Both the position numbers and the translations under genes were made by a program. Below the pieces are notes generated by a model. It made no database searches and had not been told where the DNA came from. It saw only the letters and a program-made list of their open reading frames with translations. From Chitinophaga sancti (GTDB lineage Bacteria > Bacteroidota > Bacteroidia > Chitinophagales > Chitinophagaceae), in assembly GCF_034424315.1 (NCBI RefSeq), contig NZ_CP139972.1, positions 1,860,001 through 1,924,000 of the forward strand: a DNA stretch of 64,000 nt. Reading direction: 5' to 3'. Below, in pieces: positions 1 through 64,000 of this stretch (position 1 is the stretch's first letter; every line of letters begins with the position of its first letter).

Positions 1-366
1 TTTCGCTTGCACATCCTCTGCTGCATCTGCCGTTAAACGATCCTGCAGCTGCTGCACCGCACCATAAAACCTGTACAAATAACTACAACTATTAGCTATT
101 GAATAAAAGCCATCCGGAACAGCTTCCGCAATAGATGCAAAGATACCTGTCCAGTCTTCTATCAAACGGGCTATTTGAAATTCTACATAACGAGTATCAT
201 GATCACCCCTCAATATTTCATCCGTATACTCGTATAGAGTCGCCTTCTTAAGATCCAGCCAATATTCTCCTTCCGTCAATCCAAACCAATCCATACTGGT
301 ATCCGGAGCATCACCCCATGGAACAATAAGATCCGGATGTTTCAATCTAAAATTAATGAGCGCCAT
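1..366 (-). CDS. Hypothetical protein, 3' end outside window
   Basis: An open frame of 122 codons runs from an ATG at 366 to the window edge without a stop, so the C-terminus is missing. The protein starts MALINFRLKHPDL and is rich in Trp, Tyr and acidic residues. It has no signal peptide or membrane segment in the visible part, so it is probably cytoplasmic. I do not recognise the family with certainty; it has the look of the small DUF-type immunity or accessory proteins found near the ends of accessory loci, but nothing in the sequence proves that. A hairpin terminator at 417-437 separates it from the gene upstream, so it probably has its own promoter in the roughly 50 bases before the ATG. 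Confidence 0.6.
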   Translation of the reverse strand, partial: MALINFRLKHPDLIVPWGDAPDTSMDWFGLTEGEYWLDLKKATLYEYTDEILRGDHDTRYVEFQIARLIEDWTGIFASIAEAVPDGFYSIANSCSYLYRFYGAVQQLQDRLTADAAEDVQAK

Positions 367-416
367 AGATAATTAAAACAGCAAAGTAATATAAAAAGCG
401 CGAAACGAACAGCCAT

Positions 417-437
417 AAAAAAACCGCTCTGAGAGCG
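417..437 (-). terminator. Rho-independent terminator of the 447-1274 gene
   Basis: On the minus strand a CGCTC/GAGCG stem (433-437 with 425-429, loop of three bases) is followed by a run of seven T (423-417). It lies just after the stop codon of the 447-1274 gene. Confidence 0.65.
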
Positions 438-446
438 AGCCTATAT

Positions 447-1274
447 CTACGACCTTGAAAACCAGATCTCATACGTTCCCACCTTCCCCTTCTTCACCTT
501 CACAGGATCATCCTTTATCTTCAATCCCAGGTTCATCGCCTTCAACTCAGTTATCAAACGCAATGCCCCCGCCAGGTCATCCTCCCCATAATACCTCACT
601 TCCGTACTACCTGGTATATACAATCCCTTCCTACCCACATTCTCCACTCCCGGTGCGTTAAAACCTCCTCCATTCAAATTCGCTCTTAAATCATTCCCCC
701 GCTTTCGCTGATCCTCATCCGCAATCTGTATATACACCGTCTGAGGTATCGTCTTAACAGTCGATGCCAAAGGCGCCTCCAATTGCTCTATCCGCATATC
801 CAGTTCCGCCTTTTTCTGCTCCTGTGCAGGTGTCAGTTTGGGCAAAGTATCCAGCACGGCCTGTTCCTTTTTATCCTGTAAATACTTCTCATATTCAATC
901 TTAGTCGTATCATAATACGCTCTCCAGGCCTCCTGCAATGGCCCACTCGGCGCAACGACAGAGAAATACCTCGATAACAAAAACCGCTTGGCAATACCAT
1001 CCACGTTCTCCACCTCATCCACATACTTACCAAAATATTCTATCTCCTTTACATCCTGCTCCCGTTCCTTAAACAGATCCGACACAATCAATGTAACCGT
1101 GCCTATGGCCACCGTCACAATTGCGTACTTAAACAACTCAATCATTTTTTCCAGCTTATCCGTCGGGATCTTCCCTTTTAAGATAACACGGTAAGCCACC
1201 ACCATCGCAACGACAGTGATAATAATGAACAAACCATAAAAGAGGAATGAAACACGTCCGGTATTTTCTAACAT
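447..1274 (-). CDS. Hypothetical inner-membrane protein
   Basis: The protein is 275 residues if translation starts at the ATG at 1274. A longer reading is possible from a TTG at 1334 but adds 20 polar residues without obvious function. Two hydrophobic helices sit close to the N-terminus (roughly residues 10-30 and 47-66). They are followed by a long soluble region rich in Lys, Glu and Asp with a coiled-coil-like stretch (LTPAQEQKKAELDMRIEQLE). The last 90 residues contain short beta-rich segments such as TVYIQIADE and KGLYIPGSTEVRYY. The layout suggests a membrane-anchored cytoplasmic or periplasmic domain. I do not recognise the family. It has a dedicated terminator downstream and stands alone. 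Confidence 0.65.
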   Translation of the reverse strand: MLENTGRVSFLFYGLFIIITVVAMVVAYRVILKGKIPTDKLEKMIELFKYAIVTVAIGTVTLIVSDLFKEREQDVKEIEYFGKYVDEVENVDGIAKRFLLSRYFSVVAPSGPLQEAWRAYYDTTKIEYEKYLQDKKEQAVLDTLPKLTPAQEQKKAELDMRIEQLEAPLASTVKTIPQTVYIQIADEDQRKRGNDLRANLNGGGFNAPGVENVGRKGLYIPGSTEVRYYGEDDLAGALRLITELKAMNLGLKIKDDPVKVKKGKVGTYEIWFSRS

Positions 1275-1673
1275 ACGATTGGGGTTGGTTGATAATTGAA
1301 TGTACGAAGTTCCAGCAATTATATTATTTCGCAAATACCAACTACTTTGTATTTTCTAGCAGCAGCACCGCATCAATTATGTAATACAACTATAACTTTC
1401 CTTTCCATGACGTGATTGCAGGCAGTACACTTCATTCAAACGATTCCTTTGAAACCGCAAAATACCAGCCTTCCGGGAATGTATATAACTGCTTTCCTAA
1501 AACACAGTGCGCCCCTGGCAGGAACACAAGGAAAGACCTTGGGTTTAGCAAAGGAGACGGCTACATAATGCGTCATAAAATATTATCCTGCGCGAAAAAA
1601 CTGCGTACAGGCCATCCTAAAGTCCGGCCTGATCAGGGTTTTACTATATGATTTCAATCTTACAAAGCCCCAT
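1275..1673. other. About 400-bp stretch with no convincing gene
   Basis: A plus-strand frame from a GTG at 1412 to 1651 is open for 79 codons, but its composition is not protein-like and no start signal is visible. On the minus strand short protein-like stretches (for example QLYTFPEGWYFAVSKE) are broken by stops, so a decayed gene is possible. Apart from the upstream region of the 447-1274 gene I see nothing definite here. Confidence 0.35.
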
Positions 1674-1708
1674 AAAAAAAGCTTGTATCAATAGCAATGA
1701 TACAAGCT
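1674..1708 (-). terminator. Strong terminator of the 1734-3029 gene
   Basis: A perfect 11-bp inverted repeat (1680-1690 with 1698-1708, arm AGCTTGTATCA, 7-base loop) is followed on the minus strand by a run of T (1680-1674). It is placed 26 bases after the stop codon of the secreted-protein gene. Confidence 0.85.
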
Positions 1709-1733
1709 CCCGGCAACGACTATACAAACTTTA

Positions 1734-3029
1734 TCACCGTACATCCTTCAGGTCTACATCCACCTTATCTCCATCTTTACGGATCCTTACTTTCATCTCT
1801 ATTTCGGCAGTCGCCCCGGTTGATGCATTGGCTGTATTATAAACATTATTAGATGACAACACTGCCCCACTCGGATGCATCAGGTAGGAAGTTCCTGCAT
1901 AATAACTGTAAGAGTACTGATGCGTATAACCAAAAGTGGTGATCAATATATACTCACCCGGCATCAGGTTTGTAAACTCAAAATGCCCTTTATCATCATA
2001 CACAGTCGTCTTCCTGATACAATCCGATACATTTGGATCGATCGGTACCTGCGGCAACTTATTCTTTTTGGCGATCTTCTTATTGACCGCCTTCCATTCT
2101 TCCAGGTAGTCTGAATTAGGAATGATAGACACAACTGTGCCTTTGGGTGCATACTGCGCCCTGTTAATGTTCACCACAGCTACCTTGCTCCTGCCATGAT
2201 CCCTGGCAAAAGCAGTACCTGTGATTACGCTGTTTCCTTTCTCTAATTGCTGCAAAGACAATTCCTTGTCAAACCTGGCAGCGATGGGCTGATAATCCAG
2301 TTCCTCATTTACACATACTTCCGTTATCCCCCCTCCGGCAGGCATTTCACGCTGCCAGATGCGGTGATCTTTTTTATCTATGATGTAGGTGTAAACAGCA
2401 CCGCTTTCCTCCTCCAATACACTTACCAGCCAGGTTTCGTGATTCCCTGTTTTAGGAGAGCGATGGATATAGCTTTTTACATCTTTAATGATGTAGTTGG
2501 ATAATATACTATCCGGGTTATTAACGTAGTAAAATTCACGGATCGTTGCCTTGTAACCTACATCCAGGGGCAAGGTGGTAAAGAGCAATTCAGCTACATT
2601 GAAATCGACAAATTTACCAGCGGGTTTCATGGAGATCTGCTTGTCCTTATCGCCATTCAGGAAATGATTTTTGCCGGTGATATTGGCTCCAAAACTCAGC
2701 TCCAGTATACTTTTAGTTCCTTCTGACTTATAGCTCAGTGGTTCCAGTGTTGTTGCATTGGCTACAGAGGTTCGTTTTTTATACCGCTCATTTTTTTCAT
2801 CCTTGTAGTCGGTCACCAGTTTCAGCTCATTCCCAAGAATTGTTACATCATTTGTATAAGTACCCTTATTCGTCCAGGTTGTACCTTTTACATAATAGAT
2901 AGTGAACAATGTTCTTTCGGATTTTAAGCGGGAAGTGTTGATGTCCGGGCTGCCGGGAAAAATGGTTTTTTGTCCGAAGCTGGCAATAGGAAATAACAAT
3001 AGACATATAGGTTTCAATAAAGTGCGCAT
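1734..3029 (-). CDS. Secreted protein with C-terminal carboxypeptidase-regulatory-like fold
   Basis: The ATG at 3029 gives 431 residues beginning with a clear signal peptide (MRTLLKPICLLLFPIASFGQ). The longer frame from 3065 would bury that signal, so the later start is preferred. The first 250 residues are beta-rich and resemble DUF3108-type lipoprotein-like domains (RTLFTIYYVKGTTW, AELLFTTLPLDVGY). Residues of about 275-400 contain an Ig-like CarboxypepD_reg-type pattern (TTVYDDKGHFEFTNLMPGEY) of the kind found in Bacteroidota surface proteins. Export to the periplasm or surface is likely; the function is unknown. It lies 65 bases after the Rrf2 gene of the upstream operon with no visible terminator between them, so read-through is possible. 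A strong terminator follows. Confidence 0.75.
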   Translation of the reverse strand: MRTLLKPICLLLFPIASFGQKTIFPGSPDINTSRLKSERTLFTIYYVKGTTWTNKGTYTNDVTILGNELKLVTDYKDEKNERYKKRTSVANATTLEPLSYKSEGTKSILELSFGANITGKNHFLNGDKDKQISMKPAGKFVDFNVAELLFTTLPLDVGYKATIREFYYVNNPDSILSNYIIKDVKSYIHRSPKTGNHETWLVSVLEEESGAVYTYIIDKKDHRIWQREMPAGGGITEVCVNEELDYQPIAARFDKELSLQQLEKGNSVITGTAFARDHGRSKVAVVNINRAQYAPKGTVVSIIPNSDYLEEWKAVNKKIAKKNKLPQVPIDPNVSDCIRKTTVYDDKGHFEFTNLMPGEYILITTFGYTHQYSYSYYAGTSYLMHPSGAVLSSNNVYNTANASTGATAEIEMKVRIRKDGDKVDVDLKDVR

Positions 3030-3094
3030 GGGTCCTTGTTTACGTGCAATAATCTGAAAGGGCAAAAATACTCAATTAAATGATATTTTAACTA

Positions 3095-3526
3095 CTACCC
3101 TATCAGGTACGCCACTCCGCTATTTACCGGCTCACGTAAATCTTCGATCCGCTTCGTATTAAATAACTGTTCTACCAGCTCCCTCGCTACCTTATATTCA
3201 TGGTGGATCGGACAGGGTCGCGTAGCCGAACACTTACTCAGGCCCAGTCCACACTCCTTAAACACCTGTCTGCCATCTATCGCATCCACAATAGCCATGA
3301 CCGGCTGTTTCATCTGCTCCCCGGAAATATAAAACCCACCTGCCGGCCCTTTCATACTCCTGATCACCCCTTGCTTTACCAATACCTGCAGCATCTTGCC
3401 CACCGTATGCTCACTGGCACCTATACACTCCGCAATTTCTTTAATACCCGCATTCTCCCCGCTATTATGTCTGGACGACAAATAAATTGCCGCCTTAATA
3501 GCCATCTTACATGTGAAGCTAAGCAT
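3095..3526 (-). CDS. Rrf2-family transcriptional regulator (NsrR/IscR-like)
   Basis: This 143-residue protein has the Rrf2 architecture: an N-terminal winged helix (about residues 5-70, including IKEIAECIGASEHTVGKML and the wing GPAGGFY) and a cysteine patch at C92, C99 and C105. In IscR and NsrR, cysteines at this site hold an Fe-S cluster that senses iron-sulfur status or nitric oxide. The spacing here, C-x6-C-x5-C, differs slightly from E. coli IscR. Family knowledge suggests a cluster-dependent repressor or activator. As the last gene of a six-gene operon it probably controls its own operon; that is inferred from context. The gene starts 4 bases after the stop of the DUF59 gene. Confidence 0.88.
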   Translation of the reverse strand: MLSFTCKMAIKAAIYLSSRHNSGENAGIKEIAECIGASEHTVGKMLQVLVKQGVIRSMKGPAGGFYISGEQMKQPVMAIVDAIDGRQVFKECGLGLSKCSATRPCPIHHEYKVARELVEQLFNTKRIEDLREPVNSGVAYLIG

Positions 3527-3530
3527 CAGA

Positions 3531-3845
3531 TTACCTGTTTAAAAATTCCTGACCTTCTGCTGATATCATTTCCATACTCCATGCCGGTTCAAACGTCACT
3601 GTTATCTCAATAACATACTCCGGGTAGGACAATTCCAGCCTGCTTTTCACTGAATCTACGATTGACTGCCCCATCGGACAATACTGTGTACTCAAAGTCA
3701 TTAGCACCAATATCTTCTTTGCATCTTCATCCACACTGAGTTCATAGATCAAACCCATATCTACCACATTCAATCCTACTTCAGGATCAAATACCCATCG
3801 CAACGCAGCAAGCGCTTCAATGGCTTTTTCCGTATGCGCGATCAT
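3531..3845 (-). CDS. SufT-like / MIP18-family (DUF59) metal-sulfur assembly protein
   Basis: A 104-residue protein with the DUF59 signature: DPEVGLNVVDMGLIYE near residues 20-35 and a conserved cysteine at position 56 (LSTQYCPMG). Members of this family (SufT, PaaD, human MIP18) help mature or repair Fe-S proteins. The start codon overlaps the stop of the upstream membrane-protein gene by four bases (3842-3845), which indicates translational coupling. Next to an Rrf2 Fe-S regulator and stress-type partners, a role in repairing clusters damaged by nitric oxide or oxygen is plausible but inferred. Confidence 0.85.
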   Translation of the reverse strand: MIAHTEKAIEALAALRWVFDPEVGLNVVDMGLIYELSVDEDAKKILVLMTLSTQYCPMGQSIVDSVKSRLELSYPEYVIEITVTFEPAWSMEMISAEGQEFLNR

Positions 3846-5113
3846 AGCATAATGTCTTTATGAAAGAGTAATTTAAAAACGTTCGCATTATAAAGAAAAG
3901 CACACAGCAATAATAACAGCGCACCTGTCTTCATCGCCAATCCATTTGGAATAACAATACCTGCCGCAAAAACAAAAAATCCAATTATAAAACAAAGGGC
4001 CATACTATTAAAAAGCTTACTGCTAAAGAGTTCTTTCGGGGATGGTGTCGCCCCTGTTCCCGCCCTGGCATGATATACCTTGTTCCAGATAATAAATGGC
4101 AACGTCTTAAAAGTCATACCTAAAATAATGGCCGTCAACCACCCAAAGAAAATCGTAAAACCATAAGCCAGCACCAGGTGTACATCTGTAGAAAAAGAGA
4201 TAAGCGTGACGATGACCGCAATCAAAAAGACCAGTGGCAATACCATCATCATTACAGCGAGCAGGGAGATCTTCATTTCTTCGTCTATCTGTCTGCGGAT
4301 CCTTACGTGGTAAGCCTTCCTGCAATAGATTCCAAACAACACAATGGCCAGTGCCACACACACTACAGGAATCATATAAAACACCAGCGGCGCATCTTTC
4401 AGGAAAATAAAAATAAACGCAATCAGTCCACCATTGATCAGGCCGTAGCTACTCCATAGTATACGGGGATGCTCGTATTTAGAGATCAGGAACATGGGGA
4501 TCAGGCGTGAACCTACTCCAATCACCAACAGTAAAAACCATCCTGCTATCCCTACATGTGCATGCAGGGAAAGATAATGCAGTGAACCATCCGGCAGTAA
4601 ATTCTCCGTAAAATTACAGATCAGTAAACCACCTATCAGCGTAGTAAAAACAAGCCAACCCGTAGCTGTAAGCATAAAGATCGCCTGTATATTTTCCTTC
4701 TTCGTCTTTACAATGCTCATCACTACATTCACAAAAAACACCAACACACCCGCATTGATCAGCAATGCACCATACTTTGCCGGCCAACCCATATCAAAAA
4801 TATAAAAGGCCCATACTAACAACACAATACCAATTCCCGTAAATACAAACGCCAGGTAAGCCAGCTTAACACTATACAATTCCCCCTCAATCAATACCGG
4901 CAATAACTGGTGACTTGCCCCCAAAATAATCATGGTACCCCATCCCAGCGCCATCGTATGTGTAATAGCCAGGATATGCGGCTGGAAGTAGTGGCCCGAA
5001 AACTCCCCGGAACTGGTAAACAACATGAGGGTAGCGATGAGAAATGCAAGCCCCGCGTATACATAAAATGGTACCACCACGCGATGGGTAGTGGTGTAAA
5101 TAACATCACTCAT
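3842..5113 (-). CDS. Polytopic NnrS / haem-copper-oxidase-like membrane protein
   Basis: A 423-residue protein with about twelve hydrophobic helices. Conserved-looking histidines stand in membrane segments near the N-terminus (H41, H46, H52, H68; motif ITHTMALGWGTMIILGASHQ) and in the middle (LSLHAHVGIAGWFLLL, about residues 178-200). This pattern recalls the COX1-like and NnrS families, in which histidines bind haem or metal and which are linked to nitric-oxide metabolism or resistance. It lacks several oxidase-specific segments, so a true terminal oxidase is unlikely. It overlaps its neighbours on both sides (TGATG with the DUF2249 gene, ATGA with the DUF59 gene) and is therefore part of the same operon. 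The exact substrate is unknown. Confidence 0.72.
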   Translation of the reverse strand: MSDVIYTTTHRVVVPFYVYAGLAFLIATLMLFTSSGEFSGHYFQPHILAITHTMALGWGTMIILGASHQLLPVLIEGELYSVKLAYLAFVFTGIGIVLLVWAFYIFDMGWPAKYGALLINAGVLVFFVNVVMSIVKTKKENIQAIFMLTATGWLVFTTLIGGLLICNFTENLLPDGSLHYLSLHAHVGIAGWFLLLVIGVGSRLIPMFLISKYEHPRILWSSYGLINGGLIAFIFIFLKDAPLVFYMIPVVCVALAIVLFGIYCRKAYHVRIRRQIDEEMKISLLAVMMMVLPLVFLIAVIVTLISFSTDVHLVLAYGFTIFFGWLTAIILGMTFKTLPFIIWNKVYHARAGTGATPSPKELFSSKLFNSMALCFIIGFFVFAAGIVIPNGLAMKTGALLLLLCAFLYNANVFKLLFHKDIML

Positions 5114-5901
5114 CAGTTCCTGAAAATTAATAGGTGTACTTCATCACTTGCAAGCTCCTTTGCCCTGTACTCAAATCCACGCTGCGCCAGTTCGGGTAAC
5201 AGAAATACCGGGATCCGTTTATGATAGACAAACAAGGCCTTATCTTCCGGCAAGGTATCCAGGCTCTCCAGGATGGTATGCATTGGCAAGGGCATCTGCA
5301 ATGCACGCACATCAATTGTTTGCAATTTGTTTTCAAATCTTTTCAATGCTTCCTCCCAGTTACCCGCCTGCACTTTTATATTGATGTCAGCATTTTTATA
5401 AAACCAGGTTTCTACCAGGTCCTCTTCGATGTGGTCTGCATATGCCTCAAAACCCTGTTTCTTCAATAAGATCATTAAAGGCGTTGGTTCGAATGTGTTG
5501 ACTATTTTTAAAACCTGCCCGGCCTGGATCGTTTTGATTGTTTGCAGGATGAGACTCAACGGATCTTCTCCTGCAGCAATAACAGGGCGCACATCGAGTA
5601 CCACTACCTGTTCCTCATCTAACGATTGAATAAACGCAGGCAGTTCCTGTTCTTCTGCTGCATTAGCAGGTATAGCAGGATCAATTTCAAATCCCAGCGG
5701 AGCTAGTTTCGTATAAAAATCAGTTACCTGGCAGCCTCCAATCTTACTGGCCATAGCAATGGTTGCACGGCCAGCCATGAGTTTTCTCAGGATGGGATTG
5801 CGCAGTTTCTCAAATTTCGGTGAAATGCTAACGATAGCATCCAGCGACGCCGGGTGATGTTTTAAGATGGCACCTATTTTTGTATTTTGATGAATGATCA
5901 T
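5113..5901 (-). CDS. DUF1858-DUF2249 protein
   Basis: This 262-residue soluble protein has three parts. Residues 1-75 match the DUF1858/ScdA-N type (HQNTKIGAILKHHPASLDAI). Residues of about 95-170 form a DUF2249 unit (VVVLDVRP, VLKIVNTFEPTPLMILLKKQ, VETWFYK), a TusA-like alpha/beta fold. Residues 175-262 form a second, more diverged DUF2249 unit (TIDVRALQMPLPMHTILESL, HVYHK-like segment, EVHLLIFRN). Such proteins occur with hemerythrins, ScdA/Ric iron-repair proteins and nitrite or NO genes. It sits 2 bases after the hemerythrin stop and overlaps the membrane-protein start by one base. The molecular role is unknown; sulfur or iron delivery is an inference from the fold. Confidence 0.82.
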   Translation of the reverse strand: MIIHQNTKIGAILKHHPASLDAIVSISPKFEKLRNPILRKLMAGRATIAMASKIGGCQVTDFYTKLAPLGFEIDPAIPANAAEEQELPAFIQSLDEEQVVVLDVRPVIAAGEDPLSLILQTIKTIQAGQVLKIVNTFEPTPLMILLKKQGFEAYADHIEEDLVETWFYKNADINIKVQAGNWEEALKRFENKLQTIDVRALQMPLPMHTILESLDTLPEDKALFVYHKRIPVFLLPELAQRGFEYRAKELASDEVHLLIFRN

Positions 5902-5903
5902 GT

Positions 5904-6347
5904 TCAGTTCTTTCTTCTGTTGGTGTGTTGTAACAATTGCTCCTGGTCTGCTGCACTCATATGTTCCTGCATATAATTAAAAAGCGTTCTCTCTTCAAAA
6001 CGGATATGTGCCTCCAGCAGATCTCCAAACTGCTGAAGCAGGGCCTTATCTGTCGTAGTTCTTTTGATCGATGCAATCAGGTTACAGATCGCCCTGTGCT
6101 CCCCTTCAGCCTGCTCACGCAATGGGTCTGCAGCATCCAGCTTACTAAACAAATAATCTTCTTCCTCTTTAAAATGCGCCTCCAGTTCATCATCGAAAAA
6201 CTCAATTACATATTTGCTGATCTTATCTGCGGGACTTACTTTCGCCAGGTCCTGCCTTATTTTCCAAACCAGTAATAAGCCAAAGTGGTGATCTTTGGAA
6301 AGTTGTATAAATGCTTTACTTCGCTTAATGGGTGTAGGCTTCTCCAT
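5904..6347 (-). CDS. Hemerythrin-domain protein
   Basis: A 147-residue four-helix protein with a hemerythrin-type ligand set: H20/H21, H58 with E62 (HFKEEE), H84 (EHRAI), and H114 with E118 (HIRFEE). This pattern binds a di-iron centre that can hold oxygen or nitric oxide, or act as iron donor in Fe-S repair (as in Ric/YtfE, which has an additional ScdA-N domain). Here the DUF1858-like domain is on the next gene rather than fused. The start overlaps the end of the DGC gene by 23 bases, which points to translational coupling. No signal peptide is present, so it is cytoplasmic. Confidence 0.88.
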   Translation of the reverse strand: MEKPTPIKRSKAFIQLSKDHHFGLLLVWKIRQDLAKVSPADKISKYVIEFFDDELEAHFKEEEDYLFSKLDAADPLREQAEGEHRAICNLIASIKRTTTDKALLQQFGDLLEAHIRFEERTLFNYMQEHMSAADQEQLLQHTNRRKN

Positions 6348-6693
6348 TGATTGATTTTTTTAACGCTTCCAGAATTACATTCGCCTGTTCCTGGTCAAAA
6401 TCCTCATGCTGTCTTTTGGACACACCCATACGGGATAGGTCCATCTCCAGGTCAGGTTGCAGGGAGTGATTAGCCAGGCATGCTTTGGTACAAGCCAGGG
6501 GGCAGCCATCTATGGCGATGATCTTTCTGCCACTCAGGGCCGTTTTGACCAGTTTCTTTACATTTCCGCCCACTCCTGCAATGCAGGACATTTCAGCTAT
6601 ACCCTGTCTGTCCAGTTGAATCGCCAGGTAATTAGCCATTTGCGCAGCACTGGAACAACCCGAGCAGGAATAAACAAGAGGAATTTTTTCCAT
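6325..6693 (-). CDS. DGC-family putative zinc-binding protein
   Basis: From the ATG at 6693 the protein has 122 residues; the longer frame needs a TTG at 6726 and adds eleven residues. It contains C10 and C13 (YSCSGCSS), C37, and the family motif IAIDGCPLACTKACL with C64, C68 and C72. The Asp-Gly-Cys motif and four or more conserved cysteines define the DGC family, suggested to bind zinc. Its function is unknown; members often lie near respiratory or redox genes. As first gene of the operon it marks the promoter side (6694-6760). On the minus strand a TACTTTTA element, close to the TAnnTTTG consensus, lies about 20 bases upstream of the ATG. Confidence 0.8.
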   Translation of the reverse strand: MEKIPLVYSCSGCSSAAQMANYLAIQLDRQGIAEMSCIAGVGGNVKKLVKTALSGRKIIAIDGCPLACTKACLANHSLQPDLEMDLSRMGVSKRQHEDFDQEQANVILEALKKSINGEAYTH

Positions 6694-6711
6694 AATCGCA
6701 CGTGTAATGGT

Positions 6712-6864
6712 ATAAAAGTACCGCAATACTTCTATGTACTGAATGATGAGGGTCAGGGAGAAAGGAAACTACTGTCAGGTGACCTGTCTGATGTACAGGA
6801 TCTTATATCCCACTATTTACGGGAGAATCAGGCTCCTTTCTTCGACCCGGATATACTTGGATAA
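6712..6864 (+). pseudogene. Short protein-like frame lacking a standard start
   Basis: The plus-strand frame ending with TAA at 6864 reads like genuine protein (QYFYVLNDEGQGERKLL, then a stretch ending APFFDPDILG) with codon use resembling neighbouring genes. There is no ATG, GTG or TTG in frame close to the beginning of this stretch; the only candidate near position 6712 is ATA. Further upstream the frame runs antisense through the DGC gene and looks random. It may be the remnant of a small gene or a small gene with an unusual start. It overlaps the promoter region of the divergent DGC operon. Confidence 0.3.
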
Positions 6865-6889
6865 GGGCATTATCGGTTCACTATAAGTA

Positions 6890-6940
6890 CACGATAAGGT
6901 CACTTCAATATCCAATCGATATTGAAGTGACCTTATCGTG
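6890..6940. repeat. 23-bp perfect inverted repeat (long hairpin)
   Basis: Arms 6890-6912 and 6918-6940 are perfectly complementary over 23 bases, separated by a 5-base loop (CAATC). No T-run follows on either strand, so it is not a standard terminator. It could end transcription of the small plus-strand frame, form a regulatory hairpin, or be a remnant of a palindromic element. Confidence 0.85.
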
Positions 6941-7043
6941 GTGTATTAGTACTCCGTTAGTGTAATAGATGAATAAGGTTCGCACTGAAGACGGCAAGCG
7001 CATGTCTTATTATAAAATGGATATATTCGCGAAAAGGAACAAC

Positions 7044-7523
7044 ATGCCCCCGGTTATCCAATTAAGAAAAACTATCATATCCGACTTAGCCCACTTTTTT
7101 ACCTTTCAGCTGGATCAGGAAGCAAATTATTTAGCCGCTTTTACCGCTAAAGACCCAGGCGATAGGGAGGCCTATCTGACTAAATATGCAAAATTCGTCG
7201 ATGACCCTACTATTCATATGTGCACCATCCTCGTCAATGATGTGATTACAGGTAGTATTGCGAAGTTTGTGATGCATGGAGATGCAGAGGTCACTTACTG
7301 GATCGACAAGGCATATTGGGGGCAGGGGATTGCCACTGCAGCACTCAGGCAATTGCTCAACGAGGTGAGTACCAGGCCGATCTTTGGTAGAGCGGCTTTT
7401 GATAATATTGGTTCTCAGAGAGTGTTGGAGAAATGTGGATTTGTAAAAGTGGGTACGGATAAGGGGTTTGCTAATGCAAGGCAGGCGGAGGTGGAAGAGG
7501 TGATTTACAAACTTGTCTATTAA
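7044..7523 (+). CDS. GNAT-family N-acetyltransferase
   Basis: The ATG at 7044 follows GAAAAGGAACAAC, a good ribosome-binding context, and gives 159 residues starting MPPVIQLRK. A longer frame from 6969 adds 25 residues without homology-like character. The fold markers are the acetyl-CoA pyrophosphate loop WGQGIATAALRQLL and the C-terminal FDNIGSQRVLEKCGFVKVG. This matches the RimJ/RimL type, which acetylates an amino group of a protein or small molecule; the substrate cannot be told. The gene stands alone between a long hairpin and a terminator region. Confidence 0.88.
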   Translation: MPPVIQLRKTIISDLAHFFTFQLDQEANYLAAFTAKDPGDREAYLTKYAKFVDDPTIHMCTILVNDVITGSIAKFVMHGDAEVTYWIDKAYWGQGIATAALRQLLNEVSTRPIFGRAAFDNIGSQRVLEKCGFVKVGTDKGFANARQAEVEEVIYKLVY

Positions 7524-7530
7524 AAGAGTA

Positions 7531-7568
7531 TAAAATAAAAAGGAGCTTTCAAATAAATTGAAAGCTCC
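7531..7568 (-). terminator. Terminator between GNAT and nifJ genes
   Basis: An 11-bp perfect inverted repeat (7542-7552 with 7558-7568, arm GGAGCTTTCAA, loop ATAAA) is followed on the minus strand by a T-rich run (7541-7531). It ends the nifJ operon and may also stop the convergent GNAT transcript. Confidence 0.85.
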
Positions 7569-7589
7569 CACCAAACATTATTAATTCGG

Positions 7590-10500
7590 CTACGCTACCG
7601 GCGTAAACTCTTCCGCCTTCCAGGTCGCCATGTTCTCATAACTCTTATACCGCAGATCCACCAGCTCCTGCGCCAATCCCATCAATCGCTTCGCCTCAGT
7701 CGGATTCGCTGCCGCCAGCGCCTTGTACCTCGTCTCATTATAAGCATAGTCCGCAAACTTCACCGCCGGCCTTGGAGAATCCAATACAAAAGGATTCTTA
7801 CCCGCCTCCCGCAATGCCGGATTATACCTGATCAAAGGCCAATATCCACTGGACACCGCCAACTGTTGCTGCGTCAATCCTTTCTCCATATCTATACCAT
7901 GCGCTATACAGTGACTATATGCCAGGATCAGTGAAGGTCCTTTATAAGCTTCTGCCTCACGCATTGCCAGTAAAGTTTGCTGCGGGTTCGCACCCATCGC
8001 AATCTGCGCTACATATACATTCCCATAAGAGATTGCCTGCATGGCCAGATCTTTCTTACCCACCTTCTTACCAGCTGCTGCAAACTTAGCAATAGCCGCC
8101 GTTGGCGTTGCCTTGGACATCTGTCCACCAGTATTGGAATACACCTCTGTATCCAGCACCAGTATATTTACATTACGTCCTGTAGACAACACGTGATCCA
8201 GACCTGATGAACCAATATCATATGCCCATCCATCACCACCCAACAACCACACACTTCTCTTCACCAAATGATCTGCTACCGCCATCAACTGCGCGGCCAG
8301 CGTATTTCCACGCAATGCCTGCAATTTATCTTTCAGCACAGCTACCCTGTTCCTTTGTTCCAGGATCTGTGATTCCAGTTGTTGCGGCGCATGCAGCAAT
8401 CCTTCTACCAGGCCATCATCATTCAGCTCCGCTTGCAGTGATACCAGCAATGCATGTGCGATTGAAAACTGCTTATCTGCTGCTACACGCATGCCTAATC
8501 CAAACTCCGCATTATCTTCAAAGAGAGAATTAGACCATGCCGGACCACGATTATCCTTGTTCACAGACCAGGGTGTAGTAGGCAGGTTACCACCATAAAT
8601 AGATGAACAACCCGTTGCATTCGCTACCAGTAATCTATCGCCGAACAACTGTGTCAGTAATTTCACGTAAGGTGTTTCTCCACAACCGGAACATGCACCG
8701 GAAAACTCAAACAAAGGTTCCAGGAACTGCGCCCCTCTCACCGTTGAGAAATCCAGCTCTGCACGATTGTTCACCGGCATACTTTCAAAGAAGCGGATCT
8801 GCTCACGGCCCTCCACCAGGGATGGTTTCGGTGCCATGTTGATCGCCTTGCGGCTGGCATCTTTGATATCTACCGCAGGACAAGCCTGTACACACAATTT
8901 ACAACCCGTACAATCTTCAAGATATACCTGCAATGTATACCGTGTTTCAGGGAAACCCCGGGCATTGATCGGCGCTGAAGGGAACCCTTCCGGCGCTTTC
9001 TCCAGGTAGCTTTCATGATAGAATTTGGAACGGATCACACTATGCGGGCACACAAAACTACAGTTACCACACTGGATACAGCTGTCTGATTCCCATACAG
9101 GCACCACATCTGCAATATTCCTTTTCTCCCATTTCGTAGTACCGCTGGGGTAAGTACCATCTATCGGCATCTTGCTCACCGGTATCAGGTCACCCTTTCC
9201 TTCCAGCAACATCGCCGTTACATCCTGTACAAAGGCAGGTGCTTCCGCAGGTATACCTGCATCCATTGGCAATGTACTGGTAGCCTTCGCAGGCAATTCC
9301 ACACGTAACAGGTGTTCCAGCGTATCATCTACCGCACGGTAGTTCTTTTGTACGATGGCTTCACCTTTTGACTTGTAAGATTTATAAATGAATTTCTTGA
9401 TCTGCTCTATCGCTTCATCAGCCGGCAATACATTGGACAATGCAAAGAAACAGGTCTGCATAATCGTATTGATACGCTGCCCCATACCAGCGGCTATTGC
9501 CACCTTGGAAGCATCGATCACATACAGCTTCATTTGTTTCTCTATCAGTTGTTCCTGTACAGCACGTGGCAGATGATCCCATACTTCACCGGCAGGATAC
9601 GGACTATTCAGCAGGAAGGTAGCACCAGGCCGCGCACTTTGCAACATATCCGTTTTACTGATAAAGTTGTATTTGTGACACGCAATAAAATCTGCCTTGT
9701 CTACCAGCCATGGGGCCAGAATAGGATCCTTACCAAATCGTAAGTGTGAAACAGTCATCGTACCTGACTTACGGGAATCGTATACAAAATATCCCTGCGC
9801 ATACAGATCCGTTTCTTCACCAATGATTTTAATACTATTCTTATTCGCACCCACAGTACCATCCGCACCTAATCCGTAAAACAAAGCACATACCCTGTCT
9901 TTCGGTTCCAGGTGGAAAGATGGATCAAAACTGAGGCTGGTATGCGTCACATCATCATTGATACCAATCGTAAAACCATGTTTGGGTGTGGCTTTCTTCA
10001 GTTCATCCAATACAGCTTTCGCCATTGCTGGTGTAAACTCTTTGGAAGACAAACCATATCTGCCGCCAATAATACGGGGCAGTTTTTCCAAACGGCCTTC
10101 TGAATACGCCTGGCAGAGATAAGTAACCACATCCTGGTACAAAGGTTCGCCGGAAGCACCGGGTTCTTTTGTACGATCCAGTACTACGATTTTCTCAACC
10201 GTAGCAGGTAATGCGTTTAATAAATGTTCAGCAGAGAATGGGCGGAATAATCTCACCAGCACCACCCCTACTTTTTCACCGGCTTCCAGCAGCACCCGTA
10301 CTGTTTCTTTCAGTACCTCACCACCGGAACCCATTACAACAGCAACTCTTTCTGCTTTCTCATGACCATAATATTCAAACAGTTTGTACTGACGACCCGT
10401 CAGGGCTGCGAACTGGTTCATGGCATCTTCCACAATACCCGGTGCTGCTGCATAAAAAGGATTCACCGTTTCCCTGCCCTGGAAATATACATCCGGGTTC

Positions 10501-11171
10501 TGCGCAGTACCTCTGATAAAAGGACGATCAGGATTCAGGCTGCGAAAACGATGTTCGTTCACCAGCTCATCACTGATCATACTTTTGATCTGTGCGTCAG
10601 GGATCAGTTTAATTTTATTGATTTCATGCGAAGTACGGAATCCATCGAAGAAGTGCATGAAAGGAATGCGTGCTTTGAGGGTAGCTGCCTGGCTAATGAG
10701 TGCCAGGTCATGCGCCTCCTGTACAGAAGCAGAAGCGAGCATGGCAAAACCAGTGGTACGGGCTGCCATCACATCACTATGATCGCCGAAGATGGACAAA
10801 GCCTGCGCAGCGAGTGACCTTGCAGCCACATGAAACACAGCACAGGTCAGCTCTCCGGCTATCTTGTACATATTAGGCAACATCAGCATCAAACCCTGTG
10901 ATGCTGTAAATGTAGTAGTCAAAGCGCCAGCCTGCAAAGAGCCATGCACCACACCGGCAGCACCACCTTCACTTTGCATCTCTATTACGTCCGGCACCTG
11001 GCCCCAGATATTTTTTAATCCTGCAGCAGCCCATTCATCTGCCAGTTCAGACATGGTAGAAGAAGGCGTGATCGGATAAATTGCACATACTTCATTAACG
11101 CGATAAGCGATATAGGCCACGGCTTCATTGCCGTCCAGTGTTGCTATAACAGGTGTAATCTCTTGTGACAT
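7590..11171 (-). CDS. nifJ: Pyruvate:ferredoxin (flavodoxin) oxidoreductase
   Basis: The ATG at 11171 gives 1193 residues, the usual length of the fused homodimeric enzyme; the longer open frame from 11378 runs into the upstream gene. The enzyme converts pyruvate and CoA to acetyl-CoA and CO2, passing electrons to ferredoxin or flavodoxin. Visible parts in order: N-terminal domain with IYPITPSSTMSE (about 31-42), gamma domain, two 4Fe-4S motifs (CIQCGNCSFVCP near 695 and CTGCKLCVQACP near 752), the proximal-cluster cysteines (CSGCGETPY near 824) and the thiamine diphosphate motif GDGWAYDIG (near 977) followed by YSNTGGQMSK. It starts 13 bases after the GltD-like gene, so the two form an operon. 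Confidence 0.96.
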   Translation of the reverse strand: MSQEITPVIATLDGNEAVAYIAYRVNEVCAIYPITPSSTMSELADEWAAAGLKNIWGQVPDVIEMQSEGGAAGVVHGSLQAGALTTTFTASQGLMLMLPNMYKIAGELTCAVFHVAARSLAAQALSIFGDHSDVMAARTTGFAMLASASVQEAHDLALISQAATLKARIPFMHFFDGFRTSHEINKIKLIPDAQIKSMISDELVNEHRFRSLNPDRPFIRGTAQNPDVYFQGRETVNPFYAAAPGIVEDAMNQFAALTGRQYKLFEYYGHEKAERVAVVMGSGGEVLKETVRVLLEAGEKVGVVLVRLFRPFSAEHLLNALPATVEKIVVLDRTKEPGASGEPLYQDVVTYLCQAYSEGRLEKLPRIIGGRYGLSSKEFTPAMAKAVLDELKKATPKHGFTIGINDDVTHTSLSFDPSFHLEPKDRVCALFYGLGADGTVGANKNSIKIIGEETDLYAQGYFVYDSRKSGTMTVSHLRFGKDPILAPWLVDKADFIACHKYNFISKTDMLQSARPGATFLLNSPYPAGEVWDHLPRAVQEQLIEKQMKLYVIDASKVAIAAGMGQRINTIMQTCFFALSNVLPADEAIEQIKKFIYKSYKSKGEAIVQKNYRAVDDTLEHLLRVELPAKATSTLPMDAGIPAEAPAFVQDVTAMLLEGKGDLIPVSKMPIDGTYPSGTTKWEKRNIADVVPVWESDSCIQCGNCSFVCPHSVIRSKFYHESYLEKAPEGFPSAPINARGFPETRYTLQVYLEDCTGCKLCVQACPAVDIKDASRKAINMAPKPSLVEGREQIRFFESMPVNNRAELDFSTVRGAQFLEPLFEFSGACSGCGETPYVKLLTQLFGDRLLVANATGCSSIYGGNLPTTPWSVNKDNRGPAWSNSLFEDNAEFGLGMRVAADKQFSIAHALLVSLQAELNDDGLVEGLLHAPQQLESQILEQRNRVAVLKDKLQALRGNTLAAQLMAVADHLVKRSVWLLGGDGWAYDIGSSGLDHVLSTGRNVNILVLDTEVYSNTGGQMSKATPTAAIAKFAAAGKKVGKKDLAMQAISYGNVYVAQIAMGANPQQTLLAMREAEAYKGPSLILAYSHCIAHGIDMEKGLTQQQLAVSSGYWPLIRYNPALREAGKNPFVLDSPRPAVKFADYAYNETRYKALAAANPTEAKRLMGLAQELVDLRYKSYENMATWKAEEFTPVA

Positions 11172-11184
11172 AGTAGTGGTTGAT

Positions 11185-12807
11185 TTACGGTCCGGGCACC
11201 ATTTCGATAGCATGGCAGGAACACTGCTCGCTACATACTGCGCAACCGGTGCAAATATCATAATTGAAGGAATAGCCATTGCCGGGGCCGAGCTTTGTGA
11301 TTGCTTTTTGCGGACAGGCACCAAAGCAACCATCGCACTCAAAACAATTACCACAGGACAGACATCTCCGGGCTTCAAACAATACTTCGTTTTCCTGCAG
11401 ACCGTACTTTACTTCATCAAATCCACCAATGCGTTCTGCTGCAGGCTTCATAGCCTGCTCACCCTGTGGCGCATAAGTGCGATACCAGCGATGCAGTTTT
11501 TCATAACCTATCACCGGAGGTTTAGCAGATGGTGTATACACCTCATCATTCAGGAAAGCGTCTATATTACGCGCGGTCTTTTTACCATGACCGATAGCTG
11601 TGGTCACGTTTCTTTGACCAGGTACCATATCACCACCCGCAAAAATGCCCGCATAACCAGTCATCATACTGCTGTCTACACAAACATTATCATCCGGTGT
11701 GAATGTAATACCAGGTATATTTTTCAGGAACCCAGTATCTGCTTCCTGGCCCAGGGCCATGATCAGACTATCTGCTTCCAGTGTTTCAAACTGACCTGTA
11801 GGGTAAGGTTTGCCATCTTTCAGCTCCATCACTTCTACCGTCATTGTCATGCCTTCCACTGATTTAATGGAACGCAGCCAGTGTATGTTTACACCTTCTT
11901 CCAAAGCTTCCTGCGCTTCGAAATCATGTGCACTCATATTGGCCCTGTCACGACGATAAATAATCATGGTATCTTCCACACCCAGCCTTTTTGCTGTACG
12001 GGCAGCATCCATCGCAGTATTACCACCACCATAGATTGCTACACGACGGCCAAGTTTGGGTACGTTGCCATCTTCTACCTGCTTCAGAAAAGCAAGTGCA
12101 TCCATCATTTTAAAGGCATCCTTTGCAGGGAGATCTACTTTCTTAGAGAGGTTAGAACCGATTGCAAGAAAAACAGCATCAAATTTCCCCTGCTCTTTTT
12201 CGAGCAGCAGGTTTTCTACTTTATGATTGTATTTTACAGTCACGCCCATATTACTGATACGCGCTACCTCCTGGTCCAGTTCATGGCGGGGTAAACGGTA
12301 AGCGGGGATGCCAAAGTGCATCATACCGCCTGCAATGGGTCCTGCTTCATGTATTTCTACCGTATGTCCTTTTCGCACTAAATGATAGGCAGCTGAAAGG
12401 CCTGCTGGCCCTGCCCCAACGATGAGCACACGCTTGCCCGTAGGCGGCGCCTTATCGATGGTCCAGCCCTGCTTCAGGGCTTCATCTCCCAAAAATCTTT
12501 CTACAGCGTGGATGTTGACAGCACTGTCAATTTGCGAACGGTTACATTGTACCTCGCAGGTGTGATAGCATACCCTGCCCATGACGGCGGGAAATGGATT
12601 GTCTTCCATGATCGTGCGCCAGGCAGCTTCATAACTGCCAGCCTGAGCCAGCGAGAGCCATCCCTGGATGTTTTCGCCTGCTGGGCAGGTTTGGTTACAG
12701 GGTGGCAGCAAATTGGCGTATACAGGATGTTGTGTCCTTGTAGGTCCAGTGCCAGCGCTGTGGCTTTGCAGATCAGGCGATAAGGTAATATCCTGATTTG
12801 TTTTCAT
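11185..12807 (-). CDS. GltD-like NAD(P)/FAD oxidoreductase with ferredoxin domain
   Basis: From the ATG at 12807 the protein has 540 residues. It carries an N-terminal cysteine region (C37, C41, C80, C84, C88) that binds Fe-S clusters in glutamate-synthase small subunits, an FAD-binding loop VLIVGAGPAGLSAA (about 127-140), an NAD(P)-binding loop YGGGNTAMDAAR (about 255), and a C-terminal ferredoxin domain with CGNCFECDGCFGACP (about 480) and CTGCAVCSEQCS (about 522). Glutamate synthase beta subunits lack this ferredoxin tail, and no large GltB subunit is nearby. The position directly before nifJ suggests it moves electrons between NAD(P)H and the ferredoxin reduced by NifJ, but that is inference. 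Confidence 0.86.
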   Translation of the reverse strand: MKTNQDITLSPDLQSHSAGTGPTRTQHPVYANLLPPCNQTCPAGENIQGWLSLAQAGSYEAAWRTIMEDNPFPAVMGRVCYHTCEVQCNRSQIDSAVNIHAVERFLGDEALKQGWTIDKAPPTGKRVLIVGAGPAGLSAAYHLVRKGHTVEIHEAGPIAGGMMHFGIPAYRLPRHELDQEVARISNMGVTVKYNHKVENLLLEKEQGKFDAVFLAIGSNLSKKVDLPAKDAFKMMDALAFLKQVEDGNVPKLGRRVAIYGGGNTAMDAARTAKRLGVEDTMIIYRRDRANMSAHDFEAQEALEEGVNIHWLRSIKSVEGMTMTVEVMELKDGKPYPTGQFETLEADSLIMALGQEADTGFLKNIPGITFTPDDNVCVDSSMMTGYAGIFAGGDMVPGQRNVTTAIGHGKKTARNIDAFLNDEVYTPSAKPPVIGYEKLHRWYRTYAPQGEQAMKPAAERIGGFDEVKYGLQENEVLFEARRCLSCGNCFECDGCFGACPQKAITKLGPGNGYSFNYDICTGCAVCSEQCSCHAIEMVPGP

Positions 12808-12951
12808 AATATGTGAAGGTATTATGAGCGCAAAGGATAAAACGTGCTTTAAATCATAAGAGATGGTGATAATGATCAATAAAGAGGCGAAAATGAACTA
12901 TTTTGGAATAAAAACAGGGGCGCTCACTTTAAATGTCCGTTTGACAGGAAG

Positions 12952-14049
12952 CTACCTGAACCTTAATATGCCATTTTTATATTCATATTGAATGCCGGTT
13001 GTTTTTTCCAGGTTATCCAAAAAATCATTCAGACCATCCTGCCTGGTAAGTATCCCTGTAAGGTCCAGGTGCTCCGCTGCACTATTTTCAAAAACGACTT
13101 CGATATCAAACCACCTGTTGATGACGGCCCCTATTTCTTTTAGTGTAGCATGCCTGAAATAATACTTCCCGCTCATCCAGCCCAGTGTATTGCGCTCATC
13201 AAAAGTTGCTATACTGAAAAGGTGCTGGCTATAGGTTGCTTCGAATCCAGGGCTCAGGGCTACTGCTTTATCACTGTTACTCCCTTTCACTACCACCTTA
13301 CCGGAAGCCAGTGCAATGCGCGGACTGCCATAAGCATTGATATTAAAAGTAGTACCCAGTACATCTACTGACACCTCTCCTGCATGCACAATAAAAGGCC
13401 GTGCAGGATCTTTCTTCACAGAGAAAAAAGCTTCCCCGCTTATGGTCACTTCCCTCTTTCCTGCATTGAAAGCCATCGGGAAGCGGATCTCTGATTTTGC
13501 ATTCATCCATACCTCCGTACCATCTGCCAGTACCAGCTTGTAATCTTTACCTGCCGGAACGCGCAGTACATTCATCACTGTTTCGGCACCGCCTGCGCCG
13601 TTATCATAGGTAAGGGATTTACCTGACACATGAATTTCAGTAGTACCTACTTTTAATGTTCCTTTCTTTGTCGTATCCGAAAGATCTATTTGTTGCCCAT
13701 TGGCGAGTTGCAAAACAATGCCCTTAGCTGCCAATGGTTTTGCGACAGGCAAATGCAAAAAATAAAACAGGGAAGAGCTGACTAATAATATGAACACCGC
13801 GGCTGCATACAGCCACTTGTTGGATCTGCGTTTTTTGAAATGGTACTTTCTTTGTTCCCACAATGCATCTTCATCCAGATGTGCCAGGTACTCCTGTGCC
13901 ACTGGCTCTCCTAAGCGCTCCTCCAATCCTTTATAGACTACTTTCAATTCCTGATGCGCTTCCATCATCTGCAACAGCTCCGCATCATCCTCCGCCGAAA
14001 TACACCCGGAAAGTTTCTCCAACATCAATTGTTCTATATATGGTATCAT
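12952..14049 (-). CDS. FecR-type anti-sigma factor (uptake locus 1)
   Basis: A 365-residue protein with a cytoplasmic N-terminal region (about 1-78), one membrane helix (about 79-100, LYAAAVFILLVSSSLFYFL) and a periplasmic FecR domain containing VPAGKDYKLVLADGTEVWMN, SGEAFFSVKKD and VLGTTFNINAY. The last 80 residues form the DUF4974-like end (LKEIGAVINRWFDIEVVF). FecR proteins hold the ECF sigma factor until the TonB-linked receptor signals substrate. The sigma gene lies 17 bases upstream in the same direction and the SusC gene, which has the signalling STN domain, is divergent. This makes a complete trans-envelope control circuit. Confidence 0.93.
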   Translation of the reverse strand: MIPYIEQLMLEKLSGCISAEDDAELLQMMEAHQELKVVYKGLEERLGEPVAQEYLAHLDEDALWEQRKYHFKKRRSNKWLYAAAVFILLVSSSLFYFLHLPVAKPLAAKGIVLQLANGQQIDLSDTTKKGTLKVGTTEIHVSGKSLTYDNGAGGAETVMNVLRVPAGKDYKLVLADGTEVWMNAKSEIRFPMAFNAGKREVTISGEAFFSVKKDPARPFIVHAGEVSVDVLGTTFNINAYGSPRIALASGKVVVKGSNSDKAVALSPGFEATYSQHLFSIATFDERNTLGWMSGKYYFRHATLKEIGAVINRWFDIEVVFENSAAEHLDLTGILTRQDGLNDFLDNLEKTTGIQYEYKNGILRFR

Positions 14050-14066
14050 TTGTACAGTCTTATAGA

Positions 14067-14630
14067 TTATTCTGAAAATGGCAAATCCAGCTTATTACGC
14101 AATGTTTTCACTGCAATCTTCAAATGCGTTTTCAGTGAGTTCACACTAATGCCCATGTTATCTGCCACCTCATGGTATTTCTTATGTTGCAGATACACCA
14201 GGTTAAACGCCCGCTGACGCTGTGTGGGAAATTCGCGCAGCAACTCATGTAATTGCTCCTGGAAATGTTCATTCACGACAGCACCCTGCTTCGATTCTTC
14301 GAAACACGAATGGTCCACTGTCGCTGCATACTTTTCAATACGCTTTTGCATCCTCGACCTGATCTTATGATAGTCATTCACCTGGTTACGAACAGAGATG
14401 AGCAGGTAGGTCCTGAGATTACCTTTTATGTTATGATACAACTGCTTCTCCCAAATACTGCAAAGCACTGACTGAACGAGGTCGTCGGCCTCATTGGGGT
14501 CTCCTGTACCCAGGTAGGCCTTCGTCCACATCAATCGGTAATACTGTTTAAAGATGAGCTCAAATGCGTCGCCAGCGCCCCCATTTTTTAATAAGAGCAA
14601 TACAATATCATCTCCCGGATATTCAGGCAT
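14067..14630 (-). CDS. ECF RNA polymerase sigma factor (uptake locus 1)
   Basis: This 187-residue protein has region 2 (FELIFKQYYRLMWTKAY, EADDLVQSVLCSIWEK, about 23-75) and region 4 (LPFTQ-like TQRQRAFNLVYLQHKKYHEVADNMGISVNSLKTHL, split by a short linker, about 130-175). It belongs to the FecI-like sigma-70 group common in Bacteroidota and should direct transcription of the adjacent SusC/SusD genes when released by FecR. The 195-bp gap to SusC (14631-14825) must hold divergent promoters; a GTCGTC stretch near 14773 resembles the -10 region of ECF promoters, but this is a weak match. Confidence 0.92.
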   Translation of the reverse strand: MPEYPGDDIVLLLLKNGGAGDAFELIFKQYYRLMWTKAYLGTGDPNEADDLVQSVLCSIWEKQLYHNIKGNLRTYLLISVRNQVNDYHKIRSRMQKRIEKYAATVDHSCFEESKQGAVVNEHFQEQLHELLREFPTQRQRAFNLVYLQHKKYHEVADNMGISVNSLKTHLKIAVKTLRNKLDLPFSE

Positions 14631-14825
14631 AAAAAAGAATTAAGTGGTTGATTGTATAACGCGGATAAAAAAGCTACTAAGGGATATTGTCTGGAATAAA
14701 TATAAATGTTATTTTGACATTTATAAAATATTTTGACTTTTTTTATTGGGCATTCACCCGTTTGCAAATCTTGTCGTCTTAGTATCGTGACGCATCAATA
14801 TAGATTCTACAATTAAGTAAGGAAC

Positions 14826-17800
14826 ATGAGACATTTCCCGTTAATGAAAACGGCCGGCAAAACCTTTGCCTGGCAGCGAACCACTATTGCCCTACTGTTG
14901 CTCTTTCTGCATTCTCATTTGAGCGGACAAACCATCACGCCGCCAACTGTAACGATCAAAGGGAATAACATGACCCTGGAAGCGGTATTTAAATCGATAG
15001 AACAGCAAACAGACATTACTTTTTTTTACAGCGGCAACATTCCTAAAAACGACATCATTGGCCAGGTAAATTATACCAACGCCAAAGTCACCACCGTATT
15101 GGATGATTTATTGAAAGGACGCAAGCTCGCCTATGAAATAAAGAAGAACGTCATCCTGATACGGAAGGAAGACAAACCAGCAACGGTTGCCAGCACAGCG
15201 CCTGCAAAAGATCCTCCTGCCACACAGGAACAGGTGATCACAGGTCAGGTCATTGCTGAAGATACCAAAGCCCCACTGCCAATGGCCACCGTGATGCTGA
15301 AAGGCACAAACACCGGGGCTACTACCGATCAGAGTGGATTCTTTAAACTGAAACTGACTGGCAGCAGCAAGGTACTGCTTGTACAATATGTAGGTTATGA
15401 AACCCGGGAGATCAACCTGAATGGGAAAAGTGAATTTGAAATCATGCTCTCTCCCAAAGACAATACCATCAAGGATGTGGTGGTGGTGGCCTATGGTACC
15501 CAGAAGAAAACGAGTATGGTCAGTTCCATCACGACGATCAACCCGAAAGAACTGAAAGGCCCTACTTCTAACCTCACCACCATGCTGGCAGGTAAAATTG
15601 CAGGGGTCATCTCGTACCAGCGCAGCGGTGAACCGGGTGCCGACAATGCACAGTTCTTTATCAGGGGCGTAGGTACTTTCGGCGCAGGGAAAGTAGATCC
15701 ACTCATTCTTATTGATAACATCGAATCTTCCTCCAGGGACCTGGCCCGCCTACAACCAGATGATATCGCCGGTTTTTCAGTACTTAAAGATGCCACTGCT
15801 TCTGCACTGTATGGTGCAAGAGGAGCGAACGGTGTGATCCTGGTAACTACAAAAACAGGTACCATCGGTAAGATGAAATTCAATTTCCGGGTAGAAAATG
15901 CGAACTCTTCTAATACCCGGAACTTTGCGCTGGCAGATAATATTACCTATATGAACCTGGCGAATGAAGCCGCACTGACAAGAAATCCGCTCAGTGCACT
16001 CCCCTATTCCCAGAACAAAATAGACCATACCGCTGCCGGAGATGATCCCCTCTTATATCCTAATAACAACTGGATCAAGCAGCTGATAAAAAACAGGACG
16101 AACAACCAGCGTTATAATGTGAATGCCAGCGGTGGTAGCGACAAAGCAAAGTATTACCTCGCTATGACCTATAATATAGACAATGGTATTCTGAAGGAAA
16201 ACAAGCTGAATAATTTCAGTAATAATATCAAGTTGCGGTCTTATTCATTGTTATCAAACGTTACCCTGAATCTTACCAAAACAACAGAAGCACTCGTAAG
16301 CCTGAAAGGTCAATTTGATGATTACAATGGTCCTATCGGTGGCGGTGCTGCGGTATTTAATAATGCCATCTGGAGTAACCCGGTAGCATTTCCGGCAGTA
16401 TATCCTGCTGAGCTGATGCCTTATGTCAAACACCCCTTGTTTGGGAATGCCATCATCCCTGGTGGTGGTGCACTCTATGTAAATCCATATGCTAAATCGA
16501 TCTCTGGATTTCAGGCCACAAACACCAGCACACTTACTGCACAGTTAAGTTTAAAACAAAACCTGGATGCCATTACACCCGGTCTCTCTGCAAGGGTAAT
16601 GGCTTATACAACACGCTATGCTTATTTTGCAGTCACTCGTCAGTATAGCCCATATTATTACACCGCCAATACCCTGGCGGGTAAATTCACAGGACTCACC
16701 CTCATCAACGACGGTAGCCAGGGTAGTGTAGGTGTTACGCCTACAGAATACCTCACCTATACTCCCGGTGATAAAATTGTAAACAGTACAACCTACGCTG
16801 AGACTGCCCTGAACTACTCCAGGACTTTTAAAGATAAACACAGTGTAGGAGGTATGCTCATCGGTACTATCAGGAACTATGTCACCGGCAATGCAAGCTC
16901 CCTCCAGTTATCACTCCCATCCAGGAACCTGGGGCTTTCCGGGCGATTTACCTATGGCTATGATAACCGCTATCTACTGGAATATAATTTCGGTTTCAAT
17001 GGCTCTGAAAGATTTGCAGCCAATCATCGTTTTGGTTTCTTTCCGTCTATTGGTGGAGGTTACATTGTGTCTAATGAGAAGTTTTTTGAACCACTTTCCA
17101 AAACAGTACAGCAGCTAAAATTCAGGTTTACATATGGCCTGGTGGGGAATGATCAGATTGGTAATTCAACAGATCGTTTCTTCTATTTGTCTGATGTAAA
17201 TCTCAACGGTGGTGCCACCGGTTATTTTGGTACACAGTTCAATTACAGCAGGCCAACGGTAGCGATTAACCGCTATGAGAATAAAGATATCACCTGGGAA
17301 CTTTCCCGCCAGACCAACATTGGCATGGACCTCACCATCTTCAAGGACCTGACGGTAACGGTAGATGCTTACAGGCAATTGCGCAGTAACATCCTGATGG
17401 TAAGAAGTACCATCCCATCCTCCATGGGTTTGAAAGCTGATATCTCTGCAAACTCCGGGAAGGCCAGCAGCAAAGGGATTGACCTGATGATGAACTACCT
17501 GAAAACATTCGAACATAGTTTATGGATACAGGCCCGCGGTACACTTACCCTGGCAAAGAGCAAACTCCTGGTGAATGAAGAACCGCAATACGCGGAGAAC
17601 AACGGGCATTTATCTAAAGTGGGTAATTCACTTGGACAGATCTATGGCCTGGTAGCGGAAAAATTATTTGTCGATGATGCTGAGGTGAGCAACTCTCCTA
17701 TTCAATATGGCCGTATCATGGCGGGTGATATTAAATACAGGGATGTGAATGGCGATGGTACGATCTCCAATGCAGATTATGTACCTATTGGTTTCCCCAC

Positions 17801-18293
17801 TACACCTGAAATGATCTATGGCCTGCTCTTTTCCGTAGGCTACAAAAACTTTGATATCAGTGCGGCATTCCAGGGTTCAGGCAGGTCCTCTTTTGTGATC
17901 AATTCTGCGAACACTACTCCTTTCTACATCAACGGCGGTAATCAGAATGGCTTACTAAAAGCGATAGCGGATGACCACTGGTCAGAAGACAACAGGAACT
18001 CTTACGCATTCTGGCCAAGACTGAACAATGCCATTTCTGAAAATAATTCACAGGCCTCCTCCTGGTGGTTAAGAAATGGTTCATTTCTTCGCCTGAAGAC
18101 CGCAGAGATCGGGTACAATTTTAGTGAGCAGCTCCTGAAAAAATTTCACCTCAGCAGCGGTAGGCTTTATGTAAATGGCCAGAACCTGGCTACGATCAGC
18201 GCCTTCAAAATATGGGATCCGGAAATGGGTGATTCCGGCCTGGGATACCCTATTCAAAGGGTTTTCAACACAGGATTAAGTGTAGGGTTTTAA
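14826..18293 (+). CDS. SusC/RagA TonB-linked outer-membrane receptor with STN domain (locus 1)
   Basis: A 1155-residue outer-membrane protein. After a signal peptide (TTIALLLLFLHSHLSGQ, about 20-37) comes an STN signalling domain (about 50-105, LEAVFKSIEQQTDITFFYSG), a CarboxypepD_reg-like domain (about 137-212, ITGQVIAEDTKAPLPMATVM), the plug (about 225-340, VVVVAYGTQKK, SVLKDATASALYGARGANGV) and a long beta barrel ending in FNTGLSVGF. SusC proteins import oligosaccharides or peptides in partnership with the SusD lipoprotein, which follows 24 bases later. The STN domain matches the FecR/sigma pair encoded divergently. The substrate cannot be read from the sequence. Confidence 0.95.
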   Translation: MRHFPLMKTAGKTFAWQRTTIALLLLFLHSHLSGQTITPPTVTIKGNNMTLEAVFKSIEQQTDITFFYSGNIPKNDIIGQVNYTNAKVTTVLDDLLKGRKLAYEIKKNVILIRKEDKPATVASTAPAKDPPATQEQVITGQVIAEDTKAPLPMATVMLKGTNTGATTDQSGFFKLKLTGSSKVLLVQYVGYETREINLNGKSEFEIMLSPKDNTIKDVVVVAYGTQKKTSMVSSITTINPKELKGPTSNLTTMLAGKIAGVISYQRSGEPGADNAQFFIRGVGTFGAGKVDPLILIDNIESSSRDLARLQPDDIAGFSVLKDATASALYGARGANGVILVTTKTGTIGKMKFNFRVENANSSNTRNFALADNITYMNLANEAALTRNPLSALPYSQNKIDHTAAGDDPLLYPNNNWIKQLIKNRTNNQRYNVNASGGSDKAKYYLAMTYNIDNGILKENKLNNFSNNIKLRSYSLLSNVTLNLTKTTEALVSLKGQFDDYNGPIGGGAAVFNNAIWSNPVAFPAVYPAELMPYVKHPLFGNAIIPGGGALYVNPYAKSISGFQATNTSTLTAQLSLKQNLDAITPGLSARVMAYTTRYAYFAVTRQYSPYYYTANTLAGKFTGLTLINDGSQGSVGVTPTEYLTYTPGDKIVNSTTYAETALNYSRTFKDKHSVGGMLIGTIRNYVTGNASSLQLSLPSRNLGLSGRFTYGYDNRYLLEYNFGFNGSERFAANHRFGFFPSIGGGYIVSNEKFFEPLSKTVQQLKFRFTYGLVGNDQIGNSTDRFFYLSDVNLNGGATGYFGTQFNYSRPTVAINRYENKDITWELSRQTNIGMDLTIFKDLTVTVDAYRQLRSNILMVRSTIPSSMGLKADISANSGKASSKGIDLMMNYLKTFEHSLWIQARGTLTLAKSKLLVNEEPQYAENNGHLSKVGNSLGQIYGLVAEKLFVDDAEVSNSPIQYGRIMAGDIKYRDVNGDGTISNADYVPIGFPTTPEMIYGLLFSVGYKNFDISAAFQGSGRSSFVINSANTTPFYINGGNQNGLLKAIADDHWSEDNRNSYAFWPRLNNAISENNSQASSWWLRNGSFLRLKTAEIGYNFSEQLLKKFHLSSGRLYVNGQNLATISAFKIWDPEMGDSGLGYPIQRVFNTGLSVGF

Positions 18294-18317
18294 GTTTTTA
18301 CAAAAGAACAGAATTAT

Positions 18318-20228
18318 ATGAAAAATATTCGCTTGTTCATATTGGTAGCATTGCTCACTACATCCTGCAAGAAGAACTTCCTGGATGTGGTACCTGATAA
18401 TGTGGCTACCATCGATAATGCATTTACTTCGAAAACAGAAGCTGAGAAATACTTATTTACCTGCTATGGTTATTTGCCGAATGGTTACGATCCAACCTAT
18501 AATGTAGGACTTTCAGCCAGTGACGAGGTCTTTGTATTGGACCCCACCAGTGCTATCAGGTCTACAAATGTGCTGCGCATGCCTTACGGAGATCAAAATA
18601 TATCCAATCCTATTGCCAATTTCATGACGGGTGACAGAGATGGATTAACGTGTTATAAAGCGATCAGGGACTGTAATATTTTCCTGGAGAATGTTAGTGA
18701 TCAGAGCAAGGTACCTGATCTTGATATTGATACCCGCGAGCGCTGGGTCTCCGAAGTGCAGGTATTGAAAGCATACTTTCATTTCCTGATGTTCAGGGCT
18801 TATGGGCCTATACCTATCATTGACAAGAACCTGCCAATCAGTGTGCCGATTGAGGAAACCTATGTAAAGCGGCAGCCGGTAGATAGCGTGGTGAATTACA
18901 TTGCGAACCTGCTGGATGAGGCAACCCTGCATTTGCCGAATAGTATAATGAACGTTTCATCTGAACTGGGGCGGATCACAAAACCGGCAGCACTGGGACT
19001 GAAAGCGAAAATGCTGGTGACGGCGGCCAGTCCTTTGTTCAATGGCAACTCAGATTATACTGCGTTTAAAAACAAGGATGGCCAGGCGCTTTTCAATCCT
19101 GCATACAGTGCTGAAAAATGGCAACGTGCAGCAAGGGCTTGTAAGGAAGCGATAGATCTGGCAACAGCTCAGGGAGTTCAATTGTATACCTTTCCTGCGC
19201 AAACTGTTCCGCTGAGTGATGTCACCATGACACAGATGAGTATCCGCAACGCTATGAGTGAACCCTGGAACAGTGAGCTGATCTGGGGGAGTACAAGCAA
19301 TATCACCTGGGCATGTACCTTCTTACAACGTTGTGGTATCGGGCAATTCGATTTTGATAATGCAGTGGCTTCCAAAACGGCGGGGCATCCATTGATGGGG
19401 CCAACCATCAAAATGGCGAAACTGTTCTATACAAAGAATGGAGTACCTATCGATGAGGATAAAACCCTGGACTTTTCTAACATCTCCACATTGCGGGTAG
19501 CGAACCACGACGAAAGATTCAATATCAAGGAAGGGGAAACCTCCGCCCGTTTAAATTTCGACAGGGAGCCCCGTTATTACGCTGACCTCGGTTTTGACAG
19601 GGGAGTATGGTACATGGCAAATAGTCCGTCTAAAAGCGATGAAAACACCTTCTGGCTCATGGCGAGAGGGAGTGAGCTGAGTCAGTCCTCACCCGTGCCG
19701 GTTTGTGGGTTCTATATGAAAAAAACGGTGAACTGGCATATGGACTGGAATACCCTTACCTATCCTTCTTATCCTTATCCTGAAATGCGGTTAGCGGATT
19801 TGTATTTATTATATGCGGAGGCCCTAAATGAAGCCCAGGGGCCGGGGGGCGATGTGTATGAATACATCAATAAAGTAAGGGCAAGAGCAGGTTTGCAAAC
19901 GGTGCAAAGCGCCTGGGCGCAATACAGTAAAAATCCGGATAAATATACTACCAAAGAAGGAATGCGGGCCATCATCCAGCGGGAACGTGCGATAGAATTG
20001 TGTTTTGAAGGGCATCGGTTCTGGGATCTGCTACGCTGGAAAACGGCGGCACAGGAGCTGAGCGGGAATGTCACCGGCTGGGTCGTGAGCGGGCAGACAG
20101 CGGAGCTGTATTACCGGGAAGTATCTTTCCTGGCAAGACATTTTGTAGCACCCCGTGATTATCTGTGGCCGATAAAAGAGGATGATATTTTGAAAAACCC
20201 GAACCTGGTTCAAAATCCTAACTGGTAA
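18318..20228 (+). CDS. SusD/RagB surface lipoprotein (locus 1)
   Basis: A 636-residue lipoprotein with signal and lipobox (LTTSCKKNFLDVVPD, Cys near 17). It shows the SusD order: N-terminal SusD-like-3 region, the helical tetratricopeptide-type core (EVQVLKAYFHFLMFRAYGPI) and the C-terminal RagB signature (EMRLADLYLLYAEALNEAQG, NKVRARAGL, RERAIELCFEGHRFWDLLRW). SusD proteins lid the SusC barrel and bind the substrate at the cell surface. The gene lies between SusC and two further lipoproteins at short spacing, so all four are one transcript. Confidence 0.94.
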   Translation: MKNIRLFILVALLTTSCKKNFLDVVPDNVATIDNAFTSKTEAEKYLFTCYGYLPNGYDPTYNVGLSASDEVFVLDPTSAIRSTNVLRMPYGDQNISNPIANFMTGDRDGLTCYKAIRDCNIFLENVSDQSKVPDLDIDTRERWVSEVQVLKAYFHFLMFRAYGPIPIIDKNLPISVPIEETYVKRQPVDSVVNYIANLLDEATLHLPNSIMNVSSELGRITKPAALGLKAKMLVTAASPLFNGNSDYTAFKNKDGQALFNPAYSAEKWQRAARACKEAIDLATAQGVQLYTFPAQTVPLSDVTMTQMSIRNAMSEPWNSELIWGSTSNITWACTFLQRCGIGQFDFDNAVASKTAGHPLMGPTIKMAKLFYTKNGVPIDEDKTLDFSNISTLRVANHDERFNIKEGETSARLNFDREPRYYADLGFDRGVWYMANSPSKSDENTFWLMARGSELSQSSPVPVCGFYMKKTVNWHMDWNTLTYPSYPYPEMRLADLYLLYAEALNEAQGPGGDVYEYINKVRARAGLQTVQSAWAQYSKNPDKYTTKEGMRAIIQRERAIELCFEGHRFWDLLRWKTAAQELSGNVTGWVVSGQTAELYYREVSFLARHFVAPRDYLWPIKEDDILKNPNLVQNPNW

Positions 20229-20240
20229 AAAAGTAATTGT

Positions 20241-21434
20241 ATGAAGTTATCATATATCCTGGTTTTATTGATTTTCACCTTATCCTGTACGCGGGATGAT
20301 CTGCATAAACCTGTCTCTAAGAGCGGTGGGGCGCCGGGTGCTGTCAGCAATGTGAAGGTGGTGAACCTGAATGGTAAGGCCGCGCTGACGTATACCCTTC
20401 CTGGTAATGAAGACCTTTCTTATGTAAAGGCAACATACGAAACGTCTTCCGGTCATTCCAGGGAAGTAAAGGCGTCTTACTATGTCAACACACTCACCGT
20501 AGATGGTTTTGGCGATACCTTGCCGCATATCATCAAATTGTATGCGGTGAATGGCAGTGAAGTGGCTTCCGAACCTGTAACGGTTACGGTTAATCCCTTA
20601 ACGCCTCCGATTAACCTGGCACTAAGATCATTGAAAGTGGTAGCCACATTTGGAGGATTTAACCTGACCTGTGATAATCCTACGGAGGAAAATCTCGCGA
20701 TCATCCCACTGGTAGATTCTACGGGTCAGGGTGTATGGGTGCAGTCTACCGGGATGGAGAATATCTACAGCAATAGTCCAGTCATTACAAGTGCTGTAAG
20801 AGAGCAACCGGCAGTAGAGCGGAAATATGCATTCGTAGTGAGAGACAGGTGGCTAAATTATTCCGACACGCTATATAAAACCTTGACGCCTATATTCGAA
20901 CAGTTACTGCCTAAAACAGCATGGAGTAATTATGTATTACCCGGTGATGCGGAGATCCTGAATAATGGAGGACGTACAGATGTGGCTTATATCTATGATG
21001 GCAATGCGCATCCCACCTGGCCACAGTGTTTATTTACATTAGAACAGGCGAGTTCATCACAGATGGTAACACTGGATCTGGGCAAGGCACACATCTTTAG
21101 TCGTATGCAGGTGAACCCTTATAAGGAAACGGGTAGTTTATATTATGTAAGAGGGAATGTGAAGGATTTTGAGATCTGGGGATCCAATTCACCTGGCTTA
21201 AGTGGGGCACTGGATCAGACCTGGACGAAACTGGTGACCTGCCATGTGACCAAGCCTTCCGGATCAGCTTATGGAACAGAAACGACAGCGGATCAAACGC
21301 TGGCGTACAATGGCTGGCAGTTTGATTTCCCTTCATTGCAGACGGCTTACCGGTATGTGAGAATCAGGAGTCTTTCTAACTGGCAGGGCTCATATTTTAT
21401 AAACATAGCAGAGTTCACGCTGTGGGGTAATTAA
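20241..21434 (+). CDS. DUF4959/DUF5000-type surface lipoprotein (locus 1)
   Basis: This 397-residue lipoprotein begins with MKLSYILVLLIFTLSCTRDD, a lipobox followed by acidic residues as in surface-exported Bacteroidota lipoproteins. Residues 25-125 form a fibronectin-like DUF4959 domain, a DUF5126-like region follows, and the C-terminal 150 residues (LGKAHIFSRMQVNPY, KDFEIWGSNS, YRYVRIRSLSNWQGSYF) form a DUF5000/discoidin-like carbohydrate-binding module. It takes the place of SusE/SusF and probably binds glycan on the cell surface. It starts 12 bases after the SusD stop. Confidence 0.85.
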   Translation: MKLSYILVLLIFTLSCTRDDLHKPVSKSGGAPGAVSNVKVVNLNGKAALTYTLPGNEDLSYVKATYETSSGHSREVKASYYVNTLTVDGFGDTLPHIIKLYAVNGSEVASEPVTVTVNPLTPPINLALRSLKVVATFGGFNLTCDNPTEENLAIIPLVDSTGQGVWVQSTGMENIYSNSPVITSAVREQPAVERKYAFVVRDRWLNYSDTLYKTLTPIFEQLLPKTAWSNYVLPGDAEILNNGGRTDVAYIYDGNAHPTWPQCLFTLEQASSSQMVTLDLGKAHIFSRMQVNPYKETGSLYYVRGNVKDFEIWGSNSPGLSGALDQTWTKLVTCHVTKPSGSAYGTETTADQTLAYNGWQFDFPSLQTAYRYVRIRSLSNWQGSYFINIAEFTLWGN

Positions 21435-21452
21435 TAAAAATAATCTACTACG

Positions 21453-22655
21453 ATGCAAAAAGCGTTTATCATATTAGCAATGCTGGCATTATTGGCGGCT
21501 TGCTCCAAAATGGATGATTACAGGGATAAGTACATGTCCAACGGGTCGATCGTCTATCCTGGGAAAATGGATTCCGTGAGAGCCTTTTCAGGTAAGAGCA
21601 GGGCCCAGATCTGGGGGTTGTTTACTTCTGATCCAAAGATCACGAAATTCAAAGTATTCTGGAACAGCAGGCAGGACTCAACAGAGGTAGCGGTTGTGCG
21701 GACGACCGGAGTAGATACTGCTTCAGTGATCATACCTTCTTTACCGGAAGGTTTGATGAGCTTTGAAGTAAGGACCTATGATGCACATGGGAATATATCC
21801 ATTCCCGTTACTGCGACGGCGAATATCTACGGAGAGCTGTATCAGAGTGCGCTGAGCAACAGGGCCATTGCGAATGCAGAGATGCAGGATGATGGCGCAG
21901 CACTGATTACCTGGGCAGATGTGAGTAGTGATGCGGGAACGGTGAGTATGCGGATCAAATATACGGATAGTAATGGCGCAGCGCGCGATACGGTGTTCGC
22001 TTCCGTGTTAACGGATATGAAAAGCAGGCTGCCCAATTTTAAGAAAGGTGCTGTGATTAGTTACCAGACGGCCTATCTGCCAAATGCAACGGCAATTGAT
22101 ACCTTCTACACGGCTTATGAAACGCATCCTGTAAAAGCAGATGTAACAAGTTTGTATTTACAGAATACAGGTCCTTTTTTGCGGGCTACTTATGATGGTG
22201 GAAGATGGGGTACATTGGCGGCCCCCTGGGTGACGACTGCGAATGTGGTGAATCATTCTGGCTATGGAGGCTATGCTTCAGAGACATGGTTAAATGCGGG
22301 CGGTTTCCTGGTAATGGAATCTGGTTGGAGTGGAACGGCGAATATTGTGAATGGCAAGATCTCGCAGACGACTACGCTGCCTGCGGGGAATTATATTTTC
22401 CAGACGGCCTTGTATACGGAGGCATTGGATCCGGTGTATATAGTAGCGGCAGCGGGTAGTTCATTGCCGGATGTGAGTGGGCTTGGTAATGCCTTAGGTT
22501 ATGGTACATTCCCGGCAAGCAGGTATGTGAGTGCGAATGTGGAGTTTAGGTTTACATTGGATAAGGAGGAAGAGGTGACGCTGGGTTTTGTGGCGACGAT
22601 GACATCGGGGAATCAGTATTGGAGAGTGGGGAGTGTGAAGTTGATAAAGAATTGA
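21453..22655 (+). CDS. DUF4998/DUF5013-type surface lipoprotein (locus 1)
   Basis: A 400-residue lipoprotein with lipobox (MLALLAACSKMDD). The first 200 residues match DUF4998 (YMSNGSIVYPGKMDSVRAF, LPEGLMSFEVRTYDAHGN) and are fibronectin-like. The C-terminal half matches DUF5013-type jelly-roll domains (LYLQNTGPFLRATYDGGRW, SGYGGYASETWLNAGG). Together with the previous gene this is a typical SusE/F-like pair of glycan-binding proteins. It is the last gene of locus 1; a terminator hairpin follows at 22722-22754. No degradative enzyme is encoded within the locus, so the substrate may arrive already degraded, or the enzymes lie elsewhere. Confidence 0.83.
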   Translation: MQKAFIILAMLALLAACSKMDDYRDKYMSNGSIVYPGKMDSVRAFSGKSRAQIWGLFTSDPKITKFKVFWNSRQDSTEVAVVRTTGVDTASVIIPSLPEGLMSFEVRTYDAHGNISIPVTATANIYGELYQSALSNRAIANAEMQDDGAALITWADVSSDAGTVSMRIKYTDSNGAARDTVFASVLTDMKSRLPNFKKGAVISYQTAYLPNATAIDTFYTAYETHPVKADVTSLYLQNTGPFLRATYDGGRWGTLAAPWVTTANVVNHSGYGGYASETWLNAGGFLVMESGWSGTANIVNGKISQTTTLPAGNYIFQTALYTEALDPVYIVAAAGSSLPDVSGLGNALGYGTFPASRYVSANVEFRFTLDKEEEVTLGFVATMTSGNQYWRVGSVKLIKN

Positions 22656-22715
22656 TAGGGGATTGACGGTATATAATAAGGAATCGATGAGAATTGATAA
22701 GGATCGATGGGATTC
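22641..22715. repeat. Degenerate short tandem array (about 10-11 bp period)
   Basis: From the end of the DUF5013 gene to the terminator the sequence repeats variants of GAATTGATAAG / GAATCGATGA / GGATCGATGG about seven times. The first two units form the last codons and stop of the upstream gene. Confidence 0.5.
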
Positions 22716-22721
22716 TATTTT

Positions 22722-22760
22722 AACAAGGGCAGGCATTGGATTCCTGCCCTTGTTACATTT
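22722..22760. terminator. Bidirectional terminator after uptake locus 1
   Basis: A perfect 12-bp inverted repeat (22722-22733 with 22743-22754, arm AACAAGGGCAGG, 9-base loop) is flanked by T-rich sequence on the plus side and A-rich sequence on the other, so it can stop the locus 1 transcript and the convergent HAD gene. Confidence 0.85.
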
Positions 22761-22761
22761 T

Positions 22762-23460
22762 CTATTTTATATTGATAATTTCGGAAATCTCCTGGATAGT
22801 ATAAGTCGGCTTCAAAGCCTCGCAGGTCTCCTTTACCCCATACCCATAGGCAGCCCAGCAGGATGGTATACCGGCATTGTTGGCAAAGAGTATATCCGCA
22901 TGGGTATCTCCTGTCATTAATACTTCTTGCTTATTTTTAATATTGTATTGCTGGCTTAGGAACTCCTCATAGATCATTGGATCTGGTTTCGCCTTCAATG
23001 CTAAATCCGGGAAGGCGCCATCAGCAATCACCAGGTCAGTCATTTCAGAGAGGTTCAATGCCTTCAAAGACCTTTCTACAGCCCCGATCCCTTTATTGCT
23101 TAATACGATGACTGTCTTACCCGCTTGTTTTAATTGCTTTAAAACCTCGGCGGCCCCATCAAACAGGACGGTTAATCTCGTTTCACATGCCTGGTATTCC
23201 TGCCGGTAGATGGCTGCAATTACTTCCACGTCGTCAAAACTCAAGCGGGAGGCATCAGGATGCAGGTGCCGGATGGTATCGTGTAGCCCACCTCCTTTAC
23301 TGACAATGCCCAGCATGGTTGATTCATCAGGTGCCGGGAGGCCGCTTTTATCGAAAGTCCGGCTCATGGCGAAGTGGATGGTTGGGAAGGTGTTGCAGAT
23401 GGTACCGTCGTAGTCGAAGAGGTAGTAATTGAAATTGTTCATGTTATGATAACCGTTCAT
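22762..23460 (-). CDS. HAD-superfamily hydrolase, phosphoglycolate-phosphatase-like
   Basis: A 232-residue protein (226 if it starts at the ATG at 23442). Motif I is LFDYDGTICNT with the nucleophile and acid Asp near 16 and 18; motif II is VIVLSNKGIG; motif III and IV are LKAKPDPMIYEEF and LMTGDTHADILFANNAG. The order and cap size fit HAD subfamily IA phosphatases such as phosphoglycolate phosphatase; the natural substrate cannot be told. A compound palindrome at 23485-23557 lies directly upstream of the start and may influence its transcription. Confidence 0.88.
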   Translation of the reverse strand: MNGYHNMNNFNYYLFDYDGTICNTFPTIHFAMSRTFDKSGLPAPDESTMLGIVSKGGGLHDTIRHLHPDASRLSFDDVEVIAAIYRQEYQACETRLTVLFDGAAEVLKQLKQAGKTVIVLSNKGIGAVERSLKALNLSEMTDLVIADGAFPDLALKAKPDPMIYEEFLSQQYNIKNKQEVLMTGDTHADILFANNAGIPSCWAAYGYGVKETCEALKPTYTIQEISEIINIK

Positions 23461-23484
23461 TTCGGAACAAAGGTCGGAAATATT

Positions 23485-23557
23485 TAGAACTCATTTCGTA
23501 ATTACCCTTTAGGTATTGATTATCAATTTAAAATACCTGTTTATGAAATGAGTTCTA
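23485..23557. repeat. Compound palindromic element, copy A
   Basis: Outer arms 23485-23497 (TAGAACTCATTTC) and 23545-23557 are perfectly complementary over 13 bases. Between them are a 7-bp inverted repeat (AGGTATT at 23511, AATACCT at 23532) and a central ATTGATTATCAAT palindrome. A 43-bp part of it, read on the minus strand, matches 61788-61830 at 37 of 43 positions. It lies between two minus-strand genes. Confidence 0.75.
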
Positions 23558-23587
23558 GTAAAAGGTATTTTTAAAAAGGGAGCTGCC

Positions 23588-24781
23588 TTATTGCACCGCC
23601 TTCTTCATCTTAGCCAATTCTTCTTCCATCTTCTTTATCCGTTCCTGATTTTCAATATTCTTCTTATGTTCTTCAATTAGGTACAAGGTCAGCTCCTCAA
23701 CCTTCTTCACCAATATCCTATTCATCTCTCCCACATCCAGCCCGTTAGTCACCACCTCTTTCTCTGAAGGGATTTCTGGCAGGTGTTTGTTTACCTTCAC
23801 ATAGTCTTCTACTTCAGCCAGGGAAGGCAGCTGATATTCATTATCAAACACATAATCCGCCCAACCAGACTGTGTAATCTGCAATCTCCTGGCCCCTATC
23901 GTACCTGCTACTGCCAGTTTAAATGTTCCGGTAGCCGTCGTTCCTATTCCCAGGTTTCCATTAGCATCCAGGCGCATTTTCTCAGTACCATCATTCACAA
24001 GAAAAGTCAGATATCCGCCTGTTCTTGCAGCGCCCGTATTGAAGATCAATCCACTATTAATATTTCCGAAATATTTCTGCAAAATGCCAAACATGGGGGC
24101 ATTGGCGGTAGTATTATAAGCATGTACCCCCAGGAAAGTACCATCTCCGGTTGTACTACCAATTTTCAAGCGACTCAGGATAGCTGTGGTGGTATCTGGT
24201 ATCATAGTACCTACATCCAGTGTCGCTTTGGGGTTCAGGATTCCTATCCCTAATTGACCCTGTGAGGTCGCTACAGAGCTATCTGGTAAATATACATTTC
24301 CTTCAAATCTATTGGTATAAGGAACATCATATACATTCCCCGCTCCAGGTATAAAAGTGGAGTCAACCACGGTCCAATCCGTAAACATAGCTGCTGTTTC
24401 ACTTACACCCTGGGCGAAGGCGCGTATATGAAACCGGACGTAATCACCTTTGTAGTCAATGAAGATAGAGATCTTCCCATTTTCATTGGCCACTTTTATG
24501 GGAGGAGTAACACCTCCGTAAGAGGAGACAGTGGTACGGCCAAAAGAGCCATTATAAACATAGCATGCCAGGGATAAATTTAATGGCGTACCTGTCGCGA
24601 GGTCATATCCTTCAATCAGGATAGATGGCATGGCTGTAGCGTTCGCGTAGGTGATGTTTGTTTTGATCTTAAATCCATTGTAGGCTACTCTGTTATAATT
24701 AAACGATAATATATCATTATAATACTGGGCCTTGACAGTCATTGCAAGGATTAGGCATAGAAACAATAAAAACGATTTCAT
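23588..24781 (-). CDS. Secreted fibre-like surface protein with C-terminal coiled coil
   Basis: This 397-residue protein has a signal peptide (MKSFLLFLCLILAMTVKAQ) and a beta-rich first half. A repetitive tail-fibre-type region follows (LGIGILNPKATLDVG, MRLDANGNLGIGTTATGTFKLAVAG). The end is the widespread Bacteroidota pattern YQLPSLAEVEDYVKVNKHLP followed by a 45-residue Lys/Glu coiled coil. Proteins of this type resemble phage tail fibre C-termini and are thought to trimerise on the surface. Function unknown. It is monocistronic with about 250 bases of upstream non-coding sequence. Confidence 0.8.
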   Translation of the reverse strand: MKSFLLFLCLILAMTVKAQYYNDILSFNYNRVAYNGFKIKTNITYANATAMPSILIEGYDLATGTPLNLSLACYVYNGSFGRTTVSSYGGVTPPIKVANENGKISIFIDYKGDYVRFHIRAFAQGVSETAAMFTDWTVVDSTFIPGAGNVYDVPYTNRFEGNVYLPDSSVATSQGQLGIGILNPKATLDVGTMIPDTTTAILSRLKIGSTTGDGTFLGVHAYNTTANAPMFGILQKYFGNINSGLIFNTGAARTGGYLTFLVNDGTEKMRLDANGNLGIGTTATGTFKLAVAGTIGARRLQITQSGWADYVFDNEYQLPSLAEVEDYVKVNKHLPEIPSEKEVVTNGLDVGEMNRILVKKVEELTLYLIEEHKKNIENQERIKKMEEELAKMKKAVQ

Positions 24782-25034
24782 ATAGTGATGCTTGTCTTAT
24801 TTAATAGGTAACCTTGAAGGATTACTGTTTGGGTATAGGGCGATAAAATCGCGGCGCTAATGTAAATAGTTTCTGTAAACTTCAAAAGAACTTCCGTCAC
24901 TCAAACACAAAATGCACATTTGTGAAAAACAAGCACCACATCAGGTGACGCTAAAAGTTAATGGAACTAACACTAAAGGGTAGCGGCTCAACGATTTTAT
25001 CATATTCCGGGTTTTGAATCTAAGCCTTATGGTT

Positions 25035-25526
25035 TCAAAAGTTCTTATAAACGGTCTTTAAATTCCTGATCCTTACTACCCACAAACGCACCAATGCCAT
25101 AAACAACCCTACAAAAAGCACTACTACAATTACATTGCCTTTAAAAAACACTACAAATGCCGTCATCATCAATGCTCTCGCAAAAACGCTTACGATTGCA
25201 TAGATCCGCATCTTTATTAAATGCTTCTCCAATAATTCTCTAACATTCTCTCCAGGCACGCCCTGCTTTGCAAACACATACCCAACAATATTTACAGCAA
25301 TTACTACCAGCATCGCGGTTATTAAAAGTACATTTGCGTATACCGGCTTTTGCGCACCGTCAAAGAAATTATAGTATACGGATAAGAACAATACAAATCC
25401 TATTAATTCTATCACCATTTGCTTCCGGATCTTTTTTAATACCGGATGCTGACGTTCACGCAATAATCCCGCATGGATGGCTGAAGTGGTATTCACGCTA
25501 TGCCATGCACCTAACAAATCCTCCAT
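25035..25526 (-). CDS. Four-helix membrane protein, putative sigma-factor partner
   Basis: A 163-residue protein with a short cytoplasmic N-terminus (MEDLLGAWHSV) and four predicted membrane helices (about 37-56, 63-85, 105-125, 130-150). It is encoded 48 bases after an ECF sigma gene in the same direction. Bacteroidota often pair a sigma gene with a small membrane protein acting as anti-sigma factor, so that role is suggested by position only. No zinc-binding anti-sigma motif is present. Confidence 0.68.
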   Translation of the reverse strand: MEDLLGAWHSVNTTSAIHAGLLRERQHPVLKKIRKQMVIELIGFVLFLSVYYNFFDGAQKPVYANVLLITAMLVVIAVNIVGYVFAKQGVPGENVRELLEKHLIKMRIYAIVSVFARALMMTAFVVFFKGNVIVVVLFVGLFMALVRLWVVRIRNLKTVYKNF

Positions 25527-25574
25527 AGCTCATTTTTTAAATAGTTAATAAATAGTATGTTTTAGTGAACCCCC

Positions 25575-26036
25575 TCATTTTTTAAATAGCAACTGCACCT
25601 TCCCCTTGATCCTATTCAGCCTCACCCCCACATTACTCTCCGTAATACCAATCACCTCCCCAATCTCCTTATAACTCAATCCCTCCAGGTACAAGGTGAT
25701 CACCGCCTTCTCATCATCACTCAACTTCCGCAACACCTCAAACACCTCCTCCCCCGCGTTATCCCTCAGCTCCGCCCTATCCGGCAATACGTCCGTATAC
25801 ACAATACGCGGCCCCCGCTTGCGATACCCCGCAATCGCCGTACTCAGCGCCACCTTGTACAGCCAGGTAGCAAACGTAGATTTCCCACTATACGCCCCTA
25901 CCGACTTCCACACCTGGAATACGATCTCCTGGAACAAGTCCTCCCTATCCTCCTTCCTATCCCTGTAAAGCCGGCATATTTTATGAATGATTCCCTGATG
26001 CTGGCCGATCAGTTGTAAAAATTGTGTTTCATCCAT
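25575..26036 (-). CDS. ECF RNA polymerase sigma factor
   Basis: A 153-residue sigma factor. Region 2 covers about 8-60 (IIHKICRLYRDRKEDREDLFQEIVFQVWK, in two parts) and region 4 covers 95-150 (LSDDEKAVITLYLEGLSYKEIGEVIG, in parts, then ITESNVGVRLNRIKGK). Unlike the two FecI-like sigma factors here it has no FecR or SusC neighbour; its partner appears to be the membrane protein just downstream. The gene is unusually rich in C on the plus strand (G-rich in the coding sense), unlike its surroundings, which is worth noting but does not alter the call. Confidence 0.9.
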   Translation of the reverse strand: MDETQFLQLIGQHQGIIHKICRLYRDRKEDREDLFQEIVFQVWKSVGAYSGKSTFATWLYKVALSTAIAGYRKRGPRIVYTDVLPDRAELRDNAGEEVFEVLRKLSDDEKAVITLYLEGLSYKEIGEVIGITESNVGVRLNRIKGKVQLLFKK

Positions 26037-26106
26037 TACTTTTTATATTTGACTTTCCCTATTAGTTGCAAAAATTTCCAAAAACTTACAAGGAACAAAA
26101 AAAATT

Positions 26107-26272
26107 ATGAGAAAGCGACCAAATACCATCTGTTTGATGATGACCACCCTCGATGGCAAGATTCCCGGTGAAAAATGGGGCGACCACCCTCAAATGGAAA
26201 AACTAAGGGGGTAAATTTGAAGAAGTAAAAAGAATGGAAGATGATGTGTTGTGGCTGACGTACAAATTATAA
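26107..26272 (+). pseudogene. Remnant of a RibD-C / dihydrofolate-reductase-family gene
   Basis: An ATG at 26107 opens a 35-codon frame with the typical N-terminus of this family (TICLMMTTLDGKIPG, then WGDHPQME), ending at a TAA at 26212. In the next frame the sequence continues to a TAA at 26272 with KFEEVKRMEDDVLWLTYKL, which looks like the usual C-terminal strand. About 150 residues of the middle are missing and the frame has shifted near a run of five G. The gene is therefore broken by an internal deletion. Confidence 0.6.
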
Positions 26273-26364
26273 CACTAGTCGCTAATAGGATTTTCATTTA
26301 AGCCTTATTAGACCCATATGCCTGAAAGACGGGTCTACCAGGGCGATCGAATACTACTTTCAGC

Positions 26365-26399
26365 AAAAAAGCCGCATTCCTCAAAGAACGCGGCTTTTT
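26365..26399 (-). terminator. Terminator of the 26417-26866 gene
   Basis: AAAAAAGCCGC at 26365-26375 pairs with GCGGCTTTTT at 26390-26399. On the minus strand the stem is followed by a T-run. It begins 18 bases after the stop codon. Confidence 0.8.
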
Positions 26400-26416
26400 A
26401 ATTTATCAGCACTACA

Positions 26417-26866
26417 TCATGCAGGCATAATATTGGAATCCATCATTACCTTCCCCCGTTTATTACTGAACATACGGAACTCTCCACCCGCATCTGCCGG
26501 CGCAGATACCATCACCTGCCACTTTCCTTCCGTACTCACGTCCTCAGGAAAATCTACGGATAACGAAATCATTGCCAACCGGCCATTTTCATCCAGACTT
26601 TCTTCATGATTCAGTATAAGATTAAGATGGTAAACGACATCCTTGTCATCTGTGCTGATTTCCAGCGTATCAGGCAGGCTTACACCCAGGTTACCTGACA
26701 ATGGCAGTAAGATGGTGATATAACCCGCCTGGTCTTTAATTTGATTGTAGGTTGCAGGCTGCAGCTCCTGGTCATTATATGGCTGTATAGGGTAGCTCGC
26801 TGGTAATGCAAAATACTCGTAAGACAAATTAGTGAAGGAGACTTCAAACATTGATAATGTGCTCAT
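26417..26866 (-). CDS. Hypothetical protein
   Basis: A 149-residue protein from the ATG at 26866 (an earlier TTG at 26878 is possible). It is acidic, without signal peptide or membrane helix, and predicted to be mostly beta-strand (YITILLPLSGNLGVSLP, DVVYHLNLILNH, RLAMISLSVDFPED). I do not recognise the family. It has its own terminator and about 170 bases of upstream non-coding sequence. Confidence 0.65.
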   Translation of the reverse strand: MSTLSMFEVSFTNLSYEYFALPASYPIQPYNDQELQPATYNQIKDQAGYITILLPLSGNLGVSLPDTLEISTDDKDVVYHLNLILNHEESLDENGRLAMISLSVDFPEDVSTEGKWQVMVSAPADAGGEFRMFSNKRGKVMMDSNIMPA

Positions 26867-26940
26867 GATGGGGTTCAAAAATGATTCAATTAGGGTTAAC
26901 TTATAGGGGTTCCGGGTCAGGTTTCATCAACCATTTATAC

Positions 26941-26977
26941 AAAAATACCGCATTTCCTCTATATGAAGAAATGCGGT
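26941..26977 (-). terminator. Terminator of the 27043-27339 gene
   Basis: Arms 26947-26956 (ACCGCATTTC) and 26968-26977 are complementary over 10 bases, with a T-rich run following on the minus strand (26945-26941). Confidence 0.8.
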
Positions 26978-27042
26978 CTTAATGATTACATCAATCAATT
27001 GCTGGCTATCGGTTCTGAATATGCCAAATAGCATTCACTCCT

Positions 27043-27339
27043 TTAGGGGTGTGTATAGATCGTATACACCAGCGTACCTGAAGGAGGTAAACCAAAACCG
27101 CCACCAGTCCAGCCATAAGCAACCGCCGTACCATTGGTAGGATTCAAATCACCGTCGCTCACTACCAATGCATTTGCCAGTGTGCTCCATGCTACAAACG
27201 TACCATCAGGTGCGTACCAGGCATAGTTCACAATCTTAGCTTCCGGTTGCTTCACTGCCTTAGCCACAGGCGTAAATGTGCTGAACAACAAAAACATCGT
27301 GAAAAGAGAAAGGGACAGGAGGGCTTTCGTGTTTCTCAT
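27043..27339 (-). CDS. Small secreted protein
   Basis: A 98-residue protein with a signal peptide (LLSLSLFTMFLLFSTFTPVAKA). The mature part, about 70 residues, is rich in Gly, Trp, Tyr and Thr and likely a small beta domain (IVNYAWYAPDGTFVAW, YGWTGGGFGLPPSGTLVYTI). No cysteines are present in it. It is followed by a strong terminator. Function unknown; its small size and Trp-rich surface would suit a binding or surface role, but that is speculation. Confidence 0.7.
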   Translation of the reverse strand: MRNTKALLSLSLFTMFLLFSTFTPVAKAVKQPEAKIVNYAWYAPDGTFVAWSTLANALVVSDGDLNPTNGTAVAYGWTGGGFGLPPSGTLVYTIYTHP

Positions 27340-27476
27340 GTGGGTTGTCTTTAATGATTAACAAATAGAGGGTTATTTCCTATTAAAGATACAAAAGAAG
27401 TAAATCGAAAAATATTAAAATCAGCTTAAGTTTGAGATTATTTTCTGATACAATAACGGCAAAAAAATCCTAATCG

Positions 27477-27513
27477 AAAAAGTTTCTTCCACTCATCGCA
27501 GAAGAAACTTTTT
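27477..27513 (-). terminator. Terminator of the GxGYxYP gene
   Basis: A 13-bp inverted repeat (27477-27489, AAAAAGTTTCTTC, with 27501-27513) carries A and T runs on both outer sides, so it can stop transcription from either direction. It lies 27 bases after the stop at 27540. Confidence 0.85.
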
Positions 27514-27539
27514 TCGTTGGTTATTAAGAGGTAAAATAA

Positions 27540-29621
27540 CTATTTACATGATGTCGCAGACTGCTGTTCTGCTGGAATCATTGATCCCATTGCCTTTGAC
27601 AACTTAAATAAATTACTGCTTGCTGGATTTACCTGCAATCCATTCGCTTCGCGGATCAACTGGAAGATGTGATCAGGCCTCACCACCACATAATTTGAAT
27701 TCAGCGCATTTGCCGCGTTCTTAAAGCTGGTAGGCGTTACACCCTGCCATGGCTGTGCCTGAATAATAATGAATCGTGGGGATGTGCCATTCCAGCCAGC
27801 TGCTGCAGATGCAATGTTATCTTTGATCGTTTGCTCGGTCGTACAATAGTTACAGTTCAGCGCCATGCCAGGCAGTGAATTGTTGTAAATAGTGAGCCCG
27901 GCATTTGTATTCTGCGCTGTCATACCCAACAAAGAAGGCGCATACGTAGCAAAAGACTGTCCTACATTCTGGTTGATACCACCTGTAATTGTATTCCAGA
28001 TAGTCACTACCCTGAAGCCTGCACGCTTGTTGTAATCTTCTGTCTTTGCTACAAACTGGTTCAGTTTTGTCTGATCCCAGCTGTTAGGATAAGTATATCC
28101 ATAACCAGAAGGACCACTGATCAGGTTATCATTATCTGTTGAGGACTGCCAGTAATAATTCAGGGCACCCGGCATTGCATCCAGCATTGCTGGTGACAAT
28201 GTCCAGCCCATTGGTACCTGGCCACGACCCGGATCATTCCAGAGTTTACGCATCAGGTGTTCTACATATTGCAGGTTGTCGCCATCACTCAAAATGAATG
28301 CTACATAAATCTTGTTCTGCAATGTTGGTTTCTGTGGAGCTGCTTTCAGGTTGACAGTTCTTGGCATACCGGAATGTACGGTGAGGTTGGTAGACCAGTC
28401 ACTTGCAATTGTCGTGATACCATAAGTAGATGTTCGCTGTACACCAGGTGCCTCATTCGGCCACCAGCCCATAAAATTGGCACCCGCAGGCATAGAAGCC
28501 AGGAAGCTGTTCAGCAAGGTACTTTCTTCTGCAATATCAGGATCCAGCCAGATCGTAGCTGCACCAATAGCGGTCGCATATTCACGCAATGCGGCTTTAT
28601 GTGCATCTGGATTCAGGCCGATTAATAAACGCTTGTCAGCCGCCGGCCAGTAAGTATTGTACATGGCCTGGTATACCGCCATCTTGCTGCTATACACACC
28701 ACGCAGATCCATTAAGATCGGGAGGTTGTAAGGTGCTGCCTGCAGTTTAGACAAGAGCGATGGTGAAGCGATCAACGCGTTCTTGCCTTTTGCAAGCATC
28801 GTGGCCAGGTTCACAGTATGAATCTGTGAAGGATCGTACACGATCAAACCAGCGATTTCGCTACGGTACTTTGTAATAAGGCTATACTTATCAGATACCT
28901 CATTGTAGCCAAGTCCGAGGGAGTTGAGCCAGGTGTACTGACCTTCAGCAAAAGCATCTCCCTCGTAAGAGAAGATACGTGGTTGTGTCTTGTTGACAAT
29001 ACCTTTCAGTGAAGCGAACAAATACATTTCTGCAGAAGAATTATTCTGCTGTACAGCTACATAATCCACTTTTGTGTAGGCCGTACCGCGCCAGTATACA
29101 CGCAGTTCAATCGAATGATTGTCTGCCGGCATCGTAAATGGCAAAGTGAATGAGACATAAGTACCTGCTGCTGAAAACATGGTACGGGTAATGGTTTGCG
29201 ATGCGAGTGTAGCTCCCGTCGTCGCATCCCGAACATCAATATCCACGACAGGGTCATTGTTTGCAGTGTTGTTATCCGTTTTCATACGGAACTCCGCTAC
29301 ATTCGCACCTGCGGGAATCGTGTTGTCATAAGGACCATAAATCATATGGTCGTTGGCGGCATCAATACCGACCTGGCAAAGCCAGCCATCGGATTCTAAA
29401 CGGCCTGTCTTATGACCTAGTGAAGAACCTTCCGCTTCCCATTTGGTGGAAGTTTCGCGAAGGATGATCAGGTCCTGCGTCGCTGCTGTGGCAGGAAATG
29501 ATGGTAGCAATTGGCCTTGAGGCCAGGTGGTCTGGGCCATTGAGGGCATGGCGCAAAACGGCATCAGTAGCAACGACAGTGCTGCTGCGATCTTTACAGT
29601 CGGGTTACCGGATTTGATCAT
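27540..29621 (-). CDS. GxGYxYP-family secreted putative glycoside hydrolase
   Basis: A 693-residue protein with signal peptide (IAAALSLLLMPFCAMPSMAQ, up to about residue 30). A jelly-roll-like region of about 120 residues follows (VAEFRMKTDNNT, HSIELRVYWRGTAYTKVDYV), then the N- and C-terminal GxGYxYP domains. The defining motif GYGYTYP stands near residue 505 in SGPSGYGYTYPNSWD. The family occurs in Bacteroidota polysaccharide loci and is predicted, not proven, to cleave glycans. The gene is monocistronic, with a strong terminator and 240 bases of upstream sequence. No SusC/SusD pair is adjacent. Confidence 0.88.
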   Translation of the reverse strand: MIKSGNPTVKIAAALSLLLMPFCAMPSMAQTTWPQGQLLPSFPATAATQDLIILRETSTKWEAEGSSLGHKTGRLESDGWLCQVGIDAANDHMIYGPYDNTIPAGANVAEFRMKTDNNTANNDPVVDIDVRDATTGATLASQTITRTMFSAAGTYVSFTLPFTMPADNHSIELRVYWRGTAYTKVDYVAVQQNNSSAEMYLFASLKGIVNKTQPRIFSYEGDAFAEGQYTWLNSLGLGYNEVSDKYSLITKYRSEIAGLIVYDPSQIHTVNLATMLAKGKNALIASPSLLSKLQAAPYNLPILMDLRGVYSSKMAVYQAMYNTYWPAADKRLLIGLNPDAHKAALREYATAIGAATIWLDPDIAEESTLLNSFLASMPAGANFMGWWPNEAPGVQRTSTYGITTIASDWSTNLTVHSGMPRTVNLKAAPQKPTLQNKIYVAFILSDGDNLQYVEHLMRKLWNDPGRGQVPMGWTLSPAMLDAMPGALNYYWQSSTDNDNLISGPSGYGYTYPNSWDQTKLNQFVAKTEDYNKRAGFRVVTIWNTITGGINQNVGQSFATYAPSLLGMTAQNTNAGLTIYNNSLPGMALNCNYCTTEQTIKDNIASAAAGWNGTSPRFIIIQAQPWQGVTPTSFKNAANALNSNYVVVRPDHIFQLIREANGLQVNPASSNLFKLSKAMGSMIPAEQQSATSCK

Positions 29622-29862
29622 AGGTAAACTATTAAATATAAATGATAACGTGTCCCTTCGATTGAAGGGTCTTTAATGGACGCTAAGTACTCTCTGAGTC
29701 ATTTTCAACGTGAACGAAATAAAAGTACGTATTAAAAGTGAATTGCAAAATATGATTGAAAATGGTTGGACGCTAAAAGGTTTTAACAAACTGAAAATCA
29801 ACAATATTATAGGATAAAATTATAACAATCAAATAACACCGGGAAGGGGGAATAGCCTGCTT

Positions 29863-30777
29863 TTAAAATAATTTATGAAAAGATTGCCTGAACGCTAAAG
29901 GAGATAAATTCGTCTTTGTTTTAAATAACTTACTAAACGATTGCGGATGCTCAAATCCCAGTTGATACGCAATCTCACTCACCGATAAGCTCGTCGTTGA
30001 TAACTGTAGCTTCGCCTTCTCTATCAGTTTTTCATGGATCAGTTGCTGCGTATTCAGGCCCGTCAATGCCTTCAGCATCCCGCTTAAATAATCTGCAGAA
30101 ACATGCAGTTGGGTTGCTATACTACTCACCGTTGGCAGGCCTGCTACCGATTTAAAATGTTCCTCCAGCAAAGTATCCAATTGCTCCAGTAACTGATGAC
30201 TACTCTTCCTTCTCGTTAAAAACTGTCGTTGATAAAACCGTTCTGAGTAATTCAGCAAAGACTCCAGCAATGATATAATAATATTATGACTAAAGGAATC
30301 AATATTCGCATGGATCTCCTGCTCAATATTATTCACCAGCTGCATCAGCGTATTTTCTTCTTTGTCAGAAAGGAACAGGGCCTCATTTACTGCATAATCA
30401 AAAAATGCATACTGCCGCATCTTCTTCGCCAACGGGGTATTCCAGAGAAAATCAGGATGTACCATCATCATCCATCCCTTTGCATTGATCAATGTTTGCC
30501 GGTCTATTTCCATCCCAAACAATTGCCCGGGGGCCATAAAAGACAAAACCCCTGCATCAAAATCATATTCCTGCTGCCCATATTTTACCTTCACCCCTTT
30601 TGCAAAATTCTGCTTCAGGGCAATCATGTAAAAATCAGGTACCAGTACCTTTGGTTCAAAAGCCGGTACATCTGTGATCGTCTCAAACTGCACCACACTG
30701 ATCAAGGGGTGCCCCGTCAGCGGCAATCCCCTTAACTGATGCAGTTCGCTGATGGATTTTACGTTGTAAACTTGCAT
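29863..30777 (-). CDS. AraC-family transcriptional regulator
   Basis: The ATG at 30777 gives 304 residues; a TTG two codons earlier is possible. The N-terminal half is a cupin-like ligand domain (VKYGQQEYDFDAGVLSFMAPGQ, in parts). The C-terminal 100 residues carry the two helix-turn-helix units (VSSIATQLHVSADYLSGML and LSVSEIAYQLGFEHPQSFSK) and the ending FKTKTNLSPLAFRQSFH. It lies 8 bases after the stop of an NmrA-like gene, so the two are one operon and the regulator may control that reductase. Confidence 0.93.
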   Translation of the reverse strand: MQVYNVKSISELHQLRGLPLTGHPLISVVQFETITDVPAFEPKVLVPDFYMIALKQNFAKGVKVKYGQQEYDFDAGVLSFMAPGQLFGMEIDRQTLINAKGWMMMVHPDFLWNTPLAKKMRQYAFFDYAVNEALFLSDKEENTLMQLVNNIEQEIHANIDSFSHNIIISLLESLLNYSERFYQRQFLTRRKSSHQLLEQLDTLLEEHFKSVAGLPTVSSIATQLHVSADYLSGMLKALTGLNTQQLIHEKLIEKAKLQLSTTSLSVSEIAYQLGFEHPQSFSKLFKTKTNLSPLAFRQSFHKLF

Positions 30778-30785
30778 ATTCAAAT

Positions 30786-31643
30786 TTAGTAAGCCGCCGC
30801 AAATAAAGGAGCAAAATCCTTCAGCTTTCTCTTTCCCAGTACAGGGCGATGTTCAAAGTATTTTGTCTGAATCTCCCCTGTATGTTGCGCAGCCTGCATC
30901 TCCACCAGCATAGCGGCCAGTTCCTTTGGCATCCCCATCATTTCCATGCCCTGCTGTACCTGTTCTGAGGGCAATGCAGGCCATTGCAGGTCGGGTTTGC
31001 CAATCGCTGTTCCCAATATATGCGCGGCTTCGTTACAGGTTAGTTCATCACTCGCTACATAGCGAATTTTAACGCCAGTTGATGCAGGCATTTCCAACTC
31101 CTCCACCACGACATCTGCAATGTCTTCCGGTGACACAAAAGCAATCAGATCATCTCCTCCATAGTTAGACATGATCATGCCATAGGTTTTAATCATACCA
31201 ATAAAACCATAAAAATTAGAATAGAATGAACCCGGTCTTAAATGGGTAACAGCCACATCAGAAAAATGATTAAAGAAAGCTTCTGCACTGTGATCTTTGA
31301 TCACTTCCGCCGCCCATCCACTCAGGTTAATCACTCTCTTTATGTGATTGGCTTTTATCGCTTCTGTATAATTATTTGCAATACGGGAAAAGTATCCCAG
31401 CTGATCGGGCTCCGTCATACTAAAAGGAATCATGCAATACACTGCATCTGCACCCGCAAATGTTTCGTTTACAAATTCTCCGTCCTCCAGGCTTCCGATA
31501 GCCGGATCTGCACCCAATGCTGTTATGGTTGAAGCTTTTCCGGCATCGCTGCTGATTACTGTTACGTCATGTCCTTTTGCTATCAATGAAATTGCCAATG
31601 GCTTGCTGATATTCCCTAATGATCCTGTTACAATGATCTTCAT
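30786..31643 (-). CDS. NmrA-like NAD(P)-binding (SDR) protein
   Basis: A 285-residue Rossmann-fold protein starting KIIVTGSLGNISKPLA, the dinucleotide-binding loop. Downstream patterns AVYCMIPFSM, RVINLSGWAAEV and THLRPGSFYSNFYG fit atypical SDR proteins of the NmrA/YtfG group, which act as quinone or other small-molecule reductases or as redox sensors. No catalytic YxxxK is evident at the usual place, in line with this group. It is followed 8 bases later by an AraC regulator gene. A TACTTTTG promoter element lies 18 bases before the start. Confidence 0.86.
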   Translation of the reverse strand: MKIIVTGSLGNISKPLAISLIAKGHDVTVISSDAGKASTITALGADPAIGSLEDGEFVNETFAGADAVYCMIPFSMTEPDQLGYFSRIANNYTEAIKANHIKRVINLSGWAAEVIKDHSAEAFFNHFSDVAVTHLRPGSFYSNFYGFIGMIKTYGMIMSNYGGDDLIAFVSPEDIADVVVEELEMPASTGVKIRYVASDELTCNEAAHILGTAIGKPDLQWPALPSEQVQQGMEMMGMPKELAAMLVEMQAAQHTGEIQTKYFEHRPVLGKRKLKDFAPLFAAAY

Positions 31644-31660
31644 ATAATTGTGATTTTATA

Positions 31661-31668
31661 CAAAAGTA
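31661..31668 (-). promoter_or_regulatory. Bacteroidota -7 promoter element for NmrA/AraC operon
   Basis: On the minus strand TACTTTTG matches TAnnTTTG exactly and lies 18 bases upstream of the NmrA-like start at 31643. A -33 TTG at the ideal distance is not clear, so support is partial. Confidence 0.4.
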
Positions 31669-31736
31669 GTCGCACGAAAAAAACCGCACGTAGCCCAAAA
31701 CGGCTTACTTGTATCCAAATCCTGTAACTTTAGGGA

Positions 31737-32180
31737 ATGAAAGCAGGGCAATTCTTACACGCCAGTTCGCTCCTGGACGAAAGCATATTTGAGCAGGCAA
31801 TCATCTTCATTACAGAACATAATGATAAGGGAGCAATGGGGTTCATCGTCAACAAACAATTTTCCAGGGGGCTTACAGAACTGGAAGAATTTAAACATGG
31901 TATTCCTTTCCCTTTATATGAAGGCGGCCCTGTAGACCAGGAACATCTTTTCTTTGTACACCAAAGGCCAGACCTGATCCCCGACGGTTCAGCGATTACA
32001 GAAAAGGTATACTACGGCGGAGATTTTAAAACCGCCGTAGCACATATTAATACACGGGTCCTTACAGGACACGATATCAAAATATTTATAGGGTATTGTG
32101 GCTGGGATAATGAAGAGCTGGAAGCAGAAATTGCAGAAGGCAGCTGGAAGCTGACTGATGCCGGAGAAATATTTGACTAA
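31737..32180 (+). CDS. YqgE/AlgH-family protein (short form)
   Basis: A 147-residue protein with the AlgH pattern: AGQFLHASSLLDESIFEQ at the N-terminus, AMGFIVNKQFSRGL, and IFIGYCGWDNEELEAEIAEG near the end. The family is widespread; its biochemical role is unresolved. Relatives are usually near 180 residues, with a C-terminal helix after the motif ending IFD; here the stop follows that motif directly, so about 35 residues appear to be lost. The gene diverges from the NmrA/AraC operon. Confidence 0.85.
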   Translation: MKAGQFLHASSLLDESIFEQAIIFITEHNDKGAMGFIVNKQFSRGLTELEEFKHGIPFPLYEGGPVDQEHLFFVHQRPDLIPDGSAITEKVYYGGDFKTAVAHINTRVLTGHDIKIFIGYCGWDNEELEAEIAEGSWKLTDAGEIFD

Positions 32181-32228
32181 GTTTAAAAAAACAGGTAAGT
32201 CCTTCTCCCAAAAATTCAAGCTACTTTG

Positions 32229-32978
32229 CTACTTTATCACCCCCTGAAACACTGCATGATCCGCTATCTTATGATATAAGATATTATGCCCGGCATTATT
32301 CAGGTGAATGCCGTCTCCATAAGCCAGCGTAGCTTTAATGGTTCCATCCTCAGCAGTCAGTGTATCATACACATTACTGAAATGGTTTCCATAAGCAGAT
32401 ACCATTTTATCGTTCAGTGTCTTTAACCGCGTTCTGTGCGCGGCATCCGGGAAGTTCCTGGGCTGGGTACCGAAGATAATATACTGCACCTTTGCTGAAT
32501 CCAGCAAGCGCGCCATCTCCTTAAAATTATCCAGGATCTCATCATCCGTATAATCATTTGCCACATCATTGGTAGGATACGACATGATCACCAGCGAAGG
32601 ACGGAAAGACAGGGCCGCAGTAATATTATGTAAGGTATCTGTGGCTGGCCGGCCAGACTTGCTAAAGCTCTTAGGCACTCCCTGGAAAGTAGTCAGTCCT
32701 ACAATTCCGAGGTTGTAATAGGTCAGGAACCGCTTATTCTCCTTCGTGGCCAGTTTTAACCTGTTTACCCAGGAAGAATCAGCAGGACTAGCCCCCATGC
32801 CCGCGGCAGTAGAAGAACCAATAATAACGATGGTAGCAGAATCTGGCTTAGAAGTTACCGGGTTACCTGGGTTAGAAGGGTTAGTGCCGGGATCTTTAAT
32901 ATCAGCATTCTCACTTTTCCCACATGCAAAGAGAAGGGTTGCCAAAACAAGGCAGCTATATAGATTACGTTTCACCAA
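32229..32978 (-). CDS. SGNH/GDSL-family lipoprotein hydrolase
   Basis: A 249-residue lipoprotein with lipobox (LVLATLLFACGKSEN). The SGNH blocks are visible: Ser in IIGSSTAAGMG (about 52-60), Gly in NLGIVGLTTF, Asn in SYPTNDVAND and the Asp-His pair in DGIHLNNAGH near the C-terminus. Members hydrolyse esters of lipids or sugars (acetyl esterases). No ATG precedes the signal sequence; translation must start at TTG 32978 or GTG 32975. A Ser/Pro/Asn-rich linker (GTNPSNPGNPVT) joins the lipid anchor to the enzyme. Confidence 0.87.
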   Translation of the reverse strand: MVKRNLYSCLVLATLLFACGKSENADIKDPGTNPSNPGNPVTSKPDSATIVIIGSSTAAGMGASPADSSWVNRLKLATKENKRFLTYYNLGIVGLTTFQGVPKSFSKSGRPATDTLHNITAALSFRPSLVIMSYPTNDVANDYTDDEILDNFKEMARLLDSAKVQYIIFGTQPRNFPDAAHRTRLKTLNDKMVSAYGNHFSNVYDTLTAEDGTIKATLAYGDGIHLNNAGHNILYHKIADHAVFQGVIK

Positions 32979-33118
32979 GTAAAGATATTACCGCAAATCA
33001 CACCGCAGTTCACACGTTCATGTTATCCGGCATAGCGAATAAATTTAATTTATCGCCAAAACATATATATTACTATTTTTTAATCAAAAACAACTTAAAA
33101 ACACCCCAAAGGCAGTCT

Positions 33119-33718
33119 CTACAACTCTTCTACCCTCCTATACTGCATCAATTTTACAGTTGCCGGATCCAGCTCATTAAAAACCACCCCCAGGTATCTT
33201 TTGACAAGTTTACCCGGCACCCGGAACTCCCTTTCAAATCGTATGATCTCCCTGATCTCTTTTTCTGATAAACCATCCTCCCGCATTTCTTCCAGCTCTT
33301 CTTCCTCAAACAGTGGTTCATCCGGGGATTCCTGTTCCTCTTCCAGTGGGGTTCCGAATTCAAAAAACACTTCCTTTTCCGAGCCATGTTTAGTGCGAAT
33401 CCGCTTTCCCTCTTTAATCACAGTATACCCATACTGCCCTACACTTGCATTTTGTAACAACGCTCCTATTTCCGCCTCCGGAAATAATGCTACCAAAGCC
33501 CTTGCCTTTGCTGCCAGGCCTGCTCCCAAAAACTCAAATGGCAGGTCTTTCTCCACCAGGATCAAACAGCCATTATACTCCCCTGCAAACAAGGTCTGGG
33601 GCTTGTTCGTATCGAATAAACTGACCACTTTCTCCGGTTCAAGGTCTTGCATTAATAACGCTTCCACATCCTTCACACCTGCTCCTTTTACAAACACATA
33701 ATACTTATTCCATGCCAT
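33119..33718 (-). CDS. Hypothetical soluble protein
   Basis: A 199-residue acidic protein beginning MAWNKYYVFVKGAGV. Residues of about 1-110 look like a mixed alpha/beta domain (GCLILVEKDLPFEFLG). A highly acidic segment (PLEEEQESPDEPLFEEEELEE, shortened here) near 125-150 leads to a basic C-terminal helix (EIREIIRFEREFRVPGKLVK). No signal peptide. I do not recognise the family. Confidence 0.65.
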   Translation of the reverse strand: MAWNKYYVFVKGAGVKDVEALLMQDLEPEKVVSLFDTNKPQTLFAGEYNGCLILVEKDLPFEFLGAGLAAKARALVALFPEAEIGALLQNASVGQYGYTVIKEGKRIRTKHGSEKEVFFEFGTPLEEEQESPDEPLFEEEELEEMREDGLSEKEIREIIRFEREFRVPGKLVKRYLGVVFNELDPATVKLMQYRRVEEL

Positions 33719-33748
33719 TGGCTACCGCTTTATAAAAATGACTGTTTA

Positions 33749-33961
33749 TGATATCTCCATTTCACGCAAATAACTATCATTAACGCCTACTCTCAATATG
33801 ACTATAGAGTCGAAAAACTTTTCGACCCCGTCGCTTTCAGGCATTGGATGCAGGCAATAAACCGCCTGTTCAAAGATTTGCATATTAGCATGCCTTTGAT
33901 CAGGCGGGGCTTGCAGGAAATAACCGGAATGATAACAGTGAAAATGTTGCGGCAGAATTAA
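33749..33961 (+). pseudogene. Possible transposase C-terminal remnant
   Basis: A plus-strand frame without an N-terminal start reads YDYRVEKLFDPVAFRHWMQ and ends LQEITGMITVKMLRQN before TAA at 33961. The phrase near the end resembles the 'ITGxTGxxIIRAI' segment of certain insertion-sequence transposases. The rest of the gene is absent. The resemblance is from memory of the motif and is not proven. Confidence 0.35.
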
Positions 33962-33987
33962 CAAACTGTCGTGTAACAGTAGTAAGA

Positions 33988-34434
33988 TTAAAGCAGTGAG
34001 ATCCGCTGCTCTAACAATCTGATCTTCCCCATCCAATAGCCTTTGGCTTCTTCTCTTTCCCTGTTGGTTTCCTGTCGCAGCTGTTGCAACTCACCATTAT
34101 AAATGGTAATCAATCCATTCAGATGCGTAATCATGCCTTCCTTGGTATTAGGTACATACCCTGGGCCGGAGCAACCGCATGAGTGAAATGCAATGCCCAC
34201 GGAATACAATAAACGCAGGTGTTCCCACGCTTTGATCTTTCCTTTTCCGGGTGCCTCAAAGTCCATTCCCATATCGGCCATCAGTTCCCCGCAATCGGGG
34301 CACCTTGCCAGTTTTGCATGAGTATGCACGCCCCCGGAGCAGGAACAATTGTCAGAATTACGCCTTTTAAAGGTCTTTCGGCATTTAAAACAAGCATAGT
34401 GTGGCTTGTATACGGAAATTCCATATCGACACAT
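33988..34434 (-). CDS. Cysteine-rich zinc-ribbon-like protein
   Basis: The ATG at 34434 gives 148 residues. Paired cysteines (CFKC near 15-18, CSC near 30, CPDCG near 45-48, CGC near 85) form what looks like one or two zinc ribbons in the first 90 residues. A coiled-coil tail (LQQLRQETNREREEAKG) ends the protein. The conserved phrase MADMGMDFEAPGK is typical of a small uncharacterised family. Cytoplasmic; a nucleic-acid- or protein-binding role is possible but not shown. Confidence 0.7.
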   Translation of the reverse strand: MCRYGISVYKPHYACFKCRKTFKRRNSDNCSCSGGVHTHAKLARCPDCGELMADMGMDFEAPGKGKIKAWEHLRLLYSVGIAFHSCGCSGPGYVPNTKEGMITHLNGLITIYNGELQQLRQETNREREEAKGYWMGKIRLLEQRISLL

Positions 34435-34792
34435 ATATACAGTTAGTTGGGTAAAGTGCCACAAAGATAAAAAGCTCAAACCATAGCATTTCTTTATAAA
34501 TTGTTATAATTTATTTGCATAAGCCCCACCCCATGGGTGTTTCCAGCAATGTTCCAACATAAAAATTGTTACAGCCCGCCCCTCAAAAGCCCAAATTTTA
34601 ACAAATACGTAACTTTTTACACTGAGGAGCTTCATTATAATATAAACAGCAAATTATCCCGGGCAAGAAATACTGTTGTTAATAAAATTATCTCGGGCCG
34701 GGATAAAGGAAAATTGTTTGCTGACAGATTCAAAGGAATAAAATGATTATCTGCAAGGATCAAATGGGCCTTGAAAATCTTATCTTTATTTC
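34435..34792. other. AT-rich intergenic stretch, one doubtful small frame
   Basis: The stretch holds a 69-codon plus-strand frame (34537-34746) beginning with MFQHKNCYSPPLK and rich in Lys and Asn. It has no clear start signal, so I do not call it a gene. It also contains two near-identical sequences, AAATTATCCCGGGC and AAATTATCTCGGGCC, about 40 bases apart (near 34650 and 34685), which could be a binding site pair upstream of the Rof-like gene. Confidence 0.3.
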
Positions 34793-35038
34793 ATGAGCAA
34801 CACCTATCAACCCATTAATTGCGATTACTACGACCGTCTTGAAGCCTGGGCTACCATGCGCACCATCTGCCTCATCCGTTTCAAATCAGAAGACGGAAAA
34901 GAACAGGAAGTATCTTCCCGCATTGAAGACCTCTTTGTACTGGAAAAAGTAGAATATATGCGACTGGAAAATGGGCTTGTATTAAGACTTGACTCCCTCA
35001 TCGATGTTAATAATATTCCCCTGCCCAACCATTGTTAA
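34793..35038 (+). CDS. rof: Rho-binding antiterminator (Rof/YaeO-like)
   Basis: An 81-residue protein whose start, NTYQPINCDYYDRLEAW, closely resembles E. coli Rof (YaeO), and whose end, EKVEYMRLENGLVLRLDSL, matches the Rof Sm-like fold. Rof binds transcription terminator Rho and blocks its RNA loading, causing antitermination. Both the N-terminal YQPINCD motif and the length fit the family. It has its own leader of about 300 bases and no partner genes. Confidence 0.85.
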   Translation: MSNTYQPINCDYYDRLEAWATMRTICLIRFKSEDGKEQEVSSRIEDLFVLEKVEYMRLENGLVLRLDSLIDVNNIPLPNHC

Positions 35039-35154
35039 AAGCACGTATAAGCATTCGTTACATTATTGCCCGTCATCGTTTATTAATGCATAAGGCTTTC
35101 AGATTGAAAATTTCTACCTAAAAGATTTTTCTTCGAAAATCTTACATTTACAAC

Positions 35155-36366
35155 ATGTCCGCTCAAAAAGAAATCATCATCATAGGTGCCGGTGCCGCCG
35201 GGCTTATTGCAGCCAAAGAACTTTCCGCCCAATATAAAGTTACCGTACTGGAAGCCCGGCCGGAAGCGGGTGGCAGAACGACTACCCAATACCCTGCCCC
35301 CGGTGTTCACATCGAAACAGGCGCTGAATTCATTCATGGTGAACTGCCCATCACTCTTTCTTTACTGAAAGAAGCAGGCATTCCCTACCATCCCATCAAT
35401 GGTGAAATGTACCTCTCTGAAAACGGGGAGCTGAAACAGGAAGAAGCATGGATTGAAGACTGGGATCAGCTGCTCGATCATATGAGCAAAGCCCCTGAAA
35501 CGTCTACCATGCTGCAATTGCTGGATCAATATTATCCGGCAGATCAATTTGCCGCATTGCGTAACCACGTACAGGGCTATGTACAGGGCTACGACCTCGC
35601 ACCTCTGGATAAGGTAAGCGTAAAATATTTGTACGATGAATGGACCTTGGAACAGGGTACCAATTACAGGATTGAAAACGGCTACACCTCCCTGATCAAT
35701 TACCTGAGCAAGGGTATCAACCTGATCACCAACCAAACCGTGCAAAGCATCACCTGGGCAAAAGACCAGGTAACCCTTACTACCCAGGATCGTAGTTACA
35801 CCGCAAACAAGGTACTCATTACCGTTCCTGTCAATATCCTTCAAAACGAAAGCATCCAATTCAGTCCTTCCCTCCCTGCCTACACAGCTGCTGCACGGCA
35901 AATAGGCTGGGGTACGGTGATCAAATTCAACCTGCTATTCAAACAGGCCTTCTGGAAAAGAGATATCGGATTTGTATTGAGTGATGAAACAGTGCCTGTC
36001 TGGTGGACACAATCAGCAGACAGTTTAATCCTTACCGGATGGCTGGGAGGCCCGGATGCAGAAGGCCTGCAAAAGGATCTCTTAGAAAAGGCATTGAGCT
36101 CCCTGGCTAACATATTTAATATACCCAACATTTCAGACCTGCTGGATCAAAGTTTCATACATAACTGGTCTACGGCGCAAGCCATACACGGTGGTTATTC
36201 CTACGGCATGCCTTTTTCAGAACAGGCAAAAGCAGTATTGACCACGCCAGTAGCAGATACGATTTACTTCGCGGGCGAAGCCCTCTACACTGGCGACAGC
36301 CCCGGCACCGTAGAAGCCGCCCTGCACAACGGGAAAGAAATGGCACGCAAAATAGGGGCTAACTAA
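35155..36366 (+). CDS. Flavin-dependent amine oxidase
   Basis: A 403-residue protein with the FAD-binding loop IIIIGAGAAGLIAAKEL (GxGxxG at 11-16), the second dinucleotide strand TVLEARPEAGGRTTT, and the C-terminal FAD motif IYFAGEALYTGDSPGTVEAA. This defines the flavin monoamine oxidase group, oxidising amines such as polyamines or tyramine to aldehydes with release of H2O2. The substrate is unknown. No signal peptide. A hairpin (AAGATTTTTC/GAAAATCTT, about 35122-35142) lies just upstream of the start. Confidence 0.9.
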   Translation: MSAQKEIIIIGAGAAGLIAAKELSAQYKVTVLEARPEAGGRTTTQYPAPGVHIETGAEFIHGELPITLSLLKEAGIPYHPINGEMYLSENGELKQEEAWIEDWDQLLDHMSKAPETSTMLQLLDQYYPADQFAALRNHVQGYVQGYDLAPLDKVSVKYLYDEWTLEQGTNYRIENGYTSLINYLSKGINLITNQTVQSITWAKDQVTLTTQDRSYTANKVLITVPVNILQNESIQFSPSLPAYTAAARQIGWGTVIKFNLLFKQAFWKRDIGFVLSDETVPVWWTQSADSLILTGWLGGPDAEGLQKDLLEKALSSLANIFNIPNISDLLDQSFIHNWSTAQAIHGGYSYGMPFSEQAKAVLTTPVADTIYFAGEALYTGDSPGTVEAALHNGKEMARKIGAN

Positions 36367-36502
36367 AAAGTAAAATAAAGACAATGAGAATTGCGTAAAA
36401 GCCATTTCGTCTCCATTACCCACCCGGGAGGGGGTACCCTTTTTAGTCGGCCCCAAACGCCTTCATACATAAAGACTTCAATATCTAAATACCTCCATTC
36501 AC

Positions 36503-37060
36503 TCAATGCTTAGGCTTAGGGATCACCTTATACTTCCCATCTTCTATCAGCTCCTTCAGCCATACACCATATTTCTTTTTATTCACTTTCTCGTTATACT
36601 CCTCATCCAGCACCACTCTTCCCTTCACTATTTCATAATAAATGTAAGGCACATAATACACAGAATCAGCAGAGGGATACGGCGCTACCGTATACGCACC
36701 GCCCACTTCCAGATTCTGGTCATGGTCATAATCCCTGATATCAGAAGATACTACATTTGCAATTGAATCAACTTTGGAATTGTTTACACTAAAAATTATC
36801 AGATCTTTAACGTCTGCGCGGCGGCTTACCTCCAGGAATAAAAATACATTGCCGCCATTTTCAATGAGTTTGTTGCGTCTGCTGTCTAAGAATTCCGCGC
36901 CATTACTCAACAGAAAAGCACGGTTGCCATTTACAAAAATGGTTCCTTTATTAATATTAACTTGCTGGGCCTTGCTGCTCACAAAGTGAAAATTCGATTT
37001 CTGCCCAAAAGCTGGCAGGGCTATAAATGCCAGCAGGCAATGTCTGAGTTTTAATTTCAT
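36503..37060 (-). CDS. Hypothetical secreted protein
   Basis: The ATG at 37060 opens 185 residues with a signal peptide (LKLRHCLLAFIALPAFGQ). The mature protein is mixed, with strands such as INKGTIFVNGNRAFLL and segments SVYYVPYIYYEIVKGRVVL. It is basic at the C-terminus. No family recognised. It diverges from the DUF4421 gene with 80 bases between the starts. Confidence 0.68.
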   Translation of the reverse strand: MKLKLRHCLLAFIALPAFGQKSNFHFVSSKAQQVNINKGTIFVNGNRAFLLSNGAEFLDSRRNKLIENGGNVFLFLEVSRRADVKDLIIFSVNNSKVDSIANVVSSDIRDYDHDQNLEVGGAYTVAPYPSADSVYYVPYIYYEIVKGRVVLDEEYNEKVNKKKYGVWLKELIEDGKYKVIPKPKH

Positions 37061-37140
37061 AGTTTTGTAGTTAAAATCGGGTAGAAACTTAAACATTTTT
37101 TAGTAAAAAACCTTTAACTGATTACTGTTGTTCTAAAATC

Positions 37141-38097
37141 ATGTGGCGTCATCTTTTGCTGTTATTTTTATTACCTACAACACTGTATGCACAAAAAACA
37201 GATTCAGCCTATATTCAAGCATTTCCACGGAAAAATATGGTTGAGCTATATGGGGGTACCTATAGTACCACCTTTAAATTTCGCACCCGCGGCAACAGGC
37301 AGAGTAATTACAAACTGGTCGTGAACAGCAGCGGTTCCATCGGGGCCGATGTGAGCTATAAATGGATGTACCTGCAATATACCTTCAACCTGCCGGGTAC
37401 AGAGCTGGACAACAAATCCAAATATCACTTCCACCTCATCAGGATCATGTTTGGCAGTCATGCCGTGAGTGTAGAGCCCTTTTTTAATGCCTATAATGGG
37501 CTCTTAATCCCCTATAAGGAGCACAAAGGATATGAATCCTTCCAGGGTATCGACTTTACCAATGCGGGCCTGGATCTCTCTTATTATTTCAATCACCGTA
37601 AATATTCCTACAAAGCTGCTGCTTCCTTTAGAGAACAGCAACTTCAATCTGCAGGATCCGCATTTCTTACAGCCACCCCTTTCTGGCACCAGATCAGGTG
37701 GAAAAATCCTACGCCACAACTTATTTCAGACTCACTGACTTATAATTTACTATCCTCCAATCCATCCTGGCTCTCGCTGGTATTTAAAGGTGGCTACACC
37801 CACAATATCGTATTGGGCAATCATAACTGGATTATTGCGCCAGCAGTCCTGGTGGGTGCTGGTGTCCTTCATGAAATAAATAGAAATAATGACCGCTTGC
37901 AGGCGGTGACTGATTTTCAGGGATGGGTTAATGCAGGGTATAACGGAGATGAGTATTATGCTTACCTCAATGCTGCTTACGATAACCTGAACACCAACCT
38001 GCTGGTAAAGGATATGCACCGGAAGGATTTCAATCTAAGCCTGACGCTGGGTTACCGGTTTGCCCATCTGCCCAAAAAGATCTTAGGTATATTATAA
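37141..38097 (+). CDS. DUF4421-family outer-membrane-like protein
   Basis: A 318-residue protein with signal peptide (LLLLFLLPTTLYAQ). Residue patterns alternate as in small beta barrels (VELYGGTYSTTFKFRT, ADVSYKWMYLQYTFNL, LDLSYYFNHRKYSYKAAAS) and match DUF4421. It likely sits in the outer membrane; function unknown. It ends at a bidirectional terminator shared with the convergent Gly/Gln-rich gene. Confidence 0.82.
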   Translation: MWRHLLLLFLLPTTLYAQKTDSAYIQAFPRKNMVELYGGTYSTTFKFRTRGNRQSNYKLVVNSSGSIGADVSYKWMYLQYTFNLPGTELDNKSKYHFHLIRIMFGSHAVSVEPFFNAYNGLLIPYKEHKGYESFQGIDFTNAGLDLSYYFNHRKYSYKAAASFREQQLQSAGSAFLTATPFWHQIRWKNPTPQLISDSLTYNLLSSNPSWLSLVFKGGYTHNIVLGNHNWIIAPAVLVGAGVLHEINRNNDRLQAVTDFQGWVNAGYNGDEYYAYLNAAYDNLNTNLLVKDMHRKDFNLSLTLGYRFAHLPKKILGIL

Positions 38098-38102
38098 TAA
38101 AA

Positions 38103-38129
38103 AAAGCCGCAATCGATGATTGCGGCTTT
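38103..38129. terminator. Bidirectional terminator between convergent genes
   Basis: A perfect 12-bp inverted repeat (38103-38114, AAAGCCGCAATC, with 38118-38129; 3-base loop) flanked by A and T runs separates the DUF4421 gene from the minus-strand gene. Confidence 0.85.
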
Positions 38130-38139
38130 CTAGATCTTA

Positions 38140-38604
38140 TTATTGCTGTTGCGTTTGCGGCTGATCCTGGGGCTGTGACGGCTGCTGTTGCTGTTGCATT
38201 CGCTGTTGTCTGCGCTCCATTCCCTCTTTGTAATAATTCCTTTTGGCATCATACACAGCCTGGTCACGTTCCCTCTTCAGCTGTCTTACTTCCAGCCTCC
38301 GTTCTCTTCTACTCAGGTCTTTATCCATTTTTACAGAAGAGATCCTGTCTGCATAGTCATTTTTAATGTCCATTACCTGCATATCCAGTTTGGTAGGTCT
38401 GTAAGGAGCAGCGTAGTAAGGATAGGGATAACCATAGCCGAATCCCCAGCCAAATGGTGAGTAGAAGGGGCTGTAGTAACCACCACCGTAAATGATCGTT
38501 GTACGTCCACCACCATGAAAGCCGCCGCCACCATGTCCTGGGCCCATTGCAAAGGCGCCTGTGGCCATTACTGTCATCGTTAACGCAATTATTATCTTTT
38601 TCAT
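38140..38604 (-). CDS. Secreted Gly/Tyr-rich, Gln-tailed protein
   Basis: A 154-residue protein with signal peptide (IIIALTMTVMATGAFA). A Gly/His/Tyr/Pro-rich low-complexity section follows (about 20-70, GHGGGGFHGGG, GWGFGYGYPYPYY), then a highly charged helical region (DLSRRERRLEVRQLKRERDQ) and a Gln-rich tail (RMQQQQQPSQPQDQPQ). The composition suggests an extracytoplasmic structural or scaffolding protein. Function unknown. Confidence 0.75.
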   Translation of the reverse strand: MKKIIIALTMTVMATGAFAMGPGHGGGGFHGGGRTTIIYGGGYYSPFYSPFGWGFGYGYPYPYYAAPYRPTKLDMQVMDIKNDYADRISSVKMDKDLSRRERRLEVRQLKRERDQAVYDAKRNYYKEGMERRQQRMQQQQQPSQPQDQPQTQQQ

Positions 38605-38731
38605 GACTCCTCCTTTTCTTTTTATAGTGATTAGACTATGGTTTAAAGGAAAAATTTAATGGTCAGAAGATTTTAGCAAATCGTTAACAATTTGAGGATC
38701 AGGGCACTAAAGCAGCTTACGTGCCAGGCAT

Positions 38732-38754
38732 AAAAAAAGCAGGCCAGTGCCTGC
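38732..38754 (-). terminator. Terminator of the 38763-39607 gene pair
   Basis: GCAGGC (38739-38744) pairs with GCCTGC (38749-38754); on the minus strand seven T follow (38738-38732). Confidence 0.8.
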
Positions 38755-38762
38755 TAATTCAT

Positions 38763-39233
38763 TTACAACTTTTCCAATTCCTTTGTATACTCGTATTGCA
38801 AATCCTCGTGCTGGCTCTCTATCGCCTTCTTTATCTTCTTTATCTGCCCCAGGTAAATGGTCGTTAACGCCGGGCTCTCCCCTACCTTAATACCAGCCTT
38901 CTTTATCTTCATCAGGAAATACAATAACAACTCAATCTCCGCCACCTTCGATCCTGTATATTTTATCTGCTTGCTCACCCCTCTCAGGATCTTCCTCAGG
39001 TACTTTTTTACATAGTACAAATTCGTCTTTGGCTGTGCCGCAAAAGCTTCGTCCATTTCCAACTTCACTGCAGCAATATACCCCTGCAAATCACCCTCCT
39101 CAAAAAGCAGGTAAGACAGCAGTTCCTTGTTGTCATTCTTGAACTTGGCCAGTCGCAAACATACCTCCATCAGCCGGGCTGGCGGCAATGCCTGCAATTC
39201 CTTTTTTAATTCACTGATACTGGCTGGCTTCAT
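38763..39233 (-). CDS. Hypothetical helical protein
   Basis: A 156-residue, Lys-rich, all-helical cytoplasmic protein (SISELKKELQALPPARLMEV, LLYFLMKIKKAGIKVG). The start overlaps the stop of the SRPBCC gene by four bases (ATGA), so the two are translationally coupled. Similar proteins are common in Bacteroidota but uncharacterised; I do not recognise a named family. Confidence 0.7.
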   Translation of the reverse strand: MKPASISELKKELQALPPARLMEVCLRLAKFKNDNKELLSYLLFEEGDLQGYIAAVKLEMDEAFAAQPKTNLYYVKKYLRKILRGVSKQIKYTGSKVAEIELLLYFLMKIKKAGIKVGESPALTTIYLGQIKKIKKAIESQHEDLQYEYTKELEKL

Positions 39234-39607
39234 GAATAGAAATCAATCAGTGCCCCGAAATACGCCTCATTCCATCCATCTACAATATCATCAAATGCCT
39301 CATCAGGAATATTGGTATGCTTCAGTTCCACATCCGTTCCTTTCTTATCGGGATGCAGTATAATGGTCACAATAGAATCTTCTTCCTGCTCACCAAAATA
39401 CCATTCCTGCACTATCTTCTTATCTTCCTCAAATTCCAGGTTCATGCCCACAATACTATCCCCCCAGAGAGAAAACTCTGTTCCCGGCTCGGTAGACATC
39501 TCCGCAGGTTCGCCAGACCATAACTGGATGGTATATTGATTGGTCAATGCCTTGTACAAATCCTCCGGAGGTGCCGGCACGATAAAATGCTTTTTGTAAT
39601 CCTTCAT
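39230..39607 (-). CDS. SRPBCC / AHSA1-like START-fold protein
   Basis: A 125-residue protein with the AHSA1 pattern: FIVPAPPEDLYKALTNQYTI at the N-terminus, FSLWGDSIVGMNLEFEEDKK with IVQEWYFGEQ in the middle, and DGWNEAYFGALIDFY at the end. The fold forms a hydrophobic pocket for small ligands or a chaperone contact; the specific role is not known. A TAGTTTTG element lies 4 bases before the ATG, so the message may be leaderless. Confidence 0.83.
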   Translation of the reverse strand: MKDYKKHFIVPAPPEDLYKALTNQYTIQLWSGEPAEMSTEPGTEFSLWGDSIVGMNLEFEEDKKIVQEWYFGEQEEDSIVTIILHPDKKGTDVELKHTNIPDEAFDDIVDGWNEAYFGALIDFYS

Positions 39608-39611
39608 GCTG

Positions 39612-39619
39612 CAAAACTA
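39612..39619 (-). promoter_or_regulatory. TAnnTTTG promoter element very near a start codon
   Basis: TAGTTTTG on the minus strand ends 4 bases upstream of the ATG at 39607. If used, transcription would begin at or close to the start codon. No ideal -33 TTG was found. Confidence 0.35.
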
Positions 39620-39648
39620 CTTTTTCTAATGCAATAAGCCTTATAAAA

Positions 39649-39746
39649 AAACGGGGTTATACCAAATGTAAAATTTCCCGGACAGAACGCAGTTTTGTTT
39701 GCACAAAACGCTATGCCTTTAAATCACTTTTGATAAAACCCCGTTT
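39649..39746 (-). terminator. Large nested hairpin terminator of the GH20 gene
   Basis: AAACGGGGTT at 39649-39658 pairs with AACCCCGTTT at 39737-39746. The 78-base interior holds a smaller stem (GTTTTGT/ACAAAAC near 39692-39710). On the minus strand a run of T follows the outer stem (39650-39645), so it probably ends the GH20 transcript although the loop is unusually large. Confidence 0.55.
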
Positions 39747-39754
39747 CTAAAAAT

Positions 39755-42058
39755 CTACTTTGCTACCTGCAACCACTCATCCGGTATCCGCCCTATCTTA
39801 CCGCCATTCACCCGGTACTCCAGCTTCAGCGTATAACCACCACCGCCTTCTACAAACTTCACCTCTATAGGATGCAGGCCTTTCTGCAGCGCAATCTGTC
39901 CACTCTTCTGCAACGGCGCATGCCAGCCATCATTGTCTACTACCTTCTCACCATCAATGTAGAGGTTCGCACCATCATCCGCAGTCAGGAAGAAACTGTA
40001 AACGGTTGTTTCCGGTACATTGATAAAGCCTTTGAGCGTAGCACCAAATGGCCTGCCACCATGCCCAATACTATCAGGCATGATCACATTATTTACAAAC
40101 CCTGTACTATCCGGTGTAGCCGGCAGGGTAGTCACACCCCTGTACGCAGCATTGAAATAATCCAGTTTCAGGCCCTGCTGCAAACCACTTACCCCGGTCG
40201 GTTTGAAGAAAGTTTGCGGCTTAAAATTCAGTGTGTAGATCTCACCATGTACACCATTGGGCTTAAAGGCCGCAATGCGCAGGGAGATCTTACCTGGAAT
40301 GATATAATCAGCCGGCAATTCAGGTGATTTCATCGTTGGCAATGAGCCATCTGTAGTATAACGGATCTTCATTTCAGGAGAAGGCTTTGCTATCTCCAGC
40401 CTGGTTTTCCCTACAAATACATTCTCTTCGGTAAACCCGTCCAGATCTGGCATACGAAAGTTTACTTTCATCAGGTCCAGGCGTTTGTACTGCGTCATGA
40501 GACGCTGTGAGTAAGCATCAAAATCAGGTTTATTCGTCCACAATAATTCAGACAAGGCTGTCATACGAGGCATATACATAAAGTCTGCACGCTTTTCTGA
40601 AGGAATATTTTCTGTCCAGATATTTGCCTGTGCGCCAATAATAAATTTACCTTCCTCAGCAGTCAAACCCTTTGGTACCGGTTCGAAATAGTATATATTA
40701 GAGATAGAATTCCTGTCAGGAATATTATCAAAGTACAAGGGATTACCCGGTGTCATGATCACGTAGTTCCCGTTCTTGGCGGCATGTATGGGTGCTGATG
40801 GTACCCAGGTTCTCCAGTACATTACCATGGCCGTAGGACTTACACCACCTTCCAGGATCTCATCCCAGCCAATCAGTTTCTTGCCTTTGGAATTGAAGAA
40901 CTTTTCCATTCTCTTCACAAAATAACTCTGCAGTTCATCAACGTCTTTGATCTGATGTTCTTTCATGAAATCCTGTACACCATCAAAGTGCTCCCAGGTA
41001 GACTTGTCCACTTCATCAGCCCCCAGGTGGATGTATTGGGAAGGGAACAATGCCGCGATTTCAGTAAATACATTCTCTGCAAATTCGAACGTAGATTCTT
41101 TACAAGGGCAGATCGGGGTGGTAAATAATTTACCCCATTTCACGCCACCCTGGCAACTCAGGAAAGGATATTCCCTGATAGCAGCCATCATATGCCCAGG
41201 CATATCGATTTCAGGAATAATTTCGATATGGCGTGCTGCTGCATAAGCAATCAGGTCCTTCATCTGGGCCTGGGTATAGAACCCGCCATACAGGGTCTTG
41301 CCATCTTTATGAATGATATGGGAAGGATCGATCGCCATATCCGGATTGGTTTTGGATTTCTCCATACAAGCGGAATCCTGGTTGTTAAATTCACGCCATG
41401 CCCCTCTTTCTGTCAGCAAAGGATATTTCTTAATTTCAATACGCCATCCCTGGTCATCCGTCAGGTGAATATGAAATTTATTCATCTTGTACAAAGCCAG
41501 TACGTTGATGAATTTTTTCAGATAGCCGATAGAGAAAAAGTGACGGGATACATCCAGGTGCATACCACGCCAGCCATAAGCCGGATGATCGGTGATGTTC
41601 GCAGCAGGAATCGCTATCTTAGCCAGTTTGGTAGTCGTACCTTCTACGGCTACCGGCATCAGCTGGCGCAATGTTTGAATAGCGCGGAACATACCGGTAG
41701 GTGTTTTAGCCCCAACCTGTATTTCCTGGGTGCTGATCGATAAAGTGTAATCTTCTTCTCCAGCCAGCTGATCATTCTGCGTCAGTACGATGCTGCCTGC
41801 ACCTGCTTTGGTGCCTGCCGGCAATGCCTGGCCCAGGCCTTGCTTAATGAGCGCCTGTAACTGTGCCGCCTCATTGCTGAAGGTCTTCCCGGCCGGTACA
41901 ACCAGTTTCGTTTTCGTGGTAATGACAAATTCTCCTGCCTGTGGCACCAGCTGTTGCGGATAAGGAATAATTCCATAACGGGATGGTGTGGCATCCTGGG
42001 CATGTGTTACCTGAAAGAAAAGCAGGATACCCAGTGCCAGTGCACTTTGTTTCAACAT
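39755..42058 (-). CDS. Beta-N-acetylhexosaminidase, GH20
   Basis: A 767-residue secreted enzyme (signal peptide ALALGILLFFQVTHAQ). Domains in order: GH20b (about 25-160), catalytic barrel (about 165-510) with HLTDDQGWRIEIKKYP and the catalytic Asp-Glu pair in HLGADEVD near residues 346-350, a chitobiase-type C-terminal Ig domain (about 545-620, IRYTTDGSLPTMKS) and a PA14-type domain (about 640-765, SFFLTADDGANLYIDGEKV). It removes terminal N-acetylglucosamine or N-acetylgalactosamine from chitin oligosaccharides or glycans. It is monocistronic with a large terminator. Confidence 0.95.
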   Translation of the reverse strand: MLKQSALALGILLFFQVTHAQDATPSRYGIIPYPQQLVPQAGEFVITTKTKLVVPAGKTFSNEAAQLQALIKQGLGQALPAGTKAGAGSIVLTQNDQLAGEEDYTLSISTQEIQVGAKTPTGMFRAIQTLRQLMPVAVEGTTTKLAKIAIPAANITDHPAYGWRGMHLDVSRHFFSIGYLKKFINVLALYKMNKFHIHLTDDQGWRIEIKKYPLLTERGAWREFNNQDSACMEKSKTNPDMAIDPSHIIHKDGKTLYGGFYTQAQMKDLIAYAAARHIEIIPEIDMPGHMMAAIREYPFLSCQGGVKWGKLFTTPICPCKESTFEFAENVFTEIAALFPSQYIHLGADEVDKSTWEHFDGVQDFMKEHQIKDVDELQSYFVKRMEKFFNSKGKKLIGWDEILEGGVSPTAMVMYWRTWVPSAPIHAAKNGNYVIMTPGNPLYFDNIPDRNSISNIYYFEPVPKGLTAEEGKFIIGAQANIWTENIPSEKRADFMYMPRMTALSELLWTNKPDFDAYSQRLMTQYKRLDLMKVNFRMPDLDGFTEENVFVGKTRLEIAKPSPEMKIRYTTDGSLPTMKSPELPADYIIPGKISLRIAAFKPNGVHGEIYTLNFKPQTFFKPTGVSGLQQGLKLDYFNAAYRGVTTLPATPDSTGFVNNVIMPDSIGHGGRPFGATLKGFINVPETTVYSFFLTADDGANLYIDGEKVVDNDGWHAPLQKSGQIALQKGLHPIEVKFVEGGGGYTLKLEYRVNGGKIGRIPDEWLQVAK

Positions 42059-42224
42059 AAATTACTTTTAAGCATGATAAGGAAGCTAGCAAAATAGCAA
42101 CAATATTGGTGTCAAACTGATGCGATATTGCTAAATGATAGGGGAATATTAGCGATCGGCCACGAAGGTCCTGAATATATCCTACTTTTTAATTCCTGCG
42201 CCCCGCTTTACAAAGAACCCTTAT

Positions 42225-42824
42225 TTACCCAGCAGCATCCTCAATTTTCAACAACCGGAAAATCGTCTCCTCATCCATCTCCTGCACTTCCCCCGGTTGC
42301 AGATCACCTAACAGCAAATCTTCTATTGATATCCTGATCAGTCGCTTAGTCTGATGCCCCACTGCCGCCGTCATCTTCCTCACCTGGTGAAACTTTCCTT
42401 CCGTGAGTGTAATAGTGATCCAGGTCCTCGGCAGGTACTCCTTCAGGTCGTGCGCCCGAGGCCCTACATTATCCGGCTTCTCCACAATCTGCACATCACA
42501 GGGAGGCGTTACATAATCCACCCCGCCTTTGATCCGGATCGTCACCCCGTTACGCAGCTGTTCCAGCGCCTCCGGGCTCATGATCTTAGCCACCATCACC
42601 AGGTAAGTACGTTTATGCGGTTGATCACTTTCAAATAATAAACGGGTGACCTTCTTATTGGTAGTTAAAACAAGTAAACCCTCAGAATGGTTGTCGAGTC
42701 TGCCCACGGCATGAATACCTTCAGGAAAATCATAATCCAGTTCGCCCAAAAGATGTACTTTGTCAGGGCTTACGAACTGCGAGACCATGTCGTAAGGTTT
42801 GTTAATAATGAAGTAGCGGTACAT
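42225..42824 (-). CDS. RluE/RsuA-family rRNA pseudouridine synthase
   Basis: A 199-residue protein with the catalytic motif GRLDNHSEGLLVLT (Asp near 44), KTYLV-like HKRTYLVMVAK and the C-terminal EGKFHQVRKMTAAVGH. It lacks an S4 domain, as in RluE, which modifies 23S rRNA U2457 in E. coli. Single-gene unit diverging from the GH127 gene by 78 bases. Confidence 0.92.
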   Translation of the reverse strand: MYRYFIINKPYDMVSQFVSPDKVHLLGELDYDFPEGIHAVGRLDNHSEGLLVLTTNKKVTRLLFESDQPHKRTYLVMVAKIMSPEALEQLRNGVTIRIKGGVDYVTPPCDVQIVEKPDNVGPRAHDLKEYLPRTWITITLTEGKFHQVRKMTAAVGHQTKRLIRISIEDLLLGDLQPGEVQEMDEETIFRLLKIEDAAG

Positions 42825-42902
42825 AAAATTCTGCTAATATACAGGCAAATCTGATTAATATCTATTTAACCCATTCCCGGGGGAATCAATAATTTCATCC
42901 CT

Positions 42903-45371
42903 ATGAAGATAAAGACACTCATCATCGCAACACTTGGATGCTATACCGGCCTCCAGGCACAGGTGAAAAAAGATTATCCCATACAACCTGTAGCTTTTAC
43001 ACAGGTACAGGTTACGGACAATTTCTGGGCGCCCAAGATCAGGGTTAATGCGGAAGTAACGATTCCCTATACCCTGGAACAATGCCGGAAAACCGGCCGT
43101 ATCGACAATTTCAGACGTGCAGCACATAGCATTCCGGGCGACTCCATGACAGAATATACCTTCGATGATACTGACTTATATAAGGTAATTGAAGGCGCTT
43201 CTTATGGCCTGCAGGTAAAAAAGAACCCGGAGCTGGAGCAGTACCTCGATTCCCTCATCGCCATTATCGGCGCTGCCCAGGAAAAAGATGGGTACCTGTA
43301 TACTTTCCGTACCGTGAATGCCTCCCATCCACATGCATGGATAGGCAGCAAAAGATGGGAGCTGGAAGAAGACCTGAGTCATGAACTGTATAATGCCGGC
43401 CATCTCTACGAAGCCGCAGTAGCGCATTACCAGGCAACAGGCAAAAAGAGCCTGTTAAATATTGCTACCAGGAACGCGGATCTCCTGGTGAAGACGTTCG
43501 GTTATGGTAAAGAAGAAAAATGGCCGGGCCACCAGATCGTAGAAACAGGGCTCACTAAATTATACCGCGTTACCGGTGATACCGCCTATTTACATCTTGC
43601 TAAGTTCTTTTTAGATGTACGCGGACCAGGATCTCCTTATAGCGGTGAATATAACCAGTCCTTCACAAAAGTGGTGGATCAGCACGAAGCCAAAGGCCAT
43701 GCGGTAAGAGCCACCTACATGTACACCGGTATGGCAGATGTTGCAGCCCTTACGGGTGATCAGCAATACCTGCATGCAATAGATGATATATGGAATGATG
43801 TGGTGAAAAAGAAGCTCTATATCACCGGCGGTATCGGTGCCACCGGCAATGGCGAAGCATTTGGTCAGGCATACGAACTACCTAACATGAGCGCCTATGC
43901 GGAAACCTGCGCAGCCATTGCAAATGTATACTGGAATAGCCGGATGTTCCTGCTGCATGGCGATGCCAAATACATCGATGTACTGGAACGTACTTTATAC
44001 AATGGATTATTATCCGGCGTTTCACTGTCAGGTGATCGTTTCTTTTACCCCAATCCACTGGCATCCATGGGCCAGCATCAGCGAAGCGCCTGGTTTGGAT
44101 GTGCCTGTTGTATTTCAAACATGACGCGATTCCTCCCCTCCATGCCGGGTTATATTTATGCGCAGAACCAAAACAATCTCTATATAAATTTATTTGCCGG
44201 GAATACTGCACGAATTAATTTACCTGCAGGTCCGGTAATGATCCAACAGATCACTAACTACCCCTGGGATGGCAACATAAATATTGTTGTAGCACCGGTG
44301 AAAGTAACGACAACAGTGACTACAGCAAACGCCAACACTACCACAACTACTGAAACCACTAGCGCTGAAACCATGAAATTTGCACTCCACATCCGCATTC
44401 CCGAATGGGCCAAAGGTGTGCCCGTGCCCGGTGATCTCTACTACGATGCAGATAGTGCGAAACTCAAAAAATACACCATCCTCCTGAATGGCCAGCCTGC
44501 TGTTTACAAAATGGAAAAAGGCTATGCTGTTATTCAGCGTACCTGGCAGTCAGGCGACAAAGTAAGCCTCTCCTTCCCCATGAGCGTACAAAAGATCATG
44601 GCTAATAATAAGGTTGATGCTGATAAAAAACGCTTTGCTTTAGAACGTGGCCCTATCATGTATTGCCTGGAAGGTCCGGATAATAAAGATGCGACAGTAC
44701 AAAATATTGTCGTGAATAAAAATGCAAAGGTCTCTCCCGTTTACAAATCTGACTTATTAAACGGCGTTACAGTGCTTGAAATGGATGGCTCCTCTTCCAG
44801 CCGCCAGCTAAACACCAACGCACTCATTACCTCTACGCAAACGGTAACGGCTATTCCGTATTACGCATGGGCAAACCGAGGCCCCAGCGAAATGGCGGTA
44901 TGGATCCCTTACGAATCCTCTGCCGCAAGACCTAAACCGGCACCCACCATTGCCTCTAAAGCAACAGTGAGTGCTAGTATCAAAAATAAACGCATGTTCA
45001 TGGCGCTGAATGATCAGTACGATCCTGTAGATGCACATGACAATGCTGCCCTTTATCTTCATTGGTGGCCTAAAAAGGATACACTCGAATGGGTGCAATA
45101 CGATTTCGATCAGGCCTACACCATTTCAAGTTCTAAAGTATACTGGTATGATGACGGTCCATTCGGCGGATGCAGGATCCCTGCCAGCTGGAAACTATAC
45201 TACAAAAAAGGTGATGAATGGATTCCTGTGGTCAATAAAACACCTTACGAAGTTGTAAAAGACAAATACAATAGCGTAACTTTTGAACCGGTAAATACAA
45301 CTGCCCTAAGACTGGAAGTTCTATTACCAAAAGACAATTCATCAGGTATTCACGAATGGAGTGTACAATGA
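42903..45371 (+). CDS. GH127 (DUF1680) glycoside hydrolase, putative beta-L-arabinofuranosidase
   Basis: An 822-residue enzyme with a short N-terminal signal region (TLIIATLGCYTGLQAQ). The GH127 start pattern AFTQVQVTDNFWAPKIRVN is present. The metal and catalytic site is visible as AYAETCAAI (Glu and Cys near 334 and 336) and WFGCACCISN (cysteines near 400-403), matching the zinc-bound cysteine nucleophile of this family. A Thr-rich stretch (VTTANANTTTTTETTSAE) near 475 interrupts the C-terminal beta domain, and the last 130 residues resemble a CBM-like jelly roll (LYLHWWPKKDTLEWVQYDFD). It overlaps the next gene by ATGA. Confidence 0.92.
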   Translation: MKIKTLIIATLGCYTGLQAQVKKDYPIQPVAFTQVQVTDNFWAPKIRVNAEVTIPYTLEQCRKTGRIDNFRRAAHSIPGDSMTEYTFDDTDLYKVIEGASYGLQVKKNPELEQYLDSLIAIIGAAQEKDGYLYTFRTVNASHPHAWIGSKRWELEEDLSHELYNAGHLYEAAVAHYQATGKKSLLNIATRNADLLVKTFGYGKEEKWPGHQIVETGLTKLYRVTGDTAYLHLAKFFLDVRGPGSPYSGEYNQSFTKVVDQHEAKGHAVRATYMYTGMADVAALTGDQQYLHAIDDIWNDVVKKKLYITGGIGATGNGEAFGQAYELPNMSAYAETCAAIANVYWNSRMFLLHGDAKYIDVLERTLYNGLLSGVSLSGDRFFYPNPLASMGQHQRSAWFGCACCISNMTRFLPSMPGYIYAQNQNNLYINLFAGNTARINLPAGPVMIQQITNYPWDGNINIVVAPVKVTTTVTTANANTTTTTETTSAETMKFALHIRIPEWAKGVPVPGDLYYDADSAKLKKYTILLNGQPAVYKMEKGYAVIQRTWQSGDKVSLSFPMSVQKIMANNKVDADKKRFALERGPIMYCLEGPDNKDATVQNIVVNKNAKVSPVYKSDLLNGVTVLEMDGSSSSRQLNTNALITSTQTVTAIPYYAWANRGPSEMAVWIPYESSAARPKPAPTIASKATVSASIKNKRMFMALNDQYDPVDAHDNAALYLHWWPKKDTLEWVQYDFDQAYTISSSKVYWYDDGPFGGCRIPASWKLYYKKGDEWIPVVNKTPYEVVKDKYNSVTFEPVNTTALRLEVLLPKDNSSGIHEWSVQ

Positions 45372-46741
45372 TAAAAACCTTTGCCACAGTAATAGCTTGC
45401 TTCATTGCAAATTGTTCAATCGCACAAAGCCTGCAATATACCATCACCCTTCTTCCGGGAAGGGTGCATGTTGCTATTGCCAATACGAATGCACAGGTAT
45501 TCAAAATGCCCCGCTGGACACCCGGCTATTATCAATTCATTTCTTTCCCTGAAAAAGTCAGCAACTTCAAAGCAGGTAAAAACACCATTGAGTACGATGT
45601 AAAAGCTGATTCAGATTTCGTAGCAGCCGCTTATGCAGACAATGAACGTGCACTACTAAACCTCACCGGCATCTGCATGCATCCTGAAAATATCAAACAG
45701 GCAGTCCAGCTAAAAGTTATCACGCCGGAGGGTTGGTCTGTCGCTACCGGCATGGATAAAAAAGGAGCATACTTCACCGCGCCTGACTTCGATATTTTAT
45801 ACGACAGCCCGCTTTTATGCGGGCGCCTGGATAGCTTGCCAACCTTTACAGTAAAAGGTATCCCTCACTACTTTGTCGGCCTGGGCTTTGCAGACTTCGA
45901 CCGCCAGGCATTCATCAATGACCTGCAGAAGATTGTTAGCACTGCTGCCAGCATCATTGGCGACATTCCTTATACACATTATACCTTCTTAGATTACGGC
46001 AAGGGGCAGGGTGGTATAGAACATCTCAACTCTACCACCATCAATTTCACAGGCCAGGGCATGGACAAGCAGGAAACGAAGCTGCGTAACTACAGCTTCC
46101 TGGCCCACGAATATTTCCATCACTACAATGTAAAGCGTATTCGCCCTATCGAACTCGGACCATTCGATTACGAACATGGCAACAAAACAAAAATGCTTTG
46201 GGTTGCAGAAGGGTTAACGGTGTATTACGAATACATCATCGTACACCACGCAGGGCTCAGCACCGCACAGGAATGCCTGCAGCAGTTCCGTAGCTCACTC
46301 ATGGCCTACGAAACTAAAACAGGAAAACTACATCAGTCACTGACAGAAAGCAGCTGGGCTACCTGGGAAGAAGGACCTTTTGGCGGAGATGGGATCAGCT
46401 ATTATGACAAAGGGCCACTCATAGCCCTACTACTTGACCTGCAAATAAGACAGGCAACAAAAAACAGGAAATCCCTCGACGATGTCATGCGTGGCATCTA
46501 CAAAAAGTATTACCAGCAATTACAACGCGGCTATACAGAAACTGAATTCCGGCAAATGTGTGAGCAGATAGCCGGTATGCAACTCACCGAACTATTTCAA
46601 TATGTCAGCACCACAAAAGAAGTTGATTATAATAAATACCTGGCTTATGCAGGATTGAGGCTCGAACCTGAAACTTATGAATTCACCAGACTGGAACATT
46701 ACGATACAATGCAGGAAAAAATTTACAACAGTATCTTCTAA
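45368..46741 (+). CDS. M61-family glycyl-aminopeptidase-like protein, no PDZ
   Basis: The ATG at 45368 overlaps the GH127 stop (ATGA) and gives 457 residues with a signal peptide (TFATVIACFIANCSIAQ). The N-terminal beta domain (residues 20-170) leads to the gluzincin motif HEYFHHYNVKRIRP near 247-251 and the downstream Glu in VAEGLTVYYE near 280. M61 peptidases usually have about 600 residues with a C-terminal PDZ domain; here the chain ends soon after the catalytic domain. It probably works in the periplasm on peptides. Pairing with a GH127 enzyme by overlap is unusual. Confidence 0.88.
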   Translation: MIKTFATVIACFIANCSIAQSLQYTITLLPGRVHVAIANTNAQVFKMPRWTPGYYQFISFPEKVSNFKAGKNTIEYDVKADSDFVAAAYADNERALLNLTGICMHPENIKQAVQLKVITPEGWSVATGMDKKGAYFTAPDFDILYDSPLLCGRLDSLPTFTVKGIPHYFVGLGFADFDRQAFINDLQKIVSTAASIIGDIPYTHYTFLDYGKGQGGIEHLNSTTINFTGQGMDKQETKLRNYSFLAHEYFHHYNVKRIRPIELGPFDYEHGNKTKMLWVAEGLTVYYEYIIVHHAGLSTAQECLQQFRSSLMAYETKTGKLHQSLTESSWATWEEGPFGGDGISYYDKGPLIALLLDLQIRQATKNRKSLDDVMRGIYKKYYQQLQRGYTETEFRQMCEQIAGMQLTELFQYVSTTKEVDYNKYLAYAGLRLEPETYEFTRLEHYDTMQEKIYNSIF

Positions 46742-47304
46742 AACAAAAATATAGATATCACCTTCAACATTGTCCTAAGATGGTGCAGCGCGTAAGTGAT
46801 CTGGTTCTCAACAGTCCGCTTGGAGATGCCCAGCTTACCCGCTATCTGATCATTGGACAAATGTTCCTGCCTGCTCAAAATAAATACCTCCCGGCAGCGT
46901 TTAGGTAGGCCTTTTACAACCTCCTCCACATTATTCTCCAGCTCCTGTCGCGACAACTGCTGGTCACCTTCATTCTGGCAGGCGTAATGATCCAATTCCC
47001 CGATATCTTCTTTAAACTCCACCGGCCTCACCTTCTCCTTCTTCAAATGTCTGTACACGTGATACCGGCCCGCCGCTTTCAGGTACGCCGAGAATGAAAG
47101 TATTTCCAGATGTTCTCTTTTCAACCAGATGTTCAGGAAAATGTCGTGGGTGATTTCCTTACTGACTTCCCTGTCTTTTAGCTGGAAAAATACAGTTGTG
47201 TACACCGACTGCCAATGCTTCTTGAAGAAGTACGAAAAGGCCGCCTGATCCCCCCTTAAAATTGACTCCCAAAGTTCATGGTCTGATAAATGGCCTAAGG
47301 ACAT
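46738..47304 (-). CDS. ECF RNA polymerase sigma factor (uptake locus 2)
   Basis: The ATG at 47304 gives 188 residues starting MSLGHLSDHELWESILRGD, a typical FecI-like N-terminus; the longer frame is unlikely. Region 2 (AAFSYFFKKHWQSVYTT, ITHDIFLNIWLKR) and region 4 (LPKRCREVFILSRQEHLSND, QIAGKLGISKRTVENQI) are clear. It is divergent from FecR at 47466 and overlaps the end of the M61 gene by four bases tail to tail. It should activate the SusC/SusD genes of locus 2. Confidence 0.93.
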   Translation of the reverse strand: MSLGHLSDHELWESILRGDQAAFSYFFKKHWQSVYTTVFFQLKDREVSKEITHDIFLNIWLKREHLEILSFSAYLKAAGRYHVYRHLKKEKVRPVEFKEDIGELDHYACQNEGDQQLSRQELENNVEEVVKGLPKRCREVFILSRQEHLSNDQIAGKLGISKRTVENQITYALHHLRTMLKVISIFLF

Positions 47305-47465
47305 GTTAAATGGACATAACGTAGTGTGGAATAAAGGTAGCACTTTGGCGGAGATAATTCTTTTTTTTTCCGGCCCGGCCTGCCAGCAAAAAAAATTTCT
47401 GAATTTTATGTGTGTGCGGACAAAAAAAGGTCTCAAGTATTATAAGATACCTATAAATCAAACAA

Positions 47466-48605
47466 ATGACTCCACGGGAATTCTTTTTGCTATACGAAAA
47501 ACTGATATCAGGCACCATTACAGCCGATGAAAAACAACGACTGCTGGAATATACCGACCAGATAGAAGCAGAAGAACACCCCTGGCAGGCAGAAATGGGT
47601 GACAAAACCGAAATAGAAAACGAAATTCACGCATTGCTGGAAAAGGAGATCAGGCCTAAAAAACGAACCAAAATCAGGATACTGACCACTATTCTTACAG
47701 CTGCCGCAGCCGTGACCGGTCTCGTCATCCTCTTTTCATCCATCTATAAGAACAACTCAAAACTGCAACCGGCCGCACCTAAAACTCTTGCATCCAACAA
47801 CAAGGTAACGCCCGGTAGCAACAAGGCTATCCTCACCCTGGCAGATGGCTCCACCATCACGCTGGACAGCGCCAGTGCAGGTTCCCTGACCACAAGAAAC
47901 GGCGTAACAATTAAACAGGTTCAGAATGGACTAATAGAATATAACGACAGAACAGGTACAAACGCAACATCCTGGAGCACGATCTCAACCCCTACAGGCG
48001 GACAATACCAGATCGTACTCGAAGATGGCACCAAAGCATGGCTCAATGCCACCTCATCCCTAAAATTCCCAACCACCTTCAGGAACAATGAAAGGCTAGT
48101 GGAAATAAGCGGGGAAGTATATTTTGAAATTGCTAAAGACGATTCCAAACCATTTAAGGTGAACTTTAATGGCAACACCATCACTGTACTGGGTACACAC
48201 TTCAACGTCATGGCTTATAAAGACGAGGCGAAGAGTAAAGTCACCCTCATACAGGGCGCTGTCAAAGTCAACAACCGCTCCGGCGAACAATTACTGAAAC
48301 CGGGTATGCAGGCACAGATCACAGATTCTATCAGTCAGATCACCACCTGCAAAGCGAACTTAGAAGAAGCAATAGCCTGGAAGAACGGCTATTTTACTTT
48401 TGACCATGAAAACATACAAAGCATTATGCGAAAACTTGCACGCTGGTATGACGTAAGGGTAAATTACCAAGGCGACATGAACGGAAAGATCTTTTCCGGC
48501 ACTATTTCACGTTTTGATAATATTTCGGAAGTACTCAGCATGATCGAACTAACCGGAACCATTCACTTCAAAATTCAGGGACGGGAACTAACAGTATTAC
48601 CTTAA
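47466..48605 (+). CDS. FecR-type anti-sigma factor (uptake locus 2)
   Basis: A 379-residue protein with cytoplasmic N-terminal region, one membrane helix (about 77-95, ILTTILTAAAAVTGLVILF) and periplasmic FecR domain (STPTGGQYQIVLEDGTKAWLN, SGEVYFEIAKDDSKPFKV) ending in the DUF4974-like part (IMRKLARWYDVRVNYQGDM). Together with the divergent sigma factor and the STN-bearing SusC 117 bases downstream it forms a substrate-sensing circuit. In contrast to locus 1, FecR is on the SusC side. Confidence 0.93.
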   Translation: MTPREFFLLYEKLISGTITADEKQRLLEYTDQIEAEEHPWQAEMGDKTEIENEIHALLEKEIRPKKRTKIRILTTILTAAAAVTGLVILFSSIYKNNSKLQPAAPKTLASNNKVTPGSNKAILTLADGSTITLDSASAGSLTTRNGVTIKQVQNGLIEYNDRTGTNATSWSTISTPTGGQYQIVLEDGTKAWLNATSSLKFPTTFRNNERLVEISGEVYFEIAKDDSKPFKVNFNGNTITVLGTHFNVMAYKDEAKSKVTLIQGAVKVNNRSGEQLLKPGMQAQITDSISQITTCKANLEEAIAWKNGYFTFDHENIQSIMRKLARWYDVRVNYQGDMNGKIFSGTISRFDNISEVLSMIELTGTIHFKIQGRELTVLP

Positions 48606-48721
48606 CATAATATATTCATTACCAATACAACCGATGCAGTTACTGCACCGGAACGGAAGTCGTATTCCATAAAAAAAACTGACAGACAACAATACATTCA
48701 TAAATTCCAAAACGTACATCT

Positions 48722-51700
48722 ATGCGATGCTATCTACAATTTAAGAAGCCATGGCAATTCCACGTGCCATTGAAACTGCTACTCAAAACTTTTCTCTTAG
48801 TACTTTTTACTGCCGTTCAGGTACACGGCCACGCGCAAAATGTAACCATATCGGAGCATAATGTGCCGCTGGAAAAACTCCTGATGGATCTGAAAGAACA
48901 AAGCGGTTATAACTTTCTATATAATTCACCCATGCTCGCCAGCGCCCGCCGGGTAAGCATTTCAGTGACTAACTCTCCTATTGATGAGGTGCTGCGCCTT
49001 TGCTTTAAAGACCAGCCGCTTGATTATACAATCAGGCAGAAAACCATTATCATCAGGCAGAAAGATAAACCAGTTACACCTCCCGCTCCTCCCGCCGATA
49101 TCACTATCAGCGGCAGAGTGACCAACGATGCCAACGAAGCATTGCCTGGTGTAAGTATCGGTATCAAAGGCAGCGGCAGAGGTACTACCTCCGATGCTAA
49201 TGGTAACTTCGTACTCCATGTACGCAGTGAAAACGATACCCTGCTCTTTACTTTCATCGGCTTTGCGCCCAAAGAAGTAGTAGTAGGCAACCGTACACGT
49301 ATCGACATTAAATTAACTGCTGAAAATAAATCCCTGGGGGAAATAGTGGTGGTAGGTTACGGTCAGCAAACAAAGGCCACCGTAACAGGTGCGGTAGCCG
49401 CCATTAAAAGCGCAGACATCGTCCGCACCAAGAACGAAAACGTAACCAACATGCTGACTGGTAAACTGGCCGGCGTACGTATCGTTCAGAAATCCTCAGA
49501 ACCAGGTACCTTCAATAACTCCTTCGATATCCGTGGTATGGGTGATGCCTTAATCATCATCGATGGTATTCCACGTGATAACATGGCCCGCCTGAACCCT
49601 GACGACGTTGAAAGCATCTCCGTGCTGAAAGACGCTTCTGCTGCGGTTTACGGGGTACGCGCTGCGAATGGTGTGGTACTCATCACCACCAAAAAAGGTA
49701 AAGCAGGCACCAACGTTATTAACTACAGCGCGAACTTCGGTATTCAAACCCCGATCGGTTCCCCAAAGAGCACCAGCGCTGCTGACTGGATGACCCTCGC
49801 AAACGAGAAATCCATGCATAACCAGAACGGTGGCACGCTCCGCTACTCCCTCGATGAAGTAGCAGCCTACAAAAATGGCACCAAACAAGGTACTGACTGG
49901 TACAAAGCCGTGATCAGACCTTCTGCCCCTATGTCTCAGCACAACCTGAGCACCAGCGGCGGTTCTGACAGGGTGCAGTATTATGCATCACTCGGTTACC
50001 TCTCCCAGGAATCTTTCCTGCGTAGTAACAGCAACAGCTATAAACGCTACAACTTACGTTCAAACGTTACCGGTAGAATCACTGACAGACTGAAAGCTGA
50101 TTTCCAGCTGAATGGTGTGTTCGATGAGTCTAACAAGAACTACGAAAGCACTGACTGGATCATTCGTTCTATGGAAAGATCCGCTGCTATCCAGCCTATC
50201 TACGCGAACAATAACCCTAACTACCTGCAGGTAGGTACCGTAGATGGTTCTAACCCGGTAGCAATGGCAGATGCCAATCAGTCCGGTTACAGGAAATATG
50301 GTAACAAATGGTTCCAGTCAAACGTAAGCCTGGAATACGATGTACCGGGCATCACAGGTCTGCGCGCAAAAGGTATGTTCGGTTACGACTACCAGTTGCT
50401 CGACAACAAGATCTATAAAAAACAATACAACCTTTACAATTACGATGACGCAGCAGCATCCTATAACGCTACTGTGAACCAGAGTCCAAGCAATATCCGC
50501 AGGGAATTCTATACCAAACAATCCATCCTGACACAGTTCTCCCTGAACTATGTCCGTACATTCAACGAAGTACACAACCTGAACATCCTTGCACTCGTAG
50601 AAGGTCAGCACCGTCAGGGCGATAACATCTTTGCAGCCCGCGATCTCTCCCTGCTGCTGGATCAGTTGTCTGCAGGTAATAGCGTGAATCAGCAAGGTAG
50701 TATGTCTACCGGTAGCGGGGATCTGTATGACTATGCAAACATCGGTTATGTAGGTAAAGCAAACTATAACTACAAAGGAAAATACCTCGCTGAGTTCAAT
50801 TTCCGTTACGATGGTTCTTCCCGTTTCGATAAATCTCACCGCTGGGGCTTCTTCCCTTCTGGTTCCGTAGGCTGGCGCTTTACTGATGAAGACTTCTGGA
50901 AAAACCTGGATGTGAAATTCATCGATAACGCGAAATTCCGTGCATCTTACGGTGTACTCGGTGACGATAACGCTTCTACTTACCAGTGGTTAAACGGGTA
51001 TACTTACCCTGCAGGCGGCGATTACAACAACCTGCCTGGTGGTTCCGTATTCAATGGTTCATACGTGAACAGTGCCGTTAGCACCGGAATCGCAAACAAG
51101 AATATTACATGGTATACTGCTAAAACGTTTGACGTAGGTCTGGACCTCACTTCCAAAAATGGTATGTTTGGTTTGATCGTTGACTACTTCCAGCGTAAAC
51201 GCAGCGGTTTGTTAACCACACGTACCGTAAGCCTGCCGTCTGTAGTAGGTGCAGCACTGCCTCAGGAAAACCTGAATGGTGATATGACCCGTGGTATCGA
51301 TATCGAAATCACCCACCACTACAAGATTGGTGAAGTGAGCTACAATGTAAGAGGTACCTTCGGTTTCACCCGCACACAGTACACTTACCAGGAATCCGGT
51401 AAATACGGTAATAACTACAACGAATGGAGAAGCAATAACAACAACCGTTACTCTGACATGGTATGGGGCTTCAAAGGCATCGGCCAGTTCCAGAGCTACG
51501 ACGAAATTGCAAACAGCAAGGTTAAATACGACCAGGGGACACTGCCTGGTGACTACAAATACGAAGACACCAACGGCGACGGTATCATTAACGACCTTGA
51601 CTTACAACCTATCAGCTACAGCAACAGACCTATGTTCTCCTTTGGTCTGACCATGGATGCCAGCTGGAAAGGATTTGATGTAGCCCTCTTGTTCCAGGGT

Positions 51701-52132
51701 GCAGCAAAAACTTATGTAAACTATGTAGAGATCTTAGCAGAACCAATCTGGGGCTCCAACTATTCCAATGCCCTCGACCAGTTCATGGACAGATGGCACC
51801 CGGTAGATCCTACCGCCAATCCATATGATCCTAATACTAAATGGGTGAAAGGTAAATATGCCTACACCGGTTCAGTAGCTCGCGGTAACTCTACCTTCTC
51901 CTGGTTAAATGCCAGCTACCTGCGTCTGAAAACTGTGGAATTAGGCTATACACTTCCTGTATCCCTGCTGAAACGCGTGGGTATCAAAGGCGCAAGAGTA
52001 TATGCTAACGTCTACAACGCTCACACCTGGTCAAGCATGAAATTCATTGATCCGGAACATCCAAGTGATAGCTACGGTAACGTATACCCACTCAACCGTA
52101 CTTATAACATGGGCTTCACCATCAATCTTTAA
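48722..52132 (+). CDS. SusC/RagA TonB-linked outer-membrane receptor with STN domain (locus 2)
   Basis: A 1136-residue receptor with signal peptide (LLLKTFLLVLFTAVQVHGHAQ), STN domain (about 45-105, LEKLLMDLKEQSGYNFLYNS), CarboxypepD_reg-like domain (about 120-205, ITISGRVTNDANEALPGVSI), plug (about 215-330, EIVVVGYGQQTK, SVLKDASAAVYGVRAANGVV) and barrel ending TYNMGFTINL. Codon use (CGT, GGT, CTG, AAC) is more biased than in neighbouring genes, which suggests high expression. SusD follows after 11 bases. The substrate is not evident. Confidence 0.95.
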   Translation: MRCYLQFKKPWQFHVPLKLLLKTFLLVLFTAVQVHGHAQNVTISEHNVPLEKLLMDLKEQSGYNFLYNSPMLASARRVSISVTNSPIDEVLRLCFKDQPLDYTIRQKTIIIRQKDKPVTPPAPPADITISGRVTNDANEALPGVSIGIKGSGRGTTSDANGNFVLHVRSENDTLLFTFIGFAPKEVVVGNRTRIDIKLTAENKSLGEIVVVGYGQQTKATVTGAVAAIKSADIVRTKNENVTNMLTGKLAGVRIVQKSSEPGTFNNSFDIRGMGDALIIIDGIPRDNMARLNPDDVESISVLKDASAAVYGVRAANGVVLITTKKGKAGTNVINYSANFGIQTPIGSPKSTSAADWMTLANEKSMHNQNGGTLRYSLDEVAAYKNGTKQGTDWYKAVIRPSAPMSQHNLSTSGGSDRVQYYASLGYLSQESFLRSNSNSYKRYNLRSNVTGRITDRLKADFQLNGVFDESNKNYESTDWIIRSMERSAAIQPIYANNNPNYLQVGTVDGSNPVAMADANQSGYRKYGNKWFQSNVSLEYDVPGITGLRAKGMFGYDYQLLDNKIYKKQYNLYNYDDAAASYNATVNQSPSNIRREFYTKQSILTQFSLNYVRTFNEVHNLNILALVEGQHRQGDNIFAARDLSLLLDQLSAGNSVNQQGSMSTGSGDLYDYANIGYVGKANYNYKGKYLAEFNFRYDGSSRFDKSHRWGFFPSGSVGWRFTDEDFWKNLDVKFIDNAKFRASYGVLGDDNASTYQWLNGYTYPAGGDYNNLPGGSVFNGSYVNSAVSTGIANKNITWYTAKTFDVGLDLTSKNGMFGLIVDYFQRKRSGLLTTRTVSLPSVVGAALPQENLNGDMTRGIDIEITHHYKIGEVSYNVRGTFGFTRTQYTYQESGKYGNNYNEWRSNNNNRYSDMVWGFKGIGQFQSYDEIANSKVKYDQGTLPGDYKYEDTNGDGIINDLDLQPISYSNRPMFSFGLTMDASWKGFDVALLFQGAAKTYVNYVEILAEPIWGSNYSNALDQFMDRWHPVDPTANPYDPNTKWVKGKYAYTGSVARGNSTFSWLNASYLRLKTVELGYTLPVSLLKRVGIKGARVYANVYNAHTWSSMKFIDPEHPSDSYGNVYPLNRTYNMGFTINL

Positions 52133-52143
52133 TTCTGGTTATT

Positions 52144-54084
52144 ATGAAAAAGTTTAAATATATCTTACCATTCATACTGGGTTTTTCGCTCTTTTCCTGT
52201 ACCAAGCTGGATATTTCTCCTACCAATATCATCCAGGACGGTGATATCTTCGGTTCAGAAGCTGGTATCAACTCTTACATGGCAAGGATCTACAGCGAAA
52301 TGCCGATAGAAGATTTCCGTTATAGTCCAAACTACCTGTTCAATCACTTCTGGGTGTTACAAGTGCCCAGCACCATGGCCGGCGAAGCACTTTGCCGTGA
52401 AATAAGCGGCGCTAAGAACGAGTCAACTTCTACTGACTTTGGCGATACCTGGAGCGATTTATATACCGTGATCAGGGAATGTAATTACTTCCTGGAAAAC
52501 ATTAAGAACTACCAGGGCAGTTACACCGCCGCTACGGTGAATAAATACAAAGGTGAGGCCTACTTTATCCGCGCCTTCACTTACTTTGCACTGGTAAAAC
52601 GCTATGGTGGCGTACCGCTGGTAACACGCGTACTGAACTACCCGGCAGAATCTATCAATGATGTAGACATCGCCCGCTCTTCAGAAGAAGATACCTGGAA
52701 ACTGGTAGCTGCGGACTATGATAGTGCCATAGCTTTGCTGCCAACCAGCAACCAGACAGGTCGTGCCAATAAATATGCTGCTTATGCCATGAAAGCAAGA
52801 GCCATGGTACACGCAGGTTCTATTGCAAAATACAACACCAGTTCTTACATCGTAGGTGGTGTACGTCTTTGTGGCCTCAGCTCCGACCTTGCAAAAGAAT
52901 ACTACACACAGGCTTACAATGCAGCCCTGGCAGTAGATGCAGGTGGCTACTCCTTATATATGAATGACTGGGCTGCCGGTGATAAAACCGCGCAGTACAA
53001 CAACTTCAAAAACCTGTTCTCCAAAGCAACCAGTTCAGAAGCCATCTTTGTAAAACAATACAGCTATCCTGAATCCGTACATGGCTATGATGCCTACAAT
53101 GTACCTGCTCAATACAAAGGTGCAAACGGGTATTCTTCTGAAACCAATCCTACCCTGGATTTCGTGGAAATGTTCGATGGCTTCCCTAAAGATGCAAACG
53201 GACATGCGGATGTATACAATGCAGATGGTACCTATAAACTGTACGACAGCACCATGCAGTTCTTTGCCAATGCTGAACCTCGTCTCAGGGCTACTGTGAT
53301 CCTGCCAAACGATCAGTTCAAAGGCACTGCCTGCCAGATATGGAGAGGTATCTATACCGGTACTTCCTCCTCAGCTATCTCCCGTTTAATTCCTGAGAAC
53401 AGTACTGTAAAGTATGAGAACTCTGCCAGCGCATCAGTATTAGCTACATCATCCAATGGTAGTCAGACAGCTTACACCCTGCATGACGGTACCAAGATGA
53501 ATCCTTCAGGTGCAGCAGGTGTATTCTATGGTGATAATACCTGCGCAATGTCTGGCTTCAGTGTGAGAAAATGGCTGAATGAAAACATGGCACAGTCCGA
53601 AGTCCTGGAAAACAGATCCGTACAACCATGGCTGGAAATGCGCTATGCAGAAGTACTGCTGATCCGTGCAGAAGCTGCAGCAGAATTGGCTTCCCTGGGT
53701 ACTGCCGATTACCTGAACGATGCTTATACCAGCATTGACAAGATCAGAACCCGTGCTGGTGCCGACTTACTGAGCGGTGCAGAAAAAGCTTCCACAGATG
53801 CTTTCATCGCAGCAGTACGTAAAGAACGCCGTAAAGAACTGGCATTCGAAAACAAAGCATGGTGGGATTTAAAACGCTGGAGAGTGATTGGCACAGAACA
53901 ATCCAATACCCGCTGGCGTACCCTGATGCCATTCTATGCTGACCGTGCAGGTAAATGGTTCTTCGATGCACGCTACGATGAAAGAGGCAGTACATTCACT
54001 TTCGATACCCGCTGGTATTACCAGGAACTGCCTGGATCAGCGATTACAACCAGTACTAAGGTGGTGCAGAACTCAGGTTATTAA
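52144..54084 (+). CDS. SusD/RagB surface lipoprotein (locus 2)
   Basis: A 646-residue lipoprotein (lipobox LGFSLFSCTKLDIS). The helical SusD core is seen in KYKGEAYFIRAFTYFALVKR with YGGVPLVTR, and the C-terminal RagB signature in WLEMRYAEVLLIRAEAAAEL, DKIRTRAGADLL and RKERRKELAFENKAWWDLKR. It forms the surface substrate-binding lid of the SusC transporter. Codon preference is as biased as in the SusC gene. The next lipoprotein starts 21 bases downstream. Confidence 0.94.
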   Translation: MKKFKYILPFILGFSLFSCTKLDISPTNIIQDGDIFGSEAGINSYMARIYSEMPIEDFRYSPNYLFNHFWVLQVPSTMAGEALCREISGAKNESTSTDFGDTWSDLYTVIRECNYFLENIKNYQGSYTAATVNKYKGEAYFIRAFTYFALVKRYGGVPLVTRVLNYPAESINDVDIARSSEEDTWKLVAADYDSAIALLPTSNQTGRANKYAAYAMKARAMVHAGSIAKYNTSSYIVGGVRLCGLSSDLAKEYYTQAYNAALAVDAGGYSLYMNDWAAGDKTAQYNNFKNLFSKATSSEAIFVKQYSYPESVHGYDAYNVPAQYKGANGYSSETNPTLDFVEMFDGFPKDANGHADVYNADGTYKLYDSTMQFFANAEPRLRATVILPNDQFKGTACQIWRGIYTGTSSSAISRLIPENSTVKYENSASASVLATSSNGSQTAYTLHDGTKMNPSGAAGVFYGDNTCAMSGFSVRKWLNENMAQSEVLENRSVQPWLEMRYAEVLLIRAEAAAELASLGTADYLNDAYTSIDKIRTRAGADLLSGAEKASTDAFIAAVRKERRKELAFENKAWWDLKRWRVIGTEQSNTRWRTLMPFYADRAGKWFFDARYDERGSTFTFDTRWYYQELPGSAITTSTKVVQNSGY

Positions 54085-54105
54085 TACACTTAAATTTTGA
54101 AGACG

Positions 54106-54849
54106 ATGAAAATTCAATATATAGTTTTGGCGCTGGGATTATTTTGTTCCTGCACAAAATATGATAATAAGGATAAGCCTTCCATGGTATTGAAAGGTTT
54201 GATTACAGACTCGATCACAGGCAAGGGCCTGCAAACCCAGGTAGGTGATAATGGGGTGCGGTTCAAACTGCTGGACCTGAATTATTCAGCAAGTCCTACT
54301 CCGTTCTATTTCACCACGCAGCAGGATGGTAATTTTGAATGTTCCGTTATTCCTGCGGGCAAATATAACGTGACACCCCAGGGGCCTTTCGTGCCACTTG
54401 TACAAACCGACTCCAATGGGGATACCACGAAGAATGCCAGTGTAACGATCGATATCAATGGTACCGTTACACAGAACTTCACCGTAGTGCCTTTCCTTGA
54501 ACTGGAATGGGTGGGTAGTCCTGTAACCAATGCGGATAATACCATCACCGTTCAGTTCAGGGTTTCCCGCGGCACCACGCTGCCGGCTTACCAGAAGAAC
54601 CTGACGAATATTTACCTGTTCGTAAATTCTTCCAGCTATAATGTGGGCGATAATAATTATGATTCACGTTATACGGTGGCAGTCAGCAACCCAAGCTCAC
54701 AACTGGGTCAGACAATTACGGTGACCACACCGGTATTACCTTTTAAGAATGCAACTTATTACCTGAGAGCGGCTGCGAGAATCGACTATAGTATCGAAGG
54801 CGTAAACAGGTATAATTATAATGAGCCAATTGCGGTAAAAGTACCGTAA
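54106..54849 (+). CDS. DUF3823-type surface lipoprotein (locus 2)
   Basis: The ATG at 54106 gives 247 residues with lipobox (LALGLFCSCTKYDNKD) and acidic residues after the Cys, as for surface export. The N-terminal half is a CarboxypepD_reg-like Ig domain (LKGLITDSITGKGLQTQVGD, GNFECSVIPAGKYNVTP); the remainder is beta-rich, matching DUF3823. Such proteins follow SusC/SusD pairs and probably bind glycan. Two hairpins and a repeat array separate it from the next gene. Confidence 0.83.
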   Translation: MKIQYIVLALGLFCSCTKYDNKDKPSMVLKGLITDSITGKGLQTQVGDNGVRFKLLDLNYSASPTPFYFTTQQDGNFECSVIPAGKYNVTPQGPFVPLVQTDSNGDTTKNASVTIDINGTVTQNFTVVPFLELEWVGSPVTNADNTITVQFRVSRGTTLPAYQKNLTNIYLFVNSSSYNVGDNNYDSRYTVAVSNPSSQLGQTITVTTPVLPFKNATYYLRAAARIDYSIEGVNRYNYNEPIAVKVP

Positions 54850-54907
54850 GGCCTTTGTGCTAATTTCCACTCTCTAACAGCAACTATGTTTGCTGTCTAC
54901 ACGGATG

Positions 54908-54936
54908 ACCCGCTCCTGCCTTGTGTGGGAGTGGGT
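54908..54936. repeat. REP-like hairpin 1
   Basis: ACCCGCTCC (54908-54916) pairs with GGAGTGGGT (54928-54936), with one G-T pair. Related to hairpin 2 and to a single copy near 57299 (ACCCGCTCC). Confidence 0.55.
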
Positions 54937-55006
54937 TCGTCTGAAGATCGTAGTTCACGTTATTTCAGCCTCCATTTACGGCATGTGTGTTTAGTGTTCA
55001 ATCAGG

Positions 55007-55041
55007 ATAACCCACTTCTGCTTCGCGCAGGAGTGGGTTAT
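55007..55041. repeat. REP-like hairpin 2
   Basis: A 15-bp stem with one mismatch (55007-55021 with 55027-55041; inner arm CCCACTTCTGC) and loop TTCGC. It has no T-run but can form a very stable RNA hairpin after the DUF3823 gene. Confidence 0.65.
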
Positions 55042-55061
55042 TATCCAAATTCATTTTAAAA

Positions 55062-55136
55062 ATTCAGGTCTCAATTTTCTTGTTTCATTACAAGTTTGAA
55101 TATTCTTTTTAATTACAAGTCTCAACTTTCCTTTAT
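55062..55136. repeat. Three imperfect 25-bp tandem repeats before a start codon
   Basis: Units start at 55062 (ATTCAGGTCTCAATTTT), 55087 (ATTACAAGTTTGAATAT) and 55112 (ATTACAAGTCTCAACTT) at exactly 25-base spacing. The last unit runs into the ATG at 55135. Confidence 0.6.
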
Positions 55137-57258
55137 GAAGAAACCATTGCTCCTCATGTCCTGCCTTTGCTTATCCATATTTGCAAATGCGCAGAAAGGA
55201 GAAAAAACAGCCTTTCAGACCGGTAGTCCGTGGCGGCCTGAAATAGACGTAAGATCGGACATAGCCATTGTATATGGCGCAGGTGACAGGCATGATATGA
55301 CCTTTGAACAAAGGGTAAAGTCATGGCGCGACCACGGATATAATGTTCAGTTTATGACCGGCATTGCCTGGGGCTCCTACGACGATTATTTCCTGGGTAA
55401 ATGGGATGGAAAGAACCATCTTGGCATTGGCCAGGTAATGCAGAATGGAGATACCATCTGGCATGGGCATAATATCCCCTATGTAGTACCGGAAGCCACC
55501 TTTATCGACTATATGAAACGCGGGGTCGTGAAGAAAGTCATTGATGCTGGTATTACAGCCATTTACCTGGAAGAGCCGGAATTCTGGGCCCGTGCAGGTT
55601 ATGGTCAGGTATTCAAAGATGAATGGCAAAGTTATTATGGCTTTCCATGGCGGCCGCAACATGAGTCACCGGAGAATACTTATTTGTCCAGCAAACTGAA
55701 GTATCATTTATACTACAATGCAATTAAAGAAGTATCTTCTTACGCGAAAGCCTATGGGAAAACCAAGGGCCTGGATGTAAAAGTATTTATCCCAACGCAT
55801 TCCCTGGTAAACTATTCTTCCTGGCAGATCGTAAGCCCTGAAGCAAGCCTGGCCTCCCTTCCTGGTATTGACGGTTATATTGCACAGGTATGGACAGGTA
55901 CTTCCCGTGAGCCGACATACTTTGACGGATTGAAGAAAGAGCGTGTATTTGAAAATGCTTTCCTGGAATACGGTTCCGTTATTTCAATGACGGCGCCTAC
56001 CAACAGGAAGGTATTCCTGCTCACCGATCCGATCGAAGACTGGCCGCGTGACTGGAGTGATTACAAACGTAATTACCAGGCTACGTTTACCGCCAAGATC
56101 CTTTATCCGATGGTGGCGGACTATGAAGTGATGCCATGGCCGGAAAGGATCTATACAAGCCCATATAGGGTGGCAAATAGTGATAGTATGGTATTGATAC
56201 CAAAATACTATTCCACACAAATGCAGGTGATGGTAAATGCGCTGAATGATATGCCACGTTCTGCCAATAAGGTTACAGGTGTAAACGGAATCGGGGTATT
56301 GATGGGGAATTCACTGATGTTCCAGCGTTTCCCAACACATAATGGCTACGATGATCCGCAGTTCTCTAACTTCTATGGCCAGACATTGCCACTGTTGAAA
56401 TTAGGCATCCCTGTGCAGACCGTACATATGGAAAACCTGTCCTTTGCAGCGTCATTGAAAGATATCAGGGTGCTGGTGATGAGTTATTCCAATATGAAAC
56501 CAATGTCTGCAGACGTACATAAGTACCTTGCAGAATGGGTGAAGAAGGGCGGTATACTGGTGTATTGTTCAAAGGACGACGATCCGTATCAATCCGTGAT
56601 GGAGTGGTGGAATACCAAGGGGATGCAGTATAAAACTGCTTCTGCCCACTTGTTCAGTTTACTGGGTGTGAAAGCAGATGCCGGGAAATACAATATAGGC
56701 AAAGGCAAGGTGTTCATCATCAAAGAAGACCCTAAGAATTTTGTGTTACAGGCAAATGGGGCAGCGCAATATGTAGCTACGGTGAAAGAAGCCTTTGGCG
56801 GTAAACTGGAGGTGAAGAACAACCTGTACCTGGAAAGAGGGCCTTATGACATTGTAGCTGTGATGGATGAAGTGGCGGATAAAAGCCCTTACAGGATCAA
56901 AGGGCCGGTAGTAGATCTGTTTGATCCTACCTTGCCGGTGCTGGATGAGAAGGTGGTAGAACCGGGTTCACAAGCATTCCTGTATAACATCAACAGGATA
57001 AAAGATAAGACAAAGCCGAAGGTATTAGCGACAGCTGCAAGGGTGTATGAAGAGAAGGTGACGGCGAATGGCTATAGTTTTATGGCGAAGAGCCCGGCGA
57101 AAACGATCAATGCGATGCGGGTGTTGTTGCCGGCGAAGCCTAAATCAGTAGTAGCAGCGGATAAGAAATTGTCACAGTCATGGGATGAAAAGTCACATAC
57201 CCTTTATTTGGGATTTGATAATAGTCCGGATGGCGTGAAGGTAGATATTAATTGGTAG
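55135..57258 (+). CDS. Large secreted putative glycoside hydrolase (locus 2)
   Basis: The ATG at 55135 gives 707 residues with signal peptide (LLLMSCLCLSIFANAQ). Residues of about 40-400 look like a TIM-barrel glycosidase of the beta-galactosidase/GH42-like kind, with a likely acid in AIYLEEPEFWARAGY (near 152) and substrate-loop patterns such as VFIPTHSLVNYSSW. Residues 410-540 resemble the Rossmann-like trimerisation domain (VLVMSYSNMKPMSAD, KKGGILVYCSKDDDP). The C-terminal 150 residues are beta-rich. Placed behind the SusC/SusD/DUF3823 genes it is the only candidate enzyme of locus 2. The exact family is not recognised. Confidence 0.72.
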   Translation: MKKPLLLMSCLCLSIFANAQKGEKTAFQTGSPWRPEIDVRSDIAIVYGAGDRHDMTFEQRVKSWRDHGYNVQFMTGIAWGSYDDYFLGKWDGKNHLGIGQVMQNGDTIWHGHNIPYVVPEATFIDYMKRGVVKKVIDAGITAIYLEEPEFWARAGYGQVFKDEWQSYYGFPWRPQHESPENTYLSSKLKYHLYYNAIKEVSSYAKAYGKTKGLDVKVFIPTHSLVNYSSWQIVSPEASLASLPGIDGYIAQVWTGTSREPTYFDGLKKERVFENAFLEYGSVISMTAPTNRKVFLLTDPIEDWPRDWSDYKRNYQATFTAKILYPMVADYEVMPWPERIYTSPYRVANSDSMVLIPKYYSTQMQVMVNALNDMPRSANKVTGVNGIGVLMGNSLMFQRFPTHNGYDDPQFSNFYGQTLPLLKLGIPVQTVHMENLSFAASLKDIRVLVMSYSNMKPMSADVHKYLAEWVKKGGILVYCSKDDDPYQSVMEWWNTKGMQYKTASAHLFSLLGVKADAGKYNIGKGKVFIIKEDPKNFVLQANGAAQYVATVKEAFGGKLEVKNNLYLERGPYDIVAVMDEVADKSPYRIKGPVVDLFDPTLPVLDEKVVEPGSQAFLYNINRIKDKTKPKVLATAARVYEEKVTANGYSFMAKSPAKTINAMRVLLPAKPKSVVAADKKLSQSWDEKSHTLYLGFDNSPDGVKVDINW

Positions 57259-57310
57259 GTTCATAAAGCTCATGTATTGAGAGATGGTCCCGCCAAGAAC
57301 CCGCTCCACA

Positions 57311-57345
57311 AAGGGTGTCTCATTTGAGACACCCTTATTTTTTTT
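57311..57345 (+). terminator. Strong terminator after uptake locus 2
   Basis: A perfect 12-bp stem (57311-57322, AAGGGTGTCTCA, with 57325-57336) with two-base loop is followed by eight T (57338-57345). Confidence 0.92.
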
Positions 57346-57465
57346 ACCCCTTATTAAACGCTTCTCATCGCATCACTGCCTTGTGTTCCCAATAATATTG
57401 AAGGTTAAAACCCTGTCAAATAAAAACTAACTTTTTTAGCAATTAATTATTTACATTGCAACTTC

Positions 57466-58278
57466 ATGTCACTTTACATCACATCACTTAATTCCGGTAG
57501 CAATGGAAATTGCTATTACATAGGCAACGACCACGAAGCCATCATGGTGGACGCCGGCCTCTCCTGCCGGGAAACAGAGCGGCGGATGCATCGCCTGGGA
57601 TTAAGCATGCAAAAAGTAAAGGCACTTTTTATCTCCCACGAACATACGGATCATATCAAAGGGATTACGATCCTTTCAAAGAAATACAATCTCCCGGTAT
57701 ACATCACCCCTGCTACCCAACGAAGCGGCAATCTCCCCCTCGCTGAGCAGCAGGCCATCCCCTTCCTCCCCTATACGCCGGTTCAGATCGGTGGCCTTAG
57801 TATTACGGCATTCCCTAAATTTCATGATGCGGTGGAGCCCCATTCCTTTATTATATCTGGCAACGAGGTTAATATCGGGGTATTCACGGATATAGGAGCC
57901 CCCTGCGAACACCTAATCAGGCATTTCCAGATTTGCCATGCGGCATTCCTGGAAGCCAACTATGATGAAGTGATGCTGGAAAATGGCAGTTATCCCTTTC
58001 ATTTAAAGCGAAGGATCCGGGGAGGGCATGGGCATTTGTCCAATAAACAGGCTTTGGAGCTGTTTAAAGCGCATAGGCCGCCGTATATGACCCATTTGTT
58101 CCTTTCTCACTTAAGTAAGGATAATAACGATCCTGATGTGGTGCTGGAGCTGTTCCGGCCACATGCAGGGGATACACATGTAGCAGTGGCATCGAGGTAC
58201 CAGGAGACGCCGGTATATAATATATCTAATAACGGGAAGTTGGGGCCGGTGAGGTATACGCAGTTGAGTATCTTCTAG
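57466..58278 (+). CDS. MBL-fold metallo-hydrolase (YycJ/WalJ-like)
   Basis: A 270-residue cytoplasmic protein. The metal-binding motif HEHTDHIKG stands at 58-66; further ligands are in FHDAVEPHSF and in GHGHLSNKQAL and HLFLSHLSKDNND near the C-terminus. The arrangement fits YycJ-type phosphodiesterase or exonuclease proteins. The start is supported by MSLYITSLNSGSNGNCYYIG, the family's usual opening. It lies between two terminator or promoter regions and is likely monocistronic. Confidence 0.9.
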   Translation: MSLYITSLNSGSNGNCYYIGNDHEAIMVDAGLSCRETERRMHRLGLSMQKVKALFISHEHTDHIKGITILSKKYNLPVYITPATQRSGNLPLAEQQAIPFLPYTPVQIGGLSITAFPKFHDAVEPHSFIISGNEVNIGVFTDIGAPCEHLIRHFQICHAAFLEANYDEVMLENGSYPFHLKRRIRGGHGHLSNKQALELFKAHRPPYMTHLFLSHLSKDNNDPDVVLELFRPHAGDTHVAVASRYQETPVYNISNNGKLGPVRYTQLSIF

Positions 58279-58524
58279 TTAGGCAATCAGGAACTTAAAA
58301 TGAATAACTTATTAAATTAAATAAAACCCATTGATCCCAACGTTATCTTAAAAACAAATAAGCGCTTCCCTGCCTCCGCACACACATTTCCCCCTCACCC
58401 ATTATCCCCCCAAAACCACCGCCACAGCCATCCTTCCCGATCCGCTCACCAAAATTCCCCGATCCGCTGATAACAAATACTAACCTTACTGACCCTCATC
58501 AGCATTTAAAAACCCATCTGCCGG

Positions 58525-58532
58525 TAATTTTG
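58525..58532 (+). promoter_or_regulatory. TAnnTTTG promoter of the CoA-transferase gene
   Basis: TAATTTTG matches the Bacteroidota -7 consensus exactly, 24 bases before the ATG at 58557. A TTTAAA about 18 bases upstream is a weak -33. Two copies of CCGATCCGCT (near 58437 and 58459) lie 70-90 bases further upstream. Confidence 0.5.
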
Positions 58533-58556
58533 ATCCATCAAAGTCAATGAAACGAT

Positions 58557-59846
58557 ATGTTTAAGTATATCCCGGCATCAGAAGCTGTAAAGTGTGTGAC
58601 TTCAGGTAACCGCGTTTTTATCCATGGATCCGCCGGAACGCCAATGCACCTTTTAAGGGCCCTTCAAGAAAGGCACGAAGAATTGGAAAATGTTGAATTA
58701 AATAGCATTACGACCTTAGGTAAAGTAGACTTCGACAATCCAATATATAGGAAGAGCTTTTTTGTTAAGTGCCTTTTCACATCAGCTGCCACCCGCAAAG
58801 TTGTTAATAGTGAACATGGAGACTACGTTCCTATTTTCCTGAGCCAGATTCCTCAGTTGTTCAGAAAGAACATTCTGCCTCCGGACGTCGCATTAATTTC
58901 AGTTTCACCTCCAGACCAGCATGGCTATTGTTCACTGGGAACTTCAGTAGACATCGCCCGCGCTGCAACGGAAGTAGCAAAATATATCGTGGCACAGGTA
59001 AATCCTAAAATGCCACGTACCCATGGAGAGGGTTTCATCCACGTATCTCGCTTCCACGCTGCTGTATGGCACGAAGAAGAATTACCGGTACTGGACTACT
59101 CCTCAGATGCCACCGAAGTAACCGCTAAGATTGGCCACAACATCGCTACCCTGGTAGAAGATGGTTCCACCCTTCAGTTAGGTATTGGTAGCATTCCTGA
59201 TTATGTGTTAAAGAACCTGACAAACCACAAGAACCTGGGCTTACACACAGAAATGATGTCTGACGGTGTAATTCCTCTGATCGAAAGTGGTGTGATCAAC
59301 AATAGCCTGAAGAAAGTGAATGTAGGCAGAAATGTCACCTCTTTCATGGCAGGTACACGCAAACTGTATGATTTTGTAAACGATAACCCTAGCGTAAGAG
59401 TGCTGGCTATCGACTATGTAAATGATACAGCCGTGATCCGTCAGAATCCTAAAGCCATGGCTATCAACAGTGCCATCGAAGTGGACCTTACCGGTCAGGT
59501 GTGTGCAGATAGTATTGGTACTTATCAATACTCAGGTATTGGTGGTCAGATGGACTTCATGAGAGGTGCATCCTTATCAGAAGGTGGTAAGCCAATTATT
59601 GCGCTGCCATCCGTGACAAACAAAGGTATCTCACGTATCACGCCGTTCCTGAAAGAAGGTGCTGGTGTGGTGACTACCAGAGGTCACATTCACTGGGTAG
59701 TTACAGAATATGGTATCACTAACCTGTTCGGTAAAGGCCTGAAAGAAAGAGGCAAGGCATTAATCGAAATTGCTCACCCTGATCATAGGGAGACTTTAGA
59801 GAGAGCCTGGTTCGAAAGATTTGCGAAAAAATCAGCTGTAATATAA
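58557..59846 (+). CDS. Acetyl-CoA hydrolase/transferase family protein
   Basis: A 429-residue enzyme with the two-domain family-I CoA-transferase fold: AVKCVTSGNRVFIHGSAGTP at the N-terminus, VALISVSPPDQHGYCSLGTS in the middle, the catalytic Glu in LGLHTEMMSDGV near residue 232, and GIGGQMDFMRGASLSEGGK. It transfers CoA between carboxylic acids (for example acetate with succinate or 4-hydroxybutyrate). Since NifJ makes acetyl-CoA, it could serve in acetate metabolism of the same cell, but the genes are 47 kb apart. Its codon use is biased towards that of highly expressed genes. Confidence 0.92.
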   Translation: MFKYIPASEAVKCVTSGNRVFIHGSAGTPMHLLRALQERHEELENVELNSITTLGKVDFDNPIYRKSFFVKCLFTSAATRKVVNSEHGDYVPIFLSQIPQLFRKNILPPDVALISVSPPDQHGYCSLGTSVDIARAATEVAKYIVAQVNPKMPRTHGEGFIHVSRFHAAVWHEEELPVLDYSSDATEVTAKIGHNIATLVEDGSTLQLGIGSIPDYVLKNLTNHKNLGLHTEMMSDGVIPLIESGVINNSLKKVNVGRNVTSFMAGTRKLYDFVNDNPSVRVLAIDYVNDTAVIRQNPKAMAINSAIEVDLTGQVCADSIGTYQYSGIGGQMDFMRGASLSEGGKPIIALPSVTNKGISRITPFLKEGAGVVTTRGHIHWVVTEYGITNLFGKGLKERGKALIEIAHPDHRETLERAWFERFAKKSAVI

Positions 59847-59900
59847 GATATTAAAGATAACACTGGTTACAAGGAAGGTCCATTGTGCGCGATTTGCAAC

Positions 59901-59931
59901 GGGCATTCTGTCATCCCGGAATGCCCTTCTT
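59901..59931 (+). terminator. Terminator of the CoA-transferase gene
   Basis: GGGCATTC (59901-59908) pairs with GAATGCCC (59919-59926), followed by a T-rich stretch. Confidence 0.75.
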
Positions 59932-60124
59932 CTGACCTTCCTTTCTTCTTTTATTTTGCTGGTAGGTTTTTATTTTGGTTGCTTTCATTCAAATAACGCA
60001 GAACTTGGCTGTATAGCTGGGTTTTGCTTTATTGTTTTATGGAGGTATGCTTCCCTTTAAAGAAAATACATTCTCATTAGGCTCCGCCTTTACTTCAAAT
60101 ATAGTGTTGCCGCTGGCGGCTAAC

Positions 60125-60493
60125 TTAAATAATCACCTGCTGCATGATCCGCTTTCGATGCGTCCGTCCCCACTTCGCCATTTCCGAAATGATACTTTGC
60201 AGCGTCGCCCCATAATCCGTCAACTCATACTCCACCGTTACCGGCTTCGTATCATGCACGGTCCGCTTCACCAGCTCATTCATCTCTAACTCCCTCAACT
60301 CTTTAGACAGCATCTTTGACCCTATCCCTTCTACCTCCCGTTGCAATTCCATAAACCGGCGCTTACCAAAACCCAGCGATCCAATAATGGAGATCTTCCA
60401 CTTCCCGTTCAATACATCCAGGGTATCATGTATGGCCCTTAAATGTCCCTGACATTCTTCCGACCTTTCCTGCGAATGAATTTTCTTACTCAT
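60125..60493 (-). CDS. HxlR-family winged-helix regulator
   Basis: From the ATG at 60493 the protein has 122 residues; an earlier ATG at 60511 adds six. The HxlR pattern is clear: TLDVLNGKWKISIIGSLGFG, RRFMELQREVEGIGSKMLS and VEYELTDYGATLQSIISEMA. HxlR regulators answer to redox or small electrophiles and usually control a neighbouring enzyme; no such gene is adjacent here. Confidence 0.9.
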   Translation of the reverse strand: MSKKIHSQERSEECQGHLRAIHDTLDVLNGKWKISIIGSLGFGKRRFMELQREVEGIGSKMLSKELRELEMNELVKRTVHDTKPVTVEYELTDYGATLQSIISEMAKWGRTHRKRIMQQVII

Positions 60494-60610
60494 AACAGCT
60501 TTCAGTACCATCAAAAGTACAGGATGTCAGAATAATTTCAAAAAAACCACCCGAATGGCTGGTATCCGTCTGAATTTCGTATTCACCCAAAACTACCTGA
60601 ATCCCCATCC

Positions 60611-61732
60611 CTAATGTACCACCTCACACAACTTCGTCTCCAACTCCTTCATACTCATATCCCTCCCAATAATCACCCCTTTGGGATCCAGCAAAAAATT
60701 ATTCGGCATACTCCTGATCCCATATTCCCTCGCCAGGTGCCCATGGATCCACTCCAGGTCAGACACCTGTTTCCAGGGCAATCCATACCAGGCAACCATA
60801 TCCTTCCACCTCGCTCTATCCTCACCAATAAATACCCCCAGCACATCAAACCCCTTCTTCCTGTAACACTTATACAGCCTCAAAACCTCCAGGTTCTCCT
60901 CCTTGGTATAACTCACCCAGTAAAATACCAGCAAATACTTTCCTTTATAATCTGCCAGTCGCACCGTATCCCCCTTCAAATCTATCTGCTCAAAATCCCG
61001 AAATACCTGCCCCACAGCTCCTCTCCGCAACACCGCCAATTTCTCTTCCAATCGTTGTCCCGCAGGCGTCGCCACAATCTCCGGTGTCAACAGTTTATTC
61101 AAACTATCCAGGTACGCCGGATCTCCATCATATGCTAACTCCTTAATGATACCCACACTCACAATACTACCCGGATGACTGGCAATAAACTGCTCTGTTT
61201 TCAACTTCTTCAGCGCCATGACCGAATCATATTGCGGTTCTATCTCCTTTAGCAAATTGGTATCACGTACCTTAGACAACACCCCTCCAAGATACAATTC
61301 CTTCTTCCAGATTTCCATCATAATGCTCCTGAGTGCTTCAAATTCCTGCTGGGCTACAGATCCGCTAATCCGCAGGTTCGCCAGGGAATCAGCACGCCCC
61401 AGGATCTCAATGTCCGTTTTTCCGGTAAATAAAGTGACCGTATGGGAACTGATTTTCAGCACCAGGTGCTGGGGCCCGTTATACGCCTGGATCCAACTGA
61501 AAGAACCGTTTTTTACAGGTACATACTTATAATCGTCATTATTAAAATCATAGGTTTCATAACTATCGAAAGTATGATAGCTATCCTCTTTGGGAATGGC
61601 GATAAAAAGAATGGAATCTTTTAAGCCTTCAATGTGTCCACTGATGCTGATTTGCTGAGGCGACTGCTTACAGGCCGATGCGAATAGCAAAATAGCCACC
61701 AGCAAGGAAAGTGGTAAATAACGGGGAGGCAT
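60611..61732 (-). CDS. TlpA-like thioredoxin-fold lipoprotein without CxxC
   Basis: A 373-residue lipoprotein (lipobox AILLFASACKQS). Residues 28-130 match the DUF4369 domain that precedes TlpA in Bacteroidota (ISISGHIEGLKDSILFIAIP). The C-terminal domain has the thioredoxin fold (FRDFEQIDLKGDTVRLADYK, YLLVFYWVSYTKEENLEVLR, IRSMPNNFLLDPKGVIIGRD), but the place of the WCxxC motif is held by WVSYTK. The cis-Pro loop is kept (SMPNNFLLD). Disulfide chemistry is therefore lost; it may act as a binding or structural domain. Confidence 0.87.
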   Translation of the reverse strand: MPPRYLPLSLLVAILLFASACKQSPQQISISGHIEGLKDSILFIAIPKEDSYHTFDSYETYDFNNDDYKYVPVKNGSFSWIQAYNGPQHLVLKISSHTVTLFTGKTDIEILGRADSLANLRISGSVAQQEFEALRSIMMEIWKKELYLGGVLSKVRDTNLLKEIEPQYDSVMALKKLKTEQFIASHPGSIVSVGIIKELAYDGDPAYLDSLNKLLTPEIVATPAGQRLEEKLAVLRRGAVGQVFRDFEQIDLKGDTVRLADYKGKYLLVFYWVSYTKEENLEVLRLYKCYRKKGFDVLGVFIGEDRARWKDMVAWYGLPWKQVSDLEWIHGHLAREYGIRSMPNNFLLDPKGVIIGRDMSMKELETKLCEVVH

Positions 61733-61787
61733 AATGGGAGTTTTAAGTAATTCAAACCAGCACTTATTCCATAAACTGGCATTTATA

Positions 61788-61830
61788 ATTGATAATCAAT
61801 ACATAAGTAGTAATTATGAAATTAGTTCTA
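61788..61830. repeat. Compound palindromic element, diverged partial copy B
   Basis: This 43-base stretch matches the minus strand of copy A (23485-23557) at 37 of 43 positions, including ATTGATAATCAATAC and the end GAAATTAGTTCTA. The left outer arm of copy A is absent here. Confidence 0.6.
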
Positions 61831-61885
61831 ATAAGACTGCTATTTCAATTTCAGGTTTCAAAACAAAGTCCAACAAACAATACTA

Positions 61886-62662
61886 TTATCCCTCCAATTC
61901 CTCAATCATCTCAGCATCCACTTCCAGCTGCAAATAAGTAATATTAATATTCAGGATCTCCTTTGCTGGTATCACAATCACATCGCCCGGCAAACTAATG
62001 GCAACGCCTGGCTCATTCGAATAAGAACTCGTTCTGCCACTCTCCCCCAATGGCTGTTCTGTGAGCGACTGCTTTCTCAAATCCCGCCTTGTCACCTGGG
62101 TTAAAACAATATAATCCAGTTCTGTAGACTTAGTCTGAAAATAATAATTTTCCAGGTACCCTGTATAAATCAGGGTAGATTCTTTTGATCCCGTCACTAC
62201 ATTTAACAGGATCATATCAAAATTCAGGGTCGCATACTTCCCATCGAACAATTCATACCATTCATTCCCCGCTCCCAATAAGGCTACTATCTTCTCACTC
62301 AGTCGCTTATTTTTCACAATCCACGCACTCACCACAAAGGCGGCCGCAAAGGCAAACAACACATAGCCAAGGAAGCAAATGACATCCCAGCCCATGGTTC
62401 TGTTATTAATATGAAAATCCCGGTTGGAATAAATGATATTCAACATCAGGTCAAACTTGACCGTCACCCCCAAAGAAAAGAGGATAGGTAATAAAACCAG
62501 GTGCGTACAAATGGGAACGAGAATAAACAGCCAGATAGTGTCAGTAATGGACAATGCCCCCAGCAACTCCTTCAGTTGACGATGGTTGTTGAGTGCTAAA
62601 CGAAATGAAATGGCAGGAATGAATAATAAGGTGATGAGGAAAGCGCCTATAGCAATGTTCAT
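61886..62662 (-). CDS. Hypothetical membrane protein with cytoplasmic C-terminal domain
   Basis: A 258-residue protein with three membrane helices (about 2-22, 43-67 and 93-117) and a 135-residue soluble C-terminal domain of mixed strands (GKYATLNFDMILLNVVTG, YTGYLENYYFQTKSTELDYI, GVAISLPGDVIVIPAKEI). The layout resembles the DUF6338-like group of membrane-anchored proteins, with low certainty. No neighbours share its direction. Confidence 0.65.
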   Translation of the reverse strand: MNIAIGAFLITLLFIPAISFRLALNNHRQLKELLGALSITDTIWLFILVPICTHLVLLPILFSLGVTVKFDLMLNIIYSNRDFHINNRTMGWDVICFLGYVLFAFAAAFVVSAWIVKNKRLSEKIVALLGAGNEWYELFDGKYATLNFDMILLNVVTGSKESTLIYTGYLENYYFQTKSTELDYIVLTQVTRRDLRKQSLTEQPLGESGRTSSYSNEPGVAISLPGDVIVIPAKEILNINITYLQLEVDAEMIEELEG

Positions 62663-62789
62663 GGATCAATTGGAGATTGAATCAGCAGCGCGGGATCGGG
62701 TTGACACTGTTATAAAAATATGGTTCGATGGGTGGAATGCCCGCTAAAATGAAAGATCAATGGAGTGCATGAAAGTGTAGATCTTTTCG

Positions 62790-62900
62790 GATTTAAACTT
62801 TTCAGAATTTTCCTCTCCAGGATTTAAACCTTTCAGGCATTAACCATTTCAGATGTTATACCTTTCAAAATTTAAAACATCCAGGATTTAAAACTGAAAA
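62790..62900. repeat. Degenerate 16-bp tandem repeat array
   Basis: Seven units with period 16 (one of 15) follow the consensus GATTTAAACCTTTCAG: starts at 62790, 62806, 62821, 62837, 62853, 62869 and 62885. An eighth unit may begin at 62774. It fills the gap between the membrane-protein gene and the small gene at 62915. Confidence 0.65.
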
Positions 62901-62914
62901 ATCGCCGGCCTCAC

Positions 62915-63118
62915 CTACTCCGGTTGCGAAATCCCTGCACTCCGCACAGCAGCTGTGAACTCAACAGGCTTATTACTCCTGCTCAGCACTACCTTAAACT
63001 GCACCTTCTCCCCATTAGAGATACGGTCGCGGTTGTTAAACACAGCTTCTGACAAAGCAGCCGCTGCTTTACTGTTCTTTAGGAACGCTTTTCCCAGTTT
63101 ACTGATCTTTGCACGCAT
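62915..63118 (-). CDS. Small basic conserved-looking protein
   Basis: The ATG at 63118 gives 67 residues (the longer frame to 63166 lacks protein-like character). The first half is basic and helical (RAKISKLGKAFLKNSKAAAA), the second half carries strands (EKVQFKVVLSRSNKPVEFTA). Unknown family; cytoplasmic. Confidence 0.55.
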   Translation of the reverse strand: MRAKISKLGKAFLKNSKAAAALSEAVFNNRDRISNGEKVQFKVVLSRSNKPVEFTAAVRSAGISQPE

Positions 63119-63250
63119 ACAAATTCGAATGATTCTATACAAATATAAGGAAAATTTGCCGGCCACTGTTCAAACTCACACAAACGCCTCAATATCAATC
63201 TATTGACTTGTAAACCCTGGCAAATTCAAAATACCCCCTATCTTTATCCG

Positions 63251-63637
63251 ATGACCACAAAAAATCTGCTGCAGCAAAGGCTCCTTTCGCAACAACTAGC
63301 CATTCCGCAATTTGATACACCCACCTCCCTGGTAAAACACATGGGGGCAATTCAGGCACAGGATTATGATATGTCCAAATGGGCGGTGGGTCAGCGTGTA
63401 TCCAATTGTCATTCATCTACCGTGGAAGCAGCGATCAATGATGGTCACATTATTCGCACACATGTACTTCGTCCTACATGGCATCTCGTACATCCGGAAG
63501 ACCTCCGCTGGATGGCGGATCTCACAGCACCTTATGTCAAAAAAGGAATTGCGCATTATGATAAAAAACTGGAACTGGATGATGCATTTTTTAAGAAAAA
63601 AAGATTAGATGGAAGCAAAAATAGGCAAATCGGTTAA
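63251..63637 (+). pseudogene. Winged-helix DNA-binding (HTH_42/YcaQ-like) gene, truncated
   Basis: The ATG at 63251 starts TTKNLLQQRLLSQQLAIPQF, then LVKHMGAIQAQDYDMSKWAV and IIRTHVLRPTWHLVHPEDLR, the typical N-terminus of the HTH_42 winged-helix family (YcaQ, involved in DNA crosslink repair). Family members have about 350-400 residues; here a recognisable match stops at about residue 117 (LDDAFFKK) and the frame ends after 128 codons. The sequence beyond is unrelated and leads to an integrase gene, so the gene was probably cut by insertion of a mobile element. Confidence 0.75.
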
Positions 63638-63857
63638 AACCGTTGCTATACAAGGCTTTATAAAATAGTGGTCTTGGTTTGGAACTCGGTGTCTGGTAGG
63701 TTTTGGGCTTAAAATGACAAGGTTAGGTTACTAATTCATTACCGACTAAGAGTGGTAATAGTTTAGCTTAACTGATTATATTTCAGTCTTTTGCACCCCT
63801 TTCTCCCTTTCCTTGTAACTCAATGTAATTTAATTTTAAACGTTAAACATTTGAGTT
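63638..63857. other. Putative end of an integrated element with integrase leader
   Basis: The 220-base gap between the broken winged-helix gene and the integrase has no frame. It contains small inverted repeats (CGGTT/AACCG near 63633 and ATTACC/GGTAAT near 63740) as expected near attachment sites or excisionase binding sites. The core attachment site cannot be fixed without the other end. Confidence 0.4.
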
Positions 63858-64000
63858 ATGGAGACAGTAAAAAGATCCACCTTCAAGTTGTTATTTTACT
63901 TGAAGAAAAACGAACCGAAAAAGAACGGCAATGTACCTGTGATGGGACGGATTACCATTGACGGAACCCCTAAAACTTTTGGAACTAAACTGGAAATTGA
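63858..64000 (+). CDS. Tyrosine-type site-specific integrase, N-terminus only
   Basis: The ATG at 63858 opens a frame that leaves the window. The first 47 residues, including VKRSTFKLLFYLKKNEPKK, NGNVPVMGRITIDGT and TFGTKLEI, match the arm-type DNA-binding domain of Bacteroidota conjugative-transposon integrases such as those of CTnDOT relatives. The catalytic part is outside. Its direction is away from the broken gene, so it reads into the element. Confidence 0.88.
   Translation, partial: METVKRSTFKLLFYLKKNEPKKNGNVPVMGRITIDGTPKTFGTKLEI

What the first reader, a model, noticed from the sequence alone, without database searches (positions are those of the whole stretch)
3095..6693. Six-gene overlapping operon combining DGC, hemerythrin, DUF1858-DUF2249, NnrS/COX1-like, DUF59 and Rrf2
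The genes overlap or lie within 4 bases, so they act as one unit. All parts relate to iron, sulfur or nitric oxide: a hemerythrin with full ligand set, an Rrf2 regulator with C-x6-C-x5-C, a SufT-like assembly protein, a histidine-rich membrane protein, and two families without known function (DGC, DUF2249). The ScdA-N/DUF1858 domain fused to two DUF2249 units, while the hemerythrin is separate, looks like a split and rebuilt Ric/YtfE system. The role of the DGC protein as first gene is undescribed as far as I know.
Basis: partly seen in the sequence, partly recalled or inferred. Interest (0 to 1): 0.7.

Follow-up and report, generated by a model that had tools for sequence, protein, structure and literature searches.

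The report
Self-regulated nitric-oxide response operon, Chitinophaga variant
Six tightly packed genes in a soil bacterium look like a small kit for coping with nitric oxide and damaged metal centres, probably switched by its own regulator; related bacteria carry versions of the kit, but this one lacks the usual repair gene and has a redox-sensitive protein in front.

Summary
The six genes and their overlaps are real. The core (DrpB-like DUF1858-2xDUF2249, 12-helix membrane protein, DUF59, Rrf2) recurs in Bacteroidota: DrpB-like 79, DUF59 78, Rrf2 73 of 80 kept loci. A RIC-type repair protein sits upstream in 70 of 80, so the "split and rebuilt RIC" reading fails: the window's operon simply lacks RIC, and the genome has one in a nosZ cluster. 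Gene 3 has the domain plan of Thermus DrpB (33% identity). DGC is a homologue of Pseudomonas AnvM (52%). The membrane protein has the oxidase/NO-reductase fold without a His-His pair and is not NnrS by sequence. A 24-bp palindrome lies at the operon start, the only such place (up to 3 mismatches) in the 8.4-Mb genome; in 195 family genomes it tracks the operon-type Rrf2 (24 of 27 versus 13 of 168). Best reading: an NO/denitrification protection operon controlled by its own three-cysteine Rrf2. DGC is a minority member (6 of 80). NO as signal and all biochemical roles are inferred.

The parts
6712..6735 (.). 24-bp palindromic site, on the - strand ATAGAAGTATTGCGGTACTTTTAT (18 of 20 consensus positions), ends 18 nt before the DGC start codon
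   Evidence: Motif found upstream of the operon in relatives; only place in the own genome at up to 3 mismatches
6325..6693 (-). DGC (PF08859) protein, AnvM-like, 122 aa; Cys37 aligns with the redox-sensitive Cys44 of AnvM
   Evidence: AlphaFold2 model pLDDT 82.6
5904..6347 (-). Stand-alone hemerythrin-like di-iron protein, 147 aa, ligand positions kept
5113..5901 (-). DrpB-like protein: DUF1858 + two DUF2249, 262 aa
3842..5113 (-). 12-helix membrane protein with heme-copper-oxidase-superfamily fold, conserved His but no His-His pair
3531..3845 (-). DUF59 / MIP18-type Fe-S assembly factor with invariant Cys56-Pro57 (76 copies)
3095..3526 (-). Rrf2-family regulator with invariant C-x6-C-x5-C; proposed binder of the 6712-6735 site

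Best explanation
The operon is a nitric-oxide / denitrification protection unit controlled by its own last gene. Proposed working: the Rrf2 protein carries an iron-sulfur cluster on its three invariant cysteines and binds the palindrome at the operon start; NO (or loss of the cluster) releases it and the operon is expressed. The products then deal with nitrosative damage: the hemerythrin binds iron/NO, DUF59 and the DrpB-like protein hand cofactors or sulfur/iron to damaged or new metalloenzymes, and the 12-helix protein, with the fold of oxidase/NO-reductase subunit I but no His-His pair, is a membrane heme/NO-handling partner of the DrpB-like protein. The AnvM-like DGC protein is a redox-responsive cysteine protein brought under the same control in some Bacteroidota; in the window's lineage it and a short hemerythrin head the operon and the RIC repair gene found there in 70 of 80 relatives is missing, while a RIC is encoded in a nosZ cluster of the same genome. 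Shown here: gene order, conservation, the site, its co-occurrence with this Rrf2 type, neighbourhoods, residue conservation, predicted fold. Inferred: NO as signal, cluster on Rrf2, that Rrf2 binds the site, repression rather than activation, and all biochemical roles.
For: Core order in relatives: 79/80 DrpB-like, 78/80 DUF59, 73/80 Rrf2, median gaps 1, -4, 2 nt; RIC-type gene upstream in 70/80; NosZ, NirK-like or NorB-like genes in 20/80 loci. DrpB-membrane protein-DUF59 beside nosD/F/Y-like genes and NosZ in L152 and L153. Related modules outside Bacteroidota: R. etli p42f between norCBQD and nirK; the Thermus drpAB locus (no nar gene within the 12-kb flanks of that record, but the paper PMC6282519 places drpAB behind nar and finds that its loss alters nitrate reductase expression and activity; passages read). 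Site: 72 places at >=17/20 in 67 of 81 loci, 0 in reversed strings; one place in own genome; present with the operon-type Rrf2 in 24/27 genomes vs 13/168 without it, Fisher 2.5e-18. G150 (L204) and G315 (L222) have site + RIC + Rrf2 with no DrpB, membrane protein or DUF59 in the fetched stretch, and in G347 (L210) a paralogous Rrf2 has a site with other neighbours. A nirK-like gene stands first behind a 17/20 site in G381 (L208). Own genome: two NosZ, two NO-reductase-like genes, RIC.
Against: No expression, binding or mutant data. 60 of 80 loci have none of the three scored denitrification gene clusters in the fetched stretch (35 of the 51 loci of 17 kb or more). At <=2 mismatches the site is not commoner than its reversed control over the phylum sample (21 of 247 genomes each) and only modestly over the family sample (37 vs 24 of 195); the control numbers are my count of the printed tables. 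The 149-bit limit for 'operon-type' Rrf2 was set after seeing the list, and Rrf2 and site mostly belong to one operon, so co-inheritance explains much of the association; within the 66 loci usable for it the link is not significant (p 0.28). In the window the site is only 18 nt from the ATG and no TAnnTTTG box follows it, unlike 52 of 65 sites, so promoter geometry there is unclear. DGC is in only 6 of 80 loci.
Confidence: 0.65

Rival explanations
1. General iron-sulfur / iron homeostasis operon (SUF/IscR-like logic), with NO only a secondary cue.
For: Among specific NCBIfam models DUF59 and Rrf2 score best with SUF-associated ones (TIGR02945 73 bits, TIGR02944 50.8 bits); hemerythrin, DUF59 and a cysteine Rrf2 all fit iron.
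Against: Both scores are below the curated cut-offs (143.4 and 110.65). Neighbours are nos/nir/nor-type genes in 20 of 80 loci and in R. etli; a site also precedes a nirK-like gene (L208) and lies between RIC and a cytochrome c-nosZ pair in G291 (L225).
Confidence: 0.2
2. A nitrate/nitrite-sensing signalling unit like Thermus DrpAB, acting on expression or maturation of respiratory enzymes rather than on damage.
For: Gene 3 is a full-length homologue of DrpB with the same three domains; DrpA/DrpB mutants misregulate nar and make poorly active NarG (PMC6282519, passages). The Thermus locus also has relatives of the membrane and DUF59 genes.
Against: No separate single-DUF2249 (DrpA-like) gene in the window's operon; a linked Rrf2 and site are present here and can occur without DrpB (L204, L222). 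NarG was sought only by a BLAST label in 42 later loci (none shown) and not in the 80, so absence of nar genes is barely tested.
Confidence: 0.25
3. Split and rebuilt RIC/YtfE system.
For: Hemerythrin and a DUF1858 domain lie in separate adjacent genes.
Against: RIC-type proteins coexist with the same DrpB-like gene in 70 of 80 loci; the own genome has a RIC above the curated cut-off (220.8 vs 204.7); DUF1858 and ScdA_N are different Pfam families.
Confidence: 0.03

Closest known systems
Thermus thermophilus DrpA/DrpB locus (PMC6282519; plasmid NZ_AP025604)
   Same: DrpB = DUF1858 + 2x DUF2249, 33% identity over the full length; the Thermus locus also carries a partial-length relative of the membrane protein and DUF59
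   Different: Thermus has DrpA, a protoglobin and a neighbouring Crp/Fnr regulator; no Rrf2 or DGC is annotated in the stretch and no palindrome was found in it; its hemerythrin gene is on the other strand
Rhizobium etli p42f nor-nirK region (NC_007766)
   Same: DUF2249 - membrane protein - second DUF2249 protein - DUF59 in a row
   Different: Second DUF2249 protein is only 176-178 aa; no Rrf2 or DGC annotated there; NnrS is present as a separate protein
RIC / YtfE / ScdA / DnrN iron-sulfur repair proteins
   Same: Found upstream in 70 of 80 relatives
   Different: Absent from the window's operon; the five relatives' RICs scanned carry one to five extra N-terminal DUF2249 domains
Pseudomonas aeruginosa AnvM (PA3880; PMC6650552)
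   Same: Same DGC family, 52% identity; redox-sensitive Cys44 is conserved as Cys37; AnvM is described as highly expressed without oxygen
   Different: AnvM lies next to narXL but is not in their operon and is described as an Anr/MvfR-binding regulator; no metal was detected in protein dissolved from inclusion bodies
NsrR regulons (PMC1274295)
   Same: Rrf2-family regulator and palindromic sites before dnrN/RIC and, in some species, nirK and norB
   Different: Site here is ATAAAAGTAT-N4-ATACTTTTAT, not gATGyAT-N5-ATrCATc; NsrR model score 26.3 vs cut-off 182

Membership tests
RIC / YtfE (TIGR03652) | ScdA_N plus hemerythrin domain in one protein, above the curated cut-off | tested here: not met
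   Gene 2 scores 18.7 vs 204.7; gene 3 has DUF1858, no ScdA_N
DrpB-like | N-terminal DUF1858 and two DUF2249, full-length similarity | tested here: met
DrpB-like | Role in nitrate-respiration control | not testable with these tools
   Needs mutants
AnvM / DGC family (PF08859) | DGC domain above cut-off, conserved cysteines including AnvM Cys44 | tested here: met
   115.8 vs 27 bits; Cys37 invariant in 18 aligned sequences
NnrS | Sequence match to the NnrS family | tested here: not met
   No Pfam match at E 0.1; profile comparison with three NnrS gave 17 columns, probability 5%
Heme-copper oxidase superfamily (fold) | 12-helix subunit I fold | tested here: met
Heme-copper oxidase superfamily (catalytic) | His-His pair for the active-site metal (recalled) | tested here: not met
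   No HH dipeptide in the protein; invariant His in 36 aligned sequences are 41, 52, 184, 186, 418 only
NsrR | Score over the NsrR model and gATGyAT-N5-ATrCATc site | tested here: not met
   26.3 vs 182 bits; different site
Rrf2 Fe-S sensors in general | Rrf2 domain plus three conserved cysteines (recalled) | tested here: met
   Cys92, 99, 105 invariant in 74. The cluster itself is not testable here
SufT / SUF-associated DUF59 | Score over TIGR02945 or TIGR03406 | tested here: not met
   73 vs 143.4 and 70.8 vs 202.6 bits

The most novel reading that the evidence does not exclude
A DUF2249 protein (DrpB-like in Bacteroidota and Thermus), the oxidase-fold membrane protein without a His-His pair and DUF59 form a so far unrecognised membrane-bound machine that repairs or matures metal cofactors of NO-exposed respiratory enzymes; such trios or pairs were seen in loci of four phyla (Bacteroidota, Deinococcota, Pseudomonadota, Campylobacterota). 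AnvM-type DGC proteins are its redox-gated soluble partner, and the operon-type Rrf2 with its palindrome is a new NO-response regulator of Chitinophagaceae and relatives.
Probability: 0.3. Interest if true: 0.7.

Novelty: new variant of a known kind. Interest (0 to 1): 0.5.

Why it matters
DUF2249 and DGC proteins recur in denitrification regions but are mechanistically open; only two papers of the held library mention DUF2249. The operon ties a DrpB-like protein, an oxidase-fold membrane protein, DUF59, RIC and AnvM-type proteins to one regulator type and one DNA site, which makes their shared function directly testable in a harmless soil bacterium. If Rrf2 binds the site, it gives a group of bacteria that carry nosZ a concrete candidate NO-response switch.

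Tried and rejected

DGC neighbourhoods in other Bacteroidota: by BLAST labels 4 of 10 fetched DGC stretches (L136, L137, L140, L141) have denitrification-type neighbours and 6 of 10 do not (L138 and L143 only generic matches; in L145 my profile did not find the DGC again). In plasmids 30 records matched DGC and I read 7: three stretches have nar/nos/nor-type genes, three do not (55 has a DUF2249 gene and sufB, 104 a narL at its edge, 105 nothing), one has no annotation (106).

Rrf2-site linkage inside the 80 loci: not significant (66 loci with both flanks used, 14 dropped). In the evenly drawn loci L146-L155, the 4 with Rrf2 directly behind the core have a 16-19/20 site at the RIC start; none of the other 6 has one before RIC or DrpB, L151 has a 16/20 one at its Rrf2 start (small and related sample). 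Of the 3 Rrf2-bearing family genomes without a site at <=2 mismatches, two have a 17/20 site (G381, G357) and in G402 the operon start lies beyond the contig end. Of the 13 genomes with a site but no such Rrf2 I inspected three: in G291 it lies between RIC and cytochrome c-nosZ, two look like chance. Rfam: no match in the window.

Labels: gene-cluster names rest on one exemplar each plus the annotated R. etli NorB and NirK, which fall in the same clusters. The NirK exemplar is below its NCBIfam cut-off (183.9 vs 296.3), NosZ above (937.6 vs 625), NorB-like matches Pfam COX1. NosD/F/Y-like names come from position and recall (the NosY-like exemplar matched no NCBIfam model). qNorB is named from length and recall (Pfam COX1 200 bits; no NCBIfam match). 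In some searches my reference called cNorB_own was by mistake a piece of a neighbouring gene; it labelled only one ORF (L207), and the cNor-like gene is identified and its match to the NorB-like cluster.
Full report
What is there. The window is bases 1,860,001-1,924,000 of a single 8.42-Mb contig; the best named protein relatives are Chitinophaga. On the - strand six genes run 6693-3095 with overlaps or gaps of at most 4 nt apart from one 23-nt overlap. Domains: DGC; hemerythrin; DUF1858 + 2x DUF2249; a 423-aa membrane protein without a Pfam match; DUF59; Rrf2.

Conservation. A scan of the 84,980-species genome collection with a profile of the membrane protein confirmed 197 loci, of which the best 80 were kept, so the sample leans to close relatives; by their titles they are Bacteroidota (not looked up one by one). 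In these the DrpB-like gene lies directly upstream in 79 of 80, DUF59 directly downstream in 78 of 80 and Rrf2 after it in 73 of 80, with median gaps of 1, -4 and 2 nt. A gene of about 320 aa upstream in 70 of 80 is DUF2249 (one to five copies) + ScdA_N + hemerythrin, i.e. a RIC-type protein (five examples scanned). A separate hemerythrin is upstream in 31 of 80 and DGC is present in 6 of 80. An evenly drawn sample of 247 Bacteroidota genomes, the window's included, has a DrpB-profile match in 31, 13 of them full length, and DGC in 10; 7 of the 10 DGC genomes are among the 31 (Fisher 2.3e-5; the window's genome counts in both and relatedness is not corrected).

DGC. It is 52% identical to P. 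aeruginosa AnvM. AnvM Cys44, reported as the most oxidation-sensitive cysteine of that proteome, falls on the invariant Cys of the AEMSC motif, Cys37 here. AnvM is described as highly expressed without oxygen and as binding Anr and MvfR in two-hybrid tests; no metal was found in protein dissolved from inclusion bodies (PMC6650552, outline and passages; a correction, PMC7554671, was seen in the listing only). DGC neighbours elsewhere include NnrS-hemerythrin-DGC with ytfE and norR in Ideonella and nosZ, hemerythrin and NnrS in Cupriavidus; 4 of 10 other Bacteroidota DGC stretches have such neighbours, 6 do not. In this operon family DGC appears in several layouts: site-DGC-Hr-DrpB (window, C. 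silvisoli L006), site-DGC-c19-RIC-DrpB (C. alhagiae L009), site-DGC-RIC-DrpB (G322, L209), site-RIC-DGC-c19-DrpB (L056), after Rrf2 (L043), as a separate gene with its own 17/20 site (Terrimonas L026), and as a DGC-GNAT fusion upstream (L031). In these DGC-bearing loci the site stands before DGC or before the operon to which it belongs, apart from L031, where DGC is a distant upstream gene without a site of its own.

The regulatory site. Upstream regions of 73 of 81 operons (8 dropped at contig ends) gave a strong dyad, consensus ATAAAAGTAT-N4-ATACTTTTAT. At 17 of 20 positions there are 72 places in 67 of 81 loci (80 plus window) and none in the reversed sequences; 63 loci have it just before an operon-type gene, and of 69 loci that hold the RIC start 59 have it there. 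A TAnnTTTG box (Bacteroidota promoter element, recalled) follows within 60 nt in 52 of 65 sites, with 39 boxes 12-14 nt behind the site, against 97 of 4050 random windows; this would put the site over the upstream promoter element. The window's copy, 6712-6735, is the only place in its genome at up to 3 mismatches (six chance hits for the reversed pattern), but it lacks the box and ends 18 nt before the ATG.

Who binds it. In 195 family genomes, 27 have an operon-type Rrf2 (>=149 bits; the next match has 131 bits, and the limit was set after seeing this gap) and 37 have the site at <=2 mismatches, against 24 with the reversed control (my count); 24 genomes have both (13 of the 168 others have the site; Fisher 2.5e-18), in 21 of these 24 within 5 kb on one contig. 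Site and Rrf2 belong to one operon, so co-inheritance alone could give much of this, and over the phylum sample the bare site is no commoner than its control (21 of 247 genomes each). More telling are loci where they part from the rest: G150 (L204) has site-RIC-Rrf2 beside NosZ and nosD/F/Y-like genes, and no DrpB match in the genome; G315 (L222) has site-RIC-Hr-lipoprotein-Rrf2, without DrpB, membrane protein or DUF59 in the fetched stretch; G347 (L210) has a paralogous Rrf2 with a site and neighbours that match none of my labels; in G253 the operon has the site while the nearest Rrf2 relative lies on another contig. The simplest reading is that this Rrf2 binds this site. Its three cysteines are invariant in 74 copies.

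Link to NO. NosZ, NirK-like or NorB-like genes are in 20 of 80 loci (16 of the 51 loci of at least 17 kb); with about four such genes per genome I would expect about one locus by chance (my estimate, no control run). In G381 (L208) a nirK-like gene is first behind a site; in G429 (L217) a site precedes cox2/COX1-like genes. The window's genome has two NosZ, a qNor-like and a cNor-like gene, and a RIC in a NosZ-nosD-F-Y-like cluster; only a weak NirK match was found (32% identity).

Verdict. A real, conserved operon with a linked regulator and site, whose parts all occur in NO/denitrification settings; the window shows a Chitinophaga variant without RIC and with AnvM-like DGC in front. The kind is known (NsrR-like local control of NO-protection genes); the combination, regulator and site did not turn up in my literature searches, which cover open-licence papers only. 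NO sensing and the biochemical roles remain inference.

Noticed in passing
window 6890-6940: Perfect hairpin (22-nt arms, 7-nt loop) between the operon and the divergent GNAT gene; single in the window.
   Followed up: partly
window 7590-12879: A 1262-aa pyruvate:ferredoxin-oxidoreductase-like ORF and a 564-aa GltD-like Fe-S oxidoreductase ORF lie upstream; members of the same two clusters are beside the operon in C. silvisoli L006. Function names from reading the sequence, no family scan made.
   Followed up: partly
window 1734-3065: A 443-aa ORF starts 29 nt behind Rrf2 on the same strand and is 86% identical in the same place in C. silvisoli; its cluster has only these two members among the loci examined.
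   Followed up: partly
L037:10285-12093 and 8 other loci: A ~603-aa protein family whose exemplar has no Pfam or NCBIfam match recurs in 9 of 80 loci; one copy follows DGC behind its own site in L026.
   Followed up: no
L047:4969-6705, L078:4955-6931: RIC-type proteins with four and five tandem DUF2249 domains in front of ScdA_N-hemerythrin.
   Followed up: no
L004:12798-13232; L136, L137, L141, L153, L154: Small 144-154-aa proteins matching the membrane-protein profile, perhaps single oxidase-type units, in several of these loci.
   Followed up: no
L205:5732-8879 (about G000:C1:7191731-7194878): A second Rrf2 (37% identical) with a truncated-globin-like gene and the qNor-like gene, without the palindrome.
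   Followed up: partly
L031:2543-4069: DGC domain fused to a GNAT acetyltransferase domain.
   Followed up: no
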